From Tenericutes bacterium MZ-XQ (GTDB lineage Bacteria; Bacillota_I; Bacilli_A; Acholeplasmatales; Acholeplasmataceae), in contig CP017950.1 of assembly GCA_002838205.1 (NCBI GenBank), positions 750,858 to 814,857 on the forward strand: a stretch of DNA of 64,000 nt, in the 5' to 3' direction. The position numbers and the translations under genes were made by a program. Shown here piece by piece: positions 1 through 64,000 of this stretch. Position 1 is the first letter of the stretch; every line of letters begins with the position of its first letter. The notes below the pieces were generated by a model. The model worked only from the letters and a program-made list of their open reading frames with translations, was not told where the DNA came from and did no database searches.

Positions 1-2910
1 TTCAATATCATAAGACATATAGTTTCTATAGTCTAAATACTTATACGTTAATTGATCATACTCAGGATCATTTGATGCGATTTTTTCAAACAACTCCATG
101 AGAATGGTTTCATGTTTTCTTGGAAGACCTTCAGTAAATAATGTATGTTTTTGAATGGCTTGATTACTCATAATTATATCGTAATAAAGTTTATAATCAG
201 GATCTTCACTTGGCTTATAAATCAGTTGATATGAATCACTACCAAAGCGTTTATCTTGTAGAGCATAGTTAAGTTCTGCAATTTGTTGTTGCGCATTTTC
301 GATACTTGCTCTAAGTTTACCCACAAACTCTTCTTTAAATCCGATTTCAGAGTGTCTTCTTAGATCAACAGCTTCTTGCTCATATCTAACTAAATCATTA
401 TTTCTAATCTTATTTGCTTCTTGCTCGTAATAAATAAGTTCATCAAGTGATGGAGCAGCTCCAAAATGATATGACTCATTATATTGTTTCATGATATTTG
501 TGAGTTCTGTCTTATCCTTTACAATTTGTGTATTCAGCTGTACTGTTGAATTTGCTAATGACTGTGTGATGTCATCGTGATTTTGTTTATGTCTTTGCTT
601 AAGTGCATAAAATTGTGTATTGGCAATACTCAATTTTTCTGGATGTTTCTTTGCTAAGACTTTTTGTGCTTCAACAAACTCATCTAGTTTGATTTGCACT
701 TCATCAATTCGGTCTAAGACACGTTGTTTTTCTTCTCTTTGAGTTGCGATTTTACCAACAAGCTCATCTGATTCAAATCGAAGTTCTTTTCTAACGTTTT
801 TCGCCTTTTCAATTTGTTCTTCGATGTTTTGTAATGTTTTACTCTTACCAAGTGCTTGAATTTGATCTTCGATTTGTGTGTATTCTTTTCTTGTGAGTTT
901 AATAAGATCTAAGAATCGAATTTGGCCTTGATGTAAAAGTTCAGAACTTCTTGATTGATTAAGTAGTCTTACAATTTGTGTGTTTTTATCTGATAAATCA
1001 TAAAGTATATGCATGCGTTCTTCTAGTCCAGAAAGAATAGCTTCTTCCTGTTTGGTTTGGATCTTAGTTGCACTTTGTCCAATAAATGGTACTTCATAAC
1101 TTCTTGGATTGATCTGTCTAGCAGTAAAACTACTATATGTCATACATGATGCTGTAATCGCACGTTGATGGTTTTTTAAATCTTGCACATGATCAACACA
1201 CATCGTTCCATTTAATAGCATGTTCACGTAATATCTTGCGTATGTATGCTCTGTAGAGATTTTTTCTGCAAGTGACCCAGGTGTAATTTGATCAAAACTT
1301 TGAATTTTTTGTGTGTTTACTAATCCAACGCCATATATTTTTTGTTCGAATTTTATACGATCATAGATTTCAAGAGCATCATTAAAGTATCTTGGATCAA
1401 CGATGATATTAAATCTTTGCCCACCCAAATATCCTTCAAGTGCATTTCTCCACGTTTCATCAGCAACTTCTATCATTTCACATAAAGGTTGCACAGAAAC
1501 TTCTTTTTGATAATAATGTGATAACTCACTATTAAGTGCATCAATCAGTTTTTGAACATAATATGGATATGTTTTAACATGTCTTTTAAGACTATTTAAC
1601 TTAGCTTTAGACTGATTCATTTCTTCAGATAAAGCTTGTTTGTCTTTTTCAAGACGATCTTTTTCTAAACTATAAGCTTGAAGTAAAGATTTAACCTCTT
1701 GTTCCATGTTAGATAAATGATGATTTAACTCTTCAGTATCTAATTGGTCCATATATTGCTGATAATAAGTGACAAACTGTTTCATAGTTTCATTAGGCAT
1801 CATTGATGCTAATTCTTTCATGACATTAAACTCTTTACTGAGTGCTTGTCTAACTTCTAAAACAATTTCTTTTTGCTTTTCATAATCTTGTGCCTTTTTA
1901 TTTAAAGCCTCTTGATATGAAGCAAGGGTTCTAGAGATATCATTATCACTTTTCGCTTTTTCAAGATTCAAAATAGAAGCATCGTTTTCTTCGATTTGAT
2001 CATCTATTTGCGCTTTCGCATCTCTTAAGTAATCAAGTTGCTTATTGATGTTAACAAGTTTATTTTCGTTATCTTTCAAAAATGCTTCTCTTTTTTCGAC
2101 CCAATTCAGTTGATCAATGATTTCATTGATATCTTTTTGTCTTAAGTTTTGCTCGATTTCTTCACCTTTTTGGGCGATTTGATCAAGTTTGTTTAGTTTT
2201 TCGCGATCATTTTTGATTTGTTGCTCAATCTTTTTAAGTTGGGCAACATTGTTTTTAAGTGATTGAATATCAATCGGATCATCATCTAATAAAAACTCAA
2301 AAACAAATTGTTGTAAATCAATTGAACGAAAAGCAAGTGCTTTTGGTAAAATTTTCGCATATTTATTCGCATCCATACCAAAAAATCTAGCAAGTGCTTC
2401 TTTATATTTTCTTTGTGAGTCAAATGGAGAAAACTCAATATCTAAAGACTTCAAGTATGCTTTCATTGACTTATAATCTCTTGGATATTTCTTATCTAAG
2501 AATAACGAGTCATGAATCGATATATTCTCTAGTAAATAAAATCTTTCTTTTAAATTTCCTGATTTTGGTAATTCCAAAATTACACCCATTGTTGCGTATT
2601 GTTTACTTTGCTGATCAAAATACTCTAATGCAAGATGTGTAATCACATCTCCTGTTCTTAGGTATTCTTTATTTTCAGCACCTATACGACCTTTAATATA
2701 GCCATCAAGTGTACGTCTAGCATCGTCGGTTGCTGCTATATTAAATTTCGCACCGCTTCTTCCGCCTACTAATAAGTACTGCATCGCATCAAGTAATGTC
2801 GATTTCCCGGATCCGTTTTCACCTGATATGAGCGCATTATCTTTGATTTCAATCGTTTGATTCGAAAATAAATGCCAATTAATTAACTTAATCTTCGTCA
2901 ATTTCTTCAT
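1..2910 (-). CDS. jetC: Wadjet SMC-like ATPase JetC (partial; C-terminus beyond window edge)
   Basis: The first 970 codons of an SMC/MukB-like ATPase, the DNA-translocating motor of Wadjet (JetABCD/MksBEFG) plasmid-defence complexes. The ATG at 2910 lies inside jetB (23-nt overlap) and the frame stays open to base 1. The N-terminus MKKLTKIKLINWHLFSNQ leads to a Walker A, GENGSGKST, at residues 30-38. Next comes an ABC-head strand region, then long Glu/Lys/Gln-rich coiled coils broken by a globular hinge-like part around residues 400-600. The last visible residues include LDYRNYMSYDIE, which resembles the C-terminal head entry of JetC proteins. Walker B and the signature motif should follow to the left and are not in view, so ATPase completeness cannot be judged. 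A jetD nuclease gene would be expected next. Family and function come from neighbours plus architecture. Confidence 0.88.
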   Translation of the reverse strand, partial: MKKLTKIKLINWHLFSNQTIEIKDNALISGENGSGKSTLLDAMQYLLVGGRSGAKFNIAATDDARRTLDGYIKGRIGAENKEYLRTGDVITHLALEYFDQQSKQYATMGVILELPKSGNLKERFYLLENISIHDSLFLDKKYPRDYKSMKAYLKSLDIEFSPFDSQRKYKEALARFFGMDANKYAKILPKALAFRSIDLQQFVFEFLLDDDPIDIQSLKNNVAQLKKIEQQIKNDREKLNKLDQIAQKGEEIEQNLRQKDINEIIDQLNWVEKREAFLKDNENKLVNINKQLDYLRDAKAQIDDQIEENDASILNLEKAKSDNDISRTLASYQEALNKKAQDYEKQKEIVLEVRQALSKEFNVMKELASMMPNETMKQFVTYYQQYMDQLDTEELNHHLSNMEQEVKSLLQAYSLEKDRLEKDKQALSEEMNQSKAKLNSLKRHVKTYPYYVQKLIDALNSELSHYYQKEVSVQPLCEMIEVADETWRNALEGYLGGQRFNIIVDPRYFNDALEIYDRIKFEQKIYGVGLVNTQKIQSFDQITPGSLAEKISTEHTYARYYVNMLLNGTMCVDHVQDLKNHQRAITASCMTYSSFTARQINPRSYEVPFIGQSATKIQTKQEEAILSGLEERMHILYDLSDKNTQIVRLLNQSRSSELLHQGQIRFLDLIKLTRKEYTQIEDQIQALGKSKTLQNIEEQIEKAKNVRKELRFESDELVGKIATQREEKQRVLDRIDEVQIKLDEFVEAQKVLAKKHPEKLSIANTQFYALKQRHKQNHDDITQSLANSTVQLNTQIVKDKTELTNIMKQYNESYHFGAAPSLDELIYYEQEANKIRNNDLVRYEQEAVDLRRHSEIGFKEEFVGKLRASIENAQQQIAELNYALQDKRFGSDSYQLIYKPSEDPDYKLYYDIIMSNQAIQKHTLFTEGLPRKHETILMELFEKIASNDPEYDQLTYKYLDYRNYMSYDIE

Positions 2911-3526
2911 AATCAGATGTTTCCCCTTCCGTATATTCATCAAGTCTATCGACAACTTCCTTAATGGAATCCAAATTAGTTACATATAAAATTGTTGGAT
3001 AGATTTTGATTCTTGCATCATCATTTAATCCACGATCGATATAATCAATCATGTTATAGTTTCTAAGAAATACTAAAGCGGGTTTAAGCCTATCCTTTGT
3101 GATTCTCTTATGATCTAAATAACCGATTCTTGTGAGTTCGCTATGAATTTCGTGCAAAAAGATTTCAACATCATCATCTAATGTCACATAATCTTTTTTT
3201 CTTTGATATAAAATTCTAAGAATGAGCAACATGATACTTTCTGTTTTTCTAAGTCTCATGTGATTAAATAACTGATCATTTGATATGTAAACCACTTCAT
3301 CATCACGATGAATATTTAAAGTAAAATCTGCAAGTGTAAAAAATGCTTCAAAAACTTCTTTAAAAGCTAAGATAAATCTGTAATCGTTTGCGTCTCCAGG
3401 CTTTCTTTTGGTAATAAAGTTTACTTGAAGTAATTTATTAATGATTCTTGATGCATTACTTTTTTCGCCTTCTTTTAAGTTTAAGTAGTGATCATTTAAT
3501 TGTTTTATAGCTGCTGTTTTATTCAT
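2888..3526 (-). CDS. jetB: Wadjet kleisin-associated subunit JetB (DUF4194/MksE-like)
   Basis: A 212-residue acidic-tailed protein. It has the size and winged-helix character of JetB/MksE (DUF4194), the KITE-type subunit that bridges the kleisin JetA and the ATPase JetC. Visible features are an N-terminal helical part (AAIKQLNDHYLNLKEG) and a C-terminal winged-helix-like stretch (YLDHKRITKDRLKPALVFLR), ending in an Asp/Glu-rich tail. It starts one base after the jetA stop, with AAGGGAG upstream, and overlaps jetC by 23 nt, so the three genes are almost certainly co-translated. Identity rests mainly on its place between a JetA-like protein and an SMC-like ATPase; the sequence alone is weakly diagnostic. 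Confidence 0.82.
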   Translation of the reverse strand: MNKTAAIKQLNDHYLNLKEGEKSNASRIINKLLQVNFITKRKPGDANDYRFILAFKEVFEAFFTLADFTLNIHRDDEVVYISNDQLFNHMRLRKTESIMLLILRILYQRKKDYVTLDDDVEIFLHEIHSELTRIGYLDHKRITKDRLKPALVFLRNYNMIDYIDRGLNDDARIKIYPTILYVTNLDSIKEVVDRLDEYTEGETSDYEEIDED

Positions 3527-3527
3527 C

Positions 3528-4904
3528 TTAAGCTCCCTTAATTATAAAATTTTGGAAAGTAACGAAGTTATTTTTGCATTTATCCTTTAGCAAGATGACA
3601 TCATAATGCATACCCACTGATTTCGAATATAGAAATATCAATATTAATTTAACGTAATCCTCTTGAGTTTCAAGTATAATGTCTTTAGCTTCAATCTCTT
3701 TTTGATCTTTAAGTAGTGATTTCACATAAGCATCAATTTCTTTTTTGCCATAAATATTGTTCTTAAGTAACGCTTTAATTTTTTCTTTACGATAGTCTTC
3801 GGTGATTAAGCTATCATCAAAAGTGATTTCTTCTGGTTCAGCTTTAATTCTTGCTCGTCTCGGATTATATAAAGAATCCGTATCAAGGTTTCTAATTTGA
3901 GCGATATTAAATAGCTGATTCAAATCGATATCTTTTTGATTCAATACAATTCTAAATAAACGATTAAAAATCCCTTCAATATCATCTGATTGATTTGTAA
4001 AGAATAAAATCTTAGAAGCTGCTGCAGTAATATATTGTTCATTTTTTCTGTCAATCGCTAGAATTAAGTGTTCTAATGCTGTAAAGCTATCAGAAACAAA
4101 TCGTAATCTATCTTCGATATATAAAAAAGCTTCGTTATAATCTTCAATACGTTTTAAACGAATCACATTTTTAGCTAAATCATCCATTAAATCTGCATCG
4201 TTTTGGATACGATTAATCGATTCTAATATCCCTCTTTTATATCTTGATAAACTATCTGTTGTTTTTAAATTATAATATGAGGAATCAAAAAAGTTTTGCT
4301 TATATTCAACTAAAAGCTTTTCTAGTAACTCAGGTAAATCTTTTCTTGAATGTTTTTTTGTAATGTCGTAATAATATCTATAAATATTAGCTTTTAGTGC
4401 TTTAAGTTTCCTGATGATATCATTCGTTTTTAAATATGCTTGCTCTAAAACACCAATACCTTCTTCAATAGAAAAATTAGATAAAAGAGAATACACTGTA
4501 TAAATTTCACCAGTATATTCGTTTTGTTGATTATTCTTTATACGATATAATACATCAATCACTTGAATGGAATAATCGAATAAGTTTAATGACGTTTTAT
4601 AGTCACCAAGTTCTTCTTCACCAATCCATCCATTCTTCTTTAAGACATTGACAACATGCAGTGCCTTTTGTCTAGATGTGTTTGATTGTTCGTCTTCTTC
4701 CATATCTTCAAAATCGTCAATCTGTTGATCATCAAAATAATCAACTAACTTTGAAACGATGTAATCTCTATCCCCCTGAAAAGCATCTTCAATCGTATCA
4801 ATCGCGTTATAAATAATGAATATACAATCGATGTATGTATTTCTATTTGGAGAGGAAAGCACACTAAAAAAGTTTTCATGCATGCGGTCAAAAAGATGTG
4901 CCAT
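3528..4904 (-). CDS. jetA: Wadjet kleisin subunit JetA (type II-like, DUF5716 family)
   Basis: A 458-residue mostly helical protein, first gene of the Wadjet operon. The N-terminus (HLFDRMHENFFSVLSSPN) matches what I recall of the type II JetA family, whose members open with LF...FFs.LsspN and then a winged-helix kleisin core. JetA/MksF closes the SMC ring and works with JetB and JetC to extrude circular DNA until the JetD nuclease cuts it. The ATG has a near-perfect ribosome site (AAAGGAGG) 7 nt upstream. No promoter is clear; a 10-bp inverted repeat lies in the 88-bp gap to the helicase gene. Type II assignment is from memory of family features and was not searched. Confidence 0.82.
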   Translation of the reverse strand: MAHLFDRMHENFFSVLSSPNRNTYIDCIFIIYNAIDTIEDAFQGDRDYIVSKLVDYFDDQQIDDFEDMEEDEQSNTSRQKALHVVNVLKKNGWIGEEELGDYKTSLNLFDYSIQVIDVLYRIKNNQQNEYTGEIYTVYSLLSNFSIEEGIGVLEQAYLKTNDIIRKLKALKANIYRYYYDITKKHSRKDLPELLEKLLVEYKQNFFDSSYYNLKTTDSLSRYKRGILESINRIQNDADLMDDLAKNVIRLKRIEDYNEAFLYIEDRLRFVSDSFTALEHLILAIDRKNEQYITAAASKILFFTNQSDDIEGIFNRLFRIVLNQKDIDLNQLFNIAQIRNLDTDSLYNPRRARIKAEPEEITFDDSLITEDYRKEKIKALLKNNIYGKKEIDAYVKSLLKDQKEIEAKDIILETQEDYVKLILIFLYSKSVGMHYDVILLKDKCKNNFVTFQNFIIKGA

Positions 4905-4930
4905 GTAAATCCTCCTTTGGTATAAATAAA

Positions 4931-4977
4931 AAAATATGAATTTCCATACTTATTGTATCATGAAATCTTCATATTTT
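4931..4977. repeat. Inverted repeat between helicase gene and jetA
   Basis: Perfect 10-bp arms AAAATATGAA (4931-4940) and TTCATATTTT (4968-4977) with a 27-nt spacer, in the short gap between the helicase stop and the jetA ribosome site. On the minus strand the right arm runs into a T-rich tract, so it could end helicase transcription. It could also be an operator for jetABC. The arms are pure AT-rich sequence, so chance is possible. Confidence 0.35.
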
Positions 4978-4992
4978 CTATGTTTTGGACAT

Positions 4993-6678
4993 TTATTTCT
5001 TTGTGATCTTAAACTTTAATTGACGCCCTTTGAATATTTTATTGTTCAGTTGGTCAAGCCTTTTTACAGCTTTTGCGTTGATTTCAAAAGTTGTATGATT
5101 ATCATGGATGTTGATGTCTCCAATATTTTTTGGATACATGTCAGCATTTTTCTTAAAATAATCAAGTAAATGTGGTGCTCTTAGCCCATCTTGTTTACCA
5201 ATATTCATATCAACTAAAACAAGATTACTTGGCCCACTATTTCTAGGGCCATTTGAACGATCACTGCTTCTTTGAGATCGATCACCACTTCTTCCAGAAC
5301 GATCACTTCTTCTACCTTGTCTATCTCCTCTTGATGAGATTTGACTAAATGAATCTTGTTTTGTTCTTGGTTTTGATATATCTTCATAAGGCTTAATTTT
5401 AACTGATAGTTTTTCAATGAGTGCAGATATGATATCATCGACATCATAACCTGTTTTGATTAACCTGTCAATGAGTTCTGTATAATTCTTTTCTTTGACA
5501 TCAATATAATGCTTAATGTCATCAAAAAGTTTATCATCTTGTTTTTGTGTGATTTCTAAAATAGTTGGTATTTCTAGTTCTTGCATCTTACTCTTGATGA
5601 ATTTTTCAATCAACATGAGTTTACCTCTCATTGAAGGATAAACAAATGAGACTGACATTCCTGATTCACCAGCTCTACCTGTACGTCCTATACGATGTAC
5701 GTAAACTTCATCTTCAAATGGTAACTCATAGTTAATAACTACATCAACATGGGATACGTCAAGTCCACGCGCAGCAACATCGGTCGCAACCAACAATGTA
5801 AGTTTACGTGATCTAAATTTGTTCATGACGTAATCTCTTTGATTTTGTTTTAAATCGCCGTGAAGTGCATCTGCTTCATAATTAAATTTTTGTAAATATG
5901 CTGCAACATGATCGACATCTTTTTTCGTGTTTGCAAAAATAATCGCTGAAGTCGGATGGAAAAAGTCTAAGACTCTAAGTAATAACTGATCACGATCTGA
6001 TTTTTTTATCATATAGTAGTATTGATCAATTTTATCAACAGTAAGTGCCTTTGTTTTAATCACAACTATTTCAGGATTTCTTTGATACTTTTGTGCAACT
6101 TTTTTAATAAAATCTGGCATAGTTGCTGAAAACAATGCTGTTTGTCTATCTTGTGGTGTATCTTTTAATAGTTTTTCAAGGTCTTCTTGAAAACCCATCT
6201 TTAGCATTTCATCAGCTTCATCCATGACAAGCATCTCAAGATGAGATAAATCCATCGTTTTTCTCTCTAAGTGATCGATTGCTCTACCAGGAGTTGCTAC
6301 TACGATATGTGGATGATTTTGTAGTGCTTTAAACTGCTTTTGATAAGACTCGCCACCATAAATGGATGTTATTCTGATATCTTTATTAAATTTTACTAAC
6401 TTTACAAACTCTTTATAAACTTGTAAAGTTAATTCTCTTGTTGGACAGATAACTAATCCTTGAATCACATTTGATTTTGGATCGATATGCTCAATCATTG
6501 GAATGGCAAACGCAAATGTTTTTCCTGTTCCTGTTTGTGCTTGTCCAATTAAATCTTTTTTCTCTAATAGATGATCTATAGTATGATGTTGAATGTCTGT
6601 CGTTTCAACTAAACCTAGCGCTTTGATCGCTTCTTTTGTTTCATTTAAAATTGGTAATTCGTTAAATAATTTATTCAT
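4993..6678 (-). CDS. DEAD-box RNA helicase with DbpA-type RNA-binding domain
   Basis: A cytoplasmic ATP-dependent RNA helicase of the CshA/DeaD/DbpA class, acting in ribosome assembly, cold adaptation or RNA decay. All core motifs are visible: AQTGTGKT (residues 47-54), PTREL (80-84), TPGR (129-132), DEAD (153-156), SAT (184-186) and HRIGRTGR near residue 320. After the two RecA-like domains comes an Arg/Ser/Gly-rich linker, then a C-terminal 75-residue DbpA-like RRM fold ending FKGRQLKFKITKK. I chose the ATG at 6678, preceded by GAGG six bases upstream; a TTG four codons earlier overlaps this ribosome site. It is probably monocistronic. An RNase J gene elsewhere in the window could be a degradosome partner, which is inference. 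Confidence 0.95.
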   Translation of the reverse strand: MNKLFNELPILNETKEAIKALGLVETTDIQHHTIDHLLEKKDLIGQAQTGTGKTFAFAIPMIEHIDPKSNVIQGLVICPTRELTLQVYKEFVKLVKFNKDIRITSIYGGESYQKQFKALQNHPHIVVATPGRAIDHLERKTMDLSHLEMLVMDEADEMLKMGFQEDLEKLLKDTPQDRQTALFSATMPDFIKKVAQKYQRNPEIVVIKTKALTVDKIDQYYYMIKKSDRDQLLLRVLDFFHPTSAIIFANTKKDVDHVAAYLQKFNYEADALHGDLKQNQRDYVMNKFRSRKLTLLVATDVAARGLDVSHVDVVINYELPFEDEVYVHRIGRTGRAGESGMSVSFVYPSMRGKLMLIEKFIKSKMQELEIPTILEITQKQDDKLFDDIKHYIDVKEKNYTELIDRLIKTGYDVDDIISALIEKLSVKIKPYEDISKPRTKQDSFSQISSRGDRQGRRSDRSGRSGDRSQRSSDRSNGPRNSGPSNLVLVDMNIGKQDGLRAPHLLDYFKKNADMYPKNIGDINIHDNHTTFEINAKAVKRLDQLNNKIFKGRQLKFKITKK

Positions 6679-6762
6679 TTTTTTCCTCAATTCTTTTAAC
6701 CTTAATAACTATATCATATAAGTAAGAAAATTGCTATATAAATGGCAAATTATGCCTTAAAA

Positions 6763-6787
6763 AAGAAAAAAATCCTACTTAAGGATT
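6763..6787 (-). terminator. Rho-independent terminator after DsbA-like gene
   Basis: On the minus strand AATCCT, a 5-nt loop and AGGATT (6771-6787) are followed by a run of T interrupted by one C. It sits 19 nt past the stop of the DsbA-like gene and separates it from the helicase gene. Confidence 0.8.
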
Positions 6788-6805
6788 CATTTCATCAAAA
6801 AACCG

Positions 6806-7465
6806 TTAACTTCTGTTTGGATTCCGCTTTTTACGCACACAATTTTCACCTTCACAAAACTCTGTTTGGTTCAAAGAAATAAATGTTTGATTGACTGCGT
6901 TTATAATATCATGTTCACTTTGAAGACCTTTAAGTTTAACTTCACCATTGATTCTTAAAAATGGGAGTTCAAAAATGCCTTTGAGTTGCGCATTTTCACG
7001 GTTAGATATCACTTGAGAGTCATAAAGATTTGATGATAAGACTTCATCAATATCTTTTTCATCTAAGCCAGCTTCTAAACTAATTTGCTTTAAAATATGA
7101 TGTTCACTTAAGTCTAAGTGATCTTCATAGATTGACTTAAATACAAGTTGATTAAATACTCTTGAGCGTTTTTCTTTTTTGGCTAGATGTGCCATTCGAT
7201 GCACATCATGGATTTTAAATAAACTAATATCGATTTGATTTTTATCTAAAAATGTTTTTACTTCATCTTTACACATTTGTTTATACGTCGCAACAAAATC
7301 TACAAACGGTGTTGTTACATCAAACTCATCAGCCATTACCATTTCATAGCTGCGATAGATGATTTCTAAATCTTTGATGTCATAGTGTTTAATTAAGTGT
7401 TCAATGGTTTTATGTTGTAAATAACATTTAGGACACAAGTAGTCCAACCAAAATTCTATCTTCAT
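6806..7465 (-). CDS. DsbA/FrnE-like thioredoxin-fold oxidoreductase
   Basis: A 219-residue cytoplasmic protein of the DsbA family, FrnE/YwbO-like branch. It has a thioredoxin-fold start (KIEFWLDYLCPKCYLQHKT) with the redox motif CPKC at residues 11-14. A helical insertion follows, then the cis-Pro-like segment FELPFLRINGEVKLKGLQS near the C-terminus, typical of this family. There is no signal peptide, so it probably acts on cytosolic thiols. Two further cysteines lie near the end (CEGENC), an extra pair seen in some FrnE-type proteins. The start has GGGGATG upstream. It follows the amidohydrolase gene by 48 bp and is closed by its own terminator. The physiological substrate cannot be told from sequence. 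Confidence 0.85.
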   Translation of the reverse strand: MKIEFWLDYLCPKCYLQHKTIEHLIKHYDIKDLEIIYRSYEMVMADEFDVTTPFVDFVATYKQMCKDEVKTFLDKNQIDISLFKIHDVHRMAHLAKKEKRSRVFNQLVFKSIYEDHLDLSEHHILKQISLEAGLDEKDIDEVLSSNLYDSQVISNRENAQLKGIFELPFLRINGEVKLKGLQSEHDIINAVNQTFISLNQTEFCEGENCVRKKRNPNRS

Positions 7466-7513
7466 GTTTTCATCCCCTTAACAAGCTTATTTTAACAGCA
7501 TATCTTTTGTTTC

Positions 7514-8983
7514 TCAAGCATGATGCACAATCTGTTCATCAATAACCGTCATTTCAACTAAATCTTCAAAAAATGACTGTTCATCCATTGATAATATGTC
7601 TTTTTTTAGTACAGTAAAATCTGCAATAAATCCTTTCCTAAGTAAGCCTCTGTTGGTTTTATACGTAGGCACATTAGCATATGTTGTATAAAGCTTTAAT
7701 GCATCAAATCTAGAAATACATTCTTCTTTTTGATAAACGATACCATCTTTTTTTCTATAAATGAGTTGATACATCCCAAGTAATGGATTCGGTATTTCTA
7801 CAGGTGCGTCACTCGAACCACATTGAACTAAGTTGTGATTCATATATGTTTTAAACGGATAGATATACTCAGGCTCTTTTGAAAACAAGTTTAAAATCGA
7901 TGGTAAATCACTAGATATAAATTGTGGTTGTATGTCCAAAATTATTGGCATACCTTCCATCATTTTAATGGTTTTATGATCGGCTAAAGAAGCATGGATG
8001 ATACGATCATGAAGACCTTGATGAGGTGGATAAGCTTTAAGCGTTTCTACAACTTCTCTTAAGCCTAAGTCTCCAATCACATGAATTGCTAAAGGTAGTT
8101 TATTTTTTCTGACTTTTTTCACAAGTGTTATCAGCTCATCTTGTTTAAAAATACGTAAACCTTGATGTGATAATCCTTGATATGGATGATGTAATAACGC
8201 TGTTTTTGAAGAAAAAGTTCCATCATAAAAAATTTTAACTGCGCCAAGTTGAAGGTACTTGTTTTGATCTAAAAATGGGTGATTTGATTTCATATAATCA
8301 TCTAGTATCTGATGATGCATGAGTAGATGTGCTCTAAATGGTACTTCAGCTAAGACTTCATGATAAGCACTTAGTGTATCATGATATCCATTAAAATAAT
8401 ATAAATCATCTGAATGGCCACCCGTTACACCAAATGACTGGAGTGAATCAATCGAATGTTTAATCATAGCTTTTATGGTCTCATGATCATATACTTCATA
8501 TGTTTTATTAACTTTTTGTGCATCTTCTTCAGTTAAGAACCCCGTTTCACTTAAAAGGTTTACCTGCTCTAAGACATAGCTATTTACTGTAAGAGAGTGA
8601 TAATCATTGTGTTTTAAAATGATTGGTTTATCATAAGCAATCCTATCAAGATCTTGTTTTGTTATACCGATATCAAAATAACCTTCATAAAAGGTAAATC
8701 CTTGGCTAACATAAGTTTTAATATAATCTATGATCTCTTGTTTATTTCTAATCAGTGTTAAATCTTTTTTTGATAGTTTTTGACCATATCCCACAATATG
8801 AAGGTGTGCATCAACAAACCCCGGATATAAATGATGTCCTTTTAAATCGATCACTTGATCAAAGTTAAGATGGTCAATCTCATCATCAAATCCAATAATA
8901 TGTCCTTGATCGGTTGCCATTTGATAATGAACTTCATGTTCGTTTTTTAGTGTATGTAAAATTCCATTTTTCCACAAAATCAT
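7514..8983 (-). CDS. Amidohydrolase family protein (YtcJ-like, Amidohydro_3)
   Basis: A 489-residue metal-dependent hydrolase of the YtcJ-like subgroup. Metal-binding and catalytic signatures are visible: PGFVDAHLH (the HxH motif) near residue 60, a long insertion, LAIHVIGD around residue 300, RIIHASL, and CGSSDAPVEIPNPLLGMY with the final metal Asp near residue 400. Members hydrolyse N-acyl or amide substrates in the cytosol; the true substrate is unknown for nearly all. I place the start at the ATG at 8983 because AAGGA lies 10 nt upstream. The upstream GTG at 8992 is only one base from that site. The recX terminator ends just upstream, so expression depends on read-through or an unseen promoter. 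Confidence 0.85.
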   Translation of the reverse strand: MILWKNGILHTLKNEHEVHYQMATDQGHIIGFDDEIDHLNFDQVIDLKGHHLYPGFVDAHLHIVGYGQKLSKKDLTLIRNKQEIIDYIKTYVSQGFTFYEGYFDIGITKQDLDRIAYDKPIILKHNDYHSLTVNSYVLEQVNLLSETGFLTEEDAQKVNKTYEVYDHETIKAMIKHSIDSLQSFGVTGGHSDDLYYFNGYHDTLSAYHEVLAEVPFRAHLLMHHQILDDYMKSNHPFLDQNKYLQLGAVKIFYDGTFSSKTALLHHPYQGLSHQGLRIFKQDELITLVKKVRKNKLPLAIHVIGDLGLREVVETLKAYPPHQGLHDRIIHASLADHKTIKMMEGMPIILDIQPQFISSDLPSILNLFSKEPEYIYPFKTYMNHNLVQCGSSDAPVEIPNPLLGMYQLIYRKKDGIVYQKEECISRFDALKLYTTYANVPTYKTNRGLLRKGFIADFTVLKKDILSMDEQSFFEDLVEMTVIDEQIVHHA

Positions 8984-8998
8984 AAAATCCACGTCCTT

Positions 8999-9034
8999 AA
9001 AAAAAGTTCTACCATGATTTTATCATGATAGAAC
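8999..9034 (-). terminator. Rho-independent terminator after recX
   Basis: On the minus strand a 13-nt arm GTTCTATCATGAT, loop AAA and ATCATGGTAGAAC (9006-9034, one mismatch) are followed by seven T. It overlaps the end of recX and closes the secA-prfB-yitT-ctp-recX unit. Confidence 0.88.
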
Positions 9035-9796
9035 GTCTTTATCTATAAAAATGTTTTCGATATCCTCAAAACTAAACCCTTTTTGATAAAGTTTTTGTTT
9101 AAGCATGCTCTTTAACTCGTATCCATGCTTTTTATCTTTGTATTTAACATACAGTTTATCGAAAGTTTTCGATAATAAAGCTTGATCATCACCTTGATAA
9201 AGGTGGCTTTTTGAAAATACAATGGGTTCAATCACTTCTCTGTCAAAACCTTTAGTCATAAAGTGAATCTTCGTTGATTGAAGAGCTTGTTTCTTAGTTT
9301 TATGCTTAAAACTATTTAGCTTTTTAGGTATTAATTCATTTAAGATTACTGACTGATTGATTTGCTGAACATACCGATCAATTGTTTCTTTAGAAACACC
9401 TTTTTGTTCAAGTTTAGAAGAAATCAGTTTTGGTCCTTCTTGAAACTTTTTAAGTTCAATATATGTCTTAACATAATCCATATCATTGATATATCTTCGA
9501 TCAACGAAAAACTTCATAACTTCTTTTAAAATATGGTTTGGACATCCTTTTTCATCTAAGTATGTTTTAAGTTCATGATAGGTTTGCATCTTCTTGAGCC
9601 TTAAAGCTCCAAGTTTTGTATAATGAAGTTTATGATTTTCATCCATCATCATTTTAAACTGCTTATCGTCTAACGATTCACCTGGCTTTAAATGATATTT
9701 GAAAAATATGTCTAGCTCAATATCAATCACTTCTTGATGATCAAATGATACTTTATATCCTGATTTTAGTTTTTTAACATCAGTGACTGTTTTCAT
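9023..9796 (-). CDS. recX: Regulatory protein RecX
   Basis: A 257-residue RecX family protein, which binds and limits RecA filaments during recombinational repair. The three-helix RecX repeats are visible: LGALRLKKMQTYHELKTYLDEKG, FFVDRRYINDMDYVKTYIELKK and GPKLISSKLEQKGVSKETID. These are followed by a C-terminal repeat (YELKSMLKQKLYQKGFSFEDI). Length fits the long Bacillus-type RecX. It starts one base after the ctp stop, so the two genes are coupled, and it ends in a strong terminator. No recA lies in the window. Confidence 0.9.
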   Translation of the reverse strand: MKTVTDVKKLKSGYKVSFDHQEVIDIELDIFFKYHLKPGESLDDKQFKMMMDENHKLHYTKLGALRLKKMQTYHELKTYLDEKGCPNHILKEVMKFFVDRRYINDMDYVKTYIELKKFQEGPKLISSKLEQKGVSKETIDRYVQQINQSVILNELIPKKLNSFKHKTKKQALQSTKIHFMTKGFDREVIEPIVFSKSHLYQGDDQALLSKTFDKLYVKYKDKKHGYELKSMLKQKLYQKGFSFEDIENIFIDKDVLS

Positions 9797-9797
9797 A

Positions 9798-11288
9798 CTA
9801 AATCATTCCTAAAAGTGTTTGTAGTTGCACATCTTCAGCTAAATCACTTTGATAAACTTTAAGCAAATCATGCATGACTCTTGCTGTTTCTAAATCAAGT
9901 TTTGCTGTTTCAGTTATATTTTGTTCTTGCTGAAACATGAGTATATAATCTTTTGTCACTTGATCAAAATAACCATCTTCTCTGATTTTTGATGCACCTT
10001 CTAACTCAAAGTATGCATTTAAGAACTGTTGGAACTCGATAAGTGATAAACTCACATCGTCAAGTTCTAATACTTCTTCGAAAAACAAGAAAGGAATTGC
10101 ATGAAATCCTTTTTGATCAATAAGGTTGACATTTAGTGGGACCTCACCAATTTTTTTGTCACCATCATAAACCCAGTTACCTTCAGTATAAGTTAAGTAA
10201 TAGCTTATAGCATCAATGGTTGTAAGCAATGTTGTGTTTTGATAAACGTCTTTTCCAAAAGTGTAATGACCATAAAGCTCATATCCACCATTTATGCTTA
10301 ATGCGGCAGCTAATACCTCAGCAGCTGATGCTGAGTTTTCATTCACTAAAACTTTAATATCATATGCTTTAGGCGATTGTAATCCGCCTAGATAATCTGT
10401 TTTTATACCATTTGCGTTAATCATTGAAAATAATGGTCTTTCAACATCTCTTATTAAAAGTTGTTGCGTGATTCCTGGAATGAGTCCTGATTGATTTTCA
10501 TTATGAAGTGCAGTTAGTGCTCCACCAGGGTTATTTCTTAAATCTATAATGAGTGTATCTGTTTCATCAATCAATACATTTTCCTCTAAAGTATTTAATG
10601 TATCATTAAAAACCTTAGCAGTGCCTTCACTCACATCTTTAATGTATGAAGTGAACTCTCTAATGTTAATGTATCCTATATCATCACTGATTTCTTGTCC
10701 ATGAGCTGTTGGTGTTAAAATTTCCTCATAGGTAATCTCAACATTTCTTTCTACACCAAGTGGATCGATGACAATCAATGTTTTAACTTCACCTAAACTA
10801 CCAGCTAAAAATGATGTTGGTAAAATATTAGGTTGTAGTGTATCAAAATATAGCTTCTCATTATTTTGCATAACACCAACAATCATATCATTTGGATATA
10901 ATTTTTGATAACTTGGTCCTTCATATACGACTTCTAAAACTCTGAGCAGAGGATTAAGCTGCTCTATAGTTACCCCGATACCTACATAACTTTCCGCATT
11001 GGTAGGTGCAAGATTAACAGGTTGTGCAGAAAGTCTTGTATATGGGTCGTTATTAGACTCAGCATAAGACGCAACAATGGACTCCAACTGCGCAATAAAT
11101 GCAGCATCTTTTTCTGCATCCGTTAAATCGTATAAATAATATCTTTCTAACGCCTCTGTAATCTCAGCGTATACATCAACAAACGGTTCAGGTTCATTGT
11201 TCTCAAAAAATGTTTGTACTTGAAAGCCTGCAAAAAATGCTAATAATACACCTAGTAAAAATATCCAACCTATTCTTTTTGTTTCCAT
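9798..11288 (-). CDS. Carboxyl-terminal processing protease (S41), membrane anchored
   Basis: A 496-residue C-terminal-processing peptidase facing the outside of the membrane. It has an N-terminal signal/anchor (IGWIFLLGVLLAFFAGF), a divergent PDZ domain (about 97-190: GIGVTIEQ...YPNDMIVGV) and an S41 core with DLRNNPGG (249-256). The catalytic pair is Ser321 in ENSASAAE and Lys346 in YTFGK; their 25-residue spacing equals that of E. coli Tsp. The last 90 residues resemble a peptidoglycan-binding domain (DGYFDQVTKDYILMFQQ). That is notable if the host is wall-less. It overlaps yitT by 19 nt, with AAGGGGAG inside the yitT end as its ribosome site. Substrates are probably secreted or membrane proteins. 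Confidence 0.92.
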   Translation of the reverse strand: METKRIGWIFLLGVLLAFFAGFQVQTFFENNEPEPFVDVYAEITEALERYYLYDLTDAEKDAAFIAQLESIVASYAESNNDPYTRLSAQPVNLAPTNAESYVGIGVTIEQLNPLLRVLEVVYEGPSYQKLYPNDMIVGVMQNNEKLYFDTLQPNILPTSFLAGSLGEVKTLIVIDPLGVERNVEITYEEILTPTAHGQEISDDIGYINIREFTSYIKDVSEGTAKVFNDTLNTLEENVLIDETDTLIIDLRNNPGGALTALHNENQSGLIPGITQQLLIRDVERPLFSMINANGIKTDYLGGLQSPKAYDIKVLVNENSASAAEVLAAALSINGGYELYGHYTFGKDVYQNTTLLTTIDAISYYLTYTEGNWVYDGDKKIGEVPLNVNLIDQKGFHAIPFLFFEEVLELDDVSLSLIEFQQFLNAYFELEGASKIREDGYFDQVTKDYILMFQQEQNITETAKLDLETARVMHDLLKVYQSDLAEDVQLQTLLGMI

Positions 11289-12148
11289 GTTTGACTCCCC
11301 TTACTAAAACCATAACCTGTGGCTTCATGTGTTCTTGTTACAAACGTAAATGCTTGTGGATCTATCTCTTTAATCATCAATCTAAATGTATATAACTGTA
11401 ATCGATCGATGGTACATACAATCATTTCTTTTTCTTTATTTGAGTAACCACCGATCACTCTAATTTTAGTGATGCCTCGATCAAGTCTCTCATAGATTTT
11501 GTTTTGCATATCTTTAGTTTTATCAGTTAAGATAAAGAATGTATATCCAGCAATACCTTCTAAAGACATTTTATCAATAATAATCCCACTTAAGATCATT
11601 GCACCAAATGCGTATAATCCTGCTTGAAAATCAACGAATAATGCAATCGTAATGATCGTTCCATCGATGATATATAAAGCCCAGGTAAATGGAATATGTA
11701 AAAACTTATGCATCATATTTTGGACAATATCAATACCACCTGTTGTCGCATTGTTTCTAATGACCATACCTAATCCAACGCCAACAAAGAGTGCACCAAA
11801 TAAAGCAGAAACCATATAAGGACTTTCATTCATATATTTCATAAAGAAATCAGAAGGTACTGTTTTTTCTAAAATGAAAATAATCGCTGGTGAAAGTAAA
11901 GTTGCATAAACAGTTTTTAGGAAAAAAGATTTTCCTAAGAAAATTAACCCTACCATCAGTAATATTGCGTTAGCAATAAAGATAAACGTAGAAACTTCGA
12001 TCACATTTTGAACCAATACCGAAATCCCCATCACTCCACCAATCACTAAGTTTTGTGGTAATAAGAAAAAATAGAAACCTAAAGACAGTAATGTTACGCC
12101 TCCCGTGATTTCTAAAATTTCTATAAGTTTAGCTTTATTCACTAGCAT
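11270..12148 (-). CDS. YitT family membrane protein (DUF161 + DUF2179)
   Basis: A 292-residue YitT-type protein of unknown function. Five to six membrane helices occupy residues 10-190, including GGVMGISVLVQN and NNATTGGIDIVQNMMHKF, both typical of the family. A cytosolic DUF2179 domain follows (about 200-280: GYSNKEKEMIVCTIDRLQLYTFRLMIKEIDPQAFTF is its core, cited in parts only). It overlaps the prfB end by 14 nt. The start is uncertain between GTG 12151, ATG 12148 and GTG 12142; I used the ATG. In Bacillus, yitT relatives lie in unrelated places, so the operon gives no functional clue. Confidence 0.9.
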   Translation of the reverse strand: MLVNKAKLIEILEITGGVTLLSLGFYFFLLPQNLVIGGVMGISVLVQNVIEVSTFIFIANAILLMVGLIFLGKSFFLKTVYATLLSPAIIFILEKTVPSDFFMKYMNESPYMVSALFGALFVGVGLGMVIRNNATTGGIDIVQNMMHKFLHIPFTWALYIIDGTIITIALFVDFQAGLYAFGAMILSGIIIDKMSLEGIAGYTFFILTDKTKDMQNKIYERLDRGITKIRVIGGYSNKEKEMIVCTIDRLQLYTFRLMIKEIDPQAFTFVTRTHEATGYGFSKGSQTWKQKE

Positions 12149-13235
12149 CACCCGCTTTTAAATAAGCATTGATAAATCCATCAATATCGCCATCCATGAC
12201 TAAATCAATATTACCAACTTCATAACTCGTTCTATGGTCTTTAACCATTTGATATGGATGAAATACGTATGATCTAATTTGTGATCCCCATGCGATATCT
12301 TTTTGTTCACCTTTAATATTTTTTAAAGCTTCTTCTTGTTTTTTAACTTCTTCTTGAACAAGTTTTGCTTTTAAATAACTCATTGCTTTTTCTTTATTTT
12401 TAATTTGACTTCTTTCATTTTGACATGTTACCACAATATTTGTCGGTAAGTGTGTAATTCTTACAGCTGAATCTGTAGTGTTTACCGATTGTCCACCCGC
12501 ACCACTACTTCTATACACATCAATCTTAAGATCATCATCTTTTATGTCGATTTCGATTTCATCATTAATTTCCGGCATCACGTCGATTGAAGCAAAACTT
12601 GTATGACGTCTAGCATTTGAGTCAAATGGTGATATTCTTACCAAACGGTGAACACCACGTTCAGCTTTTAAGTAACCATAAGCATAGGGGCCTTTAAGTA
12701 ACATAGTAACTGATTTAATACCAGCTTCATCACCTGATTGATAATCAAGGACTTCAATCTTATATTTTTTTCTTTGACCATATCTTGTATATAATCGGTA
12801 GAGCATATCAGCCCAATCTTGAGATTCTGTGCCACCAGCACCTGGGTGAATTTCAATGATAGCGTTTAAATCATCATATGGTCCATTTAATATAGTTTCT
12901 AACTCGAAAGCTTTGATTTCATCATTTAAAGCGTGGATATCAGTTTCTAATATCGTCCATTCTTCAGTTTGTTCTTCAGATATTTCTGCCCATTCGATCA
13001 AATTTTTTAGCTTTTGCTTGAGTTGATTTAAACGATCTACTTTTGACCGAATCAAATTCGCTTCTTTAGTAACCTTTTTCGCTTCATTCGTATTATTCCA
13101 GAAGTCAGGTTCTTGCATTTTTATATTGAGTTCTTGATATGTTTTCTCTAGTTTTTCGGGTTGAATTGCACGCTTAAAATCATCAATTGATGTTTTAAAC
13201 TCTGCAATAATCTTGTTGACATCATAACGTTCCAT
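12135..13235 (-). CDS. prfB: Peptide chain release factor 2
   Basis: RF2 releases nascent chains at UAA and UGA. The UGA-reading tripeptide SPF is seen in RISPFDSNARRHTSF and the catalytic GGQ in SSGAGGQSVN. At 366 residues it is full length. The start has AGGAGG six bases upstream. The N-terminal part is in one frame with no internal UGA, so the usual autoregulatory +1 frameshift is absent. Presence of RF2 and TGA-terminated genes shows UGA is a stop in this genome. It lies 9 nt downstream of secA, the classical secA-prfB order. Confidence 0.97.
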   Translation of the reverse strand: MERYDVNKIIAEFKTSIDDFKRAIQPEKLEKTYQELNIKMQEPDFWNNTNEAKKVTKEANLIRSKVDRLNQLKQKLKNLIEWAEISEEQTEEWTILETDIHALNDEIKAFELETILNGPYDDLNAIIEIHPGAGGTESQDWADMLYRLYTRYGQRKKYKIEVLDYQSGDEAGIKSVTMLLKGPYAYGYLKAERGVHRLVRISPFDSNARRHTSFASIDVMPEINDEIEIDIKDDDLKIDVYRSSGAGGQSVNTTDSAVRITHLPTNIVVTCQNERSQIKNKEKAMSYLKAKLVQEEVKKQEEALKNIKGEQKDIAWGSQIRSYVFHPYQMVKDHRTSYEVGNIDLVMDGDIDGFINAYLKAGDASE

Positions 13236-13244
13236 GCTGACCTC

Positions 13245-15713
13245 CTATCTCCAAGGTAAGTTTCTTTGTCCTCGGTTTTTTCTTACTTTAGGTTTTTTTG
13301 GTTTGTTATCTTCTACACCTTGATTGGTTTGAGTATTTTTAACAACTGCTTCACGCTCTTGATCATACTTGATTTGAGCTCTAATTGCATAACGTGTCAC
13401 ATCTTTAGAAATGTTTGAAACCATCTCATTAAACATACGTAAACCTTCTTTTTGATAAATTGTAAGAGGTTGTTGTTGTCCATATGCTTGTAGTGACACA
13501 CCTTGTCTAAGCTCACTCATCGCATCAATATGTCTCATCCAGTATGTATCGATCACGCGTAACATAACGACTTTTAAAAATTCATTGAATATTTCTGGTG
13601 GGAAGTTATTTTTCTTTTCATCTAAAGCTTTCACACCTAAATCAACGATAAAATCTGTAATCGCATCAGCATCTAGTGATTCGATATCTTCTTTTTTAAT
13701 CGTATCTTGATAGAAAATATTGCCATTAAAATGAGTTAATAATGGATCAATATCTACTTTATATTCATTTTTACCTTCTAAATGAACAAACTGATTCACT
13801 TGACCAGTTAATGAATTGATGATAGTTTGTCTGACTTGTGGTTCAATAGACTCTAACAATAACACATCTCTTCTATTTTGATAGATAATTTCTCTTTGCT
13901 TACGAAGGACATCATCATATTTAAGAACTGTCTTTCTAGAATCATAGTTATTGCCTTCAATACGTTTTTGTGCACTGGTCACAAATCTAGAAAATAACTT
14001 AGATGATAAAGGCTCACCTGTTGTGTTCATACGCTCTAACATCTCAATTCGACGTTTAAAAGATTCTCCACCAAATCGCATCATGAGTTCGTCTTCAGCA
14101 GACAAATAGAATCTAGAGTATCCTGGATCACCTTGACGACCACTACGACCTCTTAACTGATTATCAATACGTCTTGATTCATGTCTTTCACTACCGATGA
14201 CTGCTAAACCACCAAGTTCTACTACACCTTCACCAAGTTTAATATCTGTACCACGACCAGCCATGTTGGTTGCAATCGTTACAGATCCTTTTAAACCAGC
14301 TTTCGCTACAATTTCAGCTTCTCTAGCATGGTTTTTAGCATTGAGTACTTCATGTGGGATACGTCTTGCTTTTAGCATGCGTGATAAATCTTCTGAAGTT
14401 TCAACTGCAATCGTACCAATTAATATAGGTTGTCCCATTTTATATCTATGTTCTACTTCATTCACTAAAGCTTCGAACTTTTCTTTTAAAGTTGCATAAA
14501 TATAATCTGGTTCATCTTTTCTAATCACTGGAGCGTTGGTTGGAACTTCAATAACGTCCATGTTATAAATATCTCTAAATTCTTCTTCTTCAGTTTTAGC
14601 AGTACCAGTCATACCTGAAAGTTTTTTATACATTCTAAAGAAGTTTTGATAAGTAATGGTTGCAACAGTGGTTGTTTCTCTTTTCACTTGTACATTTTCT
14701 TTTGCTTCTAACGCTTGGTGAAGCCCTTCAGAAAATTGACGACCACGTAAAATACGACCAGTAAATTGATCAACAATTAAGACTTCGCCATCTTGTACAA
14801 CATATTCTTTATCTCTAGCCATAATATAATTCGCACGAAGCGCGTTATTGATATGATGTACTAAAGATACGTGTTTTAAGTCATATAAGTTTTCAATTTG
14901 AAAAATACGTTCAGCTTTTTCAATACCAGTTTTGGTTAATGCAATACTCTTAGATTCAATCTCAATTTCAAAATCTTCGTCACGAATCGATTTTGCAAAA
15001 CGATCAGCAGCTTGATATAAATTTTGATTATTTTTTGATCCACCAGAAATAATGAGCGGCGTTCTCGCTTCATCAATTAAAATGGAGTCAACCTCATCGA
15101 TAATGGCATAATTTAAACCGCGTCTAGCGACCATATCTTTAGCATATAAAACCATGTGATCTCTTAAATAATCAAATCCTAATTCTGAGTTTGTTGAATA
15201 TAAGATATCACAATCATATGCTTCCTTTTTTTGCTCTCTTGTTAAATCTCTTAAGTTTAGACCAACTGTTAAGCCTAAAAAACGAAACAAATCGCCGATG
15301 TCTCCTTCGACTTCACGTCTCGCTAAATATTCATTGACTGTAACAATATGAACACCTTCACCATTAAGTGCACTTAAATATGCAGGCATAACAGCAGTTA
15401 AGGTTTTACCTTCACCAGTTTTCATTTCAGCAATATTACCACCGAATATAGCAATAGCTCCTAAAACTTGAACATAATATGGAAACAATTTAGTAACTCT
15501 TCTTGAAGCTTCTCTAACAACTGCGAATGCTTCTACCATTAAATCTTCTAAACTTTCTCCATTTTGAAATCTTTTTTTAAATTCATCAGTTTTATTTTTT
15601 AAATCACTATCTGATAATTGTTTTATTTCTGTTTCCAAAGCAAACACTTGATCGGCGATTTTTTTTGCGCGTTTAAGTTCTCTTTTGCTTGGATCAAACC
15701 ATTTTCTAAGCAT
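13245..15713 (-). CDS. secA: Preprotein translocase ATPase SecA
   Basis: An 822-residue SecA motor that drives unfolded preproteins through SecYEG. Visible motifs are MKTGEGKTL (Walker A, near residue 98), DEVD in IIDEVDSILIDEARTPLIISG, the preprotein-binding domain (about 220-370), TNMAGRGTDIKLG and RGRSGRQGDPG of the second motor fold. The scaffold and wing part with WMRHIDAMSELRQG follows. The C-terminus ends in a short basic tail (KPKKPKVRKNRGQRNLPWR) and lacks the Cys-rich SEC-C zinc motif for SecB/lipid contacts. AAGGA precedes the ATG by about 9 nt. First gene of the secA-prfB-yitT-ctp-recX unit. Confidence 0.98.
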   Translation of the reverse strand: MLRKWFDPSKRELKRAKKIADQVFALETEIKQLSDSDLKNKTDEFKKRFQNGESLEDLMVEAFAVVREASRRVTKLFPYYVQVLGAIAIFGGNIAEMKTGEGKTLTAVMPAYLSALNGEGVHIVTVNEYLARREVEGDIGDLFRFLGLTVGLNLRDLTREQKKEAYDCDILYSTNSELGFDYLRDHMVLYAKDMVARRGLNYAIIDEVDSILIDEARTPLIISGGSKNNQNLYQAADRFAKSIRDEDFEIEIESKSIALTKTGIEKAERIFQIENLYDLKHVSLVHHINNALRANYIMARDKEYVVQDGEVLIVDQFTGRILRGRQFSEGLHQALEAKENVQVKRETTTVATITYQNFFRMYKKLSGMTGTAKTEEEEFRDIYNMDVIEVPTNAPVIRKDEPDYIYATLKEKFEALVNEVEHRYKMGQPILIGTIAVETSEDLSRMLKARRIPHEVLNAKNHAREAEIVAKAGLKGSVTIATNMAGRGTDIKLGEGVVELGGLAVIGSERHESRRIDNQLRGRSGRQGDPGYSRFYLSAEDELMMRFGGESFKRRIEMLERMNTTGEPLSSKLFSRFVTSAQKRIEGNNYDSRKTVLKYDDVLRKQREIIYQNRRDVLLLESIEPQVRQTIINSLTGQVNQFVHLEGKNEYKVDIDPLLTHFNGNIFYQDTIKKEDIESLDADAITDFIVDLGVKALDEKKNNFPPEIFNEFLKVVMLRVIDTYWMRHIDAMSELRQGVSLQAYGQQQPLTIYQKEGLRMFNEMVSNISKDVTRYAIRAQIKYDQEREAVVKNTQTNQGVEDNKPKKPKVRKNRGQRNLPWR

Positions 15714-15733
15714 ACATACACATCCTTTTCGTT

Positions 15734-15769
15734 CTCTATTATATTACTATAATAGAGCCAATTTTACAA
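15734..15769 (-). promoter_or_regulatory. secA promoter overlapped by a palindrome
   Basis: On the minus strand -35 TTGTAA (15764-15769), 17-nt spacer and -10 TAATAT (15741-15746). A 9-bp perfect inverted repeat CTCTATTAT/ATAATAGAG (15734-15757) covers the -10 and the likely start site. It could be an operator or a leader hairpin. Confidence 0.55.
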
Positions 15770-15825
15770 GCGTAATGAGTCAATCCTTATATTTACCACA
15801 ATTATGAAAAAGGGCGGTATAAAGC

Positions 15826-15856
15826 AAAAAAATAAAACGCTTGGCGTTTTATTTTA
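15826..15856 (-). terminator. Rho-independent terminator after lemA
   Basis: A 12-bp perfect stem AAAATAAAACGC/GCGTTTTATTTT with a 3-nt loop, followed on the minus strand by a T run. It overlaps the lemA stop codon and ends the metK-DUF3137-lemA unit. Confidence 0.92.
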
Positions 15857-16417
15857 GAAATCAAAATTCACATCTGCACGCTTAGCAGCTTCTGCTTCAA
15901 AGAATGCACGTTTTTCAAAATGTTTCATGTTCGCAATAATGTTTGTTGGGAAGACCACAACTTTTTGATTATAGATGGAAACATTAGAATTGTAAACTCT
16001 TCTTGAAGCTTGTAAGTTTTCTTCAACTTCAACAGTTGCATTTTGTAGATTTGTTACACTTTCAGATGCTTTTAAATCTGGATATTGTTCTACAACAACG
16101 TTGATTGCTTGAAGTCCTCTTGTCACTTGGTCAGCGAATTCTTGTTTTTGTTCCATCGGTGCTGAATGAGCAGGTTGTCTCATAGCGATGACTTTTTGAA
16201 GTGTTTCTGCTTCATGTTTCATGTAACCTTTAGTTGCTTGAAACAATTTAGTTAACATATCAAAACGTTTTGTGAGCGCAATATCAATACTTGACTCTGA
16301 TTCATCAATCTTGATGAGCATACGTCTAAATGAGTTAACAACTGAGATGTACCATACAAAGAATAAAAATAATACAACACCAACAATAATTAAAATTGTT
16401 ACACCTGGACTTGGCAT
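15854..16417 (-). CDS. lemA: LemA family membrane protein
   Basis: A 187-residue LemA protein. One N-terminal membrane helix (residues 5-27, ILIIVGVVLFLFFVWYISVV) is followed by a long helical bundle with the family signature (NSFRRMLIKIDESESSIDIALTKRFD, residues 28-53). The C-terminal NVSIYNQKVVVFPTNIIA is also conserved. Function is unclear; family members are linked to membrane stress and, in Listeria, presented as peptides. It lies 23 nt after a DUF3137 gene, a pairing found in many Firmicutes and Mollicutes. Confidence 0.93.
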   Translation of the reverse strand: MPSPGVTILIIVGVVLFLFFVWYISVVNSFRRMLIKIDESESSIDIALTKRFDMLTKLFQATKGYMKHEAETLQKVIAMRQPAHSAPMEQKQEFADQVTRGLQAINVVVEQYPDLKASESVTNLQNATVEVEENLQASRRVYNSNVSIYNQKVVVFPTNIIANMKHFEKRAFFEAEAAKRADVNFDF

Positions 16418-16440
16418 TTAAATCTCTCCTTCCTTCATGT

Positions 16441-17337
16441 TTATTTAAATTTGTTGCTATCTAATCTGAACTCATTAATTATTGCAGGAATGAGTTCAAT
16501 ATCTGACATAAATATACCTAATGTTTCTTCATTGATTGGAGTCTTTAATTTAAACTCTAAATAATTTTTTCGATCATTAACACCTATATGAAGTTCATTG
16601 TTCATAAAGCAATATAGAATCGATCCCCGATGAAGTTTTTCTAATTCTAAAAGTTTTTCGATCATAGATGAAGTAATTAAATAAAACCCAAACTCTTGCG
16701 ACGTTGCAAAAATATCAAACTTTTTATTAAACTCAATACTTTCAGTATCAAATTTAATCAAGTTCTTTCGATTTACATAGCTTCCTCTACCTTCTACAAC
16801 TTTTAACACTTGATCAAAATGCTTTTGAAATTTATAAATGTACCATCTGCCCTTAAAATAAGTTTCATATGATACATGAACATTACCATTTTTATCTCTA
16901 TGTTCAACTCTTTGTTTCAAATCAACATCTGAAACCTCGAATCCAACACCTTTATATGAACCTTTGATATAATCTTCACCATAAAATCTATCTGGTCTTT
17001 TAATAGTCCCTGTAGCATTGATTCTTGATACAGGTATGGAAGATTTTGGATCATAAATGACATCTTCAAATTCTTCAGCTAGTAGCGCATAAATGAGTTC
17101 ACGCTTAATAATTTTTCTATACTTAGCTGCTTCAGATGATGCCTTACCAAAAAAGAAAACAGCTACAATCAATACGATGACACCAAAAACAATTAAAATA
17201 GCTAATTCAGTGGCTACTCCTAATCCACCTAAAACAATTGCTGGAATTAATGTTAAAACCCCAATCATCATGTTCTTCTTATAATTTTTTTCTATCTCTA
17301 ATCTTCTTTGTTCTATGCTTTGAAGTTTCTCATTCAT
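16441..17337 (-). CDS. DUF3137 domain membrane protein
   Basis: A 298-residue protein with an N-terminal coiled-coil (QSIEQRRLEIEKNYKK), two membrane helices (about 24-70) and a large C-terminal cytosolic domain matching DUF3137. The core shows SYKGVGFEVSDVDLKQR and GRWYIYKFQKHFDQVLKVVE. Role unknown. Members habitually neighbour lemA, as here, suggesting that the two work together at the membrane. It lies 20 nt downstream of metK, so it shares the metK transcript. Confidence 0.85.
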   Translation of the reverse strand: MNEKLQSIEQRRLEIEKNYKKNMMIGVLTLIPAIVLGGLGVATELAILIVFGVIVLIVAVFFFGKASSEAAKYRKIIKRELIYALLAEEFEDVIYDPKSSIPVSRINATGTIKRPDRFYGEDYIKGSYKGVGFEVSDVDLKQRVEHRDKNGNVHVSYETYFKGRWYIYKFQKHFDQVLKVVEGRGSYVNRKNLIKFDTESIEFNKKFDIFATSQEFGFYLITSSMIEKLLELEKLHRGSILYCFMNNELHIGVNDRKNYLEFKLKTPINEETLGIFMSDIELIPAIINEFRLDSNKFK

Positions 17338-17357
17338 TTATAATCACCGCTTCCATT

Positions 17358-18506
17358 TTATAATAATTTCTTGAATATTTCAATCTTATCTAAACTTTCC
17401 CATGAAAAGTCTTCGATGTTTCTTCCGAAATGGCCATATGCTGCGGTTTTTTTGTATATAGGTCTGTTCAGTTTTAAAGTCTTTATGATCCCTTTTGGAG
17501 TTAAATCAAAATGATTTAGAACTGCTTCATAGATTTTATCTAAGTCAACTTTCTCCGTGTCAAATGTATTAATCGCAACGCTCACTGGTTCTGATACACC
17601 AATCGCATATGCTAGTTGAATTTCACATTCGGTTGCAACACCACTAGCGACAATATTTTTAGCAATATATCTTGCCATGTATGCTGCACTTCTATCCACC
17701 TTGGTTGCATCTTTTCCTGAGAAAGCTCCACCACCATGTCTAGCATATCCACCATAAGTATCAACAATGATTTTTCTTCCTGTTAAACCAGCATCCCCGT
17801 GGGGTCCACCAATGATAAATCTTCCCGTTGGATTAATCTTATAAATGGTTTTAGATGTATCATAATCTTTTAAAACAGGTTTTATAACATGTTCTAACAT
17901 GGCTTTATGTAGCTCTTCTTGAGTCCAAAACTCATCATGTTGAGTTGATAATACTACAGTATGAATATAATCGATTTGATGGTTTTTGTCATATGCTACA
18001 GTGACTTGAGTTTTTCCATCTGGACGAAGACCTTCAACAATATTTGTTTTTCTAACATAACTTAGTCGTTCTGCAAGTCTATGAGCAAGATATATAGGTA
18101 ATGGTAAAAATGTGTCTGTGTCACTATTCGCATAGCCAAACATTAAACCTTGATCACCAGCACCTAAAGATTTGTTTTCATTCTTATTAACACCTAAAGC
18201 AATATCCGCTGATTGTTCTTTGATTTTTAAATCAATTTCGACAGTATCAACACTATATCCATATGCTTCTTTTGTATATCCAACATCCAAAATAGCTTGT
18301 TTTACGATTTGCTTATAATCTACTTTAGCTTTGGTTGTAATCTCACCAAATAACAAACAATAATGTGTAGTTACTGCTGTTTCTATCGCTACTCTTGATT
18401 CTGGATCTTGTTCTAAACATGCATCTAAAATAGAATCCGATATATAATCACTCAATTTATCTGGATGCCCTTCTGTTACTGATTCACTGCTAAATAATTT
18501 GTACAT
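17358..18506 (-). CDS. metK: S-adenosylmethionine synthetase
   Basis: Makes S-adenosylmethionine from ATP and methionine, the methyl donor for tRNA, rRNA and DNA methylation. The 382-residue protein begins [18 protein letters not shown] with the metal/ATP residues. It has [12 protein letters not shown] (about 113-124) and the phosphate-binding [19 protein letters not shown], ending with the usual KTAAYGHFG segment. GAGGAG lies 7 nt upstream of the ATG. Its transcript should be controlled by the S-box riboswitch at 20217-20309, but an IS110 element now separates the two by about 1.6 kb. A leader hairpin lies next to the ribosome site. Confidence 0.98.
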
Positions 18507-18524
18507 ACATACACTCCTCGTATA

Positions 18525-18563
18525 ATATGTAGTGTAGATTTAGGTTGATACCTTACTACATAT
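18525..18563 (-). promoter_or_regulatory. Hairpin in metK leader next to ribosome site
   Basis: Perfect 9-bp arms ATATGTAGT and ACTACATAT with a 21-nt loop holding a nested AGGT/ACCT pair. On the mRNA it ends 6 nt before GAGGAG, the metK ribosome site. It does not match a SAM class known to me. It may be part of the original leader or simply stabilise the 5' end; no clear promoter is visible between it and the IS. Confidence 0.45.
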
Positions 18564-18592
18564 CATTATTTATAAGTTTGAAGTCCTAGTGT

Positions 18593-18790
18593 TATAATTA
18601 AATCAAGATGTAACCAGAAGAATCTGCTTCCACTCCTTGCACATCATGGTGCTATTTAAGCGTGCAAACCTGCTTGATTGGCTTATCTGCTAACCGGTTG
18701 TTGTTACCCGTTAGATTTCACTCAACTTCTATGTCTAACGGTGGTTTCTTATTGGCGAGGCTGCAGTTGTCTTTCAAGGCTAGGACTTCT
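18593..18790 (+). ncRNA. Candidate IS110 bridge RNA in transposase leader
   Basis: The 5' non-coding part of the element starts with a TATAAT box (18593-18598). It can then fold as a 5' stem-loop GAAG/CTTC (617-630 of the 18 kb block), a second stem TTGCAC/GTGCAA (18637-18642 with 18662-18667, 19-nt loop) and a third stem CCGTTAG/CTAACGG (18708-18714 with 18735-18741, 20-nt loop). IS110 elements encode a bridge RNA upstream of the transposase with a target-binding and a donor-binding loop. The two loops fit that plan, but I could not match loop sequence to the element ends. Confidence 0.45.
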
Positions 18791-18814
18791 CTTATATCTA
18801 TTTTCCCTTGAAAG
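18771..18814 (+). repeat. Inverted repeat before transposase ribosome site
   Basis: Perfect 9-bp arms CTTTCAAGG (18771-18779) and CCTTGAAAG (18806-18814). The right arm abuts the GAAGGTG ribosome site of the transposase. It may hold down transposase translation or mark the 3' end of the leader RNA. Confidence 0.5.
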
Positions 18815-18825
18815 AAGGTGTTCTT

Positions 18826-20052
18826 TTGAATCATACTTTATGTGTTGGTATTGACGTTGCTAAACTGTCCAATCACGTTTATGCACTTAACTTTAATCGT
18901 GATAAACTTTTATCTGTCAATATTCCTAATACCCAAGATGGTGCGAACTTAATTGAAACGCATATTTTAAAACTTCTTGATAAACATCATCTCTCTAAAG
19001 TCATTGTCATCTTAGAGTCAACTGGTGTTTACTCCGGTCATCTTGCGACCTACTTATCAGCTTCTAAGTTTTTGAGTGTTTTCGATATCAAAGTTTATCT
19101 CATCAATCCTAAAATTTCTAAAAATTATAGAAAAAGTTTTGCTGATATGGATAAAACTGATCCTAAAGATGCTTACATCTTAGCTGATATTGCTAGAGTT
19201 GGAAGAACCGATGAGTTAACTCCCTTTAAAGGTGGTCAAAGACTTGCTTTAGAAAGACTCACAAGGCATAGACTTCATATTGCTGAAAAACTATCCAATG
19301 AGAAGGTTTATGCCCTTAATAACGTGTTTATAAAGTTTTCTAACTTTGAAACTATATTTTCTAATAACTTTGGATCAACTGCTGTTGATCTCTTATTAGA
19401 TTATAAAACCATTGATGATATTATCGATTCATCTTTAGAAGATTTATCTGACTTTGTTGCTAAATCAAGTAAAAATCGCTTTGATAATTCACTTGATATC
19501 GCTGCTAAGATCCAAAAAGCTGCTAGAGATTCTTATCGTCTTGATAAAGTTTCTTATGATCCTATTAATACAGCTCTCGCCTCATCCATAAATGTCATTA
19601 AATGTTATGAACATGAAATGAAAGATATTGATAAAGCCATTTTGCGACAAGTCGCTGGGTTTAATCATGATCACTATCAAATCTTAACGTCTATACCTGG
19701 TATTGGTAAAGTTTATGCAGCCGGTATCTTAGCTGAGATTGTTGATATTAGTCAGTTTGAATCCAATGATGCACTTGCTAAATATGCAGGTATTACCTGG
19801 CGTAAAAATCAATCCGGGAAATTCACCGCTGATGAGACTTACATGACTAAAACTGGAAATAAATATTTGCGCTACTTTTTAATCCAAGCAGCCAACATGG
19901 CTAGAATTCATATACCTGAGTATCGTGATTTTTATCATAAGAAATATGATGAAGTCACGACTCATCAACACAAACGTGCACTCGCCTTAACTGCTAGAAA
20001 ACTTATTCGTCTTATCTATGGTTTGTTGAGTACCAATAGACTTTATAAGTAA
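18826..20052 (+). CDS. IS110-family transposase (DEDD recombinase)
   Basis: A 408-residue RNA-guided recombinase of the IS110 family. The RuvC-like N-terminal domain shows Asp10 in CVGIDVAK, Glu64 in ILESTGVY, and Asp112 and Asp115 in KTDPKDAY. The C-terminal Transposase_20 domain shows TSIPGIGKVYAAGILAEI, then KYAGITWRKNQSG with the candidate nucleophile Ser330. The TTG at 18826 has GAAGGTG about six bases upstream; a TTG at 18808 lies within the inverted repeat and is less likely. The gene is intact with no frameshift, so the element may be active. It is inserted in antisense orientation in the metK leader. Confidence 0.95.
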   Translation: MNHTLCVGIDVAKLSNHVYALNFNRDKLLSVNIPNTQDGANLIETHILKLLDKHHLSKVIVILESTGVYSGHLATYLSASKFLSVFDIKVYLINPKISKNYRKSFADMDKTDPKDAYILADIARVGRTDELTPFKGGQRLALERLTRHRLHIAEKLSNEKVYALNNVFIKFSNFETIFSNNFGSTAVDLLLDYKTIDDIIDSSLEDLSDFVAKSSKNRFDNSLDIAAKIQKAARDSYRLDKVSYDPINTALASSINVIKCYEHEMKDIDKAILRQVAGFNHDHYQILTSIPGIGKVYAAGILAEIVDISQFESNDALAKYAGITWRKNQSGKFTADETYMTKTGNKYLRYFLIQAANMARIHIPEYRDFYHKKYDEVTTHQHKRALALTARKLIRLIYGLLSTNRLYK

Positions 20053-20087
20053 AACTTAATTAGATTAATTCTTATAACTTTTACTTT

Positions 20088-20117
20088 TTTAAGCATGTCT
20101 TTAAATGATGCTTTTTA
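20088..20117 (+). terminator. Terminator after transposase gene
   Basis: Stem AAGCAT/ATGCTT (20091-20096 and 20108-20113) with an 11-nt loop followed by a short T run, 38 nt after the transposase stop. It has no T tract on the minus strand, so it should not block antisense read-through toward metK. Confidence 0.6.
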
Positions 20118-20179
20118 TTAACTTTATACTCGTTTTTTATATTTTTAGTGCTTGACATCTTTACCGGTTGCTTCTTTTA

Positions 20180-20209
20180 AGAAAAACCGCCTTCCATAAG
20201 GAAAGCGGT
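20180..20209 (-). terminator. S-box riboswitch terminator
   Basis: On the minus strand the arms ACCGCTTTCC and GGAAGGCGGT (one mismatch) with loop TTAT are followed by TTTTTCTT. It lies directly after the SAM riboswitch. Its 5' arm plus loop (TTCCTTAT, 20196-20203) can alternatively pair with ATAAGGAA (20214-20221), the 3' strand of aptamer helix P1. That is the expected terminator/antiterminator exchange. Confidence 0.9.
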
Positions 20210-20216
20210 CTTCTTC

Positions 20217-20309
20217 CTTATTGTTGGGATTTACCCCTTGTGAAAAGCACCTAAATTAAGTAGGTTGCTGCTATGTCAACAGTCACTGGCCTCGATAGCT
20301 CTGAATAAG
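20217..20309 (-). ncRNA. SAM-I (S-box) riboswitch aptamer
   Basis: A 93-nt S-box aptamer read on the minus strand. P1 is CTTATT/AATAAG (20304-20309 with 20217-20222). P2 GCTAT/ATAGC carries a kink-turn-like GA pair, with upper stem CAGTGACTG. The junction GCAGCAACC leads into P3 ACCTA/TAGGT with the conserved GGTGCT. P4 is GGGG...CCC before the closing AATAAG. These are the hallmark conserved boxes of SAM-I riboswitches, which stop transcription when SAM is plentiful. The natural target is metK, the next minus-strand gene, now separated from it by the IS110 insertion. Confidence 0.92.
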
Positions 20310-20334
20310 TTTTATTTAATTTTTATTCTATATC

Positions 20335-20363
20335 ATGATACATGAAAGTTTATAAAAAGTCAA
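20335..20363 (-). promoter_or_regulatory. Promoter of the S-box leader
   Basis: On the minus strand -35 TTGACT (20358-20363), a 17-nt spacer and -10 TATCAT (20335-20340). Each box is one mismatch from consensus. Transcription would begin about 20 nt before aptamer P1. Confidence 0.75.
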
Positions 20364-20376
20364 TGCATATCAATCA

Positions 20377-21693
20377 CTAAAAATTATTATACATTTCTGA
20401 AAACTCATCATGAAACTTCAAAAATCTTTCCTTTAAATCATAATCAAAATAATTACCTAATTCACTTTGAAATTGCTTTAAAACAATACTATGTGCCATC
20501 GGTCTTTTGTATGATCTATGTGATCTCATGGTGATATATAAATCACTTAATAAAATCACTTGTGATTCTATTTCTGGTTGAATCATAAGCATTTCTTTTA
20601 AGAATTTTTCGTTTGCGGTATCTTCAATATGAGCTCTTGCAATATCTTCACATTTTTGTGCTAACTGAATGCGTTTAGCTATTCTTGAACCTAATTCTGT
20701 TTGATCTTTTAACATATCATAGGTTTTTTCGTCATATGAACTAATATCATTTAAAAGATGTTTGATTTCTTGATATTGTAAATGGACCATTGCATAGTCA
20801 TTTAAATTATTGATTTGATCTTGACTCATCCCATAATAATCAGCCAACTTTTGACTCATTTGTTGAACTTGATATGCATGTCTCTTATCCATTAAGGTAT
20901 AAGATGATGAAAACACAACACTAAATAAATCACCAACAATATGAGAGAAATCCGTTTGAACTTGTCTTCTTTTAATCAACTCTTTTTTTCTTTCTTCTTG
21001 CATATATTGTCCCATTGAAACAATTGCATATAAAACAAAATAGAAAAGAATAAAGAGTAAAGTTCTTAGTAATATATCACCAAATTCAGGTAATCTAATA
21101 AAATTCGGTAAAAATTCCATAAATGATTGTCCACCGACTAACCCATGAAAATTATATGTCCAAATTAAATGAATCACTGTAAGCAATGCTAATAAACCTT
21201 GGAAACTACTACTCAAAAGCTTCTTTTCTTGATATAAAGAAATAACGACGACTGCATAGTACATTAAAATGTATGCTCCGGTTTCAAAATATTCCAGTGT
21301 GTATAATCTTGCATATATTAATACTGATGAGAAAAAGATATAAAATGCAGCAACATACATCGCAACACTCTGCTTAGTTTTATCTTCTTGATCTAGATAA
21401 ATTAATTTTTTTAACAGTTTATTGATGACATAAGTAATTGGAAACGCCATCACAGTAATGACCCAATCAGCAACCTGTGCCTCACTAGAAAACGATAAAA
21501 CTAATAAAATCAATGTGTACATAATATTTGAAACAAAGACAATATTTTTTATAACGACGTTTCTTCTAAATAAAACAGCGACATCATTTGTAATGTCAAC
21601 GCCTTGCTCAAAGCCAAAAAACTTAGCAAATATGTCTTTGCCAAGTGTTTTTAAATCCCAAAATTTTCTTTTCTTGTTTTGTTTATGATTCAC
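20377..21693 (-). CDS. Membrane protein with degenerate HD-GYP-like domain
   Basis: A 438-residue protein with six or so membrane helices (about 48-235, for example IVFVSNIMYTLILLVLSF and LLFILFYFVLYAIVSM). A cytosolic C-terminal part has the outline of an HD-GYP domain: HAYQVQQMSQKLADYYGMS (first His helix) and later LLSDLYITMRSHRSYKRPM and GNYFDYDLKERFLKFH, matching the HD-GYP consensus tail. The HD dyad itself is replaced (AMVHLQYQ) and the GYP loop is missing. It is therefore unlikely to hydrolyse cyclic-di-GMP and may be a sensor or scaffold. It is the last gene of priA-fmt-pgpA and starts at GTG with AGGACT upstream. Its function is unknown to me. Confidence 0.75.
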   Translation of the reverse strand: MNHKQNKKRKFWDLKTLGKDIFAKFFGFEQGVDITNDVAVLFRRNVVIKNIVFVSNIMYTLILLVLSFSSEAQVADWVITVMAFPITYVINKLLKKLIYLDQEDKTKQSVAMYVAAFYIFFSSVLIYARLYTLEYFETGAYILMYYAVVVISLYQEKKLLSSSFQGLLALLTVIHLIWTYNFHGLVGGQSFMEFLPNFIRLPEFGDILLRTLLFILFYFVLYAIVSMGQYMQEERKKELIKRRQVQTDFSHIVGDLFSVVFSSSYTLMDKRHAYQVQQMSQKLADYYGMSQDQINNLNDYAMVHLQYQEIKHLLNDISSYDEKTYDMLKDQTELGSRIAKRIQLAQKCEDIARAHIEDTANEKFLKEMLMIQPEIESQVILLSDLYITMRSHRSYKRPMAHSIVLKQFQSELGNYFDYDLKERFLKFHDEFSEMYNNF

Positions 21694-21710
21694 CTAATCA
21701 GTCCTTGTTG

Positions 21711-22277
21711 TTATAAATCAAAAATGCTAAATCTTTTGACATCTACATTTTCATGTGCTAAATCTTCATTCATGACTTGTGCGACTCTTGTTGATGCTGC
21801 TGCAGCAATTGCACCGACGATATCATCTAAGAATGTGTGACATATACCATCTTCTTTACCAGCATCATTTAAACGTTTAACAATACCATGTTTATTAACA
21901 TCAATATCACCAAAATTGGTTTGTCCAATCGTTCCATACAAACCAGAAACATCTAAGCCAAGTGTTTCATCAACTCCAAATAAACCTAAATCTTCATAAA
22001 TAATATCTTGAATAGGTCCTTGGAATAAACCTTCTTCAGCTAAACGATCAATTTCAGCTGCTAGTTGCACATGATGAAATACATCTCTTAATGATAAAAT
22101 CTTTTCAACTGATTCTATACAAATTGCACGGCTAACTTCATCAGAGTACTTTGATTGTTGCATATAAGAGATTTCTGCAATTGCTTCAATCGTTACACCT
22201 CTTTTTAACAACATCTTTTTGTTTAAATCAAACATTTCTTGTCTTGTAAAAAGTAGTTTTTTCTTTTCATTTTTCAT
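21711..22277 (-). CDS. Phosphatidylglycerophosphatase A-like protein (YutG family)
   Basis: A 188-residue PgpA/YutG family protein. In Bacillus this family dephosphorylates phosphatidylglycerol-phosphate to phosphatidylglycerol. Diagnostic blocks are YEDLGLFGVDETLGLDVSGL and YGTIGQTNFGDIDV, then CHTFLDDIVGAIAAAASTRVA with the metal-binding HTFLDD. The N-terminal 70 residues form a helical extension, also seen in YutG. Unlike E. coli PgpA, no membrane helices are obvious. The ATG overlaps the fmt stop by 4 nt (ATGA), so translation is coupled. Confidence 0.87.
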   Translation of the reverse strand: MKNEKKKLLFTRQEMFDLNKKMLLKRGVTIEAIAEISYMQQSKYSDEVSRAICIESVEKILSLRDVFHHVQLAAEIDRLAEEGLFQGPIQDIIYEDLGLFGVDETLGLDVSGLYGTIGQTNFGDIDVNKHGIVKRLNDAGKEDGICHTFLDDIVGAIAAAASTRVAQVMNEDLAHENVDVKRFSIFDL

Positions 22278-23209
22278 GATTCTTCTCCTCCATTGAATGT
22301 GTCATTCACATCCATGATGTTTTGTCCATTGAGAAAATCTTTAGTTGCCATTATTTTTTTTCCTGGGACTTGAATCTGTTCAATTTCAACCGCTTTATCA
22401 AGGGTTTTAACAATGAGTTTCTTCTTAATGTTCAAAATTGTTCCAGGGCTTTTATCTTCATTTCCTATTATATCACTATTTCTTACTTTATAGATTTTGA
22501 TTTTAACACCATTGATAAATGCATGTGCTCCAGGTTCAGGGGTTAACCCTTTAACACGATTGATAATCTTTTCAGTCGATTGATTAAAAGATAGGAATTC
22601 ATCACTATAAGTCAATGTTGGAGAAAATGTCACAAGTGCTTCATCTTGTGCTTCTCGATAAATGATGCCTTGACAAATATCTTCTAAAACTTCTTTTAAA
22701 AGTCTAGTTCCTAAAGATGACAGTCTTTGAGTTAAACTTAGCGTATCATCCTCGTCATGGATGTTAATTGCTTCTTGTTTGATAATATCGCCGCTATCCA
22801 TTTTAAATGCCATATACATAATTGTAACACCAGTTTGCTTATCACCATTGAAAAGTGCATATTGAATTGGTGCGCCGCCACGATATTTGGGCAGCAGGGA
22901 TCCATGGACATTAATTGCTTTTACCTCATCAAGAAGAGCTTTTGGTAATATTTGACCATAAGCAGCAGTAATCACAAAATCTGGTTTAAGATCAACAATT
23001 TTTTGATATTCTGTCTTAATATTTTTGGGTTGAAAGACTTCAATACCATGTTTTAAGGCCACTTCTTTTACAAGGGGTGGAGTTAATACTTTTTTTCTAC
23101 CTATGAATTTATCTGGTTGTGTAACAACCAAACATACATCGTGTTCTTTGATTAACATTTCTAAGACTTCGACTGCAAATAAAGGCGTTCCCATAAATAC
23201 AATTTTCAT
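22274..23209 (-). CDS. fmt: Methionyl-tRNA formyltransferase
   Basis: Transfers a formyl group to initiator Met-tRNA. The 311-residue protein has the Rossmann start MKIVFMGTPLFAVEVLE and the active site NVHGSLLPKYRGGAPIQYAL (catalytic Asn, His; Asp in MDSGD). A C-terminal OB-like domain binds tRNA (LTPEPGAHAFINGVKIKIYK). It follows priA by 10 nt, matching the Firmicutes priA-(def)-fmt order. The usual def gene is absent here. Confidence 0.97.
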   Translation of the reverse strand: MKIVFMGTPLFAVEVLEMLIKEHDVCLVVTQPDKFIGRKKVLTPPLVKEVALKHGIEVFQPKNIKTEYQKIVDLKPDFVITAAYGQILPKALLDEVKAINVHGSLLPKYRGGAPIQYALFNGDKQTGVTIMYMAFKMDSGDIIKQEAINIHDEDDTLSLTQRLSSLGTRLLKEVLEDICQGIIYREAQDEALVTFSPTLTYSDEFLSFNQSTEKIINRVKGLTPEPGAHAFINGVKIKIYKVRNSDIIGNEDKSPGTILNIKKKLIVKTLDKAVEIEQIQVPGKKIMATKDFLNGQNIMDVNDTFNGGEES

Positions 23210-23219
23210 TTTTATTCAC

Positions 23220-25526
23220 CTACATCATATCTAAATTTGGATAATACTTCATATATATATTTTGAGACTTTAGATCGTTCATCATGTTTTTAATATCTAA
23301 AGCATCTAAAGTTTTATACTTTATGGTAACCACAAATCTAAAACGGTCTTTTATTTTTTTGACGAGTGCTTGAGATGGACCGAGTACTAAAACATCATCT
23401 AAAAGATTTAGTTTTTTCTTTAACTGAAAGGCAACTTGATATGTTTTTAAATACTCTCTTCCCTCAATTAAAAATTGAGAAACATGCATGAAAGGTTCAT
23501 ATCGTAATAGTTTTCGTTCATATAAGGCTTCTTTATAAAAAGCATCGTAATCTTTTAAAACACTTTGAATCGCATAATGATCCAGTTGATACCCTTGGAT
23601 AATCACATCTCCAGGCATATGTCTTCCAGATCTTCCAGAAATTTGTGATAAGAGCATATACGTTTGTTCGCTTGCTGTATAAGAAGGTACTTTTAAAGAT
23701 AAATCAGCCATTAAAACCCCAACAAGTGTTACTTTAGGGAAATCTAAACCTTTAGCAATCATTTGTGTTCCCAATAAGATATCAGCATCTTCATGAAGAA
23801 ATGAATGCCAAAGTTTTTCATGTGCTCCTTTAGTTGTTGTCACATTTCTATCCATGCGCATAATTCTGGCAGTAGGGAATGTTTTTTTAAGCTGTTGCTC
23901 GACATATTCAATGCCAACACCAACTTCTTTAACCGTAGGTTGATGACATGCTTCACATGTTTTCAAAAAAGGTTTTTCATATCCACAATAATGACATTTA
24001 AGTACTTCTTTATCTTTATAGTATGTAAGAGATATATCACAATCAGGACATTTTGGCACATCTCCACAATGTCTACACAATACAAATGGTGCATATCCTT
24101 TTCGATTGAATAGAATCATGGTCTGTTCTTTTTTAGATAACCTGTTATGAATTGCTTCTTTTAGTTCATTTGAGAAGATTGAAGTATTTTTCTGTTTGAG
24201 TTCAGATTTCATATCTACTAACTTAATACTAGGTTGTTTTAAGTTAAAAGGTCTATGTTTAAGTTCTAAGTAGTGATACATACCATTTTTCGCATGATAC
24301 ATACTTTCAATTGATGGAGTTGCAGATCCTAAAACTAACGGTATATGATGATATTTCGCTCTTAATGACGCGATCTGTCTAGCATCATAAATCACGCCTT
24401 CTTTTTGAATGTATGATGGATCATGCTCTTCATCAATCATGATGATACCTAAATCATTCATTGGCATAAAAACACCACTTCTAGTAGCAATAACAACATC
24501 AATTTCATTGTTTAAGATCATTTGATATTGATCAAATCTCTCACCCTTTGATAAAGCACTATGGTATATCGCAACTCGATTAAATCTTGATTTGATGCGT
24601 TTCGCCATCGGCGATACCAAAGTGATTTCAGGCACAAGTATGAGACACTTTTTATGATTGATTATAACTTTTTCCATGACATCCAAGTAAACTTCAGTTT
24701 TACCTGAGCCTGTCACACCATGAAGTAAGAAAGTTTGATTGCTGTCAAGAGCATCTTGAATGGACTGACTTGCTATTTTTTGTTCAGAAGTTAAGGAAAC
24801 GATTTTATCTTTTAAATCAAAAACGTGCTTGATTTCTCTTTTTTCAGTGATCGTTGTTTGTCTGAGCACATCATGTTTCTTAAGTGTTTGAATGTGCCCT
24901 GTTGTAAATCCTAAAGTCTCTAAATCTTTCTTTGTATAAGTTTTATCCTTTTCTAAACTAGGATATTGATCAACTCTTTGATATTGATGATTTTCATGAT
25001 ATAAATATGCGACTACTTTTTTCTCTTTGCTTTTTTGAGCATATATATTTTTGATATCTACAACCTGTTTCTCACGTAATCTTCTGAGCTTTGGCAGCAT
25101 ATCATAGTCACTCTTTTTTAAGTGCCAAATACCTTTATCATTAAAATATATTTTCATTGAATCAGGTACTAAATTTTTATCCTTAATGACGATTTCTTTA
25201 TCATAATCCATACCAAGTTCACTAGGTATAACACACTCAAAAACTTCACTATAAAGGGAATCAGTGCTTTTTAATAGATCATTAATAATCATAAATAATT
25301 CGTCATTTACTGTAGGCGTAAGATCGAGAAGATGCATGATATCCTTAGTCTCTTCAGATGAATCTTCCATCATCTCAATAACATAACCCATTCTTGTCTG
25401 CGCACCAAAAGGCACGATCACTCTCATGCCTACTTCTAAATCATTAATCATATCATCTGGTATATGATAATCAAATGCTTGATTGACTTGTTCATGCTTA
25501 ATATCAACGATGACTTTTGCGTACAC
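23220..25526 (-). CDS. priA: Primosomal protein N' (helicase PriA)
   Basis: A 768-residue 3'-5' helicase that reloads the replisome at stalled forks. The N-terminal DNA-binding domain is followed by Walker A HGVTGSGKTEVYLD (about 270-283), DEEHDPSYIQKEG, and eight zinc-binding cysteines in CRHCGDVPKCPDC and CHYCGYEKPFLKTCEACH. Helicase motifs ILLGTQMIAKGLDFP and QISGRSGR complete the fold. Start is GTG with a weak ribosome site. It lies just downstream of the rbfA terminator and heads the priA-fmt-pgpA-HD-GYP unit. Confidence 0.97.
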   Translation of the reverse strand: MYAKVIVDIKHEQVNQAFDYHIPDDMINDLEVGMRVIVPFGAQTRMGYVIEMMEDSSEETKDIMHLLDLTPTVNDELFMIINDLLKSTDSLYSEVFECVIPSELGMDYDKEIVIKDKNLVPDSMKIYFNDKGIWHLKKSDYDMLPKLRRLREKQVVDIKNIYAQKSKEKKVVAYLYHENHQYQRVDQYPSLEKDKTYTKKDLETLGFTTGHIQTLKKHDVLRQTTITEKREIKHVFDLKDKIVSLTSEQKIASQSIQDALDSNQTFLLHGVTGSGKTEVYLDVMEKVIINHKKCLILVPEITLVSPMAKRIKSRFNRVAIYHSALSKGERFDQYQMILNNEIDVVIATRSGVFMPMNDLGIIMIDEEHDPSYIQKEGVIYDARQIASLRAKYHHIPLVLGSATPSIESMYHAKNGMYHYLELKHRPFNLKQPSIKLVDMKSELKQKNTSIFSNELKEAIHNRLSKKEQTMILFNRKGYAPFVLCRHCGDVPKCPDCDISLTYYKDKEVLKCHYCGYEKPFLKTCEACHQPTVKEVGVGIEYVEQQLKKTFPTARIMRMDRNVTTTKGAHEKLWHSFLHEDADILLGTQMIAKGLDFPKVTLVGVLMADLSLKVPSYTASEQTYMLLSQISGRSGRHMPGDVIIQGYQLDHYAIQSVLKDYDAFYKEALYERKLLRYEPFMHVSQFLIEGREYLKTYQVAFQLKKKLNLLDDVLVLGPSQALVKKIKDRFRFVVTIKYKTLDALDIKNMMNDLKSQNIYMKYYPNLDMM

Positions 25527-25555
25527 AGCATCACACTTTTCTATTGATTTTAATT

Positions 25556-25582
25556 TTAAAAAAAGTAACCGAAGTTACTTTA
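25556..25582 (-). terminator. Terminator of the rimP-nusA-infB-rbfA operon
   Basis: Stem AAGTAAC/GTTACTT closed by a TTCG tetraloop (25563-25580), followed on the minus strand by seven T. It includes the rbfA stop codon. Confidence 0.92.
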
Positions 25583-25916
25583 TTGTTTTTAGAAGTTGGT
25601 CAATATGATTTCCATAAGCTAATGCTTCATCATATTTAAAGACCAATTCTGGTATTTTACGCACGTTACGAATTTTTCTAGCTAATTCCATACGTATCGT
25701 CGCTTTTGCACTTTCAATTGCATTTTTTGCACGATCTAAAACTTCTGCTTCATCGCTTAAAATCGTGTAGTAAACAGTAGCAAAAGATAAGTCTTTAGTG
25801 ACTTTAACTTCTGTTAAATTAATATAACCAAAGCTCTTATCCTTAACTTCTTGATTAACAATTGGTGCAAGTTCTCTTTGAATCAAACTTGCTAAACGTT
25901 CTGTAGTAATTGACAT
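25575..25916 (-). CDS. rbfA: 30S ribosome-binding factor RbfA
   Basis: A 113-residue KH-fold assembly factor for 16S rRNA maturation of the 30S subunit. Family features: TERLASLIQRELAPIVNQEVKD at the start, VTKDLSFATVYYTIL in the middle, and RMELARKIRNVRKIPELVFKYD with the conserved AxR/KH turn near the end. Last gene of the nusA-infB operon, 6 nt after infB. Confidence 0.96.
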   Translation of the reverse strand: MSITTERLASLIQRELAPIVNQEVKDKSFGYINLTEVKVTKDLSFATVYYTILSDEAEVLDRAKNAIESAKATIRMELARKIRNVRKIPELVFKYDEALAYGNHIDQLLKTIK

Positions 25917-25922
25917 AATTTC

Positions 25923-27770
25923 TTACACCTCAATTTCTTTTAATTGTGATGCTTCTATAACATCTCCGACTTTGATATCATTAAAGTTTTCAATAGATAA
26001 TCCACATTCAAATCCATTTCTAACTTCTTTAGCATCATCTTTAAAACGTTTGAGTGATGCTAGCTTACCTTCGTAAACAACAATACCATCTCTTAAGACT
26101 CTTACTAATGCATCACGTTTGATGACACCATCAGTTACCATACAACCTGCAATTGTACCTACTTTTGAAATCTTGTAAGTTTCTCTTACTTCAGCTTGTC
26201 CAGTAACGATTTCTTCAAACTCTGGTTCTAACATACCTTTAAGTGCAGCTTCGATATCTTCTTGGATTCTATAGATAATACTATAGAGTCTAATTTCAAC
26301 ACCTTCAGAATCAGCAACACGTTTAACTGCTGCAGTAGGTCTCACATTAAAACCAATGATGATTGCATCTGATGCAGATGCTAAAGTCACATCATTTTCT
26401 GTGATTGCACCCACTGAATGTCTAACGACATTCACATGGAATCCTTTGATGTCAATTTTTTCTAGCATACCTCTTAAAGCCTCTATAGAGCCTTGAACAT
26501 CACCTTTAATAATGATATTTAATTCTTTAGTTTCTTCTTCAATTTCACCTAATAAAGAATCAAGTGAACGTTTTTTCATTTGTTTTAATTCTGTTTCTTT
26601 TTGTCTAGATTGACGATCTGATGCGATACTTCTTGTCATTTTTTCATCTTTAAATGCCATGAAAATATCACCAGCTTGTGGTACTTCATTGAGTCCTGTA
26701 ACTTCAACTGGTTGTGAAGGACCTGCTTCATCAAAACGTTTTCCTAAATCATCATTCATTGTCCTGATTTTACCGTATGTATTTCCAATAACGATATAAT
26801 CGCCAACTTTTAAAGTTCCTGTTTCTACGATTAAAGTAGCAACAGCACCTCTACCTTTGTCAAGGCTAGCTTCAATCACTGTACCTCTTGCTAATCTGTT
26901 AGGATTTGCTTTAAACTCATTGATTTCACTTAATAATTGAATCACATCTAATAACTCATCAATATTGATGTTCTTTAATGCAGAAACTTGGACATAAGGT
27001 GTATCTCCGCCCCAAGCCTCAGGTACTAAACCACGTTCTGATAATTCAGTCATAACGCGATCTGGATTTGCAGATGGACGATCAATTTTGTTCACTGCAA
27101 CAATGATTGGCACTTTAGCAGCTCTTGCATGGTCTAACGCTTCAATCGTTTGAGGCATCACACCATCATCAGCACCTACAACTAAAATAACAATATCCGT
27201 TACTTTTGCTCCACGTGCACGCATTTCTGTAAAAGCAGCATGACCAGGTGTATCAATAAATGTGATTTTTTCACCATTTCTAACAACTTGATAAGCACCA
27301 ATATGTTGTGTAATTCCTCCAGCTTCTCCTGCGACTACTCGGGATTTACGAATCGTATCTAAAAGTGTAGTTTTACCATGGTCAACATGTCCCATAACGG
27401 TAACAATTGGTGGTCTTTTTACTAAATCTTTTGGATCATCGACGATCTCAATTTCATCAAATCTTGTTACATCTGTAACAACTTCATCTTGTACTTCAAA
27501 GCCTTCATCTATAGCAATGACTTCAATCGTATCTCGATCAATGATTTGTGTTACTGTAGCCATTAAACCTTGACTCATCAGTTTTTTAATCATCGCTGCA
27601 TTACTAATATTAAGCCCTTGCGCGACATCAGCAACCGTCATATCATTCTTATAGATAAATACCTTGTTTTCTTCTTGTTTAGGTTTCTTAGGTGCATTTG
27701 GTTTTCTATAATCATTTCTTTTTTGATGATTGTTGTTTGGTCTCTTTTTTTGTTTTTGATTTTGAGGCAT
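25923..27770 (-). CDS. infB: Translation initiation factor IF-2
   Basis: A 615-residue GTPase that places fMet-tRNA on the 30S subunit. A short basic N-terminus is followed by the IF2_N fold ([25 protein letters not shown], about 44-68). The G domain starts with [12 protein letters not shown] (about 127), then [16 protein letters not shown] and NKID. The long Lys/Arg-rich N-terminal region of Bacillus IF-2 is reduced to about 35 residues. C-terminal domains C1 and C2 are present to the end. Spacing 4 nt after ylxQ, with GGAAGTGA as ribosome site. Confidence 0.98.
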
Positions 27771-27774
27771 ATAA

Positions 27775-28065
27775 TCACTTCCTTTTCTGATCCATCAATA
27801 GTTGGCAAAATCCTTGATCTGCAATGCCAATCACTTTGATGTCTTTTTTTCCTAAAGCTAAGGATAAAGTTTGTGAATCTAAATCCTCTAAGACATTTGT
27901 CTCATATGTCTTTGCTTTATCTCTTACCTTCTTTTTTGTTAACTCTGAAGCGTCATTTGCCAAAATGACTAAACATATTTTTTTCTTACGTAACGCATCT
28001 ATCGTGATTTCGGTACCTACGGTAACCTTTCTTGCACGATATGCTAAACCTATTGTTTTATCCAT
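27775..28065 (-). CDS. ylxQ: L7Ae/YlxQ family RNA-binding protein
   Basis: A 96-residue L7Ae-like protein; in Firmicutes YlxQ binds kink-turn RNA. Visible are [14 protein letters not shown] and the central [21 protein letters not shown], with the final [13 protein letters not shown]. It overlaps the ylxR stop by 8 nt. I chose ATG 28065; a TTG two codons upstream is possible. Sits in the conserved nusA-ylxR-ylxQ-infB string. The S-box riboswitch in this window holds a kink-turn, but any contact is speculation. Confidence 0.93.
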
Positions 28066-28324
28066 GTACAAGTTTCATCAACTCATCATAAATATGTTCT
28101 GGCACTTCAACTTCGAGTTTTCTATCTAATGCTCTATTCTTTTTCGCTAACAATATCACATCTTCACTAAGTTTTAAATATGCACCACGTCCATTAGCTT
28201 TACCTATAGGATCAACAGACACATTGCCTTCTTTATCAGCAACTACACGCATCAACTCTTTTTTCGGTAAAACTTCTTTAGTAACCACACAAGTTCTTAG
28301 TGGAATTTTTTTTACTTTTTTCAT
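28058..28324 (-). CDS. ylxR: YlxR family protein (DUF448)
   Basis: An 88-residue basic YlxR protein. Motifs are IPLRTCVVTKEVLPKKELMRVV and GKANGRGAYLKLS, the positively charged GRGAYL loop thought to bind nucleic acid. In Bacillus YlxR is a nucleoid-associated regulator; its role here is inferred. Start ATG 28324 with AAGGTGG eight bases before it; the longer frame from a GTG would include that ribosome site. Confidence 0.95.
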   Translation of the reverse strand: MKKVKKIPLRTCVVTKEVLPKKELMRVVADKEGNVSVDPIGKANGRGAYLKLSEDVILLAKKNRALDRKLEVEVPEHIYDELMKLVHG

Positions 28325-28348
28325 GTGTAAAACCACCTTTATAAAATC

Positions 28349-29419
28349 TTAATAAAGAATGCCTTCACCTTGAGCCATCGTTTCTGATTTAATATCGATG
28401 CTCCATCCACAAGCTTGAACAGCAAGTTTCACGTTTTGTCCGAGTTTACCAATTGCAAGTGACAATTGATCATCTGGGACTATCGCTAATGCACTCTTTT
28501 CTTTTGGATTAACGTGTGTAACCGCCACAACTTCTGCAGGTTGTAAGGCGTTAGCAATTAATTCTTTCTCGTTATCACTCCATCTAAATAAGTCGATTTT
28601 TTCATCACTTAGGGCTTTAACGATTTCACGTATACGTGATCCACCTTCACCAACACAAGCTCCAATTGGATCTACTTTAGAATCATTTGATTTCACACCT
28701 ATTTTTGCACGATCTCCTGGATCTCTAGAAATACCCATCACTTCTATGATGCCATCTTTGATTTCCGGGATATAATTTTCAAGTAATCTGATGATTAAAC
28801 TTGGGTGTGAACGACTGACAAAAACTTTTGGCCATTTCGTTTTCATTTCAACGTCAGAAACATAAACTCTTACATGATCTCCGACATGAAATTGGTCTTT
28901 AGGAAGTGCTTCTTTTTTAGGAAGCAATGTAGTTAAATCTTTTCCAATATCTAAACGATAATGATCATCTTGAACATCAATAACTCTAGCATTAATCATT
29001 TCATGCTCAAAGCTCTTAAAATGATTGTACAAATTTTCTTTTTGGCTTGTCACTAAACTTTCGTTCAATCTTGACTTGAAATCTCTCACCGCAAAATGCC
29101 CAAAATCTTTTGGATCAATTTTTTGTTCTAAGATATCTCCAACTTTGATTCTAGAATTGATTTTCTTCGCATCTGCAAGTAGCATTTGTGAATAATTCTT
29201 ATCTAAATCAAGTGATAATTCGTCAACAACTAAATGCTGAGTAAACACCAAAATTTCATTCTTATCTTCTTTAAGTTCTACACGACACGATCTTACATCA
29301 TGTGCTTTTTTACATCCTGCAATAAGTCCTTGAGTAAATGCTTCAAAAACCTGTTCTCTTGACAGCTCTTTTTCCTCTGCAACCGCATCAATATTGTCAA
29401 AAAATACTTTACTTATCAT
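28349..29419 (-). CDS. nusA: Transcription termination/antitermination factor NusA
   Basis: A 356-residue NusA that binds RNA polymerase and modulates pausing and termination, which bears on the riboswitch terminators in this window. N-terminal RNAP-binding domain (ISKVFFDNIDAVAEEKELSRE), S1 domain near residues 135-200, and two KH domains (PIGACVGEGGSRIREIVKAL and PDDQLSLAIGKLGQNVKLA). No C-terminal acidic repeats, as in Firmicutes. Start ATG 29419 with AAGGAGG five to six bases upstream. The frame extends farther upstream into rimP but without reason to start there. Confidence 0.97.
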   Translation of the reverse strand: MISKVFFDNIDAVAEEKELSREQVFEAFTQGLIAGCKKAHDVRSCRVELKEDKNEILVFTQHLVVDELSLDLDKNYSQMLLADAKKINSRIKVGDILEQKIDPKDFGHFAVRDFKSRLNESLVTSQKENLYNHFKSFEHEMINARVIDVQDDHYRLDIGKDLTTLLPKKEALPKDQFHVGDHVRVYVSDVEMKTKWPKVFVSRSHPSLIIRLLENYIPEIKDGIIEVMGISRDPGDRAKIGVKSNDSKVDPIGACVGEGGSRIREIVKALSDEKIDLFRWSDNEKELIANALQPAEVVAVTHVNPKEKSALAIVPDDQLSLAIGKLGQNVKLAVQACGWSIDIKSETMAQGEGILY

Positions 29420-29429
29420 GATATCCTCC

Positions 29430-29870
29430 TTATACCTTAACTGAAGTACGCATATGTCTGGCATCTTTGAAATCGATATCAATTTTTCGAATGCGTCCCT
29501 TATCATTGATTTCTAATTTAATTATATCATTTTCAAACGATATGATATACCCGTTTCCTTTATATTTATTCGTTTCTAAATAAATATATTTACCAATAGC
29601 TTTTTCTACATCTTCTTTGGTCTTAAGCGGTCTTTCTGCACCTAAAGAAGAAAGCTCTAAAAAGTAATCATCGTCTAAATCGTCATCTGTCAGCAAATCC
29701 ACATATTCCATATGAATTTTCTCTAAATCATTGATGTCCATGACATCGACATCAATCAAGATTTCAACGATTTTTTCTCCAAATTCCTTTTTTGTGCGGA
29801 TACTATAGATATCTAAATCATATCTTTTCAAAATCGGTATTAACTTTTCTCTCATTTTTTGTAAATTCAT
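29430..29870 (-). CDS. rimP: Ribosome maturation factor RimP
   Basis: A 146-residue RimP, needed for 30S maturation. Features are EKIVEILIDVDVMDINDLEKIHMEYVDLL (cited as family core in parts), LELSSLGAERPLKTKEDVEK with the conserved S.G.dRPL pattern, and a C-terminal SH3-like part. ATG 29870 has GAGG with a six-base gap; a TTG four codons earlier is discounted. First gene of the rimP-nusA-ylxR-ylxQ-infB-rbfA operon, 10 nt before nusA. Confidence 0.95.
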   Translation of the reverse strand: MNLQKMREKLIPILKRYDLDIYSIRTKKEFGEKIVEILIDVDVMDINDLEKIHMEYVDLLTDDDLDDDYFLELSSLGAERPLKTKEDVEKAIGKYIYLETNKYKGNGYIISFENDIIKLEINDKGRIRKIDIDFKDARHMRTSVKV

Positions 29871-29887
29871 CTCAAACCTCAATAAAA

Positions 29888-29913
29888 TGAGTGGAAATCA
29901 TCATCTCCACTCA
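29888..29913 (-). promoter_or_regulatory. Leader hairpin of the rimP-nusA operon
   Basis: On the minus strand TGAGTGGA/TCCACTCA (8-bp perfect) with a 10-nt loop, followed by TTTTATT. It sits between the promoter and rimP. It looks like a weak intrinsic terminator and could act as a NusA-sensitive attenuator. Confidence 0.55.
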
Positions 29914-29926
29914 CGTTTAGGTTTTT

Positions 29927-29955
29927 ATTATAACATTTTTTATAGTTAAATACAA
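29927..29955 (-). promoter_or_regulatory. Promoter of the rimP-nusA-infB operon
   Basis: On the minus strand -35 TTGTAT (29950-29955), 17-nt spacer, -10 TATAAT (29927-29932). Start site would lie about 55 nt before rimP. Confidence 0.7.
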
Positions 29956-30014
29956 TTTATAAACAGGTTTTTTTGGGTTTTTTAAGCAATTAAGAGTTTA
30001 TTTAAAAAAACTTA

Positions 30015-30031
30015 TTGCGAATGATTTGCAA
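30015..30031 (+). promoter_or_regulatory. Zur-type operator 1 of the zinc-uptake operon
   Basis: A perfect 17-bp palindrome TTGCGAATGATTTGCAA with pattern TTGCnAATnATTnGCAA. Its right half forms the -35 box of the znuA promoter, so a bound repressor would block RNA polymerase. The architecture resembles Fur-family boxes. The last gene of the operon encodes a Fur-family protein. Confidence 0.82.
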
Positions 30032-30053
30032 ATAGGTGAAATGGTGCTATAAT
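30026..30053 (+). promoter_or_regulatory. znuA promoter
   Basis: -35 TTGCAA (30026-30031), 16-nt spacer, -10 TATAAT (30048-30053). It is framed by two operators with an identical 15-nt core. Confidence 0.75.
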
Positions 30054-30057
30054 AATT

Positions 30058-30074
30058 ATGCGAATGATTTGCAA
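30058..30074 (+). promoter_or_regulatory. Zur-type operator 2 of the zinc-uptake operon
   Basis: ATGCGAATGATTTGCAA, identical to operator 1 except for its first base. It covers the expected start of transcription, 3 nt before the ribosome site GGAGG. The pair is 43 bp apart, about four helix turns, which would let two repressor dimers flank the promoter on one face. Confidence 0.82.
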
Positions 30075-30088
30075 TTGGAGGTAATAGA

Positions 30089-31075
30089 ATGAAGAAATTT
30101 GCAGCAATATTATTAGTTTTAATCACAGGAATCACGTTAATGTCTTGTCAAAATGATGATGAGCACCCAGATATTGTGACAACCATGTTTACACACTATG
30201 ATTTAGCAAAACAAATTGTTGGTGACAAAATGTCTGTCGAGATGCTTGTCCCACTAGGCGCTGACATCCATGATTTTGAAGCTTCTAGTAAAGATATGAT
30301 CGATATTGAAAATGCTAAACTATTTTTATTTACAAGTCTCGAGATTGATACATGGATTAAAGACCCATCAACAATCGGTGGAGAACAAACTATTGTTTTA
30401 GATATGTCGAAAAGTTATACAGTTGAAGACCATGAGCATGAAGAGATCAGTTATCAATCAAAACTAGGTTCTGTGCGTATCGGAGATGACCACGATCACG
30501 ATCATGATGATGAACTTCATTATTGGGTTGATCCTACTACTGTTTTACAAATGATTGATTACATTTATGAACACATTATTGAAATTGATCCTGAAAATCA
30601 AACATTTTACTTAAGCAACGCAACACAATATAAATCAGAGATCGAGAGTATTCATCATGAAATTTATGAACTATTAGCACACGAACCTTATATAGATTCT
30701 GAAATCTATTTCGCTGGACATAATGCGATGGGTGCATTTGCTGAAAGATATCATATGCATATTGAATCTTTATTTAGCGAATTTAAACCTGATGATGATT
30801 TGACAAGTAGTGAAATCATTAATTTTTCAAATCTTGTAAAATCTTCACAAGTAGAGTATTTATTTGTAGAAGCACTCATTGAACCAAGAGCAGCAAATGC
30901 TATCAAAGAAAACTTAATGCTTAGTGATAATTACGCTTTAACACTGTTAGAATTACACACCTATCACAATGTAAACCAAGAAGACTGGGAGGCAGAGGTT
31001 ACATATAAAGACTTGTTGATGAGAAATTTCGAAAACATCAAAACAGCTTTAGGTATAACCGAATCCAATGATTAA
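30089..31075 (+). CDS. znuA: Zinc ABC transporter substrate-binding lipoprotein
   Basis: A 328-residue extracellular solute-binding protein of the ZnuA/AdcA (A-1 cluster) family. A lipoprotein signal peptide ends in LMSC (Cys20). The His-rich acidic loop DDHDHDHDDELHYW (about 134-147) and metal ligands in ADIHDFE, HYWVDP, and FAGHNAMGAFAERY follow. The loop and the Fur-family operators point to Zn rather than Mn. Overlaps znuC by 8 nt. Confidence 0.93.
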   Translation: MKKFAAILLVLITGITLMSCQNDDEHPDIVTTMFTHYDLAKQIVGDKMSVEMLVPLGADIHDFEASSKDMIDIENAKLFLFTSLEIDTWIKDPSTIGGEQTIVLDMSKSYTVEDHEHEEISYQSKLGSVRIGDDHDHDHDDELHYWVDPTTVLQMIDYIYEHIIEIDPENQTFYLSNATQYKSEIESIHHEIYELLAHEPYIDSEIYFAGHNAMGAFAERYHMHIESLFSEFKPDDDLTSSEIINFSNLVKSSQVEYLFVEALIEPRAANAIKENLMLSDNYALTLLELHTYHNVNQEDWEAEVTYKDLLMRNFENIKTALGITESND

Positions 31076-31736
31076 ATATAACGAAGTGAGTGTCTCTTTT
31101 GGATCATTTAATGTTTTAAAAGATGTGAATTTTCATATTAAAAAAGGTGATTTTCTTCACATTGTCGGTCCTAATGGTAGTGGTAAAACAACTTTAGTTA
31201 AGACCTTAGTTGGACTTTTAAAACCTACAACTGGAATCATTGAGATGAACACTAATAATATGGGTTACCTACCTCAAAAACTGAATTTAAAAAACCAACT
31301 TCCAATGACTGTTCAAGAAGTCATTTATAGTGGTTTCAAAAAGCAAAGGCTCATCCCTACAAAAACAGAATGCGATTTGATTAAGGCATGGTTATTAAAA
31401 ATGGAAATTCCGGAACTGTTCAACAAAAGCATGAACTATCTATCAGGCGGACAACAACAAAGAGTTTATTTGATTAGAGCTTTAATCTCAAACCCTGAAG
31501 TACTCATTTTAGATGAACCAACAAGTGCACTCGATCCATCCTTTAGAGAGAAATTTTATCATTTACTTTACGAGATTCAGCAGCAACAACAAACAACGAT
31601 CATTCACGTTACTCACGATTTAACAGATGCTGTAAAAGATGATTGTAAAGTCATGTATGTTGACCAAAGCATAAAATTTTTAGGTAGTTATCATGACTTT
31701 AATCATTTTGAACATAGGGGGCATCATCATGCTTGA
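31068..31736 (+). CDS. znuC: Zinc ABC transporter ATP-binding protein
   Basis: A 222-residue ABC ATPase. Walker A GPNGSGKTT (34-42), signature LSGGQQQR, Walker B VLILDEP and H-loop HVTHD are all present. The C-terminus is His-rich (HFEHRGHHHA), possibly metal binding. Overlaps znuA by 8 nt and znuB by 8 nt, so all three are translationally coupled. Confidence 0.95.
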   Translation: MIKYNEVSVSFGSFNVLKDVNFHIKKGDFLHIVGPNGSGKTTLVKTLVGLLKPTTGIIEMNTNNMGYLPQKLNLKNQLPMTVQEVIYSGFKKQRLIPTKTECDLIKAWLLKMEIPELFNKSMNYLSGGQQQRVYLIRALISNPEVLILDEPTSALDPSFREKFYHLLYEIQQQQQTTIIHVTHDLTDAVKDDCKVMYVDQSIKFLGSYHDFNHFEHRGHHHA

Positions 31737-32535
31737 ACTGTTACAATATGATTTCATCATCAATGCCTTATTCATCGGGATTACACTAGCACTGTCAGCT
31801 TCTTTATTAAGTCCTTATTTAGTGCTAAACCAACAAGCAATGATTGCTGATGGTTTAGCTCATGTGAGTTTTGCTGGTTTAGTGATTGGTATATTATTAT
31901 CGAATCAAGCTTTATACATAGCCATCCCTTTTGTAGCACTTGCTGCAATACTTATTAAGTATCTGGCAACAACAGATAAAATGAATGGTGATGCAGCAAT
32001 CGGATTAGTTGCAAGTGTCTCATTTGCAATCGGATTAATACTGATTAAAAAAGGGCCAGGCTTTAACATATCCGTTGAGAGTATGCTTGTTGGTAATATC
32101 TTTACCGCAACAAGAGCAGATATGCTTTTGTCTACTATTGTAAGTGTCTTTATACTATGCTTTGTCATTTTCTTCTATAGACCCTTATTCTTAATGACCT
32201 ATGATTTAAACTATGCTAAATTCTCAAAAGTAAAAACAAACCTTTTAGGATATGGATTAGCAATTCTTACAGCATTTTTCATTGTCATTGGTGTTAGAAC
32301 GATTGGCACCTTGTTAATATCAGCACTAGTCGTTTTTCCGTCAATCATATCTTCACAATGGACCAAAAGTTTTAAAATGACTCTAATCTTTGGTATGATT
32401 TCAAGTTTTATCATTGTTGTTTTAGGTATCTTCATAGCGCATCCACTTGAGATTCCTGTAGGTTCAACAATTGTTGTTATTTATACGATATTATTGATTA
32501 TATTACTGATTATTAAGAAAATTTTAAGGAGATGA
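31729..32535 (+). CDS. znuB: Zinc ABC transporter permease
   Basis: A 268-residue ABC-3 family permease with eight or so membrane helices (for example LSASLLSPYLVLNQQAMIAD and TLLISALVVFPSIIS). The family motif AHVSFAGLVIG is present. I start at ATG 31729 because AGGGGG lies 8 nt upstream and homologues begin MLELLQYDFI; an earlier in-frame ATG lies in znuC without a ribosome site. Ends with TGA. Confidence 0.95.
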   Translation: MLELLQYDFIINALFIGITLALSASLLSPYLVLNQQAMIADGLAHVSFAGLVIGILLSNQALYIAIPFVALAAILIKYLATTDKMNGDAAIGLVASVSFAIGLILIKKGPGFNISVESMLVGNIFTATRADMLLSTIVSVFILCFVIFFYRPLFLMTYDLNYAKFSKVKTNLLGYGLAILTAFFIVIGVRTIGTLLISALVVFPSIISSQWTKSFKMTLIFGMISSFIIVVLGIFIAHPLEIPVGSTIVVIYTILLIILLIIKKILRR

Positions 32536-32539
32536 TATC

Positions 32540-32917
32540 ATGCGCATGACACATCAAAGAAAACAAATATTAGATATTTTAAAAAAAGCTTCTCACCCGC
32601 TTAGTGCAGAAATGATTTTAGAAGCGCTACCTAAAGATGCTTTGAACTTATCCACTATATATAGAACGCTAGACTTGTTTTTCGCAGAAGAAATCATTTC
32701 AAAAAGCTACATGAATCATACAACTTATTATTACTTAAACCACAAAGAACACCATCACTACATGATTTGCCTAAACTGTCAAAAAATGTATGAGATTGAT
32801 TGTCACATACACCATATAACTGATGATATCGCTAAAAAACACGATTTTAAAATTACACATCATGATATGACAGTTTATGGGTATTGCAAGAGTTGTCAAG
32901 ATGCTTTAGGGTTATAA
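32540..32917 (+). CDS. zur: Fur-family metalloregulator, probably Zur
   Basis: A 125-residue Fur-type repressor. N-terminal winged helix (THQRKQILDILKKASHPLSAE, then LNLSTIYRTLDLFFAE) and a C-terminal metal domain. The structural zinc cysteines are Cys77-Cys80 and Cys116-Cys119, and EHHHYMIC carries the sensory His cluster. As the last gene of the zinc-uptake operon it most likely represses that operon through the operators at 30015-30074. Start has AAGGAG eight bases upstream. Confidence 0.9.
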   Translation: MRMTHQRKQILDILKKASHPLSAEMILEALPKDALNLSTIYRTLDLFFAEEIISKSYMNHTTYYYLNHKEHHHYMICLNCQKMYEIDCHIHHITDDIAKKHDFKITHHDMTVYGYCKSCQDALGL

Positions 32918-32948
32918 AAAATGGAGGAAATTTTCCTCCATTTTTTTT
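32916..32948. terminator. Bidirectional terminator between zur and aldo/keto reductase
   Basis: Near-perfect palindrome with arms AAAATGGAGGAAA and TTTTCCTCCATTTT and runs of A and T on both sides. It can end both converging transcripts. Confidence 0.92.
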
Positions 32949-32949
32949 A

Positions 32950-33783
32950 TTAGTTATTCCATCTTCTTGGGTCATCATGGATATCATCTAATATATCCAT
33001 ATCTGCTTTTTTAATTGAAAAATCAACTTGTGAGTTCTCAATAATTCTACTTTCATGGGTTGATTTAGGTAAAGGTAATGTTCCTTTTTCTAAGCAATAA
33101 CGAATGAGCATTTGAGCAGGTGTCTTATCATATTTTTTAGCCATATCGATAACGATTGGATTTTTAAGTGCATACCCAATAGCAAGCGGTGAATAAGCTT
33201 CAATCAAAATATTTTTTGCTTCACAATAAGCTCTTGTCTCTTCTTGATCTAATCCAACAAAGAAAGCAATTTGATTTGCATGTGGTACAAAACCAGTGTT
33301 TTTTATAATATTATCTATATCTTTTGGTGAAAAATTAGAAACACCGATTGCTTTAATCTTACCTTCATTGTAAAACTCAATCATCGCTTTAAATGCTTCA
33401 ACATTGCCTTCATCACAGTTCTTACCCATTTCATTCCATGGCCATGGTGCATGAATCAAATATAAGTCTAAATAGTCAAAGCCAAGTTCCTCTAATGTTT
33501 TTAAGAATGCTTCTTTAGCACCTTCATATGTTTTAATATGAGATTGTAACTTAGATGTTACAAAGATTTCTTCTCTAGGTACCCCTGAGTCTTTGATTGC
33601 CTTACCTACACTTGCTTCATTTCTATATGCTGCAGCTGTATCAATATGACGATACCCATTTTTAAGTGCCATCATCACTGAATCATAAGCTATATCCCCA
33701 TCTGGTACTTGCCATGTTCCAAAACCGATTTTTGGAATTTTAACTCCATTTGATAATACATAAACATCTGTTAATGCTTTCAT
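32950..33783 (-). CDS. Aldo/keto reductase
   Basis: A 277-residue NADPH-dependent reductase of the (beta/alpha)8 AKR superfamily. The catalytic tetrad is visible: Asp48 and Tyr53 (HIDTAAAYRNE), Lys78 (VTSKLQSH), His111 (LYLIHAPWPW). Cofactor-binding PLPKSTHESRIIEN is near the C-terminus. Substrate unknown; relatives reduce aldehydes such as methylglyoxal. Its ATG overlaps the stop of the trehalose gene by 4 nt, so it is co-translated with trehalose synthesis. That suggests a role in stress protection, which is inference. Confidence 0.95.
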   Translation of the reverse strand: MKALTDVYVLSNGVKIPKIGFGTWQVPDGDIAYDSVMMALKNGYRHIDTAAAYRNEASVGKAIKDSGVPREEIFVTSKLQSHIKTYEGAKEAFLKTLEELGFDYLDLYLIHAPWPWNEMGKNCDEGNVEAFKAMIEFYNEGKIKAIGVSNFSPKDIDNIIKNTGFVPHANQIAFFVGLDQEETRAYCEAKNILIEAYSPLAIGYALKNPIVIDMAKKYDKTPAQMLIRYCLEKGTLPLPKSTHESRIIENSQVDFSIKKADMDILDDIHDDPRRWNN

Positions 33784-35960
33784 TTTTTGACGCCTCCTAA
33801 TTTTATTATATCTTCTAATAACTCCCTAAACTCTTTGACCGTTTGTAAACGATGGTTTGCTAAAGTATACCCATAACCAATTTTTATGGTTACAGCATCT
33901 TTTAAGACTTTAAACATATCTTCATCGGTAACATCATCACCTGCTGCAAACATAAAATCGTAATCTTTATGATTGGTAAATAAGTAGGTTGCATTCCCTT
34001 TATTTACTCTTTGATCCTTAATTTCTAATACCATGTGTCCTTCTTGTATTTCAATTGGATAATTGCCTTTAATCGAAAATAAAGCATCTTTGATTTCAGA
34101 CATTTTATTAGAAACCATTTCAGGCTCACATTTTCTATAGTGTAGAGCGACTGAATGTGTCTTTTCTTCAATAAACGATCCTGGCATACGATCAACATAA
34201 ATCTCTAAGACATGACGCATGCGCCCTTTCCAATCACTGTCGATAGAAATGGTTTTTCTCCACTCGCTATCCTTAGTTTTATACCATAATCCATGATCCC
34301 CAACTAAGTTCACATTTAAATTTCCTAGCCAGCGATCTAATGTCTGATGATCTCGACCCGAAATAATAACAATCTCTGTGTTCGGTAGTTGAGACAGTTT
34401 TTGTAAAATATTTTTTAGTTTTCTAGAAGGATATGCTTGCATTGGTGTAGATTGGAAATCTACCAATGTGCCATCATAATCTAAAAATAAAATGCGTGAA
34501 CTTGCTTTTTCAAATTGACTAAAAATTCTTTTTTTATCTATGATTTCATCTTTAGGCAATTTTACAATTTCTTTAATTTCAACTTTATTTAAGCGATTCA
34601 TGAACTCATTCGCCCAGAACTCAACGTTATATCTTTTGATGCGCTCATTCATGATTTCGTTGCGTTCTATGCGTTCTGATTTCGTCATTTCTAAAGCTGT
34701 TTTAATACCTTCAGCAATTTGCAATTCATCATTTGGATTAATAATGATTGCTTCACTTAGTTCGCTTGCAGCTCCAGCTGTTTCACTAATAATAAGCATA
34801 CCTTGATGATCAGATCTTGCTGCGATATATTCTTTAGCAATTAAGTTCATACCATCTCTCAGTGGAGTAACAAGTAATATCGATGCTTCTTTATAATACT
34901 TAATCAAATCATCTTGAGAAAATGATTGATACAAATACCATATTGGCATCCAATCAAAACTACCAAACTCACCATTGATTTCACTAACTAATTTTTCAAT
35001 ATTTCTTTTCAGTTCATCATATGTAGGCAATGATTGTCTTGAAGGAGCTACAATTAAATGCAACTTAACTTTCCCTCTATATTTAGGATATTTCTTTAAA
35101 AATGCACGATATGCCTTGATTCTTTCTAAGATTCCTTTTGTATAATCAAGCCTGTCTACTGATAATATGACTTTATAATCTTTTGGAATATTAACTTTTT
35201 CGATTTTCTTATGTGCAAAATAATCATAATCAATACCCATTGGAAACGCATCAACTTCAATGGTACGATCATTATATTGAATCTTATAAAAACTTTGATT
35301 AATGTTTAATATTCTCCTTACACTACTTAAGAAGTGTCTAACATAATCATAGGTGTGAAACCCAATCAAATCTGATCCGAGTAAACCAGTTAAGATCTCT
35401 TTTTTCCAAACAAGTAACCTGAAAATCTCACTTGATGGAAAAGGGATATGTAAGAAAAATCCGATTTTTACTGATGGAAAATCGTGCTTAATCATTTCCG
35501 GTAGCAGCATTAATTGATAATCATGAACCCATATAATCGAATCTTCTTCGATATGTGGTTTTAAACTTTTATAAAATTTTTGATTGACTTTTTGGTAGGC
35601 TTCCCACGTCTTTTCGTTATACTCTGCTTTATCCGCAAAGTAATGAAATAACGGCCATATAGTCTTATTAGAAAATCCTTCATAATATAAACTGATTTCT
35701 TTATCAGTTAAATAAACAGGATGACATTGATACTTATCATTTAATGTTTTTTCTATCTTTTTTTCTTCTTCTCTTCTTAATCTGTCTTTTGCAACTCCTG
35801 GCCAACCAACCCATAAACCATCAGATCCTCGGTGAAAACTTTTTAGTCCTGTAGCTAAACCCCCGATACTTTCATGGTAATCGATTTGATGTCTTTTTAC
35901 AGATACAGTTACAGGCAGTCTATTTGATACAAATATTGTTTTACTCAAATTAAAACTCAC
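33780..35960 (-). CDS. Fused trehalose-6-phosphate synthase/phosphatase
   Basis: A 726-residue two-domain enzyme making trehalose from UDP-glucose and glucose-6-phosphate. Residues 1-470 are a GT20 OtsA-like domain (FVSNRLPVTV, GGLATGLKSF, VGWPG, HDYQLMLLPEMI, VDRLDYTKG). Residues from about 490 are a HAD-type OtsB-like phosphatase (FLDYDGTLVDF with the catalytic Asp, VIISGRD, AAGDDVTDEDMF). Both active sites look intact. The fusion is common in plants and Bacteroidetes and present in some bacteria. GTG 35960 is the frame start, but TTG 35948 fits homologue N-termini (SKTIFVSNRLPV) and is a real alternative. Confidence 0.95.
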   Translation of the reverse strand: MSFNLSKTIFVSNRLPVTVSVKRHQIDYHESIGGLATGLKSFHRGSDGLWVGWPGVAKDRLRREEEKKIEKTLNDKYQCHPVYLTDKEISLYYEGFSNKTIWPLFHYFADKAEYNEKTWEAYQKVNQKFYKSLKPHIEEDSIIWVHDYQLMLLPEMIKHDFPSVKIGFFLHIPFPSSEIFRLLVWKKEILTGLLGSDLIGFHTYDYVRHFLSSVRRILNINQSFYKIQYNDRTIEVDAFPMGIDYDYFAHKKIEKVNIPKDYKVILSVDRLDYTKGILERIKAYRAFLKKYPKYRGKVKLHLIVAPSRQSLPTYDELKRNIEKLVSEINGEFGSFDWMPIWYLYQSFSQDDLIKYYKEASILLVTPLRDGMNLIAKEYIAARSDHQGMLIISETAGAASELSEAIIINPNDELQIAEGIKTALEMTKSERIERNEIMNERIKRYNVEFWANEFMNRLNKVEIKEIVKLPKDEIIDKKRIFSQFEKASSRILFLDYDGTLVDFQSTPMQAYPSRKLKNILQKLSQLPNTEIVIISGRDHQTLDRWLGNLNVNLVGDHGLWYKTKDSEWRKTISIDSDWKGRMRHVLEIYVDRMPGSFIEEKTHSVALHYRKCEPEMVSNKMSEIKDALFSIKGNYPIEIQEGHMVLEIKDQRVNKGNATYLFTNHKDYDFMFAAGDDVTDEDMFKVLKDAVTIKIGYGYTLANHRLQTVKEFRELLEDIIKLGGVKK

Positions 35961-36011
35961 ATCCTTTAACTTTTAATCTTAACTTCATTTTACCATATCA
36001 GAAGCTTCGAT

Positions 36012-36037
36012 ATAAAAAAAGAGCATGAGAGCTCTTT
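36012..36037 (-). terminator. Terminator after small membrane protein gene
   Basis: On the minus strand AAAGAGC/GCTCTTT with a 6-nt loop (36018-36037) followed by T-rich sequence, overlapping the stop codon of the upstream gene. Confidence 0.85.
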
Positions 36038-36425
36038 ATTTGTGAGTAAGTAATCGAGTTTGAATATAAATACCTGCGATTGCTAAAATCATCAGTACTG
36101 ACCCAAAACCAATTTTAACAATATCAGTTGGTAATTGTTCCATATTAGATAAAATCATTTCTAATATATAAACAAATAAATATGCATAAAGTATCCCTTT
36201 AAGTGTTTTCATGATTTGTTCAGTAATCGGTAGAATTTGATCAGATGAATTCTTATATAATAAAAACCCAAAGACACCAAATAGAACTAATACACCTAAG
36301 ATAATAAAATTATAAGCAGGGAAAGTGTCTGACACATAGTGCTGGATAATAATATTAGCACCCATAATCAAAAATACGATAAACATAATGAGTTGAATAA
36401 CTAAACTTTTACGATAAATATTCAT
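36036..36425 (-). CDS. Small multi-pass membrane protein, unknown function
   Basis: A 129-residue protein I do not recognise. Four membrane helices are plausible: about 8-26 (VIQLIMFIVFLIMGANIII), 37-57, 73-92 and 103-124 (GFGSVLMILAIAGIYIQ). A short loop carries NSSDQILP. GGAGTCAC lies upstream of the ATG. It is divergent from coaD, with about 67 bp between, and has its own terminator. Confidence 0.7.
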   Translation of the reverse strand: MNIYRKSLVIQLIMFIVFLIMGANIIIQHYVSDTFPAYNFIILGVLVLFGVFGFLLYKNSSDQILPITEQIMKTLKGILYAYLFVYILEMILSNMEQLPTDIVKIGFGSVLMILAIAGIYIQTRLLTHK

Positions 36426-36492
36426 TTTTTGTGACTCCTTTACTATTTTTTTATTTTTTTTGTTATACTAATAATGAAACGAGGTAAACTTT

Positions 36493-36981
36493 ATGAAAAA
36501 AGCTGTATATCCTGGAACATTCGATCCACTTACGATTGGTCATCTCGATTTGATCAAACGTGCCTCACGAATTGTAGATGAACTCCATATTGTTGTTGCT
36601 GATAATTATAAGAAAGTACCAACATTTACAACCGAAGAACGCATTGAGATGATTAAACTCGTTACAGAAGATTTAGATAATGTTGTCGTATCTTCAACAA
36701 ACGATTTAGTGGTAAGATATGCCAAAGATCATGGTGTAGATTTGATGATTCGTGGACTAAGAAATATTCAAGACTATGAAAATGAGTATGCCTTATACCA
36801 ATTCAACAGAAATATTAACAGACATATTGAAACGCTCATTTTATTTCCATCGTCGAAAAATCACTTTGTCTCATCTTCAGCAATCAAAGAATTAGTCGTT
36901 CACCATGCTGATATTTCACCTTATGTTCCAAGAGAAATCATCAAACTAGTACAAAACAAACTAAAACCTAAACAAGATTAA
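36493..36981 (+). CDS. coaD: Phosphopantetheine adenylyltransferase
   Basis: Catalyses the fourth step of coenzyme A synthesis. The 162-residue protein has the nucleotidyltransferase motif YPGTFDPLTIGHLDLI (6-21). It also has RGLRNIQDYENEYAL and the FVSSSAIKELV segment of the C-terminus. GAGG lies 8 nt before the ATG and a TATACT box upstream. Its end overlaps the end of the converging HAD gene by 14 nt, with no terminator between. Confidence 0.96.
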   Translation: MKKAVYPGTFDPLTIGHLDLIKRASRIVDELHIVVADNYKKVPTFTTEERIEMIKLVTEDLDNVVVSSTNDLVVRYAKDHGVDLMIRGLRNIQDYENEYALYQFNRNINRHIETLILFPSSKNHFVSSSAIKELVVHHADISPYVPREIIKLVQNKLKPKQD

Positions 36982-37744
36982 GTTTCTTAAAAAAGTCGTA
37001 TAATTGATCCTCATGTATATGTGGCGCAATATAATCGGCTTTTTCTTTTAATTCTTGGAATCTTGTATTATCCATCACAATTCCAACATCAGCAAGTTCA
37101 ATCATATCTACATCATTAGCTCCATCACCTATACAGATGAGTCGATCAATTCGATCAACTTCTAAACATTTTTTAATGCCCAGTGCTTTGTTTATATGTG
37201 GATAAGTGAAATCCGCACCACCAGCATGCCAAGGAAAAACTCTGAATTTTGGCATAAGTTTAGCAGCTTTAAAAATCTCTTCTTCTTTTGCTGCAAACAT
37301 CCAAAGCTGATAGACTTTATGCTCTTCATAAAACTTTTCGTTAATACTAGGTCTTATGTCCCTTAATAATTTCATGCCATCTAAAAAACTTTGATCCATA
37401 TAATTAACAGCTTCATCATCAATACCAATCATGCCAATGTTGATATCTTGATCCTTTGTCATTTTCAAGACATCGATAATATCTTTTTGATCAATAGGTA
37501 AATCATAAATGACTTCATTATTTTTTAATACATAAGCACCATTTAGTAGAACTTTATATGTAAAAAATGGTAAGACATCATTGATGATTTCAAGCTTACG
37601 AAGGCCTCTACCAGTTGCCAAGCCTAAAACAACGTCCTCTTGCAAGCTTAAAAGGCTTAAAAGTTTTTTTGTCTGTTCTGGAATTTTATGATCTTTATGA
37701 CAATATATCGTATTGTCAACATCAAAGAAAATTGCAGTTTTCAT
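36968..37744 (-). CDS. Cof-type HAD-IIB family phosphatase
   Basis: A 258-residue HAD hydrolase of the Cof type, which dephosphorylate sugar phosphates, nucleotides or flavin precursors. Motif I FFDVDNTIY (nucleophile Asp), motif II LATGRG, motif III Lys, and motif IV CIGDGANDVDMI are present, with a cap domain between. ATG 37744 has GAGGTG six bases upstream; an earlier TTG frame start overlaps that site. It converges on and overlaps coaD. Substrate unknown. Confidence 0.9.
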   Translation of the reverse strand: MKTAIFFDVDNTIYCHKDHKIPEQTKKLLSLLSLQEDVVLGLATGRGLRKLEIINDVLPFFTYKVLLNGAYVLKNNEVIYDLPIDQKDIIDVLKMTKDQDINIGMIGIDDEAVNYMDQSFLDGMKLLRDIRPSINEKFYEEHKVYQLWMFAAKEEEIFKAAKLMPKFRVFPWHAGGADFTYPHINKALGIKKCLEVDRIDRLICIGDGANDVDMIELADVGIVMDNTRFQELKEKADYIAPHIHEDQLYDFFKKLNLV

Positions 37745-37779
37745 CTTACACCTCAAAATTATTATAGCATATATTGTAT

Positions 37780-37808
37780 TTGACTATCATTTTTAACGAT
37801 TTTATTAT
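37780..37808 (+). promoter_or_regulatory. RNase J promoter
   Basis: -35 TTGACT (37780-37785), 17-nt spacer, -10 TATTAT (37803-37808), about 40 nt before the chosen start codon. Confidence 0.65.
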
Positions 37809-37848
37809 AAAATAGAAATGTAGAAAATCGATGCTGGAGGATTTTTAT

Positions 37849-39537
37849 ATGAAAAACCCATTATTAAACCCCGGGGAAATCGGCATTTTTGCTTTAGGTG
37901 GGCTAGGCGAAGTCGGCAAAAATATGTATATCTATGAAATAGAAGATCAAATCTTCATTGTCGATTCAGGCATTTTATTTCCAGATGAACACTTATTAGG
38001 TATTGACTACGTCATTCAAGATTACACATATCTTATTGAAAATCAAGAGCGCATTGTTGGGCTCTTTATTACCCATGGTCATGAAGATCATATTGGAAGT
38101 ATCCCCTATCTATTGCGTCAAGTTGAAATTCCCAAAATCTACGCTTCAGGTATAGCTGTAGACTTAATTGAATATAAATTTATGGAACACAAAGATATTA
38201 AAGCACCTCATATTGAAGAGTATAAGAGTCATTATAAATATAACTTTAAAAATGTTGAAGTTAGTTTTATTAGAATGACCCATTCAATCCCTGATATGTT
38301 TGGTATCGTATTTAAGACATCTATCGGTACATTATTTCATACCGGTGATTTTAAAATTGATTTTACACCTGTCGGACCACCAACTGAGTTTGATAAACTA
38401 GCTAAAATCGGTAGTGAAGGCGTACTATGCATGTGTTCGGATTCTACCAATGCAGAGCGTGATGAACTCATTATATCGGATAGTAAAGTTGGAAAATCAA
38501 TTCATGAACTTTTCACGAGAATGACAGGTAGAATTATTATTGCAACATTTGCTTCCAACATGTATCGTATCCAACAAATCATCGAAGCTGCTGTACTTAA
38601 CAAAAGAAAAGTTGCAGTGTTCGGAAGATCCATGGAACGTGCTATAGAAGCTGGTATGCAAACTGGTTATATTAAAGCGCCAAAAGATACACTCATTACT
38701 GGTGATCAAGTCAATAGATATAAACCAGAACAAATTTGCTTATTAGTAACCGGTTCTCAAGGTGAGCCACTTGCTGCACTGAGTAGAATCGCAAATGGTA
38801 CTCACAGGCAAGTACAAGCCATGGCAGGTGATACTGTGATTTTCTCTTCTTCTCCTATTCCAGGAAATCAAGAAGGTGTCAATAGAACAATCAATCGCTT
38901 GTTTAGATTAGATGTTAATGTCATCACTCATGGACCACTAGCAGATACTCATACTTCTGGACACGGTGCTCAAAATGACTTAAAAATGGTATTAAGTTTA
39001 GTTAAACCAAAACTATTTATTCCAGTACACGGCGAACATAGAATGCTTAAAGAACATAAACAACTCGCCATTGATTGTGGTGTTCAACCTAACAACATTT
39101 TAGTTATGGATAATGGTGATGTTGCTGCAGTTTCTAAAGATGGTATTCGCTATGCTGGAAAAGTGACTTCAGGTGAAATCTATATTGATGGAACAGGTAT
39201 TGGAGATATTGGCAGTGCTGTTATTAAAGAACGTAAGTTACTAAGTGAGGAAGGACTATTTTCAGTTGTTCTTTCTGTAGATTCACAAAATAAAAAGTTA
39301 ATTAATGATCCAACCGTTATTTCAAGAGGTTTCATCTACATGAAAGGTAATGAAGAGCTTACCAGACAATTAGCGAATGAAGCTAAAAAAGTGTGTCAAC
39401 AAGAATTATCCGCAAAACTATATAGTGACCAACACATCAAACAAGCAGTAATTGATCATTTAAGCGATAAAATATTTGAGATCACTCAAAGACGTCCTTT
39501 AATTATTCCAATTATTATCGATTTAAAAAATGCGTAA
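37849..39537 (+). CDS. rnjA: Ribonuclease J
   Basis: A 562-residue metallo-beta-lactamase/beta-CASP RNase with 5'-3' exo and endo activity, central to mRNA decay and rRNA processing where RNase E is absent. Metal motif HGHEDHIGS (about 76-84) and the further ligands in HTGDFKID and VHGEHRML are present. Residues ITHGPLADTHTSGHG form beta-CASP motif B. Start ATG 37849 has GGAGG seven bases before; an ATG six codons earlier lies in front of that site. A second RNase J gene, if any, is outside the window. Confidence 0.95.
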   Translation: MKNPLLNPGEIGIFALGGLGEVGKNMYIYEIEDQIFIVDSGILFPDEHLLGIDYVIQDYTYLIENQERIVGLFITHGHEDHIGSIPYLLRQVEIPKIYASGIAVDLIEYKFMEHKDIKAPHIEEYKSHYKYNFKNVEVSFIRMTHSIPDMFGIVFKTSIGTLFHTGDFKIDFTPVGPPTEFDKLAKIGSEGVLCMCSDSTNAERDELIISDSKVGKSIHELFTRMTGRIIIATFASNMYRIQQIIEAAVLNKRKVAVFGRSMERAIEAGMQTGYIKAPKDTLITGDQVNRYKPEQICLLVTGSQGEPLAALSRIANGTHRQVQAMAGDTVIFSSSPIPGNQEGVNRTINRLFRLDVNVITHGPLADTHTSGHGAQNDLKMVLSLVKPKLFIPVHGEHRMLKEHKQLAIDCGVQPNNILVMDNGDVAAVSKDGIRYAGKVTSGEIYIDGTGIGDIGSAVIKERKLLSEEGLFSVVLSVDSQNKKLINDPTVISRGFIYMKGNEELTRQLANEAKKVCQQELSAKLYSDQHIKQAVIDHLSDKIFEITQRRPLIIPIIIDLKNA

Positions 39538-39559
39538 AAAAAAGTCCTTAGGACTTTTT
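39535..39559. terminator. Bidirectional terminator after RNase J
   Basis: AAAAAAGTCC/GGACTTTTTT with a TTA loop, flanked by runs of A and T. It serves RNase J on plus and the exonuclease gene on minus. Confidence 0.9.
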
Positions 39560-40390
39560 TTATTGCATATGGAGCATAAATGCATCAAATACATATTTAG
39601 TGACTAAAGCATCATCATTTGCATCATGATGTTGAATACCATCAATATCAAAATATGTTTTATATGCTTTAAATAAACCTAAATCATCTTTTAAATTATA
39701 ATAATCCTTATGTAACTTGAGTAAGTCAATAAAATCAGTATCTTTAGTTAATATTTTTTTATCGTGTAATTTATAAGAATCATTTAAAGCAGTGATGTCA
39801 TTCTTACCCCAAACAACGAATTTAGGTTGATATTTTTCAATAATCCTGTTTAAATCTTCGTAGAATTTTTCATAGTGAATGGCATCTTCATAAAACTGTA
39901 GCTCATCTAGTTTTAAGAATTTTTTTGTTCTTTTTGATAGATTTGTTGATGGTGCTGGCAAAACATAATATCCATTTTGCTCAATGATTTCTCCTTGTGC
40001 CTCTGATAAAACATATCCAACTTGAATGATTTCTGGTGTAAACGAAGTTGAAGTATATCCTGGCATGGTCATTTCAAAATCAATAAATAAATAATGTTTA
40101 TATTGTTTTAAAACATTTTGCATATCTTTTCTAAGTTGAAATAGATCATAATGTACACGATGTGGTTCTAGTGAAATAATGCGATTAAAATGAGCAACCT
40201 GAAAATATAGTTTCCCATGAATCTTTTTCCGTTTTGTGGCAATTTCAAAGTCAACCAAAACACCTTTTCTTAAATAATCGAAAAATGTTTTTGCTAATCT
40301 ATTTGATAAGTAAAACCCTATTTTTCTACCTTCAATAATTAAATAGAATATTTTTAAATCACGATTGATGTCGTATATAATTTTTGTCAT
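39560..40390 (-). CDS. DEDDh 3'-5' exonuclease domain protein
   Basis: A 276-residue protein with an RNase T/DnaQ-like exonuclease fold in residues about 98-270. Exo I is FIDFEMTMPG (Asp, Glu), Exo II VVWGKNDITALN, Exo III HDANDDALVTKYVF with the DEDDh His and Asp. The closest type I know is KapD/sporulation-inhibitor-like exonucleases. The first 95 residues (DINRDLKIFYLIIEGRKIGFYLS) are not a domain I recognise. It overlaps uvrC by 4 nt, so the two are co-translated, hinting at a repair or nucleic-acid processing role. Confidence 0.82.
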   Translation of the reverse strand: MTKIIYDINRDLKIFYLIIEGRKIGFYLSNRLAKTFFDYLRKGVLVDFEIATKRKKIHGKLYFQVAHFNRIISLEPHRVHYDLFQLRKDMQNVLKQYKHYLFIDFEMTMPGYTSTSFTPEIIQVGYVLSEAQGEIIEQNGYYVLPAPSTNLSKRTKKFLKLDELQFYEDAIHYEKFYEDLNRIIEKYQPKFVVWGKNDITALNDSYKLHDKKILTKDTDFIDLLKLHKDYYNLKDDLGLFKAYKTYFDIDGIQHHDANDDALVTKYVFDAFMLHMQ

Positions 40391-42114
40391 TTAACTACCT
40401 CTCTTAGTGCTTCAATAATATCATCAGTTAAGCCGATTTCCTTAAGCTTTTCATCACTTGCGTCTTTAATCTCATCCAAGGATTTAAATGTTGATAAAAT
40501 TGTTTGTTTTCTCTTTGGACCGATACCTTTAATGTGATCCAAAATAGATTGTTGTGTTGTCTTGTCTCTTGTTTTTCTATGAAAGCTAATCGCAAACCTA
40601 TGTACTTCTTCGGATATACTTAATAATAGTTGATAAACTTCACTATTTTTTAGTAATGGATAAACCTCGCCATTAAAAACAAGCGCTTCAAGTTGATGTT
40701 TCTTATTCTTTTTTAGTCCCGCAATTTTTATATCTAGATTGAGTTCATTTAGTATCTCATGTGCAGCGTTTAATTGACCTTTACCACCATCAACTAAGAT
40801 CAAATCAGGCATTGGTTTACTTTCAACAAGTAATCTTTGATATCTTCTATAAACAACTTCTCTCATTGCTTGATAATCATCATTTGTAGTTGTTTTTAAA
40901 TGATATTTACGATATCCTTTTTTATCAAATGCATGATCTTTATAAACAACAAGCGCTGAAATAGGAGCTGTTCCAAAAAGCTGGGCATTATCAAATATCT
41001 CAATAGTTTTAACTTCTGCTCCTATCATCTGTGATAAATCATCAATGGCTTGTTGTGTTTTTTCTTGTTTATGTCTATATAACATATAGTGATGTTCTAA
41101 ATCATAATCTGCATTCTTAGATGCAAGATCAACGATTTTCTTTTTATCACCTTTTTGTGGCATGATTGCTTTATTTCCAAACATCAGTGTTAATGCTTCA
41201 TATTCAAACCTATCACTAAACAATAACTCATCAGGCATATGATCTTCATAGTATTGTTGAAGGTAACTTAAAACTGAATCTGTGTATTCTCCAACATAAG
41301 CAAAAACAATCTGTTCATGATCTACAATCTTTCCTGATCTCATCTTTAAGATTTGAATAGATATATCATCCTCATTATACGCAAAACTGATTGCGTCTCT
41401 ATCTTTAAAATCATTGATGTTAATGATTTGTTTTTCAGTGGTTGATTCGATATGTCTGATCATATCTCTGTATTCAATTGCTTTTTCATAAAACATTTGT
41501 TCAGATGCTTTTGCCATTTCTGTTTTCAACTTGCTTAAAACTTCTTTCGTGTCTCCTTTTAGAAACCTAATGATTTCATTGATATCATCTTTATAATCAA
41601 CATCAAACTGACATGGCCCTAAACACTGGCCAATATGATAATACAAACATACCTTCTTTGGCATTGTATCACATTTTCTAAGTGGATATAATCTATTTAA
41701 AAGTCTTGCTGTTTCTCTGGCGGCATAAACATTTGGATAAGGTCCAAAAATCCTGCCTTCAGGTTTTTTCTTTCTAACAACCTGAAGCTTAGGATATTTT
41801 TCTTTAGTAAGCTCAATATACGGATATGTTTTATCATCTACCAAACGTATGTTGTACTTTGGAGTATATTGCTTGATTAAATTATTTTCAAGAATTAAAG
41901 ACTCTTGCTCACTATTAGTTAGCACATAATTAAAATCATCAATTTCTAAAACAAGTCTTGTTGTTTTTTCATTATGAGCACCAGTGAAATAAGATTTAAC
42001 TCTATTTTTTAAATTTTTAGCTTTACCAACATAGATGATATCGCCTTGCTTGTTTTTCATCAAATAACAGCCAGGTTCTGTTGGGAGCAAATTCATTTTT
42101 GCCTTTAAACTCAC
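40387..42114 (-). CDS. uvrC: Excinuclease ABC subunit C
   Basis: A 575-residue UvrC that makes both incisions in nucleotide-excision repair. GIY-YIG domain (PGCYLMKNKQGDIIYVGKAK, about 14-33), Cys-rich cluster (KCDTMPKKVCLYYHIGQCLGPC in pieces), UVR motif near residues 200-235, RNase H-like domain (LILVDGGKGQLNAA) and C-terminal helix-hairpin-helix pair (LDHIKGIGPKRKQTILSTF). GTG 42114 gives the N-terminus of Bacillus UvrC; an ATG at 42096 with AAAGG is an alternative. No other uvr gene is in view. Confidence 0.97.
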   Translation of the reverse strand: MSLKAKMNLLPTEPGCYLMKNKQGDIIYVGKAKNLKNRVKSYFTGAHNEKTTRLVLEIDDFNYVLTNSEQESLILENNLIKQYTPKYNIRLVDDKTYPYIELTKEKYPKLQVVRKKKPEGRIFGPYPNVYAARETARLLNRLYPLRKCDTMPKKVCLYYHIGQCLGPCQFDVDYKDDINEIIRFLKGDTKEVLSKLKTEMAKASEQMFYEKAIEYRDMIRHIESTTEKQIININDFKDRDAISFAYNEDDISIQILKMRSGKIVDHEQIVFAYVGEYTDSVLSYLQQYYEDHMPDELLFSDRFEYEALTLMFGNKAIMPQKGDKKKIVDLASKNADYDLEHHYMLYRHKQEKTQQAIDDLSQMIGAEVKTIEIFDNAQLFGTAPISALVVYKDHAFDKKGYRKYHLKTTTNDDYQAMREVVYRRYQRLLVESKPMPDLILVDGGKGQLNAAHEILNELNLDIKIAGLKKNKKHQLEALVFNGEVYPLLKNSEVYQLLLSISEEVHRFAISFHRKTRDKTTQQSILDHIKGIGPKRKQTILSTFKSLDEIKDASDEKLKEIGLTDDIIEALREVVK

Positions 42115-42159
42115 AAAATCACCACTATCATTTTAACATATTTTTAATCATTTTTTTGA

Positions 42160-42186
42160 AAAAGAAAAAGCGACTGAATCGCTTTT
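42160..42186 (-). terminator. Terminator after gmk-rpoZ
   Basis: On the minus strand AAAAGCGA/TCGCTTTT with a 5-nt loop, followed by a T-rich tract. It overlaps the rpoZ stop by 2 nt. Confidence 0.88.
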
Positions 42187-42400
42187 ACGTTTCGAAATCA
42201 ACTTGCACTTTGTCATTTAGAATTTCTTCTAATGCCATGCCAATACTTTTGACACATTGTGCATTATCAACAACTAGTTTTTCATCTTCGATAATTCTTG
42301 CAACTTTGCTAGCTGCATATACTAACTTGTATTTAGAATCTATTTTATCTAATAGTTTATCGATCGATGGGTATCTCATACCATCTTTGTTCTTTAACAT
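42185..42400 (-). CDS. rpoZ: RNA polymerase omega subunit
   Basis: A 71-residue omega subunit, which helps assemble RNA polymerase. Motifs are MRYPSIDKLLDKIDSKYKLVYAASKVAR and the C-terminal KSIGMALEEILNDKVQVD (quoted in segments). It lies 4 nt downstream of gmk, the normal Firmicutes gmk-rpoZ pair. Confidence 0.95.
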   Translation of the reverse strand: MLKNKDGMRYPSIDKLLDKIDSKYKLVYAASKVARIIEDEKLVVDNAQCVKSIGMALEEILNDKVQVDFET

Positions 42401-42404
42401 GTAA

Positions 42405-43022
42405 TCACTCTCCTATCATCTTCAAGTAATTGTGAATTGTACGTTCTGTTTTTGCATGCTCAGCACGCACAATTGCCATAATACGGTCAGCAGCATTATT
42501 GACCTCATCATTAACAACAATATAATCATATTTGTGTGCAAGTAGGAACTCTGACTCAGCTTTCTTCATTCTTTTTTCAACAAGTTCAATCGGTTCCGTA
42601 CCTCTAACTCTTAAGCGATCGTATAAAGCTTTTTTTCCTGGTGGGACTAAAAAGATAAATACAGCATCTTTCATTTGCTTTCTTACTTGTAATGCACCTT
42701 CAACTTCTATCTCTAAAACAACTTCTTTTCCTTGATCAAGTTGTTCATCAATTTTATCTTTGGGAGTACCATAATAATTGCCAACAAACTCTGCCCATTC
42801 TAAAAACTTATTTTCTTCAATACGTTTTAAGAATTCTTCTTTCGTTACAAAATAATAATCTACACCATCTACTTCGCCTTCTCTAGGTTTTCTAGTCGTC
42901 ATCGAAACAGAGTAAACAAGATCATGATTTGGCATTTGAAACAACGCTTTTCTTACTGTGCCCTTACCTACGCCAGATGGACCCGATAATACGACTAGCA
43001 ATCCACGTTCATTGAGTTTCAT
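42405..43022 (-). CDS. gmk: Guanylate kinase
   Basis: A 205-residue kinase converting GMP to GDP, also limiting for (p)ppGpp balance. Walker A SGPSGVGKGT (14-23), GMP-binding TTRKPREGEVDGVDYYFV and the lid RLRVRGTE are visible. GGAGG precedes the ATG and a good promoter lies upstream. First gene of gmk-rpoZ; divergent from rqcH. Confidence 0.98.
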   Translation of the reverse strand: MKLNERGLLVVLSGPSGVGKGTVRKALFQMPNHDLVYSVSMTTRKPREGEVDGVDYYFVTKEEFLKRIEENKFLEWAEFVGNYYGTPKDKIDEQLDQGKEVVLEIEVEGALQVRKQMKDAVFIFLVPPGKKALYDRLRVRGTEPIELVEKRMKKAESEFLLAHKYDYIVVNDEVNNAADRIMAIVRAEHAKTERTIHNYLKMIGE

Positions 43023-43053
43023 AAGCGCCTCCTCTTTTCTATATTTACCCCTT

Positions 43054-43082
43054 ATTATATATGATAAAATGGCTTAAGTAAA
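43054..43082 (-). promoter_or_regulatory. gmk promoter
   Basis: On the minus strand -35 TTTACT (43077-43082), 17-nt spacer, -10 TATAAT (43054-43059). Confidence 0.7.
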
Positions 43083-43155
43083 GAGAAGTCATGTAATTTT
43101 AAAGAAAAAGCGCTTTACATTTTAATTTAATGTTAAAATAGTTATGAGGTGGATT

Positions 43156-44709
43156 ATGATTATAGATGGAGCATTTATACAAAGAGTTGTGAAAGAGCTC
43201 GACAAAAAACTTAATAAAGCCAGACTTGAGAAGATTAGTCATGTCACTAGTGAATCCTTTTTATTTCAATTCTATTTCAAGGGTGAAAAACTCAAATTGA
43301 TTATTGATTTAAATGCTAATTTTTTCTCGACATATTTAACAAGTAAAAAAAATCCAAATAAAGAACATACACAATTTTTATTAACACTAAAAAAACAATT
43401 AGAGGGCGGCATTTTAGAGAGCATAGAACAATATCAAACGGATCGTGTTGTTTTATTTCAGTTTACAGTTTATGACTTTATCGATGGTCCCATTCAAAAA
43501 ACACTTGTTTTTGAAGCCATGGGCAAACATTCAAACTTGATTTTAATCCATGATGGTAAGATTGTTGATACATACAAGAAAATGTTTTTCGAGACTGGAA
43601 GACAGTTAATACCCGGAGCTGTATTTGAATTTTTCCCTTCTGATAAAAAGCCTTTTACTTCTATTGACTACACTTTAATTGATTCACCTAAAGCAATATC
43701 TCAAAGCTATATGGGAGTATCAATGAAGCTAGCAACCTATTTATTTGAGCATCATATACAAATAGAAGATTTACCTTTTAAGCCTACAAAAGATATTACG
43801 AAAAACACAGGTTATTTTTTTGATATTTTTCCAAGTGAACATCAAAAAAAATACTATGATACTTTATCAGAATTATGTGATGATCAAGAAATCATCAATA
43901 CACAATATAAGCAATCCTATGACCTGTTTATTAAGAAACAACTAGAAAGGTATCTTCGAAAACTTGGTCAACTAGAAATAAGTTTTAACAAGACTAAGGA
44001 TCAACTCAATGATAAAATTTCAGGTGATTTAATTTATCAATCAGGACAAAATCTTAATCAAAAATTATCAAGTATCGATGTTTATGGTCAAGAGGTTCTT
44101 CTTGACCCTACATTATCGCTTAATGAAAATGCTCAAAAATATTTTAAATCTTATCAAAAAGCTAAAAGAGGACTCATTCATATCGAAGAACAAATCAAAG
44201 AAACCAGTGATTTGGTTGAATTGTTTAAAGAATTTGAAACATATTTGTCATTTGCCACGCAAGAAGACATCATCGATTTAGAAAATGATCTCATTTTATA
44301 CGGATATAAGACTAAGAAAAAACAAACATTCAAGAAAAAACAATCTCCAAATATCTTAAAAATTAACGATGATGATGCTGTCTATATTATTGGGAAAAAT
44401 AGTTTGCAAAATCAATATGTGACACATGAACTAGCTAGACAAGACGATTACTTCTTTCATGTGAAAGATGCACCAGGTAGTCATCTCATTGTTAAAACTC
44501 ATGCCTTAAATGAAAAGATAATTAGAAAGGCATCTATGCTTGCTGCTTATTTTTCAAGTTTAAGATATTCTTCATCCATTCCTGTTGATTACACACAAAT
44601 TAAGAATGTAAAGAAAATCCCTAAAGTTCCTGGTTATAAAGTTTTATTAAAAAACCAGAAAACTATGTTCATTGATATCGATGAAGAAAAAGTCAATTCT
44701 TATTTATAA
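43156..44709 (+). CDS. rqcH: Ribosome quality control factor RqcH (NFACT family)
   Basis: A 517-residue NFACT protein. RqcH binds stalled 50S-peptidyl-tRNA complexes and adds Ala tails for degradation. Order: NFACT-N (IIDGAFIQRVVKELDKKL), HhH and coiled coils (about 255-400), then the NFACT-R/DUF814 part (YFFHVKDAPGSHLIVKTH, near residue 445). Start ATG 43156 gives the usual N-terminus and has GAGGTGG just before; an ATG four codons earlier overlaps that site. A little shorter than the Bacillus protein. Confidence 0.92.
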   Translation: MIIDGAFIQRVVKELDKKLNKARLEKISHVTSESFLFQFYFKGEKLKLIIDLNANFFSTYLTSKKNPNKEHTQFLLTLKKQLEGGILESIEQYQTDRVVLFQFTVYDFIDGPIQKTLVFEAMGKHSNLILIHDGKIVDTYKKMFFETGRQLIPGAVFEFFPSDKKPFTSIDYTLIDSPKAISQSYMGVSMKLATYLFEHHIQIEDLPFKPTKDITKNTGYFFDIFPSEHQKKYYDTLSELCDDQEIINTQYKQSYDLFIKKQLERYLRKLGQLEISFNKTKDQLNDKISGDLIYQSGQNLNQKLSSIDVYGQEVLLDPTLSLNENAQKYFKSYQKAKRGLIHIEEQIKETSDLVELFKEFETYLSFATQEDIIDLENDLILYGYKTKKKQTFKKKQSPNILKINDDDAVYIIGKNSLQNQYVTHELARQDDYFFHVKDAPGSHLIVKTHALNEKIIRKASMLAAYFSSLRYSSSIPVDYTQIKNVKKIPKVPGYKVLLKNQKTMFIDIDEEKVNSYL

Positions 44710-44758
44710 TTCATTTAATTGCTTTTTATATGATTTTTAATCAATTGAAGCATAAGAT

Positions 44759-44787
44759 TTGAAAATATACATAAAATCATGTAAGAT
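44759..44787 (+). promoter_or_regulatory. sodA promoter
   Basis: -35 TTGAAA (44759-44764), 17-nt spacer, -10 TAAGAT (44782-44787). The 27-nt leader ends in a strong GAGGAGG ribosome site. Confidence 0.6.
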
Positions 44788-44814
44788 GAAACTATAAAAC
44801 GAGGAGGAATTTAT

Positions 44815-45417
44815 ATGAAATTTGAATTACCAAAACTACCTTATGCTTACGATGCATTAGAACCATTTATTGACGCTAGAACTATGGAAATCCACTATAC
44901 AAAACATCATCAAGGTTATACAAATAAACTGAATGATGCTTTAGCTAAACATCCAGATTTTGATATGCCACTTGAAAAAGTGCTTGCAGATTTAACTTTA
45001 GTACCACAAGACATTCGTGGTGCAGTTCAAAATAATGGTGGAGGTTTTTATAACCACAAGTTATTCTGGACAATTTTAAAAGTAAACAATGGCCAAAAAC
45101 CAGAAGGTGAGCTTGCTAAAGCTATCGATGCTGCTTTTGGATCATTTGATGCCTTCAAAGAAGCATTCTCAAATGCAGCTGCTACTCGATTTGGTAGTGG
45201 TTGGGCTTGGTTAATTGTTACTAAAGAAGGATTAAAAGTTGTGTCTACACCAAATCAAGATACACCACTTGATCAAGGCACACCAATATTAGGATTAGAT
45301 GTTTGGGAACATGCATATTACTTAAACTATCAAAACCGTCGTCCTGATTATATTTCTGCATTCTTTAATGTAGTCAATTGGGATCAAGTTGCTGAATACT
45401 TTAAAGCAGCTAAATAA
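44815..45417 (+). CDS. sodA: Superoxide dismutase (Mn type)
   Basis: A 200-residue Fe/Mn-family dismutase that removes superoxide in the cytosol. Metal ligands are His27, His81, Asp162 and His166 (DVWEHAYY). Gln in TPNQDTPL and the GGGFYNH segment favour the manganese type. Monocistronic, between its own promoter and a strong terminator. It points to exposure to oxygen. Confidence 0.96.
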
Positions 45418-45438
45418 TAATCAAGTAAACTTTAAAAG

Positions 45439-45467
45439 ACTTATCCACAACTGGATAAGTTTTTTTT
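45439..45467 (+). terminator. Terminator after sodA
   Basis: ACTTATCCA/TGGATAAGT, 9-bp perfect stem with loop CAAC, followed by eight T. Confidence 0.93.
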
Positions 45468-45476
45468 ATAGAAAAA

Positions 45477-45494
45477 TGTAAAGTATGCTTGACA
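45477..45494 (+). promoter_or_regulatory. Operator A of XRE-ABC operon
   Basis: TGTAAAGTATGCTTGACA, pattern TGTAAAG-N4-CTTkACA with one mismatch to the perfect copy at 45522. Its right half is the -35 box. Confidence 0.75.
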
Positions 45495-45516
45495 TTACGA
45501 TGAAAGTGTATATAAT
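45489..45516 (+). promoter_or_regulatory. Promoter of XRE-ABC operon
   Basis: Consensus -35 TTGACA (45489-45494), 16-nt spacer, -10 TATAAT (45511-45516). A very strong core promoter lying between two operator copies. Confidence 0.85.
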
Positions 45517-45521
45517 AGTAA

Positions 45522-45539
45522 TGTAAAGCTTACTTTACA
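45522..45539 (+). promoter_or_regulatory. Operator B of XRE-ABC operon
   Basis: TGTAAAGCTTACTTTACA, a perfect palindrome with 7-bp arms around CTTA. It covers the likely start of transcription, 11 nt before the XRE start codon. The spacing of 45 bp from operator A suggests cooperative autorepression by the XRE protein. Confidence 0.8.
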
Positions 45540-45550
45540 GGGGTGATAAA

Positions 45551-45757
45551 TTGAAAAACAAGTTAGAAGAACTTAGAAAAAACAAACATATCAGCCAAGA
45601 GGATCTTGCAAACCATCTAAAAGTTTCTAGACAAACGATTAATTCTCTAGAAAAAGGTAAGTATAATCCTTCTATCCTATTGGCATTTAAGATTGCAATA
45701 TTTTTTAATCAAAAGATTGAAGACATTTTTACCTATGAAGAGGAGATTGACAAATGA
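45551..45757 (+). CDS. Small XRE-family repressor
   Basis: A 68-residue helix-turn-helix protein, almost wholly the HTH domain (HISQEDLANHLKVSRQTINSLEKG, residues 13-36). The type is the short YozG/YgzD-like regulator often paired with membrane proteins. Start is TTG with GGGGTGA upstream. It overlaps the next gene by 4 nt (ATGA). Two matching operators flank its promoter, so it probably represses its own operon; the inducer is unknown. Confidence 0.9.
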   Translation: MKNKLEELRKNKHISQEDLANHLKVSRQTINSLEKGKYNPSILLAFKIAIFFNQKIEDIFTYEEEIDK

Positions 45758-46161
45758 AAAAAAGTTTTGTAAAGCGTTATTTAACGTTTGTTTTATTTAT
45801 TGGATTATTATCTATATTTACTTTCGCATTAAACTTATACTTAGGTTTTCTCAATGATTATCTAAAAGGATTTACACTTTCCTTTGGTATAACAGTGACT
45901 TTATTCTCACTCATCGTCTTAGCAAGTCCTAAATACATAGAAAAAATGAAAGTCAATGAGTCTGATGAGAGAGTAATTATGATTAAAGAAAAACAAATGA
46001 GTGCAGGTTACTATTTTCACATCGCATTTAGTACTGTCTTAGTCATCATGTTTGGTTTCTTTGAAGATACATATATACTTTCTGTTGGCATTGCGGCTAT
46101 GCTTCTCGTAGAAGGCTTATTCCTATTTTTTATGGGATTTATATACAAAAGAAAATACTAA
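45754..46161 (+). CDS. Membrane protein of XRE-ABC operon (DUF2178-like)
   Basis: A 135-residue protein with four membrane helices (about 10-29, 36-58, 88-106, 110-130). A cytosolic link carries NESDERVIMIKEKQMSAGYY, which resembles the DER..I..KA motif of DUF2178-type proteins that accompany small XRE regulators. Function unknown. It may be a sensor or accessory part of the following exporter. Confidence 0.75.
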   Translation: MKKSFVKRYLTFVLFIGLLSIFTFALNLYLGFLNDYLKGFTLSFGITVTLFSLIVLASPKYIEKMKVNESDERVIMIKEKQMSAGYYFHIAFSTVLVIMFGFFEDTYILSVGIAAMLLVEGLFLFFMGFIYKRKY

Positions 46162-46174
46162 TTAAGGAGAAACT

Positions 46175-46954
46175 ATGGAAAAATTATTAGAAGTTAAAGA
46201 CTTAGTCAAAACGTTTCATTTATCAAAAAAGCAACAAAAGATTCAAAACACAAATATTAAGAAGAAGATTGCCGTAGATCATTTGTCTTTCAGTGCATAT
46301 CAAGGTGAGATATATGGTCTTTTAGGTCCTAATGGAGCCGGTAAAACAACTACTCTTAGAATTTTGGCTGGTTTGATTAAACCGGATCAAGGCGAAGCAA
46401 TCATCGATGGTATTTCAGTCACTAAAGATCAAGACTTGGTACACAGCAAGATCGGTTTTCTTACAAGTGAACTGAAACTTGAAGATTTTTTTACACCGAA
46501 CTACTTGTATGACTATTTTGCTAGGCTGCATCACGTTGATGAAAAAGTTTCACAAGAGAGAAAAGAAAAAATGTTTAAACGATTTGGGATTGATGAATTT
46601 CAAGAGGTTAAAATATCAGATTTATCAACAGGAATGAAACAAAAAATATCATTAGTTATTTCGATTGTTCATAACCCAAATATTATCATTTTTGACGAGC
46701 CAACGAATGGTCTTGATATCATCACTGCAAAAACAGTCACTGATTTTCTTATTGAACTTAAAAAAGAAGGCAAAACTATTATTTTATCGACACACATCTT
46801 CTCACTTGTAGAGAAATTATGTGATCGCGTAGGTATTATCATTGATGGGAAGATGACTTTTGAAGATACCTTATCTAACATCCTGAAAAATCAAGGTATT
46901 GAGCCATTATTCTTTGAACTTTACCATGAAAAAAGAGGTGATTTAAATGAGTAA
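46175..46954 (+). CDS. natA: ABC transporter ATP-binding protein (NatA-like)
   Basis: A 259-residue ATPase of the ABC-2/NatA drug and Na+ export group. Walker A GPNGAGKTTT (about 51-60), Q-loop, signature LSTGMKQK (a variant of LSGGQ), Walker B IIIFDEPTNGLD and H-loop LSTHIF are all present. AGGAG precedes the ATG. It overlaps the permease gene by 8 nt. Symbol by analogy only. Confidence 0.9.
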   Translation: MEKLLEVKDLVKTFHLSKKQQKIQNTNIKKKIAVDHLSFSAYQGEIYGLLGPNGAGKTTTLRILAGLIKPDQGEAIIDGISVTKDQDLVHSKIGFLTSELKLEDFFTPNYLYDYFARLHHVDEKVSQERKEKMFKRFGIDEFQEVKISDLSTGMKQKISLVISIVHNPNIIIFDEPTNGLDIITAKTVTDFLIELKKEGKTIILSTHIFSLVEKLCDRVGIIIDGKMTFEDTLSNILKNQGIEPLFFELYHEKRGDLNE

Positions 46955-48119
46955 AAATATTTTAACAATTATCAAAAAAGAACTCAGACGTTTTTTTACA
47001 GATCGTAGAATGCTTGTATCACTTCTTCTACCTGGTTTACTCATATTTATTTTATACTCTTTCATGGGTGATATGACATCTAGAATAAATAGTGTTGATG
47101 AAGATTACATTTACCAAGTTCAAATCATAAACGAACCAAGTGAGCTTACTGATATCAATCATTTCCCTAATCTTCAATTAGACATATCTCATGAAGATAC
47201 ACTTGATGACACTCAATTGGATTTATTATCTGAAAAAGAGATTGACTTAATTATTGTTTATGAAACTGACTTTTACTCAAAAATGCTAGACTATGAAGTT
47301 GGTCAAGGGACAGCTCCACTTGTTGAGATTTACTACAACTCAACAAAAACTGAATCTTCATTTCTATATAGTTCATACCTACAAAAATTCAATCAATTAG
47401 AGTCACAACTTTCAAACAAGTTTGATATCAACCAAAGAGCAGATACGATTTATAATTTTGCTACTGAAGATGATGTTTCAATCCAAATCATCACCTCTCT
47501 ACTTCCTTTCTTATTACTCACATTTTTATTTAGTGGTGCTATGAGTATATCTGCAGAATCTATTGCTGGAGAAAAAGAAAGAGGTACAATTGCAACTCTA
47601 TTAATAACACCAACTAAGAAAAGTGAAATTGCTTTAGGAAAAGTAATTTCATTGAGTATTGTTACATTGGTTAGTGCAGCATCCAGTTTCACTGGACTCA
47701 TGTTATCCATACCAAAGTTAATGGGAGATCAAAATTTATCAACAAATATGTATAATCTTAACACATATATATTGCTATTTATTGTTATAGTTTCTACAGT
47801 ATTCATATACGTTGTTTTATTATCCATCATATCTGCTTACTCAAAATCAATCAAAGAAGCTTCTGCATTAGCTGTACCTTTAATGATTATTAATATGCTC
47901 GTTGGTATTTCTTCGATGCTAGGTATTTCCAGTGGAAACATTACATCCTATCTCATTCCAGTTTATAACTCTGTACAAAGTATTACTGCAATATTGAGTC
48001 TTGAAGTAAATGTAACCCATTTAGTAGTTACTATTATGATAAATCTTGGTGTTGTTATCGTAGGTGTCTTTGGTCTTACAAAAATGTTCAACTCTGAAAA
48101 AATTATGTTTAATAGTTAA
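46947..48119 (+). CDS. natB: ABC-2 permease (NatB-like)
   Basis: A 390-residue membrane protein: one N-terminal helix (LVSLLLPGLLIFILYSF), a large extracytoplasmic domain (about 40-170) and five C-terminal helices. The coupling segment AESIAGEKERGTIATLLITPTK is the ABC-2 signature. Resembles NatB, which with NatA exports Na+ in Bacillus; peptide or drug export is equally possible. Last gene of the operon, followed by a bidirectional terminator. Confidence 0.88.
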   Translation: MSKNILTIIKKELRRFFTDRRMLVSLLLPGLLIFILYSFMGDMTSRINSVDEDYIYQVQIINEPSELTDINHFPNLQLDISHEDTLDDTQLDLLSEKEIDLIIVYETDFYSKMLDYEVGQGTAPLVEIYYNSTKTESSFLYSSYLQKFNQLESQLSNKFDINQRADTIYNFATEDDVSIQIITSLLPFLLLTFLFSGAMSISAESIAGEKERGTIATLLITPTKKSEIALGKVISLSIVTLVSAASSFTGLMLSIPKLMGDQNLSTNMYNLNTYILLFIVIVSTVFIYVVLLSIISAYSKSIKEASALAVPLMIINMLVGISSMLGISSGNITSYLIPVYNSVQSITAILSLEVNVTHLVVTIMINLGVVIVGVFGLTKMFNSEKIMFNS

Positions 48120-48120
48120 A

Positions 48121-48157
48121 AAGAAAAGTCAGTTCACCAATGAACTGACTTATTTTT
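48121..48157. terminator. Bidirectional terminator between natB-like and antiporter genes
   Basis: AGTCAGTTCA/TGAACTGACT, 10-bp perfect stem with loop CCAA (48127-48150) and A/T runs on both sides. Confidence 0.93.
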
Positions 48158-49416
48158 TATGCTTCTTGGAGTTGTTTTACATCTGTAATAACTGCTTCTT
48201 GATGATGTTCTGTAAGTCTTGATTCTCCAACCTTCTCTAAAGTAAACTTAAATATAATAGGTCCAACAATCTCAAAGAATAAGATTCCAGCAAGGACAAT
48301 TGTTTTAATAAAGATTGCTTCTCCACTTGGGAAGATTGAAGAAACAGCAACTAACATCCCAATCTCAACACCACCTTGTGGAAGCAAACAAAATCCTGTT
48401 GCATTTCTAACAACTTTTGGTGATTTTGCCATCACTGCACCTAAGTAGGCACCACCAATCTTACCAATGGTTCTAAAAACTATATATAGCACTGCAATAA
48501 ATCCTGCACTCTTAAGTACTGATAATGATAATTGTGCACCAGCTAATGTGAAGAATATAATAATAAGTGGTCCACTAAAATTGCTTAATGCAGCACCCTG
48601 GATTTCAAATGGTTCTTTTTTAATGAAGTTCGTAAATACCATACCAATCATCATAGGTGTTAAAATCATTGATAAATGATATGTATGAGCGATAAATACT
48701 GCTAGTAACACACTAGATAATGAAAAGACTAGATAAGCGATATACTTTTCAGTTTTCGGTAATCTGTGAATAAAGAATCTTGATACAAATCCTAATAATA
48801 ATCCAAATGCAGATCCAACACCAACAGATAATAAAACTTCAATGACTGGTTCAATCACAGCATTATGAATACTTAATGCTTCATTACCAATGGTTGCAAC
48901 CGCGATTGCTGTAAATAAACCGAAGATAATGACCCCAAACATATCATCAATACCTACAACTGGAATCACTGTATTTGTTACAGGTCCTTTTGCTCTTAGT
49001 TTCTTAACAATAACCATGATTGGTGCAGGTGCAGTTGCTGTTGCAATTGCAGATAAAGTTAGTGCCAACCATAATCTTCCATCAATTAAATAAATGACTC
49101 CAAAGACTATTAAAGCTGTTGCGATTGCTTGTACTGAAGTGATCGTTACAATCGACTTACCACTTTTTCTAACCTTTGGCATCCAAAGTTCTGTTCCTAT
49201 TTGATAGGCAATAATACCTAATACAAAGTTAGTAATAATATCGAAACTTCCCAAAGCTTCAAAACTTAAAACATTAAAAATACTAGGTCCTAAAAATACA
49301 CCTGCAATAATATAACCAGTAATTTCTGGTACTCTAGCAAGTTCTGCAAGCTTTCCAAACACGAATCCAGCTAGCAAAGTAATTGATAAATAAAACAAAA
49401 AAATATATATGTCCAT
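48157..49416 (-). CDS. CPA2-family cation/proton antiporter
   Basis: A 419-residue Na_H_Exchanger protein with about twelve helices. It shows the double-Asp ion site GIDDMFGVIIF (about 153-163), the crossover region TATAPAPIMVIVKKL and a conserved CLLPQGGVEIG. No TrkA-N domain follows, so it is the short NapA/KefB-like core. The Asp pair suggests electrogenic exchange of Na+ or K+ for H+. Together with the V-ATPase it would couple proton and sodium gradients. Strong promoter upstream with a palindrome on its -35. Confidence 0.92.
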   Translation of the reverse strand: MDIYIFLFYLSITLLAGFVFGKLAELARVPEITGYIIAGVFLGPSIFNVLSFEALGSFDIITNFVLGIIAYQIGTELWMPKVRKSGKSIVTITSVQAIATALIVFGVIYLIDGRLWLALTLSAIATATAPAPIMVIVKKLRAKGPVTNTVIPVVGIDDMFGVIIFGLFTAIAVATIGNEALSIHNAVIEPVIEVLLSVGVGSAFGLLLGFVSRFFIHRLPKTEKYIAYLVFSLSSVLLAVFIAHTYHLSMILTPMMIGMVFTNFIKKEPFEIQGAALSNFSGPLIIIFFTLAGAQLSLSVLKSAGFIAVLYIVFRTIGKIGGAYLGAVMAKSPKVVRNATGFCLLPQGGVEIGMLVAVSSIFPSGEAIFIKTIVLAGILFFEIVGPIIFKFTLEKVGESRLTEHHQEAVITDVKQLQEA

Positions 49417-49464
49417 GGTCTCATCATCTCCTTTTATTTAGTGACTTGGACATCAACCGACCTT

Positions 49465-49492
49465 ATTATACGCCTTTAAATGTAATTTTCAA
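49465..49492 (-). promoter_or_regulatory. Antiporter promoter
   Basis: On the minus strand -35 TTGAAA (49487-49492), 16-nt spacer, -10 TATAAT (49465-49470). The leader is about 45 nt long. Confidence 0.75.
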
Positions 49493-49507
49493 GAAAATGT
49501 TACATTT
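49478..49507. repeat. Palindrome over the antiporter -35 box
   Basis: Arms AAATGTAA and TTACATTT (8-bp perfect) with inner TTTTC/GAAAA pairing, offset by two bases. Placement over the -35 is that of an operator. Confidence 0.5.
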
Positions 49508-49550
49508 TTTTCATAATAACGTTTTCATAAAAATCTATGCGGAAAATGCA

Positions 49551-49577
49551 TAAAAAAAAGGAAGCTTTCGCTTCCTT
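49551..49577 (-). terminator. Terminator after hpf
   Basis: On the minus strand AAGGAAGC/GCTTCCTT with GAAA loop (49558-49577), followed by eight T. Confidence 0.95.
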
Positions 49578-50127
49578 AAATGGGTTGTGTTTCGATGATT
49601 GCATAATCTCCATCATCTCTTCTATAAACAACATTTGTTTTCTTGCTTTCTTGATCTAAAAACACATAAAAGTCATGTCCTGATAATTCCATTGCTGCTA
49701 TCGCTTCTTCTGATGTCATTGGTCTTAAATCAATTTTTTTATTTTTAACAAGTTGAGCAGCTAAAATATCTTTTTCTAACTGTTCAGCATCAAACTCTTG
49801 ACTATATGCTTGTTTAATACCTTCTTTTTCAAGATGATTCTTTAATTTATCTTTGTGTTTTCGAATTTGAGATACCAGTTTATCATTAGCTTTATCGATT
49901 GCAGCATACATATCTTCATCAGATACTTCAGCTCTTACAATCGTTTTTCCGGAAAAGACATTAACTTCAACTTTGTGATGATCTTTGTAAACTTTGCATA
50001 CAACTCTAATTTCATCAACAACTTCTGGTCCAAAAAAGGATACGACCTTTTCAAATCTCTTTTGAGCATATGCTTTAATAGCATGAGTTGGATTAAATCC
50101 ATTTTTACCTAAGACTTCAAATTTCAT
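49576..50127 (-). CDS. hpf: Long-form ribosome hibernation promoting factor
   Basis: A 183-residue long HPF, which dimerises 70S ribosomes into inactive 100S particles in stationary phase. The N-terminal S30AE domain (HAIKAYAQKRFEKVVSFFG, then KVEVNVFSGKTIVRAEVSDEDMYAAIDKA in segments) binds the 30S. The C-terminal dimer domain is RPMTSEEAIAAMELSGHDFYVF. It overlaps the upstream zinc-ribbon gene by 11 nt and has AAGGAGAG before its ATG. Last gene of the EF-G-like/zinc ribbon/hpf unit. Confidence 0.96.
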   Translation of the reverse strand: MKFEVLGKNGFNPTHAIKAYAQKRFEKVVSFFGPEVVDEIRVVCKVYKDHHKVEVNVFSGKTIVRAEVSDEDMYAAIDKANDKLVSQIRKHKDKLKNHLEKEGIKQAYSQEFDAEQLEKDILAAQLVKNKKIDLRPMTSEEAIAAMELSGHDFYVFLDQESKKTNVVYRRDDGDYAIIETQPI

Positions 50128-50503
50128 AGTAACTCTCCTTTTTTTCTATAATATCATAAAGTGTTAGTAAGTATATATCACCAAGCTTCATTTTGTCAAA
50201 TAATGTAACCCAATCTTCTGAGATTTTATCAAAGATTAAGATAATTTGATCTTTTCTTTGTCTTAAATACTCAATATAAAATGGTTTATAAAATGACATG
50301 TGTGCTAACGGTGATACATGCTCAGATGTTTGGATCAAGCTCAACCATATGACTTCACCTCCATCAACAGGTATCATACTTTTTTTTATGATTAAAGGAT
50401 ACTTTTGATAACAATATTCACATATATGATGTCTCTCTACTTTAAAAATATTAAACAAGCTTCTTCTTGTAGTTATCTTTTTATTACATACCTCACAAAA
50501 CAT
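50117..50503 (-). CDS. Zinc-ribbon protein, possible ComFC remnant
   Basis: A 128-residue protein with two CxxC knuckles, Cys3/Cys6 and Cys28/Cys31 (MFCEVCNKKITTRRSLFNIF, then CEYCYQKYP). This spacing and the RSLF segment recall the N-terminal zinc ribbon of ComFC. The rest lacks the phosphoribosyltransferase signature of ComFC. In Bacillus comFC lies two genes upstream of hpf, so position supports descent from comFC. Function is unknown. Its ribosome site is buried in a hairpin. Confidence 0.65.
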   Translation of the reverse strand: MFCEVCNKKITTRRSLFNIFKVERHHICEYCYQKYPLIIKKSMIPVDGGEVIWLSLIQTSEHVSPLAHMSFYKPFYIEYLRQRKDQIILIFDKISEDWVTLFDKMKLGDIYLLTLYDIIEKKESYYEI

Positions 50504-50506
50504 AAC

Positions 50507-50535
50507 AAGCCCTCCTAATCATATTAGGCGGGCTT
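50507..50535 (-). promoter_or_regulatory. Hairpin enclosing the zinc-ribbon ribosome site
   Basis: On the minus strand arms of 12 nt (AAGCCCGCCTAA and TTAGGAGGGCTT, one mismatch) with a 5-nt loop. The 3' arm contains AGGAGG, the ribosome site of the gene starting at 50503. It could lower translation of the zinc-ribbon protein or act as an intercistronic partial terminator. Confidence 0.6.
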
Positions 50536-50543
50536 TGTCATTT

Positions 50544-52601
50544 TTACTTTTTATAAGCTTCGATAATTTTATCGATTAATTGTGCAGGCACTTCATCGTA
50601 TCTTACAAACTCACGTGTGAAAGAACCGCTACCTTGAGTCATAGCTTTTAAGTCAATAGCATATGAAACGATTTCTGCTTCTGGAACTTCCGCTACTACG
50701 ACTTGGAATCCATCTGCTTGATTCATACCTAAGACGTGTCCACGGCGTTTACTCATATCGCCCATGACGTCTCCAACATATTGATCTTTAACTGTAACTT
50801 CTACTTTAACAATCGGTTCTAAAATTGTTGGTCCACATGTTTTAACTGCATCTTTAAACGCTAATGCTGCAGCTAATTTAAATGAAATTTCATTTGAGTC
50901 AACAGGATGATAAGAACCATCATAAAGGGTTGCTTTAACGTTTATCACAGGGAATCCAGCGAGAGGACCATGTTCAAATGTTTCTACTAAACCTTTTTCA
51001 ACTGCAGGGAAGAAGTTTCTAGGCACAGCGCCACCAAATACATCTTCAGCAAACTCAAATATTTCAGTAGATGGTTCAAAGCGAATCCACACATGTCCAA
51101 ACTGACCTGCTCCACCAGATTGCTTCTTATGTTTACCTTCTGCTTGAACTGATTTCTTAATTGTTTCTCTATATACAATTTTTTGGTCTTCAATATCGAC
51201 ATCAACTTTAAACATGTTCTTCATACGTTCTAAAACATATTGAAGATGTGTCATACCTTGACCACCTAAAAGTAACTGTGCAGTTTCTTTATTTCTCTTA
51301 ATCTCAAATGTTGGGTCTTCAATATTAATTCTATGAAGTGCCATAGAGATTTTATCTTCATCGTTCTTATTTTTTGGATGAACAGCTATATAAATAACTG
51401 GTGTTGGTTGTTTAACTGGTTCATACATAATTGGATATTTAGGATCAGTTAATGTAAATCCAGTTTCTAAACCTTCCATTTTTGCTACAGCACACATATC
51501 TCCAGCATGGAATGTTTGTAGTTCGATTTGTTGTTTACCTTTAATTGCAGATAAATTAGAGATCTTTTTAGTATCTCCTGTGTTTGGAATTAAAACTTCT
51601 TGACCAAGTGTTAGAATACCTGAATTCACTTTGATTAAGTTTACAGTACCCAAGAATGGATCTACAACAGTTTTAAAAATATATGCAGAAAATGGTTCGT
51701 CATCGTGAGTCAATCGAGTCACTTTTTCTTTTGTCTTTTGATCGATTGCTTCAAGTGGTGTAAGTTCATCTGGTGCAGGTAAATAATCAACAAGCATATT
51801 AAATAAAGTTTCGATACCGATTGTTTTTGTTGCACTACCAACGATTACTGGAGTTAATTCACCTTCAATAATGTTGTGATGTAATGTTTCTTTTATTTTT
51901 GCGTCAGGAATTTCTTCTCCTGATAAATATAAATCTAATAATTCTTCTGAAGTTTCTGCTACACTTTCAATAATAAGATTATGTAGTTCATCAACTTTTT
52001 CTCGTTTTTCTTCCCAAATCTCAGCATCTACACATTTTTCGCCATCATATAATCTAGCTTTCATGTCCACAACGTTGACAAAGCCTTCAAAGTTTTCGTC
52101 ATGTCCAATTGGCCAAGCAAATGGTACTGCCTTCTTACCTAATTTTTCTCTGATTTCTTCTAATACTTCTTCAAACTTAACATTTTCTTTATCCATCTTA
52201 TTGATGAATAAGATCGCTGGTATATGACGTTTTCTTATTTCATGCCACACACGTTCAGTACCAACTTCAACACCTTTAGATGCATCAATCATAATGATTG
52301 CGCCTTTTACTACTTCAAGTGCTTGATTTAAGTCTCCTACAAACTCATCACTTCCTGGAACATCTAGGAAATTAAGTTTATAGTTTTGCCACTCTGTTGG
52401 AATTAAACTTAATGATAAACTTGTAAGCTTATTTTGTTCCTCTACTAAGTAGTCAGAAACAGTGTTTTTACGCTCAACTTCTCCCTTTTTATCAATACCG
52501 CCAGATACAAATAATAATGACTCTGACATTGTCGTTTTACCAGTGCCCTGGTGCCCTAAGATGGCTATGTTGCGAATTTCTTTGGTGGTATACTCCTTCA
52601 T
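50544..52601 (-). CDS. Elongation factor G-like GTPase (EF-G paralogue)
   Basis: A 685-residue translational GTPase with all five EF-G domains. The P-loop is GHQGTGKTT where main EF-G has AHIDAGKTT; switch II is LDVPGSDEF where EF-G has DTPGHVDF. NKMD is intact. These changes mark the EF-G2/FusA2-like class, whose role is unsettled. Its position before hpf suggests a part in ribosome recycling or stress, which is inference. A strong extended -10 promoter lies upstream. The canonical fusA is not in the window. Confidence 0.9.
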   Translation of the reverse strand: MKEYTTKEIRNIAILGHQGTGKTTMSESLLFVSGGIDKKGEVERKNTVSDYLVEEQNKLTSLSLSLIPTEWQNYKLNFLDVPGSDEFVGDLNQALEVVKGAIIMIDASKGVEVGTERVWHEIRKRHIPAILFINKMDKENVKFEEVLEEIREKLGKKAVPFAWPIGHDENFEGFVNVVDMKARLYDGEKCVDAEIWEEKREKVDELHNLIIESVAETSEELLDLYLSGEEIPDAKIKETLHHNIIEGELTPVIVGSATKTIGIETLFNMLVDYLPAPDELTPLEAIDQKTKEKVTRLTHDDEPFSAYIFKTVVDPFLGTVNLIKVNSGILTLGQEVLIPNTGDTKKISNLSAIKGKQQIELQTFHAGDMCAVAKMEGLETGFTLTDPKYPIMYEPVKQPTPVIYIAVHPKNKNDEDKISMALHRINIEDPTFEIKRNKETAQLLLGGQGMTHLQYVLERMKNMFKVDVDIEDQKIVYRETIKKSVQAEGKHKKQSGGAGQFGHVWIRFEPSTEIFEFAEDVFGGAVPRNFFPAVEKGLVETFEHGPLAGFPVINVKATLYDGSYHPVDSNEISFKLAAALAFKDAVKTCGPTILEPIVKVEVTVKDQYVGDVMGDMSKRRGHVLGMNQADGFQVVVAEVPEAEIVSYAIDLKAMTQGSGSFTREFVRYDEVPAQLIDKIIEAYKK

Positions 52602-52640
52602 CTTTTACCTCCTGTAATCGTTTTCAGTTTCTATATGTTT

Positions 52641-52649
52641 ATTATAGCA
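52641..52649 (-). promoter_or_regulatory. Extended -10 promoter of EF-G-like gene
   Basis: On the minus strand TGCTATAAT with no clear -35, about 40 nt before the AGGAGG ribosome site of the EF-G-like gene. Confidence 0.6.
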
Positions 52650-52694
52650 TAAAAAATTTAAAGATTATACAGTAAGGAACCCTAAATCGAAAAT

Positions 52695-52723
52695 TTAACA
52701 TAATCATAGATAAGTGATATAAT
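52695..52723 (+). promoter_or_regulatory. yidD promoter
   Basis: -35 TTAACA (52695-52700), 17-nt spacer, -10 TATAAT (52718-52723). It rules out the earlier ATG at 52724 as start. Confidence 0.8.
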
Positions 52724-52738
52724 ATGTATGGTGATTTT

Positions 52739-52987
52739 ATGAATAAAACAGCTATAAAGCTTATTGAATGGTATCAAAAAGATATCTCTCCACACTCGAA
52801 TCATAAATGTAGACATACGCCTACATGTAGTGCATATGCAAAAACAGCTTATCAACGATTCAATTTTGTGAAGGCTTCTTTTTTAACTACAAAAAGAGTT
52901 TTAACGTGTAACCCACTATTTAAACCTAAATATGATCCTGTTCCAGAAAAAAAAGAAAGAAAAAAAACAATGTCTGATGCTAAGTAA
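52739..52987 (+). CDS. yidD: Membrane protein insertion efficiency factor YidD
   Basis: An 82-residue YidD protein, a small inner-face membrane protein helping YidC insert proteins. Signature KLIEWYQKDISPHSNHKCRHTPTCSAYA and later RVLTCNPLF (quoted in segments below family length). ATG 52739 has GGTGA upstream; the leader is only about 8 nt long. Usually yidD neighbours rnpA and yidC; here it stands alone. Confidence 0.92.
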   Translation: MNKTAIKLIEWYQKDISPHSNHKCRHTPTCSAYAKTAYQRFNFVKASFLTTKRVLTCNPLFKPKYDPVPEKKERKKTMSDAK

Positions 52988-53006
52988 AGCATGACATTGT
53001 TTTTTT
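52963..53006 (+). terminator. Terminator over the yidD stop codon
   Basis: AAACAATGTC/GACATTGTTT with a nested ATGCT/AGCAT pair around the TAA, followed by a run of T. Confidence 0.88.
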
Positions 53007-53022
53007 CTTTTCATTAATTCAT

Positions 53023-53682
53023 TCATTTATATATTCTTAACTTGTATCGTTTATTAATCACAGCTATCCAAACAATCATATTGAAACAGAAAGTCAACAG
53101 CAATATCACATTAAATGCGGTATCTGATAGTCCTTCAATCAGAAAATTCAAACTATATAGCAATAAAGTGATCATTGCTGAGATAAGAATCATGTTTTCT
53201 ATGGTTAACATCATTTTCTTTAACTGTGGGTAATTATACTCTTTTTTCTCATTAAATCCTGCTAACATGGAATAGTCATTTGTCTTAATTGCATAAGAGA
53301 AAATACCAACTATTGTAAGTGTAATCATAAGTAGCATACCTGGCACTATAAAGAATCTTATAAAGCCAAGATGACTAGTAAACGTTAGAACACTCATTAA
53401 AATACCTAATGACATACATAAGAAAATAAGCACTTTTGTAATTTTCATAGTTTGTTTTTCTTCAAGAGAAGAAAACACATCCATATTTTCATCCATCATG
53501 TCATCTACTTTTATCTCATATATTTCAGCAATCTTTTTCAAATGCTCATAATCTGGAATTGAATCCCCGCTTTCCCATTTTGCTACTGCCTGTCTTGAAA
53601 TATACATTTTTTCTGCTAGTTTTTGTTGACTATACCCATAATGTAGTCTTAAAGTTTTTAATTTTTCATTTAATTTCATCAT
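53023..53682 (-). CDS. XRE-family regulator with membrane domain
   Basis: A 219-residue protein. An N-terminal HTH (YGYSQQKLAEKMYISRQAVAKWESG, about residues 14-38) is followed by DYEHLKKIAEIYEIKVDDMM. Four membrane helices occupy about 80-210. Such membrane-tethered XRE proteins are common in low-GC Gram-positives and often respond to membrane signals; the target is unknown. ATG 53682 has GAGGTG upstream; an ATG eight codons earlier lacks this. Convergent with yidD. Confidence 0.85.
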   Translation of the reverse strand: MMKLNEKLKTLRLHYGYSQQKLAEKMYISRQAVAKWESGDSIPDYEHLKKIAEIYEIKVDDMMDENMDVFSSLEEKQTMKITKVLIFLCMSLGILMSVLTFTSHLGFIRFFIVPGMLLMITLTIVGIFSYAIKTNDYSMLAGFNEKKEYNYPQLKKMMLTIENMILISAMITLLLYSLNFLIEGLSDTAFNVILLLTFCFNMIVWIAVINKRYKLRIYK

Positions 53683-53761
53683 AAGCACCTCTTTACTTCT
53701 AAGCATATCAAAAACTATGAGGAAAATCTAGGCAACTCGTGGTTGCATCATGCATTTTTTA

Positions 53762-53788
53762 CAAAATAAAAACCTATGTTATAGGTTC
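53762..53788 (-). terminator. Terminator of the V-ATPase operon
   Basis: On the minus strand AACCTAT/ATAGGTT with loop AAC (53771-53787), followed by TTTATTTT, 19 nt after the subunit D stop. Confidence 0.9.
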
Positions 53789-53806
53789 TTATTTCAAAAC
53801 GATATA

Positions 53807-54445
53807 TCATAGGTTATTCTCTAATTGTTTTTTCTTTTTGTCTTGATTGTTTTTGATCACTTTTTGTCTAGTAAATGCTTCACGTTCTTTTTCTTCTAAT
53901 ACTTCAGTAATATACTTAATATTTGCCTGAAATTTAGGAATCACAACGTTTTCTAAGGCATTCGCTCTTTTTTGTGCCTTTCTTATCGCATTGGCGAGTC
54001 TATATGCTGCGTTATCAATCTCTGAAAGTTTAACTGTTAAGTCTCTAACTTTTTGAAACATCTTATATGCATAGTCAAACTTCGTATTGGTTGATCCAAT
54101 ACCATAAGTAATCTTTACAGGTTGATATTCATGAGATACTTTTGGGATTTCAACACCCATGACTGATCTATAAGTCACACTTAATCCAGAATCAATGGGG
54201 ATTGATTTTGCAATGTCAGAAACAATACCTAAAGTGATATTTGCTTCTTGCAATGCTTGATAAGCTTTTGCATAAGTTGTCGATATCTCATCACGAAGCT
54301 GTTTAACATCATCAAGCATACTCATCATTTCTCGAATCAAAATATTTCTTTTTCTGTCCATGAGTTCAAAGCCTTTTTTAGCAAGCTCATTAGATTTTTG
54401 TAACGTCATCAAATTTCCCTTAGTTGGAAATATTTGATCATTCAT
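53807..54445 (-). CDS. ntpD: V-type ATPase subunit D
   Basis: A 212-residue central-stalk subunit that rotates within A3B3. Signature start [29 protein letters not shown] (in segments) and the long C-terminal coiled coil with RVNALE-type [17 protein letters not shown] 54445 overlaps the subunit B stop by 8 nt (ATGAATGA) and has GAGGAG nine bases before; an earlier ATG is less likely. Ends in TGA. Last gene of the operon. Confidence 0.93.
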
Positions 54446-55886
54446 AACGTTCATCTCCTCTAAGTTCACGGATGATTGGTTTATTAATGATATCGAATCT
54501 TTCTACGGCACGTTGATGATTATAATGGTCTTTTAATAATGCTTCATCGACACGATGCAATTCTTCTTTTGGTAAAACAGATAATAAATCCCATCCTAGA
54601 TCAAGTGTATCAATAATGTTTCTATTGGTTTCAAATCCTTGATCCAAAAAGTGTTTTTCAAACAATTTACCAAATTCAATATATTGTCTATCAATTGGAC
54701 TTAACTCATCTTCACCGATAACAGATGCTAGACTTCTTGCATCTTGTACTTGTGCATATGATGCAAAAAGTTGATTAGCAACAGCTGAATGATCACCTCG
54801 AGTATATCCATCACCGATGCCGTCTTTCATCAGTCTTGAAAGTGATGGTAGTACACCAACAGGTGGATAAACTCCAACTTGATTTAAATCTCTACTTAAT
54901 ACGATTTGTCCTTCTGTGATATATCCCGTTAAATCAGGTACTGGATGCGTAATATCATCATTAGGCATCGTTAAAATTGGAATTTGAGTCACTGACCCTT
55001 TAGCCCCGTTAACAATACCTGCACGCTCATATAAAGATGCTAAATCTGAATATAGATATCCAGGATATCCTTTACGTCCAGGAATTTCACCTTTAGAACT
55101 TGAGAACTCGCGTAAAGCTTCACAATACGATGTAACGTCAGTTAGAATGGTTAATACATGCATGTCATGCTTATATGCTAAATATTCTGCTGCAGTTAAT
55201 GCGAATCTAGGTGTTAGTGTTCTTTCAATAATTGGTTCATTTGAAAGGTTTAAAAACATAATAACCTTATGCATGACTCCAGCTTCTTCAAATTGTCTTC
55301 TAAAATAATCAGCTACGTCATTTTTTACACCCATCGCTGCAAACACGATACAAAAATTATCGCCTTCTTCTTCAGCAATCTTAGCTTGTTTAACGATTTG
55401 AACAGCAAGTTCATTATGCGGCATACCAGATCCTGAGAAGATTGGTAATTTTTGTCCACGAATAAGTGTTGTCAGTGCATCAATACTTGAAACACCTGTT
55501 TGAATATAGTTTCTTGGATAAATTCTTGCTACTGGATTTAATGGATGACCATTAATGTTTCTCGTTTCGTCGATATAAACTTCACCGAGTCCATCAATTG
55601 GACGACCTGAACCATTAAAAGTTCTTCCTAAAATTTCTTTAGAAAGTGCCATCTCAACTGGATGTCCTTGAAACTTTGTTTTTGTATTTGTAAGAGAAAT
55701 ATTTTGAGTACCTTCAAAGACTTGAATAGCAACTTTTTTCCCTTCGATTTGAACAACACGACCATATCTTGAAGACTGATTTGATAACTTAATTTCAACC
55801 ATTTCCTCAAATCCAACACCTTCAACATCATCTAAAAAGATTAAGGGTCCATTAATTTCATCTAACCCTATATATTGGAGATTCAA
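54438..55886 (-). CDS. ntpB: V-type ATPase subunit B
   Basis: A 482-residue non-catalytic nucleotide-binding subunit. It has the variant P-loop region [17 protein letters not shown] characteristic of B subunits, [20 protein letters not shown] and [14 protein letters not shown]. Start is TTG with AAGGAGGG 6 nt upstream. It lies 12 nt after subunit A and overlaps subunit D. Confidence 0.96.
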
Positions 55887-55898
55887 TTCGATCCCTCC

Positions 55899-57650
55899 TT
55901 ATTTAATACGTTTGATGATTTTATCAATATTTTTAAAATATTGGTCAAACATCTCTAATTTGTCATTTGGTACATCGTATTTCATTTTAATGACTTGATC
56001 AAAAATACCCGTTTCTGTTAATAAGTTCAATGATTTACCTTCATCAACAAAGTTTTTAGCTTTTTGATATAGATATAAAATGACTTCCATCATATGATTT
56101 TGTTTTTCTAGTGGAACATAAGTATCATCTTTATGGAAAGCGTTTTGTTGTAGGTAACCATGTCTAATCACTTTACCAATCTCGATCACTAACTTTTGAT
56201 CATCAGGTAATACATCAGCACCAATAAGTTTAACAATTTCTAATAATTTGTTTTCTTCTGCAAGTAAAGACATAATGCCTTTTCTATTAAGTAAGAATGA
56301 TGAACCAACATGTTGATCATACCATTTAGACAAATCTAATACATACTCAGAATAACTTGTATTCCAGTTGATTGCTGCATAATGTCTAGCATATGCCAAT
56401 TGTTTATCTAACGCCCAAAAACTTCTAACAAATCGTTTTGTGTTCTGGGTTACTGGTTCAGAAAAATCTGCACCTTGAGGTGATACAGCACCAATAATGG
56501 TTACTGACCCTTCTTTATGATTTAGAGTCTCCATATATCCTGCACGTTCATAAAACTGAGATATACGTGAAGGAAGATAAGCTGGGAATCCTTCTTCTGC
56601 AGGCATTTCTTCAAGACGTCCACTAATTTCTCTTAATGCTTCAGCCCATCTTGATGTAGAATCAGCCATAACAGCAACGTGATAACCCATATCACGATAG
56701 TATTCTGCAATTGCAACTCCAGTATAGATACTTGCTTCTCTCGCTGCAACCGGCATATTTGATGTATTTGCAATGAGTACTGTTCTTTCTAATAATGGTT
56801 TATTGGTGCGTGGATCAATAAGTTCACTAAATTCTTCTAGAACTTGTGTCATCTCATTTCCGCGTTCACCACATCCAACATAAACAATGATATCTGCATC
56901 ACACCATTTAGCAAACTGGTGTTGCATCATTGTTTTACCAGTTCCAAATCCACCCGGAACAGCAGCTGTTCCACCTTTAGCAATTGGAAAAAGTGTATCG
57001 ATAACACGTTGTCCACTAATTAAAGGCTTAGAAAGTGTTAAACGTTTTTTTACAGGTCTTGGCGTTTTAATTGGCCATTTTTGACAAAGTGATAATTCAT
57101 GGATATTTCCATACATATCTTCTGTCTGAACAATCACATCATATAGTTTATATGTACCATCTTTTTTAACATCTACAACTTTACCATCAAATCCTTCTGG
57201 TACCATTAAACGATGCTCAATCATTTGTGTTTCTTGGATGGTTGCATATATATCACCAAACTTAATGTGATCACCCTTTTTTACTGTAAGTTTTACATCC
57301 CAAGGTTTATGGCGATCAAGTGATTCAACATCACTACCAGTAGGAATATAAATGCCTTCTTTTTCAGCAATATCTTTAAGTGGTCTTTCGATACCATCAA
57401 AAATATTGGTCAATAAACCCGGTCCTAGTAATGCTGATATGGGTTCTCCAGTTGAAAATACTGGTTCCCCAGGAATGAGTCCAGTTGTATCCTCATAAAC
57501 TTGGATAGTTGTTTTATCTTTACTAATAGAAATCACTTCACCAAGAAGCTTTTGTTTTCCTACATATACCATTTCTAGCATTTGAAAAACAGTAGCGTTT
57601 TTTACGGTAACAACAGGACCGTTAATCGAATAAATTTGATTGTTTGTCAT
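55899..57650 (-). CDS. ntpA: V-type ATPase catalytic subunit A
   Basis: A 583-residue catalytic subunit. Walker A GGFGTGKTMMQHQ (about 228-240; usual form GPFGSGKT), the bulge-domain segment about 110-190 that marks V/A-type A subunits, ERGNEMTQVLEEF with the catalytic Glu and MADSTSRWAEALREISGRL. It may run as an ATP-driven ion pump in a fermentative cell. Spacing 9 nt after subunit E. Confidence 0.97.
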   Translation of the reverse strand: MTNNQIYSINGPVVTVKNATVFQMLEMVYVGKQKLLGEVISISKDKTTIQVYEDTTGLIPGEPVFSTGEPISALLGPGLLTNIFDGIERPLKDIAEKEGIYIPTGSDVESLDRHKPWDVKLTVKKGDHIKFGDIYATIQETQMIEHRLMVPEGFDGKVVDVKKDGTYKLYDVIVQTEDMYGNIHELSLCQKWPIKTPRPVKKRLTLSKPLISGQRVIDTLFPIAKGGTAAVPGGFGTGKTMMQHQFAKWCDADIIVYVGCGERGNEMTQVLEEFSELIDPRTNKPLLERTVLIANTSNMPVAAREASIYTGVAIAEYYRDMGYHVAVMADSTSRWAEALREISGRLEEMPAEEGFPAYLPSRISQFYERAGYMETLNHKEGSVTIIGAVSPQGADFSEPVTQNTKRFVRSFWALDKQLAYARHYAAINWNTSYSEYVLDLSKWYDQHVGSSFLLNRKGIMSLLAEENKLLEIVKLIGADVLPDDQKLVIEIGKVIRHGYLQQNAFHKDDTYVPLEKQNHMMEVILYLYQKAKNFVDEGKSLNLLTETGIFDQVIKMKYDVPNDKLEMFDQYFKNIDKIIKRIK

Positions 57651-57659
57651 GGTTACCTC

Positions 57660-58265
57660 CTATCGTCTGATGAAAAGTTTAGAATTCTTGTAGAACCATG
57701 CTTTTCTTTCGTTAAATCTCGTATCTAGTGTTTCATCAACTTCTATTTTATCTGAAGGTATTTCAGCTAAAAAGCCACCTAAGTGGATATGCTGTGAAAC
57801 TTTAATTTCATAACTTGAAGTCATTGTTTTTTCAATCACTTTAGATATACGCTCATCATTTGGAGAAACATTAAAAATTACTTTTTTGTTTTTTACAAAC
57901 TGATTGATATCCTCAACTTTTTTTGCCATCAATTGATCATAGTCTTTTGTTTGAATGAAATCACCGAGTTTAAGTAAGACACTTTGATAAATAAAGTTCA
58001 CCATAAATGTTCTTTCTTTAATTAGTTTTTCATCGAAACCAACACCAATTTGGTTAATTTGATCTTGATACTCAACTTGAAGTTCTCTAAGTGCTTTATT
58101 TAACTCAAGATTTTTCTTTAATATGAGCTCTTCTTTGATCTTTTTCATTTCTTTTGCATACAAATAATCGATTTCTTTTCTGAGTTGATCGATTTTTTTG
58201 CCTGCTTCTTTTTTAATAGCCTTATCAAAATAACGGTAAAGCTGGTCTTCATTATAATATGCCAA
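57660..58265 (-). CDS. ntpE: V-type ATPase subunit E
   Basis: A 201-residue peripheral-stalk subunit: long N-terminal coiled coil (KEAGKKIDQLRKEIDYLY...KKNLELNKALRELQ, shown in pieces) and a small C-terminal head with IHLGGFLAEIPSDKIEVDETLDTRF, the conserved end. TTG 58265 is preferred because AGGTGAGG precedes it; GTG 58274 is the alternative. One to ten bases after subunit F. Confidence 0.85.
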   Translation of the reverse strand: MAYYNEDQLYRYFDKAIKKEAGKKIDQLRKEIDYLYAKEMKKIKEELILKKNLELNKALRELQVEYQDQINQIGVGFDEKLIKERTFMVNFIYQSVLLKLGDFIQTKDYDQLMAKKVEDINQFVKNKKVIFNVSPNDERISKVIEKTMTSSYEIKVSQHIHLGGFLAEIPSDKIEVDETLDTRFNERKAWFYKNSKLFIRR

Positions 58266-58275
58266 TGTCCTCACC

Positions 58276-58584
58276 TCACAACTTGACGCCTATGGCTTCA
58301 GAAACATATCGGTCAATCGCTTCACCAATACCCGCTCCACCATGTCTGTCAGGAATTTCGACAATCAATTGTCTTGATTGGGTCAGTTTCAACTCTGAAA
58401 TGACACCAGGTGCAAGTTCAACAAGTTTTGTCGTCACTAAAATAACCGCTATTGATGGATCTTCTAGCGCATCTTCTAATGCTCTTAAAAACTCTTTTTT
58501 TTCGTGAACTACAACACCGTCAATGCCAACAAGTCTCATACCCACAAGACTATCTGTATTGTCCGATAATAAGAAAAATTTCAT
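58276..58584 (-). CDS. ntpG: V-type ATPase subunit F
   Basis: A 102-residue central-stalk subunit (NtpG in Enterococcus). LLSDNTDSLVGMRLVGIDG matches the usual start, and ILVTTKLVELAPGVISELK the middle. The PDRHGGAGIGEAIDRYV tail is more divergent. Follows subunit K by 19 nt. Confidence 0.9.
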   Translation of the reverse strand: MKFFLLSDNTDSLVGMRLVGIDGVVVHEKKEFLRALEDALEDPSIAVILVTTKLVELAPGVISELKLTQSRQLIVEIPDRHGGAGIGEAIDRYVSEAIGVKL

Positions 58585-58603
58585 AAAAATCCTTCTCTCT
58601 AAA

Positions 58604-59056
58604 TTATCCTAAGTTATTAATAATTAAGATTGAAATAAGTAATCCGTAAATCGCAACCCCTTCACCAAGTGCAACGAAAATTAATGATTTACCAAAGTTC
58701 TTTTCATTTTCAGAAAATGCCCCAATAGCTGCTGGAGCAGCTGCAGCAACGGCAATACCTGCACCTAAAGCTGACATACCTGTAGCGAGTGCAGCACTTA
58801 AAAATCCTAAACCTTGAGCCATGGTTCCAACAATCGATGAAGCCCCAGTATCTTCAGCAGCAAACACTCTAGGGCTAATCACCATTTGCATCACAAGTAC
58901 AAATACGATGACTGTAAAGAACCCAGCGATATGTGTTATCAATCTACTTTTCGCAGATTTCGCACTAACTTCACCTTTAAACACTTTGATTAGTGGTAAA
59001 GTAATTAAAACAACTAATAATAATGGTAATATAATTTCAATTAAATTTAAATACAT
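58604..59056 (-). CDS. ntpK: V-type ATPase subunit K (proteolipid)
   Basis: A 150-residue rotor-ring subunit. Two leading helices (about 5-27 and 42-65) may serve as a signal/anchor, and a hairpin of two helices follows: LGFLSAALATGMSALGAGIA and SLIFVALGEGVAIYGLLIS. The ion-binding Glu is in ALGEGVAIYG (about residue 132). One hairpin rather than the doubled form of E. hirae. Clostridial K subunits share the same leader. Whether H+ or Na+ is carried cannot be settled by eye. Confidence 0.92.
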   Translation of the reverse strand: MYLNLIEIILPLLLVVLITLPLIKVFKGEVSAKSAKSRLITHIAGFFTVIVFVLVMQMVISPRVFAAEDTGASSIVGTMAQGLGFLSAALATGMSALGAGIAVAAAAPAAIGAFSENEKNFGKSLIFVALGEGVAIYGLLISILIINNLG

Positions 59057-59075
59057 CTTTCTATTCCTCCAATAA

Positions 59076-60998
59076 TTATAGATTTAAAGCATCAAACGCA
59101 ACGCCATTACCTTCGTAATAACGAGAAAACATTTCATAAAATTCAAGTCTTAGTACTTGAATACCAACAATCATACCTTCAAGAGCCATTACAAATATGT
59201 TACCGAAGATAAGGACCACAATACTTCCCGCTCCTCCGACCATTTCCATCAGGCTCATGACCACTAGCATCATACCAGCATGGGATAGTATAAATCCTCC
59301 AACACGCAAGAATGACATTGTATTGGTTACATAAGACAAGACGATTTCAAACAGTTCGAAGAATCCTTCAACAAAGAATCCTCCAAATCCAGTTGGAAAC
59401 ATCTTATGTCCATGGAATTTTCTTTCAATAGGTTCTTTAAAGAAAATGAGTAACATCGGAATACCAATGAAAATTAATATAGTTATTGTGTTAAATACTG
59501 GTATCAAAAGTCCCATCTGTAAAACAACACCAACTAGAATAAATCCATATAGCATAAATCCGGCAAGCCCATTATGTGATGCAATCAGTTCTGCATAATG
59601 TTTCTTCCTGATTAATGTTATGATATTAAAAATCATTGCAATTAAAATAAGTGTTGCGCCAATACCAATAGCAGTAATCAACAATGTCATTGTAAAATTT
59701 GAATCCATGACATGTATTGGTTTCTCAGCAAAACCTAAAGCATGGAACATTGGATTAAGTATCTCTTCATTTCCAAAGACCGAGCCATATATGAGTCCAA
59801 AGATCGCAGAGGATAATCCGATTCTCACACCAACTGCACCAAGTCTCATGCCTTTATACTTATAAAGTAACCAGCCGATAAGCATTAGAACAAGTCCTTG
59901 TCCTAAATCACCAAACATCATTCCAAAGAGTAATGAATAAGTAATTGCGACAAATGGTGTTGGATCTATATCTTTATATCCAGGTAAACCATACATTTCC
60001 ACAAACAATCCAAATGGTTTTGAAAACCAGCCATTTTTTAATTTCGTAGGTGGTGTAATACGTTTATCACTATCTGCTTCCTGTACTTCAATCTCAACAG
60101 TATCTTTCATATCTTTAAAAGCTGCTTGAACTCTTGAAACATTGTGATCTTCAACGAATCCGGATATTGTGAATTTATCTCCAAGTCCGACAACATATTT
60201 TTTTGCTTCAAATGTTCTATTTAAGAACAACAACTCAGACTTTATACAAGAAAGTCGATTGCTACATCCACAAGAGATATCATAAATATCATATTTATAA
60301 TTATCAATCATCTTTTGTGCTTGTTTAATTTCTTCTTCTAAAGCTTTAGCGGCTTCCTTAGGTCGTCCATGTACAAAATCAGGAATAAATATTCGTTCAA
60401 AGAATAATGATGAAAATATATTATCAACTTCACGTTTATACTCATCAGTTGTGTAATACATACACCAGCTATTGTTTGAATCTGTATTAAATGACTTAAA
60501 TACAAACGGTCGTGATTGGAAAAATCTAAGTTTTTCCACACTGTCATTTGGAAGTCTACCAAACCTAATTGATATAAACTCACATGCAAACAAATCATCA
60601 AGTGGAATATCTAAACTTTCAATATGTCTCACTTGAATGAGTGCATCTTTATATTTCCTAATGTGATCCTCTAACTCTTTAATACGATTTACTTCTTCAC
60701 TTAAACTTTCTTTGATTTGGGACATATAATCATACATTTCACTAAAATCATAATTATAGTCTCTAACCTCAGTATCTGGAAGATTTAAATCATATCTTTT
60801 CTCAATATCATCTAACTCTTGTAATAGTGGTTGGCATGGATTTTCAGCAACAAAAGATGTTGAACCATGTACTCGCTCTAAGATTTCACTGGCTAAAACC
60901 GGATGAAATTCTCTTAAGTCGACGAATCTTGATAAAACGGGATCTAAATTAGCAGTATTTGAAGTGATATCAATTAGTTTTATTTTTGCTATACCCAT
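59076..60998 (-). CDS. ntpI: V-type ATPase subunit I
   Basis: A 640-residue stator subunit: N-terminal cytosolic half with coiled coils (about 1-330) and seven or eight membrane helices. The half-channel Arg lies in MSFLRVGGFILSHAG (about residue 570). GMMFGDLGQGLVLMLIGW is the conserved start of the membrane half. Follows subunit C by 10 nt. Confidence 0.93.
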   Translation of the reverse strand: MGIAKIKLIDITSNTANLDPVLSRFVDLREFHPVLASEILERVHGSTSFVAENPCQPLLQELDDIEKRYDLNLPDTEVRDYNYDFSEMYDYMSQIKESLSEEVNRIKELEDHIRKYKDALIQVRHIESLDIPLDDLFACEFISIRFGRLPNDSVEKLRFFQSRPFVFKSFNTDSNNSWCMYYTTDEYKREVDNIFSSLFFERIFIPDFVHGRPKEAAKALEEEIKQAQKMIDNYKYDIYDISCGCSNRLSCIKSELLFLNRTFEAKKYVVGLGDKFTISGFVEDHNVSRVQAAFKDMKDTVEIEVQEADSDKRITPPTKLKNGWFSKPFGLFVEMYGLPGYKDIDPTPFVAITYSLLFGMMFGDLGQGLVLMLIGWLLYKYKGMRLGAVGVRIGLSSAIFGLIYGSVFGNEEILNPMFHALGFAEKPIHVMDSNFTMTLLITAIGIGATLILIAMIFNIITLIRKKHYAELIASHNGLAGFMLYGFILVGVVLQMGLLIPVFNTITILIFIGIPMLLIFFKEPIERKFHGHKMFPTGFGGFFVEGFFELFEIVLSYVTNTMSFLRVGGFILSHAGMMLVVMSLMEMVGGAGSIVVLIFGNIFVMALEGMIVGIQVLRLEFYEMFSRYYEGNGVAFDALNL

Positions 60999-61008
60999 TT
61001 CATGCCTC

Positions 61009-62046
61009 CTAATAAATTAACATTTGTTTCATTTCACCTTCACTCACTTGGTATCTAATACCTTCGATAATGTTGGTGATATTTTCTATTTCTATTTCAG
61101 CGAGTGTTATGAAAGCTGTATAAACTTTCGGCACCTCTGTTGAAAAATACATAAATTTTTTAGCTAAATCATAACGAATTTGACCTGCATAATATTCGAT
61201 GTAAACATAATCTTTGTCGCTTGTGAATTTCTGATATTCAGATTTTGCAAGATACTTCAAGATTTCATCTGGATCTTTTAAATCAATCATTTCATCAATT
61301 TTCTTTTCTTTCATACGACTATATTTGGTAATCAAAACACCTTTAATCGTTCCCGGATCAGCTTGATAAAACTTTTTCAAACGATATATTTTAGTAATGT
61401 TTGCGAGTTCTATTTTCGTTTGATAGATACTCTCTAGATCTTTTTTTAATGATCCACTGTAATGCTTTTCAATACGTCTAAAAGCTTCATCATAGTAATA
61501 CGCTTCGAGTGCATGTTCAATATCTAAGTATCTAATATTATCTTTGTTTCTTGTATAATAAGGTCTTATAATATCTTCGTAATGTGTATGCTCTAAAGCA
61601 TCTAAAAGCTCTTCAAAACTTGCTACCTTGATTAATTTTTTCATATCTAATTCGGTGTGCACGTCAAAAAAGTAAGGCAACTTACCTTTTTGATCTTCTG
61701 TATCATCAGAAATGAATGTTCTTATAATAGATAAAATAATCTCATGTTCCTGTTTTAAAATATTAAGTTCGTAATATTCTGAGTCTTTTGAATAAACCGT
61801 TTTGATCAATTTTATAACTTGATCAAATAAATTTTTTCGTATGAGAGACTCTAAATTTCCACGATGAACTGTAGATTCCGAAACATCTTTTAACACCTCT
61901 TGATAATGCGGGTGTTTTTTTAAAAATGATACCAAATCTGGAAGCGAATGAAACTTAATGAGTTTATCATAATCAGAAGGCTTCAGAAATCGTCCATACA
62001 TAGATTTTGCTTTTGTAATAATTGCATTATTAGACCACGAACTCAT
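61009..62046 (-). CDS. ntpC: V-type ATPase subunit C (d-like)
   Basis: A 345-residue subunit joining the rotor shaft to the ring (eukaryotic d homologue). SSWSNNAIITKAKSMYGRFL is the family start, and ITLAEIEIENITNIIEGIRYQ the family end. Its location before subunit I rather than after E is unusual. Confidence 0.9.
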   Translation of the reverse strand: MSSWSNNAIITKAKSMYGRFLKPSDYDKLIKFHSLPDLVSFLKKHPHYQEVLKDVSESTVHRGNLESLIRKNLFDQVIKLIKTVYSKDSEYYELNILKQEHEIILSIIRTFISDDTEDQKGKLPYFFDVHTELDMKKLIKVASFEELLDALEHTHYEDIIRPYYTRNKDNIRYLDIEHALEAYYYDEAFRRIEKHYSGSLKKDLESIYQTKIELANITKIYRLKKFYQADPGTIKGVLITKYSRMKEKKIDEMIDLKDPDEILKYLAKSEYQKFTSDKDYVYIEYYAGQIRYDLAKKFMYFSTEVPKVYTAFITLAEIEIENITNIIEGIRYQVSEGEMKQMLIY

Positions 62047-62066
62047 ATGAATTCACCTTCTTGCTA

Positions 62067-62378
62067 TTATTTAATGCAAGCTTCATAAATTTCTTCAATC
62101 CACTTTTCTTTTTGTTCTTTATATAATTTTTGAATCTCTTTTAACATTTTATCGTAGTTGTCTTTTTCTCGTTTTTGTCTTGTTTCTATTTCTTTTTGAT
62201 ATGATTCTTTTCTTTCATCTATAATTTTCTTATTCTCTGCCTCATAAGTTGCTTTAAGTTCATGAGTTTCAGTTTTAAGTAGTTCATCTAAATGATCTTT
62301 TTCTTTTTTTAGAGCTTCGATTTTTTCTCTAGCTTCTTTATCTAATCGAATCGTATCTTTAATAATTGAATTGTGCAT
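62067..62378 (-). CDS. ntpF: V-type ATPase peripheral-stalk subunit G/H
   Basis: A 103-residue, wholly coiled-coil protein (IKDTIRLDKEAREKIEALKKE, then many Lys/Glu heptads). It has the size of subunit H/G, which pairs with subunit E to form the peripheral stalk. Sequence is low complexity, so identity rests on position as first operon gene. A TATAAT box lies 33 nt upstream. Confidence 0.82.
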   Translation of the reverse strand: MHNSIIKDTIRLDKEAREKIEALKKEKDHLDELLKTETHELKATYEAENKKIIDERKESYQKEIETRQKREKDNYDKMLKEIQKLYKEQKEKWIEEIYEACIK

Positions 62379-62410
62379 AATATCACCTCATTATTTTTCC
62401 AACGTTTACC

Positions 62411-62419
62411 ATTATATCA
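62411..62419 (-). promoter_or_regulatory. -10 element of V-ATPase operon promoter
   Basis: TGATATAAT on the minus strand between proS and the first V-ATPase gene. The -35 region, in the end of proS, is weak. It could give the operon its own promoter beside read-through from proS. Confidence 0.45.
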
Positions 62420-62427
62420 CAAAAATC

Positions 62428-63858
62428 TTAATATGCACGTGCAAACCAGACAGTTTGTACTGCTTTTTTGCCCGTCACTGGACAAACATCTGTGATGAGT
62501 TTTTGTTCAAATGGTATTACTCTAGCTGTTGCTGTAGTATCCGCTTTGATTTTAAGCTCAGCTTCTTCACCAGAAATACTTAACGCAACATATCCACCTT
62601 TTTTAATATATGCTTTGAACTCTTCATATGTTTTTGCTTCATAAGTGTTTTTATTCGCATGATTTAGTGCATTTTGATACATAGCATCATGCATATCTTT
62701 TAAAATCTTATCCATATGCTTAGTTACATCTTCAACTTGATATGCTTGTTTTTTGCGATCGTGTCTAGTAACAATTACAACTTCATTATTTTCCAAATCA
62801 CGTGGTCCAACTTCGATACGAACTGGAACACCTTTCATTTCATACTCACTAAACTTCCATCCAGGAGATTTGTTAGAATCATCGACAATAACACGATATC
62901 CTTCGTCTTTGAGTGATTGATAAAGTTTTTGAGTTGCTTCTTTGACAACTTCTTTTTTTCCTTGGATTGGAATAATCACAATTTGATTTGGTGCAACGTA
63001 TGGCGGTAAAACTAATCCTTCATCATCACCATGAACCATAATCACAGCCCCAATTAAACGTGTTGAAACGCCCCAAGAAGTTTGATAAGCATATTGAATC
63101 TTATTTCTTTCATCTTGAAACTTAATATCGAATGCTTTCGCAAATTCTTGTCCAAAATAATGTGTAGTACCTGATTGTAGGGCTTGACCATCATGCATTA
63201 GAGCTTCAATCGAATAAGTTTCAACAGCACCAGCAAACTTTTCTTTTTCAGTTTTTCTACCTGTAACAAAAGGAATTGCAAGTAATTCTTTTCCTAAATC
63301 ATTATAAATATCTAAGATATCTAATGTTTCTTTTCTTGCTTCTTCTTCATTGTGGTGAACTGTATGACCTTCTTGCCATAAGAATTCTTTACCACGCAAA
63401 AATGGACGTGTTGTTTTTTCCCAACGCACCACACTACACCATTGATTATATTTTTTAGGTAAATCCCTGTAAGAATTTACGATTTTTTGATAATGCGTAC
63501 AAAATAATGTTTCAGAAGTTGGTCTAATAATCAAACGTTCTGCCAAATCTTCAACACCTGTAGTTGTAATCATTGCAGTCTCAGGAGCAAAACCTTCAAC
63601 ATGTTCTTTTTCTTTTTCAAATAAAGACTCAGGAATCACTAATGGCATATAGACATTTTCATGTCCTGTTTCTTTAAATCTTCGATCTAAATATTTTTGA
63701 ATACCTTCCCATATTGCGTATCCATATGGGCGATATATAATAAATCCTTTGACATCACTATAATCCATGAGTTCTGCTTTAAGGCACAAATCTGTATACC
63801 ATTGTGCAAAATCTTGATCTCTTGATGTAACATTTTCTACTAATTTATTTTGATTCAT
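62428..63858 (-). CDS. proS: Prolyl-tRNA synthetase (archaeal/eukaryotic-type)
   Basis: A 476-residue class II synthetase. It lacks the bacterial editing insertion and ends in the typical VWFARAY, marking the short archaeal/eukaryote-like ProRS that Mollicutes and some Firmicutes use. Motif 1 GFIIYRPYGYAIWEGIQ, motif 2 RWEKTTRPFLRGKEFLWQEG and the C-terminal anticodon and zinc-like domain are visible. The missing editing domain means mischarged Ala-tRNA(Pro) must be cleared by a free-standing protein, if at all. Confidence 0.96.
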   Translation of the reverse strand: MNQNKLVENVTSRDQDFAQWYTDLCLKAELMDYSDVKGFIIYRPYGYAIWEGIQKYLDRRFKETGHENVYMPLVIPESLFEKEKEHVEGFAPETAMITTTGVEDLAERLIIRPTSETLFCTHYQKIVNSYRDLPKKYNQWCSVVRWEKTTRPFLRGKEFLWQEGHTVHHNEEEARKETLDILDIYNDLGKELLAIPFVTGRKTEKEKFAGAVETYSIEALMHDGQALQSGTTHYFGQEFAKAFDIKFQDERNKIQYAYQTSWGVSTRLIGAVIMVHGDDEGLVLPPYVAPNQIVIIPIQGKKEVVKEATQKLYQSLKDEGYRVIVDDSNKSPGWKFSEYEMKGVPVRIEVGPRDLENNEVVIVTRHDRKKQAYQVEDVTKHMDKILKDMHDAMYQNALNHANKNTYEAKTYEEFKAYIKKGGYVALSISGEEAELKIKADTTATARVIPFEQKLITDVCPVTGKKAVQTVWFARAY

Positions 63859-63870
63859 AACTTCACCTTA

Positions 63871-64000
63871 TTATTTGTTTTTTATTTTTCTAAGAATAAA
63901 TGACACAATCGTGATGAAAAAGATAAATGAAAATATGGCTTGTATCGGAAAGAAGAAAGACATACCCATTCTAAATGCAGGCATATTAATTAAGCCTATG
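63871..64000 (-). CDS. C-terminal part of a membrane protein (cut by window edge)
   Basis: An open frame of 42 residues enters from the right edge and stops at a TAA TAA pair 12 nt before proS. It ends with a hydrophobic helix FFFPIQAIFSFIFFITIVSF and a basic tail LRKIKNK, typical of a multi-pass protein terminus. The family cannot be told from this part. Confidence 0.6.
   Translation of the reverse strand, partial: IGLINMPAFRMGMSFFFPIQAIFSFIFFITIVSFILRKIKNK

Follow-up and report, generated by a model that had tools for sequence, protein, structure and literature searches.

PgpH is a membrane-bound protein of the HD superfamily, and the PgpH/7TMR-HD c-di-AMP phosphodiesterases carry 7TMR-HD membrane and extracellular domains. 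Membrane proteins with a dead HD-GYP domain, or with one that works as a receptor, are already known. HdgB of Streptomyces is described as having six membrane helices and a degenerate HD-GYP domain that lacks key GYP residues and is predicted to be inactive; its locus tag adjoins that of an intact HD-GYP gene, and 79 of 93 strains were found to have it (PMC6205966). DvhD of Desulfovibrio vulgaris is reported as a membrane protein with a periplasmic dCache and a cytoplasmic PAS domain of its own, in which the HD-GYP domain binds c-di-GMP and acts as a switch (PMC13090378). The family described here adds to these the loss of both catalytic motifs in every sampled member, core-gene status, a fixed priA-fmt-pgpA/metK neighbourhood and survival in genomes without detected intact c-di-GMP enzymes. 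No description of it was found in the open-access literature searched, outside which most subscription journals lie.

The gene is located in a 64,000-nucleotide stretch of the Tenericutes bacterium MZ-XQ genome (the window; Table 1). Its product carries six hydrophobic segments N-terminal to the cytosolic part (centres near residues 54-63, 85, 116-124, 142-145, 167-177 and 210-224), which appear as helices in the structure model of the full protein and agree with the large membrane domain noted in the first-pass annotation. Like HdgB, the protein combines six membrane helices with an HD-GYP domain devoid of the key GYP residues, but the membrane parts can be likened by helix number alone, the HD aspartate is missing as well, and the gene stands beside metK and priA-fmt-pgpA rather than beside an intact HD-GYP gene. 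DvhD is among the best structural matches, yet a Pfam search extending to E=10 shows neither dCache nor PAS in the window protein.

Table 1. Features of the locus (positions are those of the window).
Feature	Position	Strand	Remark
CDS, six-TM protein with degenerate HD-GYP-like domain	20377..21693	(-)	438 aa, GTG start
Residues 22-60, cytosolic N-terminal motif running into TM1	21514..21630	(-)	one of the most conserved stretches
Membrane domain with six predicted TM helices, about residues 45-228	21010..21561	(-)	low model confidence, pLDDT ~50
Connecting helix, residues 228-262	20908..21012	(-)	
Degenerate HD-GYP-like domain, residues 263-438	20380..20907	(-)	
pgpA (PF04608)	21711..22277	(-)	17 nt upstream of the gene, same strand
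fmt, methionyl-tRNA formyltransferase	22274..23209	(-)	
priA	23220..25526	(-)	
metK, conserved downstream neighbour	17358..18506	(-)	
SAM-I (S-box) riboswitch, between gene and metK	20215..20311	(-)	41.7 bits, gathering 44.4
IS110-family insertion, between riboswitch and metK	18519..20170	(+)	1652 bases; transposase ORF 18808-20052, PF01548/PF02371

The C-terminal domain is homologous to HD-GYP phosphodiesterases. The window protein has no Pfam match up to E=10; an NCBIfam model of NosR-type c-di-GMP phosphodiesterases matches residues 245-433 weakly (E=8.5e-5, far below the model cut-off), and a phmmer search of the PDB finds the HD-GYP structure 4r8z (E=8.3e-4). The profile built from 48 relatives aligns with the active HD-GYP phosphodiesterase PmGH (4mcw) over the whole domain (profile positions 265-428, E=2e-7), and E-values of 5.5e-10 and 1.4e-7 come from hhalign comparisons with two intact HD-GYP proteins of the membrane. 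Pfam HD_5 (PF13487) is matched by 8 of the 48 order members (A1) at E≤0.01, and HDOD does not occur among the Pfam matches of the 48 at that threshold. Two members, L134 and L142, exceed the HD_5 cut-off and could be counted as c-di-GMP phosphodiesterases, a hazard for annotation that extends to genomes seemingly without such an enzyme (G143).

Fold comparison points the same way. The full-length model has a mean pLDDT of 63, with membrane blocks near 50 and a good C-terminal domain; modelled in isolation (residues 240-438), this domain reaches a pLDDT of 84.6 and a pTM of 0.81. Its best Foldseek matches are all HD-GYP structures (4mcw, 1.4e-4; 4r8z, 2.4e-4; DvhD, 2.5e-3), and HD-GYP entries also fill the top four places in VIA-align (4mcw, at Z 11.6, 4r8z and DvhD 9rbz/9rc0; the other Z scores are 10.6, 10.5 and 9.5), with rmsd values of 4.6, 5.1, 4.0 and 5.0 over 142, 143, 132 and 130 residues. 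A cGAMP phosphodiesterase (Z 7.7) follows, then PgpH (4s1b/4s1c; Z 7.5, rmsd 5.5, 151 residues, 8% identity), and the one HDOD chain lies lower (Z 5.8); no HDOD or PgpH row comes near those of HD-GYP. The window protein further differs from PgpH in having neither a Pfam match to any PgpH domain nor the HD dyad. As VIA-align Z scores below about 13 are weak for helical bundles, the case for homology leans more on sequence than on fold. The first-pass annotation had called the product an HD-GYP-like membrane protein and named a fold comparison as a check: the profile match to 4mcw bears out the description, and the structural matches speak for HD ancestry rather than against it. The membrane part of the full-length model is of too low quality for interpretation; the rows obtained with it (prenyl synthases, coiled coils) were weak and were put down to common helical arrangements.

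The active site was examined in an alignment of 69 members (49 from the order, 12 from families f7, f16, f23 and f24, and 8 from f12) with four intact HD-GYP controls, three of them from the same genome. The 69 rows consist of the 48 order members (A1) and 21 of 27 strong matches, from which near-duplicates (L136, L143, L154, L155) and sequences cut at contig ends (L148, L161) were left out. The GYP motif (HHExxDGxGYP) and the HD dyad (HDxGK) are each present in 4/4 controls and in 0/69 members. That both had been lost was the reading of the first-pass annotation; it stands for GYP and for the intact dyad, and needs amending for the dyad histidine, which is retained in 59 members and in the window protein (H304), where only the aspartate is replaced (L305). 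Among the 69 members, 11 do have the letters HD at another place in their cytosolic part, for example as FHDEF in the window protein, away from the dyad position.

Seven alignable metal ligands of PmGH were scored, with E185 left out (numbering from PMC4159591). Histidine occupies the H189 position in 32 of the 69 members, the H221 (dyad) position in the 59 already mentioned, the H276 position in 42 and the H277 position in two; D222 and H250 have no equivalent in any member, and D305 corresponds to aspartate in 41 and glutamate in 24. Controls thus keep 7/7 ligands and members between none and five. In spite of its whole-domain match to PmGH in sequence and fold, the window protein has nothing equivalent to D222, H250 or H277 and no GYP motif, and retains four positions (H272, H304, H355 and D384), so that a partial metal site may persist there. 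For PmGH, alanine at H189, H221, D222, H250, H276 or H277 is reported to leave almost no activity, but alanine substitutions within GYP or at K317 cost little (PMC4159591). Loss of GYP is therefore no proof of death by itself, and it is from the metal ligands that loss of catalysis can be strongly inferred, in keeping with the catalytically dead domain proposed in the first-pass annotation. Judged by its sequences, the family appears to be an ancient lineage of pseudoenzymes, with motif loss class-wide and not the product of recent decay. A recent pseudogene or a sequencing error is ruled out by the open frame in nearly all relatives, the low dN/dS and the absence of the motifs from 69/69 members; the exceptions to the open frame are a split gene in L031/L068 and L032/L069 and a copy with three in-frame TGA codons in a metagenome-assembled genome (MAG; G318). 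In the split genes (L031:4989-6304 and L032:1401-2692, also L068 and L069), which come from Mycoplasmatota strain zrk7 and one MAG, two overlapping frames encode the membrane part and the HD part.

Other residues are held almost without exception. D33, N45, Q108, Y141, Q155, R235, E238, R341, Y386, R390 and F424 are found in all 69 members, Y395, R242, N56 and L41 in 68, R43 of the N-terminal motif in 67, R353 in 66, and K347 and K396 in 65 each. The R390 column holds threonine in the controls, and K396 aligns with PmGH K317, for which a role in substrate binding is described (PMC4159591). The near-invariant residues of the HD domain could be structural. Purifying selection acts on both halves of the protein: dN/dS is 0.014-0.064 for the membrane half (6/6 close pairs) and 0.007-0.142 for the HD half (4/6 close pairs, the other two being saturated).

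The gene is a core gene of its lineage and is missing from few of the order members sampled. In a set of 61 relatives, 57 genomes match at E≤1e-3, two of them (G014 and G045) weakly only, and no match was found in G011, G016, G024 and G033. Three of these four (G011, G024 and G033) belong to one genus with genomes of 0.7-0.9 Mb; the fourth, G016 (86% complete), has six EAL matches and neither a match to the c-di-AMP synthase (DAC) domain nor the dead GGDEF protein described below. Named relatives are Acholeplasmataceae together with records labelled Tenericutes, Mycoplasmatota or Bacillota. At class level the threshold of E≤1e-20 is reached by 82/296 genomes, which belong to families f1, f3 and f5 of the order and f7, f12, f16, f23 and f24 outside it, and the 61-genome set adds the order families f2 and f4. 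In a draw of 392 genomes from the phylum, which need not include other classes, 55 match at E≤1e-15 and all are listed as the same class or closer, with three matches covering the HD part only (G069, G175 and the second row of G006). The conservation survey in Acholeplasmatales suggested by the first-pass annotation therefore finds the gene near-universal in the sampled order and extends it to five more families of the class. Some species of this lineage have no cell wall and small genomes, and here a product that resembles a broken signalling enzyme is conserved far beyond a relic.

A domain whose active site is lost everywhere sampled, and which is nevertheless under strong selection, is more probably a switch or a docking part than an enzyme. 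The explanation we favour, with moderate confidence, is a membrane-bound HD-GYP pseudoenzyme that works as a non-catalytic receptor or scaffold, its dead domain binding either some anionic ligand or another protein, with a helix coupling it to the membrane part. A nucleotide signal, as suggested in the first-pass annotation, is a hypothetical ligand here. The six membrane helices would act as a sensor or an anchor. The former catalytic cleft would have been re-lined with the near-invariant R341, K347, R353, Y386, R390, Y395 and K396, provided that these residues face one cleft, and may bind its ligand or partner without hydrolysis, while the connecting helix (residues 228-262) would relay changes between the dead domain and the membrane part. 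Several members from f7, f16, f23 and f24 (L134, L141, L142, L145, L146 and L147) carry an N-terminal extension with a short LDDFFKK-like motif, possibly for docking.

A purely structural membrane protein is possible, if clearly less probable. Here the HD-like domain would dock PgpA or another membrane or division component, no small molecule would be involved, and the membrane part would be the main worker. Conservation of the membrane half indeed equals or exceeds that of the HD half (among the 49 order members, mean pairwise identity is 0.47 against 0.40, and 0.65 in the N-terminal motif), and the conserved neighbours are housekeeping and not signalling genes. However, near-invariant charged and tyrosine residues in the former catalytic region suggest more than a passive plug. 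Nor does the conserved context say much for the pseudoenzyme reading, as synteny with housekeeping genes can mirror shared ancestry and carry little information on mechanism. The tie to priA-fmt-pgpA recorded in the first-pass annotation is confirmed and now includes metK: the order priA-fmt-pgpA-gene-metK recurs throughout the order and in f16, f23 and f24. In part of f2 and f3 pgpA was not recognised and the gene follows fmt, and in f12 the upstream genes are others, yet metK lies downstream in 8/8 loci, directly or within about 3.3 kb.

Among 91 loci with at least 600 bases downstream, metK starts no further than 300 bases away in 78 and within 3 kb in 85. This count excludes duplicate loci (L033-L046, L050, L051, L053, L054 and L057), fragments (L027 and L029) and non-members (L086, L094, L159 and L160), and includes some genomes twice (at least L024/L048, L031/L068 and L032/L069). 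A shared operon with metK was considered as a functional clue and is weakened by the SAM-I riboswitch, which separates the gene from metK in the window and in 6/12 scanned loci, a seventh match (L081) lying elsewhere; its score exceeds gathering in several relatives and falls below it in the window. In those loci metK is under its own control. In 12 loci of other families of the class the gap between gene and metK is at most 38 bases, which makes one operon possible there. A terminator-like hairpin accompanies the riboswitch in the window (about 20186-20209). With the IS110 element placed between riboswitch and hairpin on one side and the metK start on the other, the riboswitch may no longer be coupled to metK in this genome.

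A receptor of the DvhD type, in which c-di-GMP is bound in the cleft without hydrolysis and drives the membrane part, is very doubtful. The host genome would be suited to it, with 17 GGDEF and 5 EAL matches and three intact HD-GYP proteins, the fold matches c-di-GMP-bound DvhD, and K396 occupies the place of PmGH K317. On the other hand, the GYP loop, whose tyrosine is described as hydrogen-bonding c-di-GMP in PmGH (PMC4159591), is gone in 69/69 members, and the gene is kept in genomes where none of the messenger's enzymes was detected intact. Fourteen GGDEF/EAL proteins are reported for A. laidlawii (PMC2408644), and mollicutes other than A. laidlawii are described as using c-di-AMP instead (PMC11535214). 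Twelve genomes with little or no GGDEF signal were picked, two of them small-genome relatives from the 61-genome set. None of the 12 has an HD_5 match outside the gene's own family; nine have one GGDEF match each, none with a GGDEF-type motif in a pattern search; and ten have no EAL match, while the single weak match in each of the other two (G010 and G023) shows neither of the patterns searched, EAL and DDFG. The gene itself is missing from G268. The remaining 11, eight of them at least 90% complete, retain it, and no intact enzyme of the GGDEF, EAL or HD-GYP kind was detected in them; the copy has in-frame TGA codons in G318 and is cut short in G084. In all eight of these 11 that are in the alignment, R341, Y386, R390, Y395 and F424 are unchanged. 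Persistence of the gene in these 11 genomes makes c-di-GMP unlikely as its general ligand.

If the pseudoenzyme reading is true, a domain of c-di-GMP signalling can survive the loss of this messenger and acquire a basic role in the membrane. A c-di-AMP synthase (DAC) domain is present in 10 of the 11 genomes and was not found in G120; c-di-AMP is a candidate ligand. Two small genomes of the genus that lacks the gene (G011, G024 and G033) were searched and have the c-di-AMP synthase. L207 and L208 encode a large protein (736 aa within the locus, from an ORF of about 1000 aa) whose EAL-like part shows neither the EAL nor the DDFG pattern. It may be a third dead c-di-GMP protein of small genomes, and an EAL match in the MZ-XQ genome (G000:C1:1333747-1334385) is perhaps of the same kind.

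A re-tooled hydrolase, with H272, H304, H355 and D384 holding one metal ion and the new arginine and tyrosine set supporting another reaction, is the least probable explanation, for although the window protein has all four ligand positions, 28/69 members have four or five and HD-fold chemistries are described as diverse (PMC8177086), 8/69 members have lost all seven positions and 11 retain a single one, yet these share the other invariants.

The low-GGDEF genomes also brought a second dead membrane protein to light. Eight of their nine GGDEF matches belong to one family that combines a membrane part, one or more PAS domains and a GGDEF domain without its motif. It is found in 53/61 relatives (E≤1e-20) as a single copy, to which one genome adds a further, weak match. 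In the MZ-XQ genome (G000:C1, genome coordinates; L215:3074-5618) the dead GGDEF gene (38037-39608) stands directly downstream of cdaA, whose DAC domain is at 37445-37795, and in the 20 neighbourhoods read it is mostly directly downstream of cdaA or one large gene apart; no cdaA was seen beside it in f12 (L230 and L232) or in G120 (L224). The layout resembles that of GdpP, a phosphodiesterase for c-di-AMP that is described as having a membrane part, a PAS domain and a degenerate GGDEF domain (PMC5508000), but no DHH domain was found in the PAS-GGDEF protein, which is possibly an unrecognised partner of CdaA.

That the two dead proteins form one c-di-AMP-linked membrane control system, in which c-di-GMP folds were recycled for another messenger and kept after c-di-GMP was lost, is a doubtful proposition. 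Of the 296 class genomes, 70 have both genes, 12 the HD-GYP-like gene only, 3 the dead GGDEF gene only and 211 neither (E≤1e-20 and E≤1e-40, respectively). The overlap of the two distributions largely follows the tree, and the genomes with one gene only leave an obligate partnership unsupported. A Fisher test on these counts takes no account of common descent and is given no weight. Docking of the RpfG type between the two can be ruled out, as this contact between HD-GYP and GGDEF domains is reported to require the GYP motif (PMC3749722, PMC4159591), which the HD-GYP-like protein lacks. Between cdaA and the dead GGDEF gene, L219 (3678-5765) and L225 (2418-4763), from f16/f24, encode a protein of 695-781 aa without a Pfam match. 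The cdaA/dead GGDEF pair is often followed by genes for 5-FTHF cyclo-ligase, ispD/ispF and yutD.
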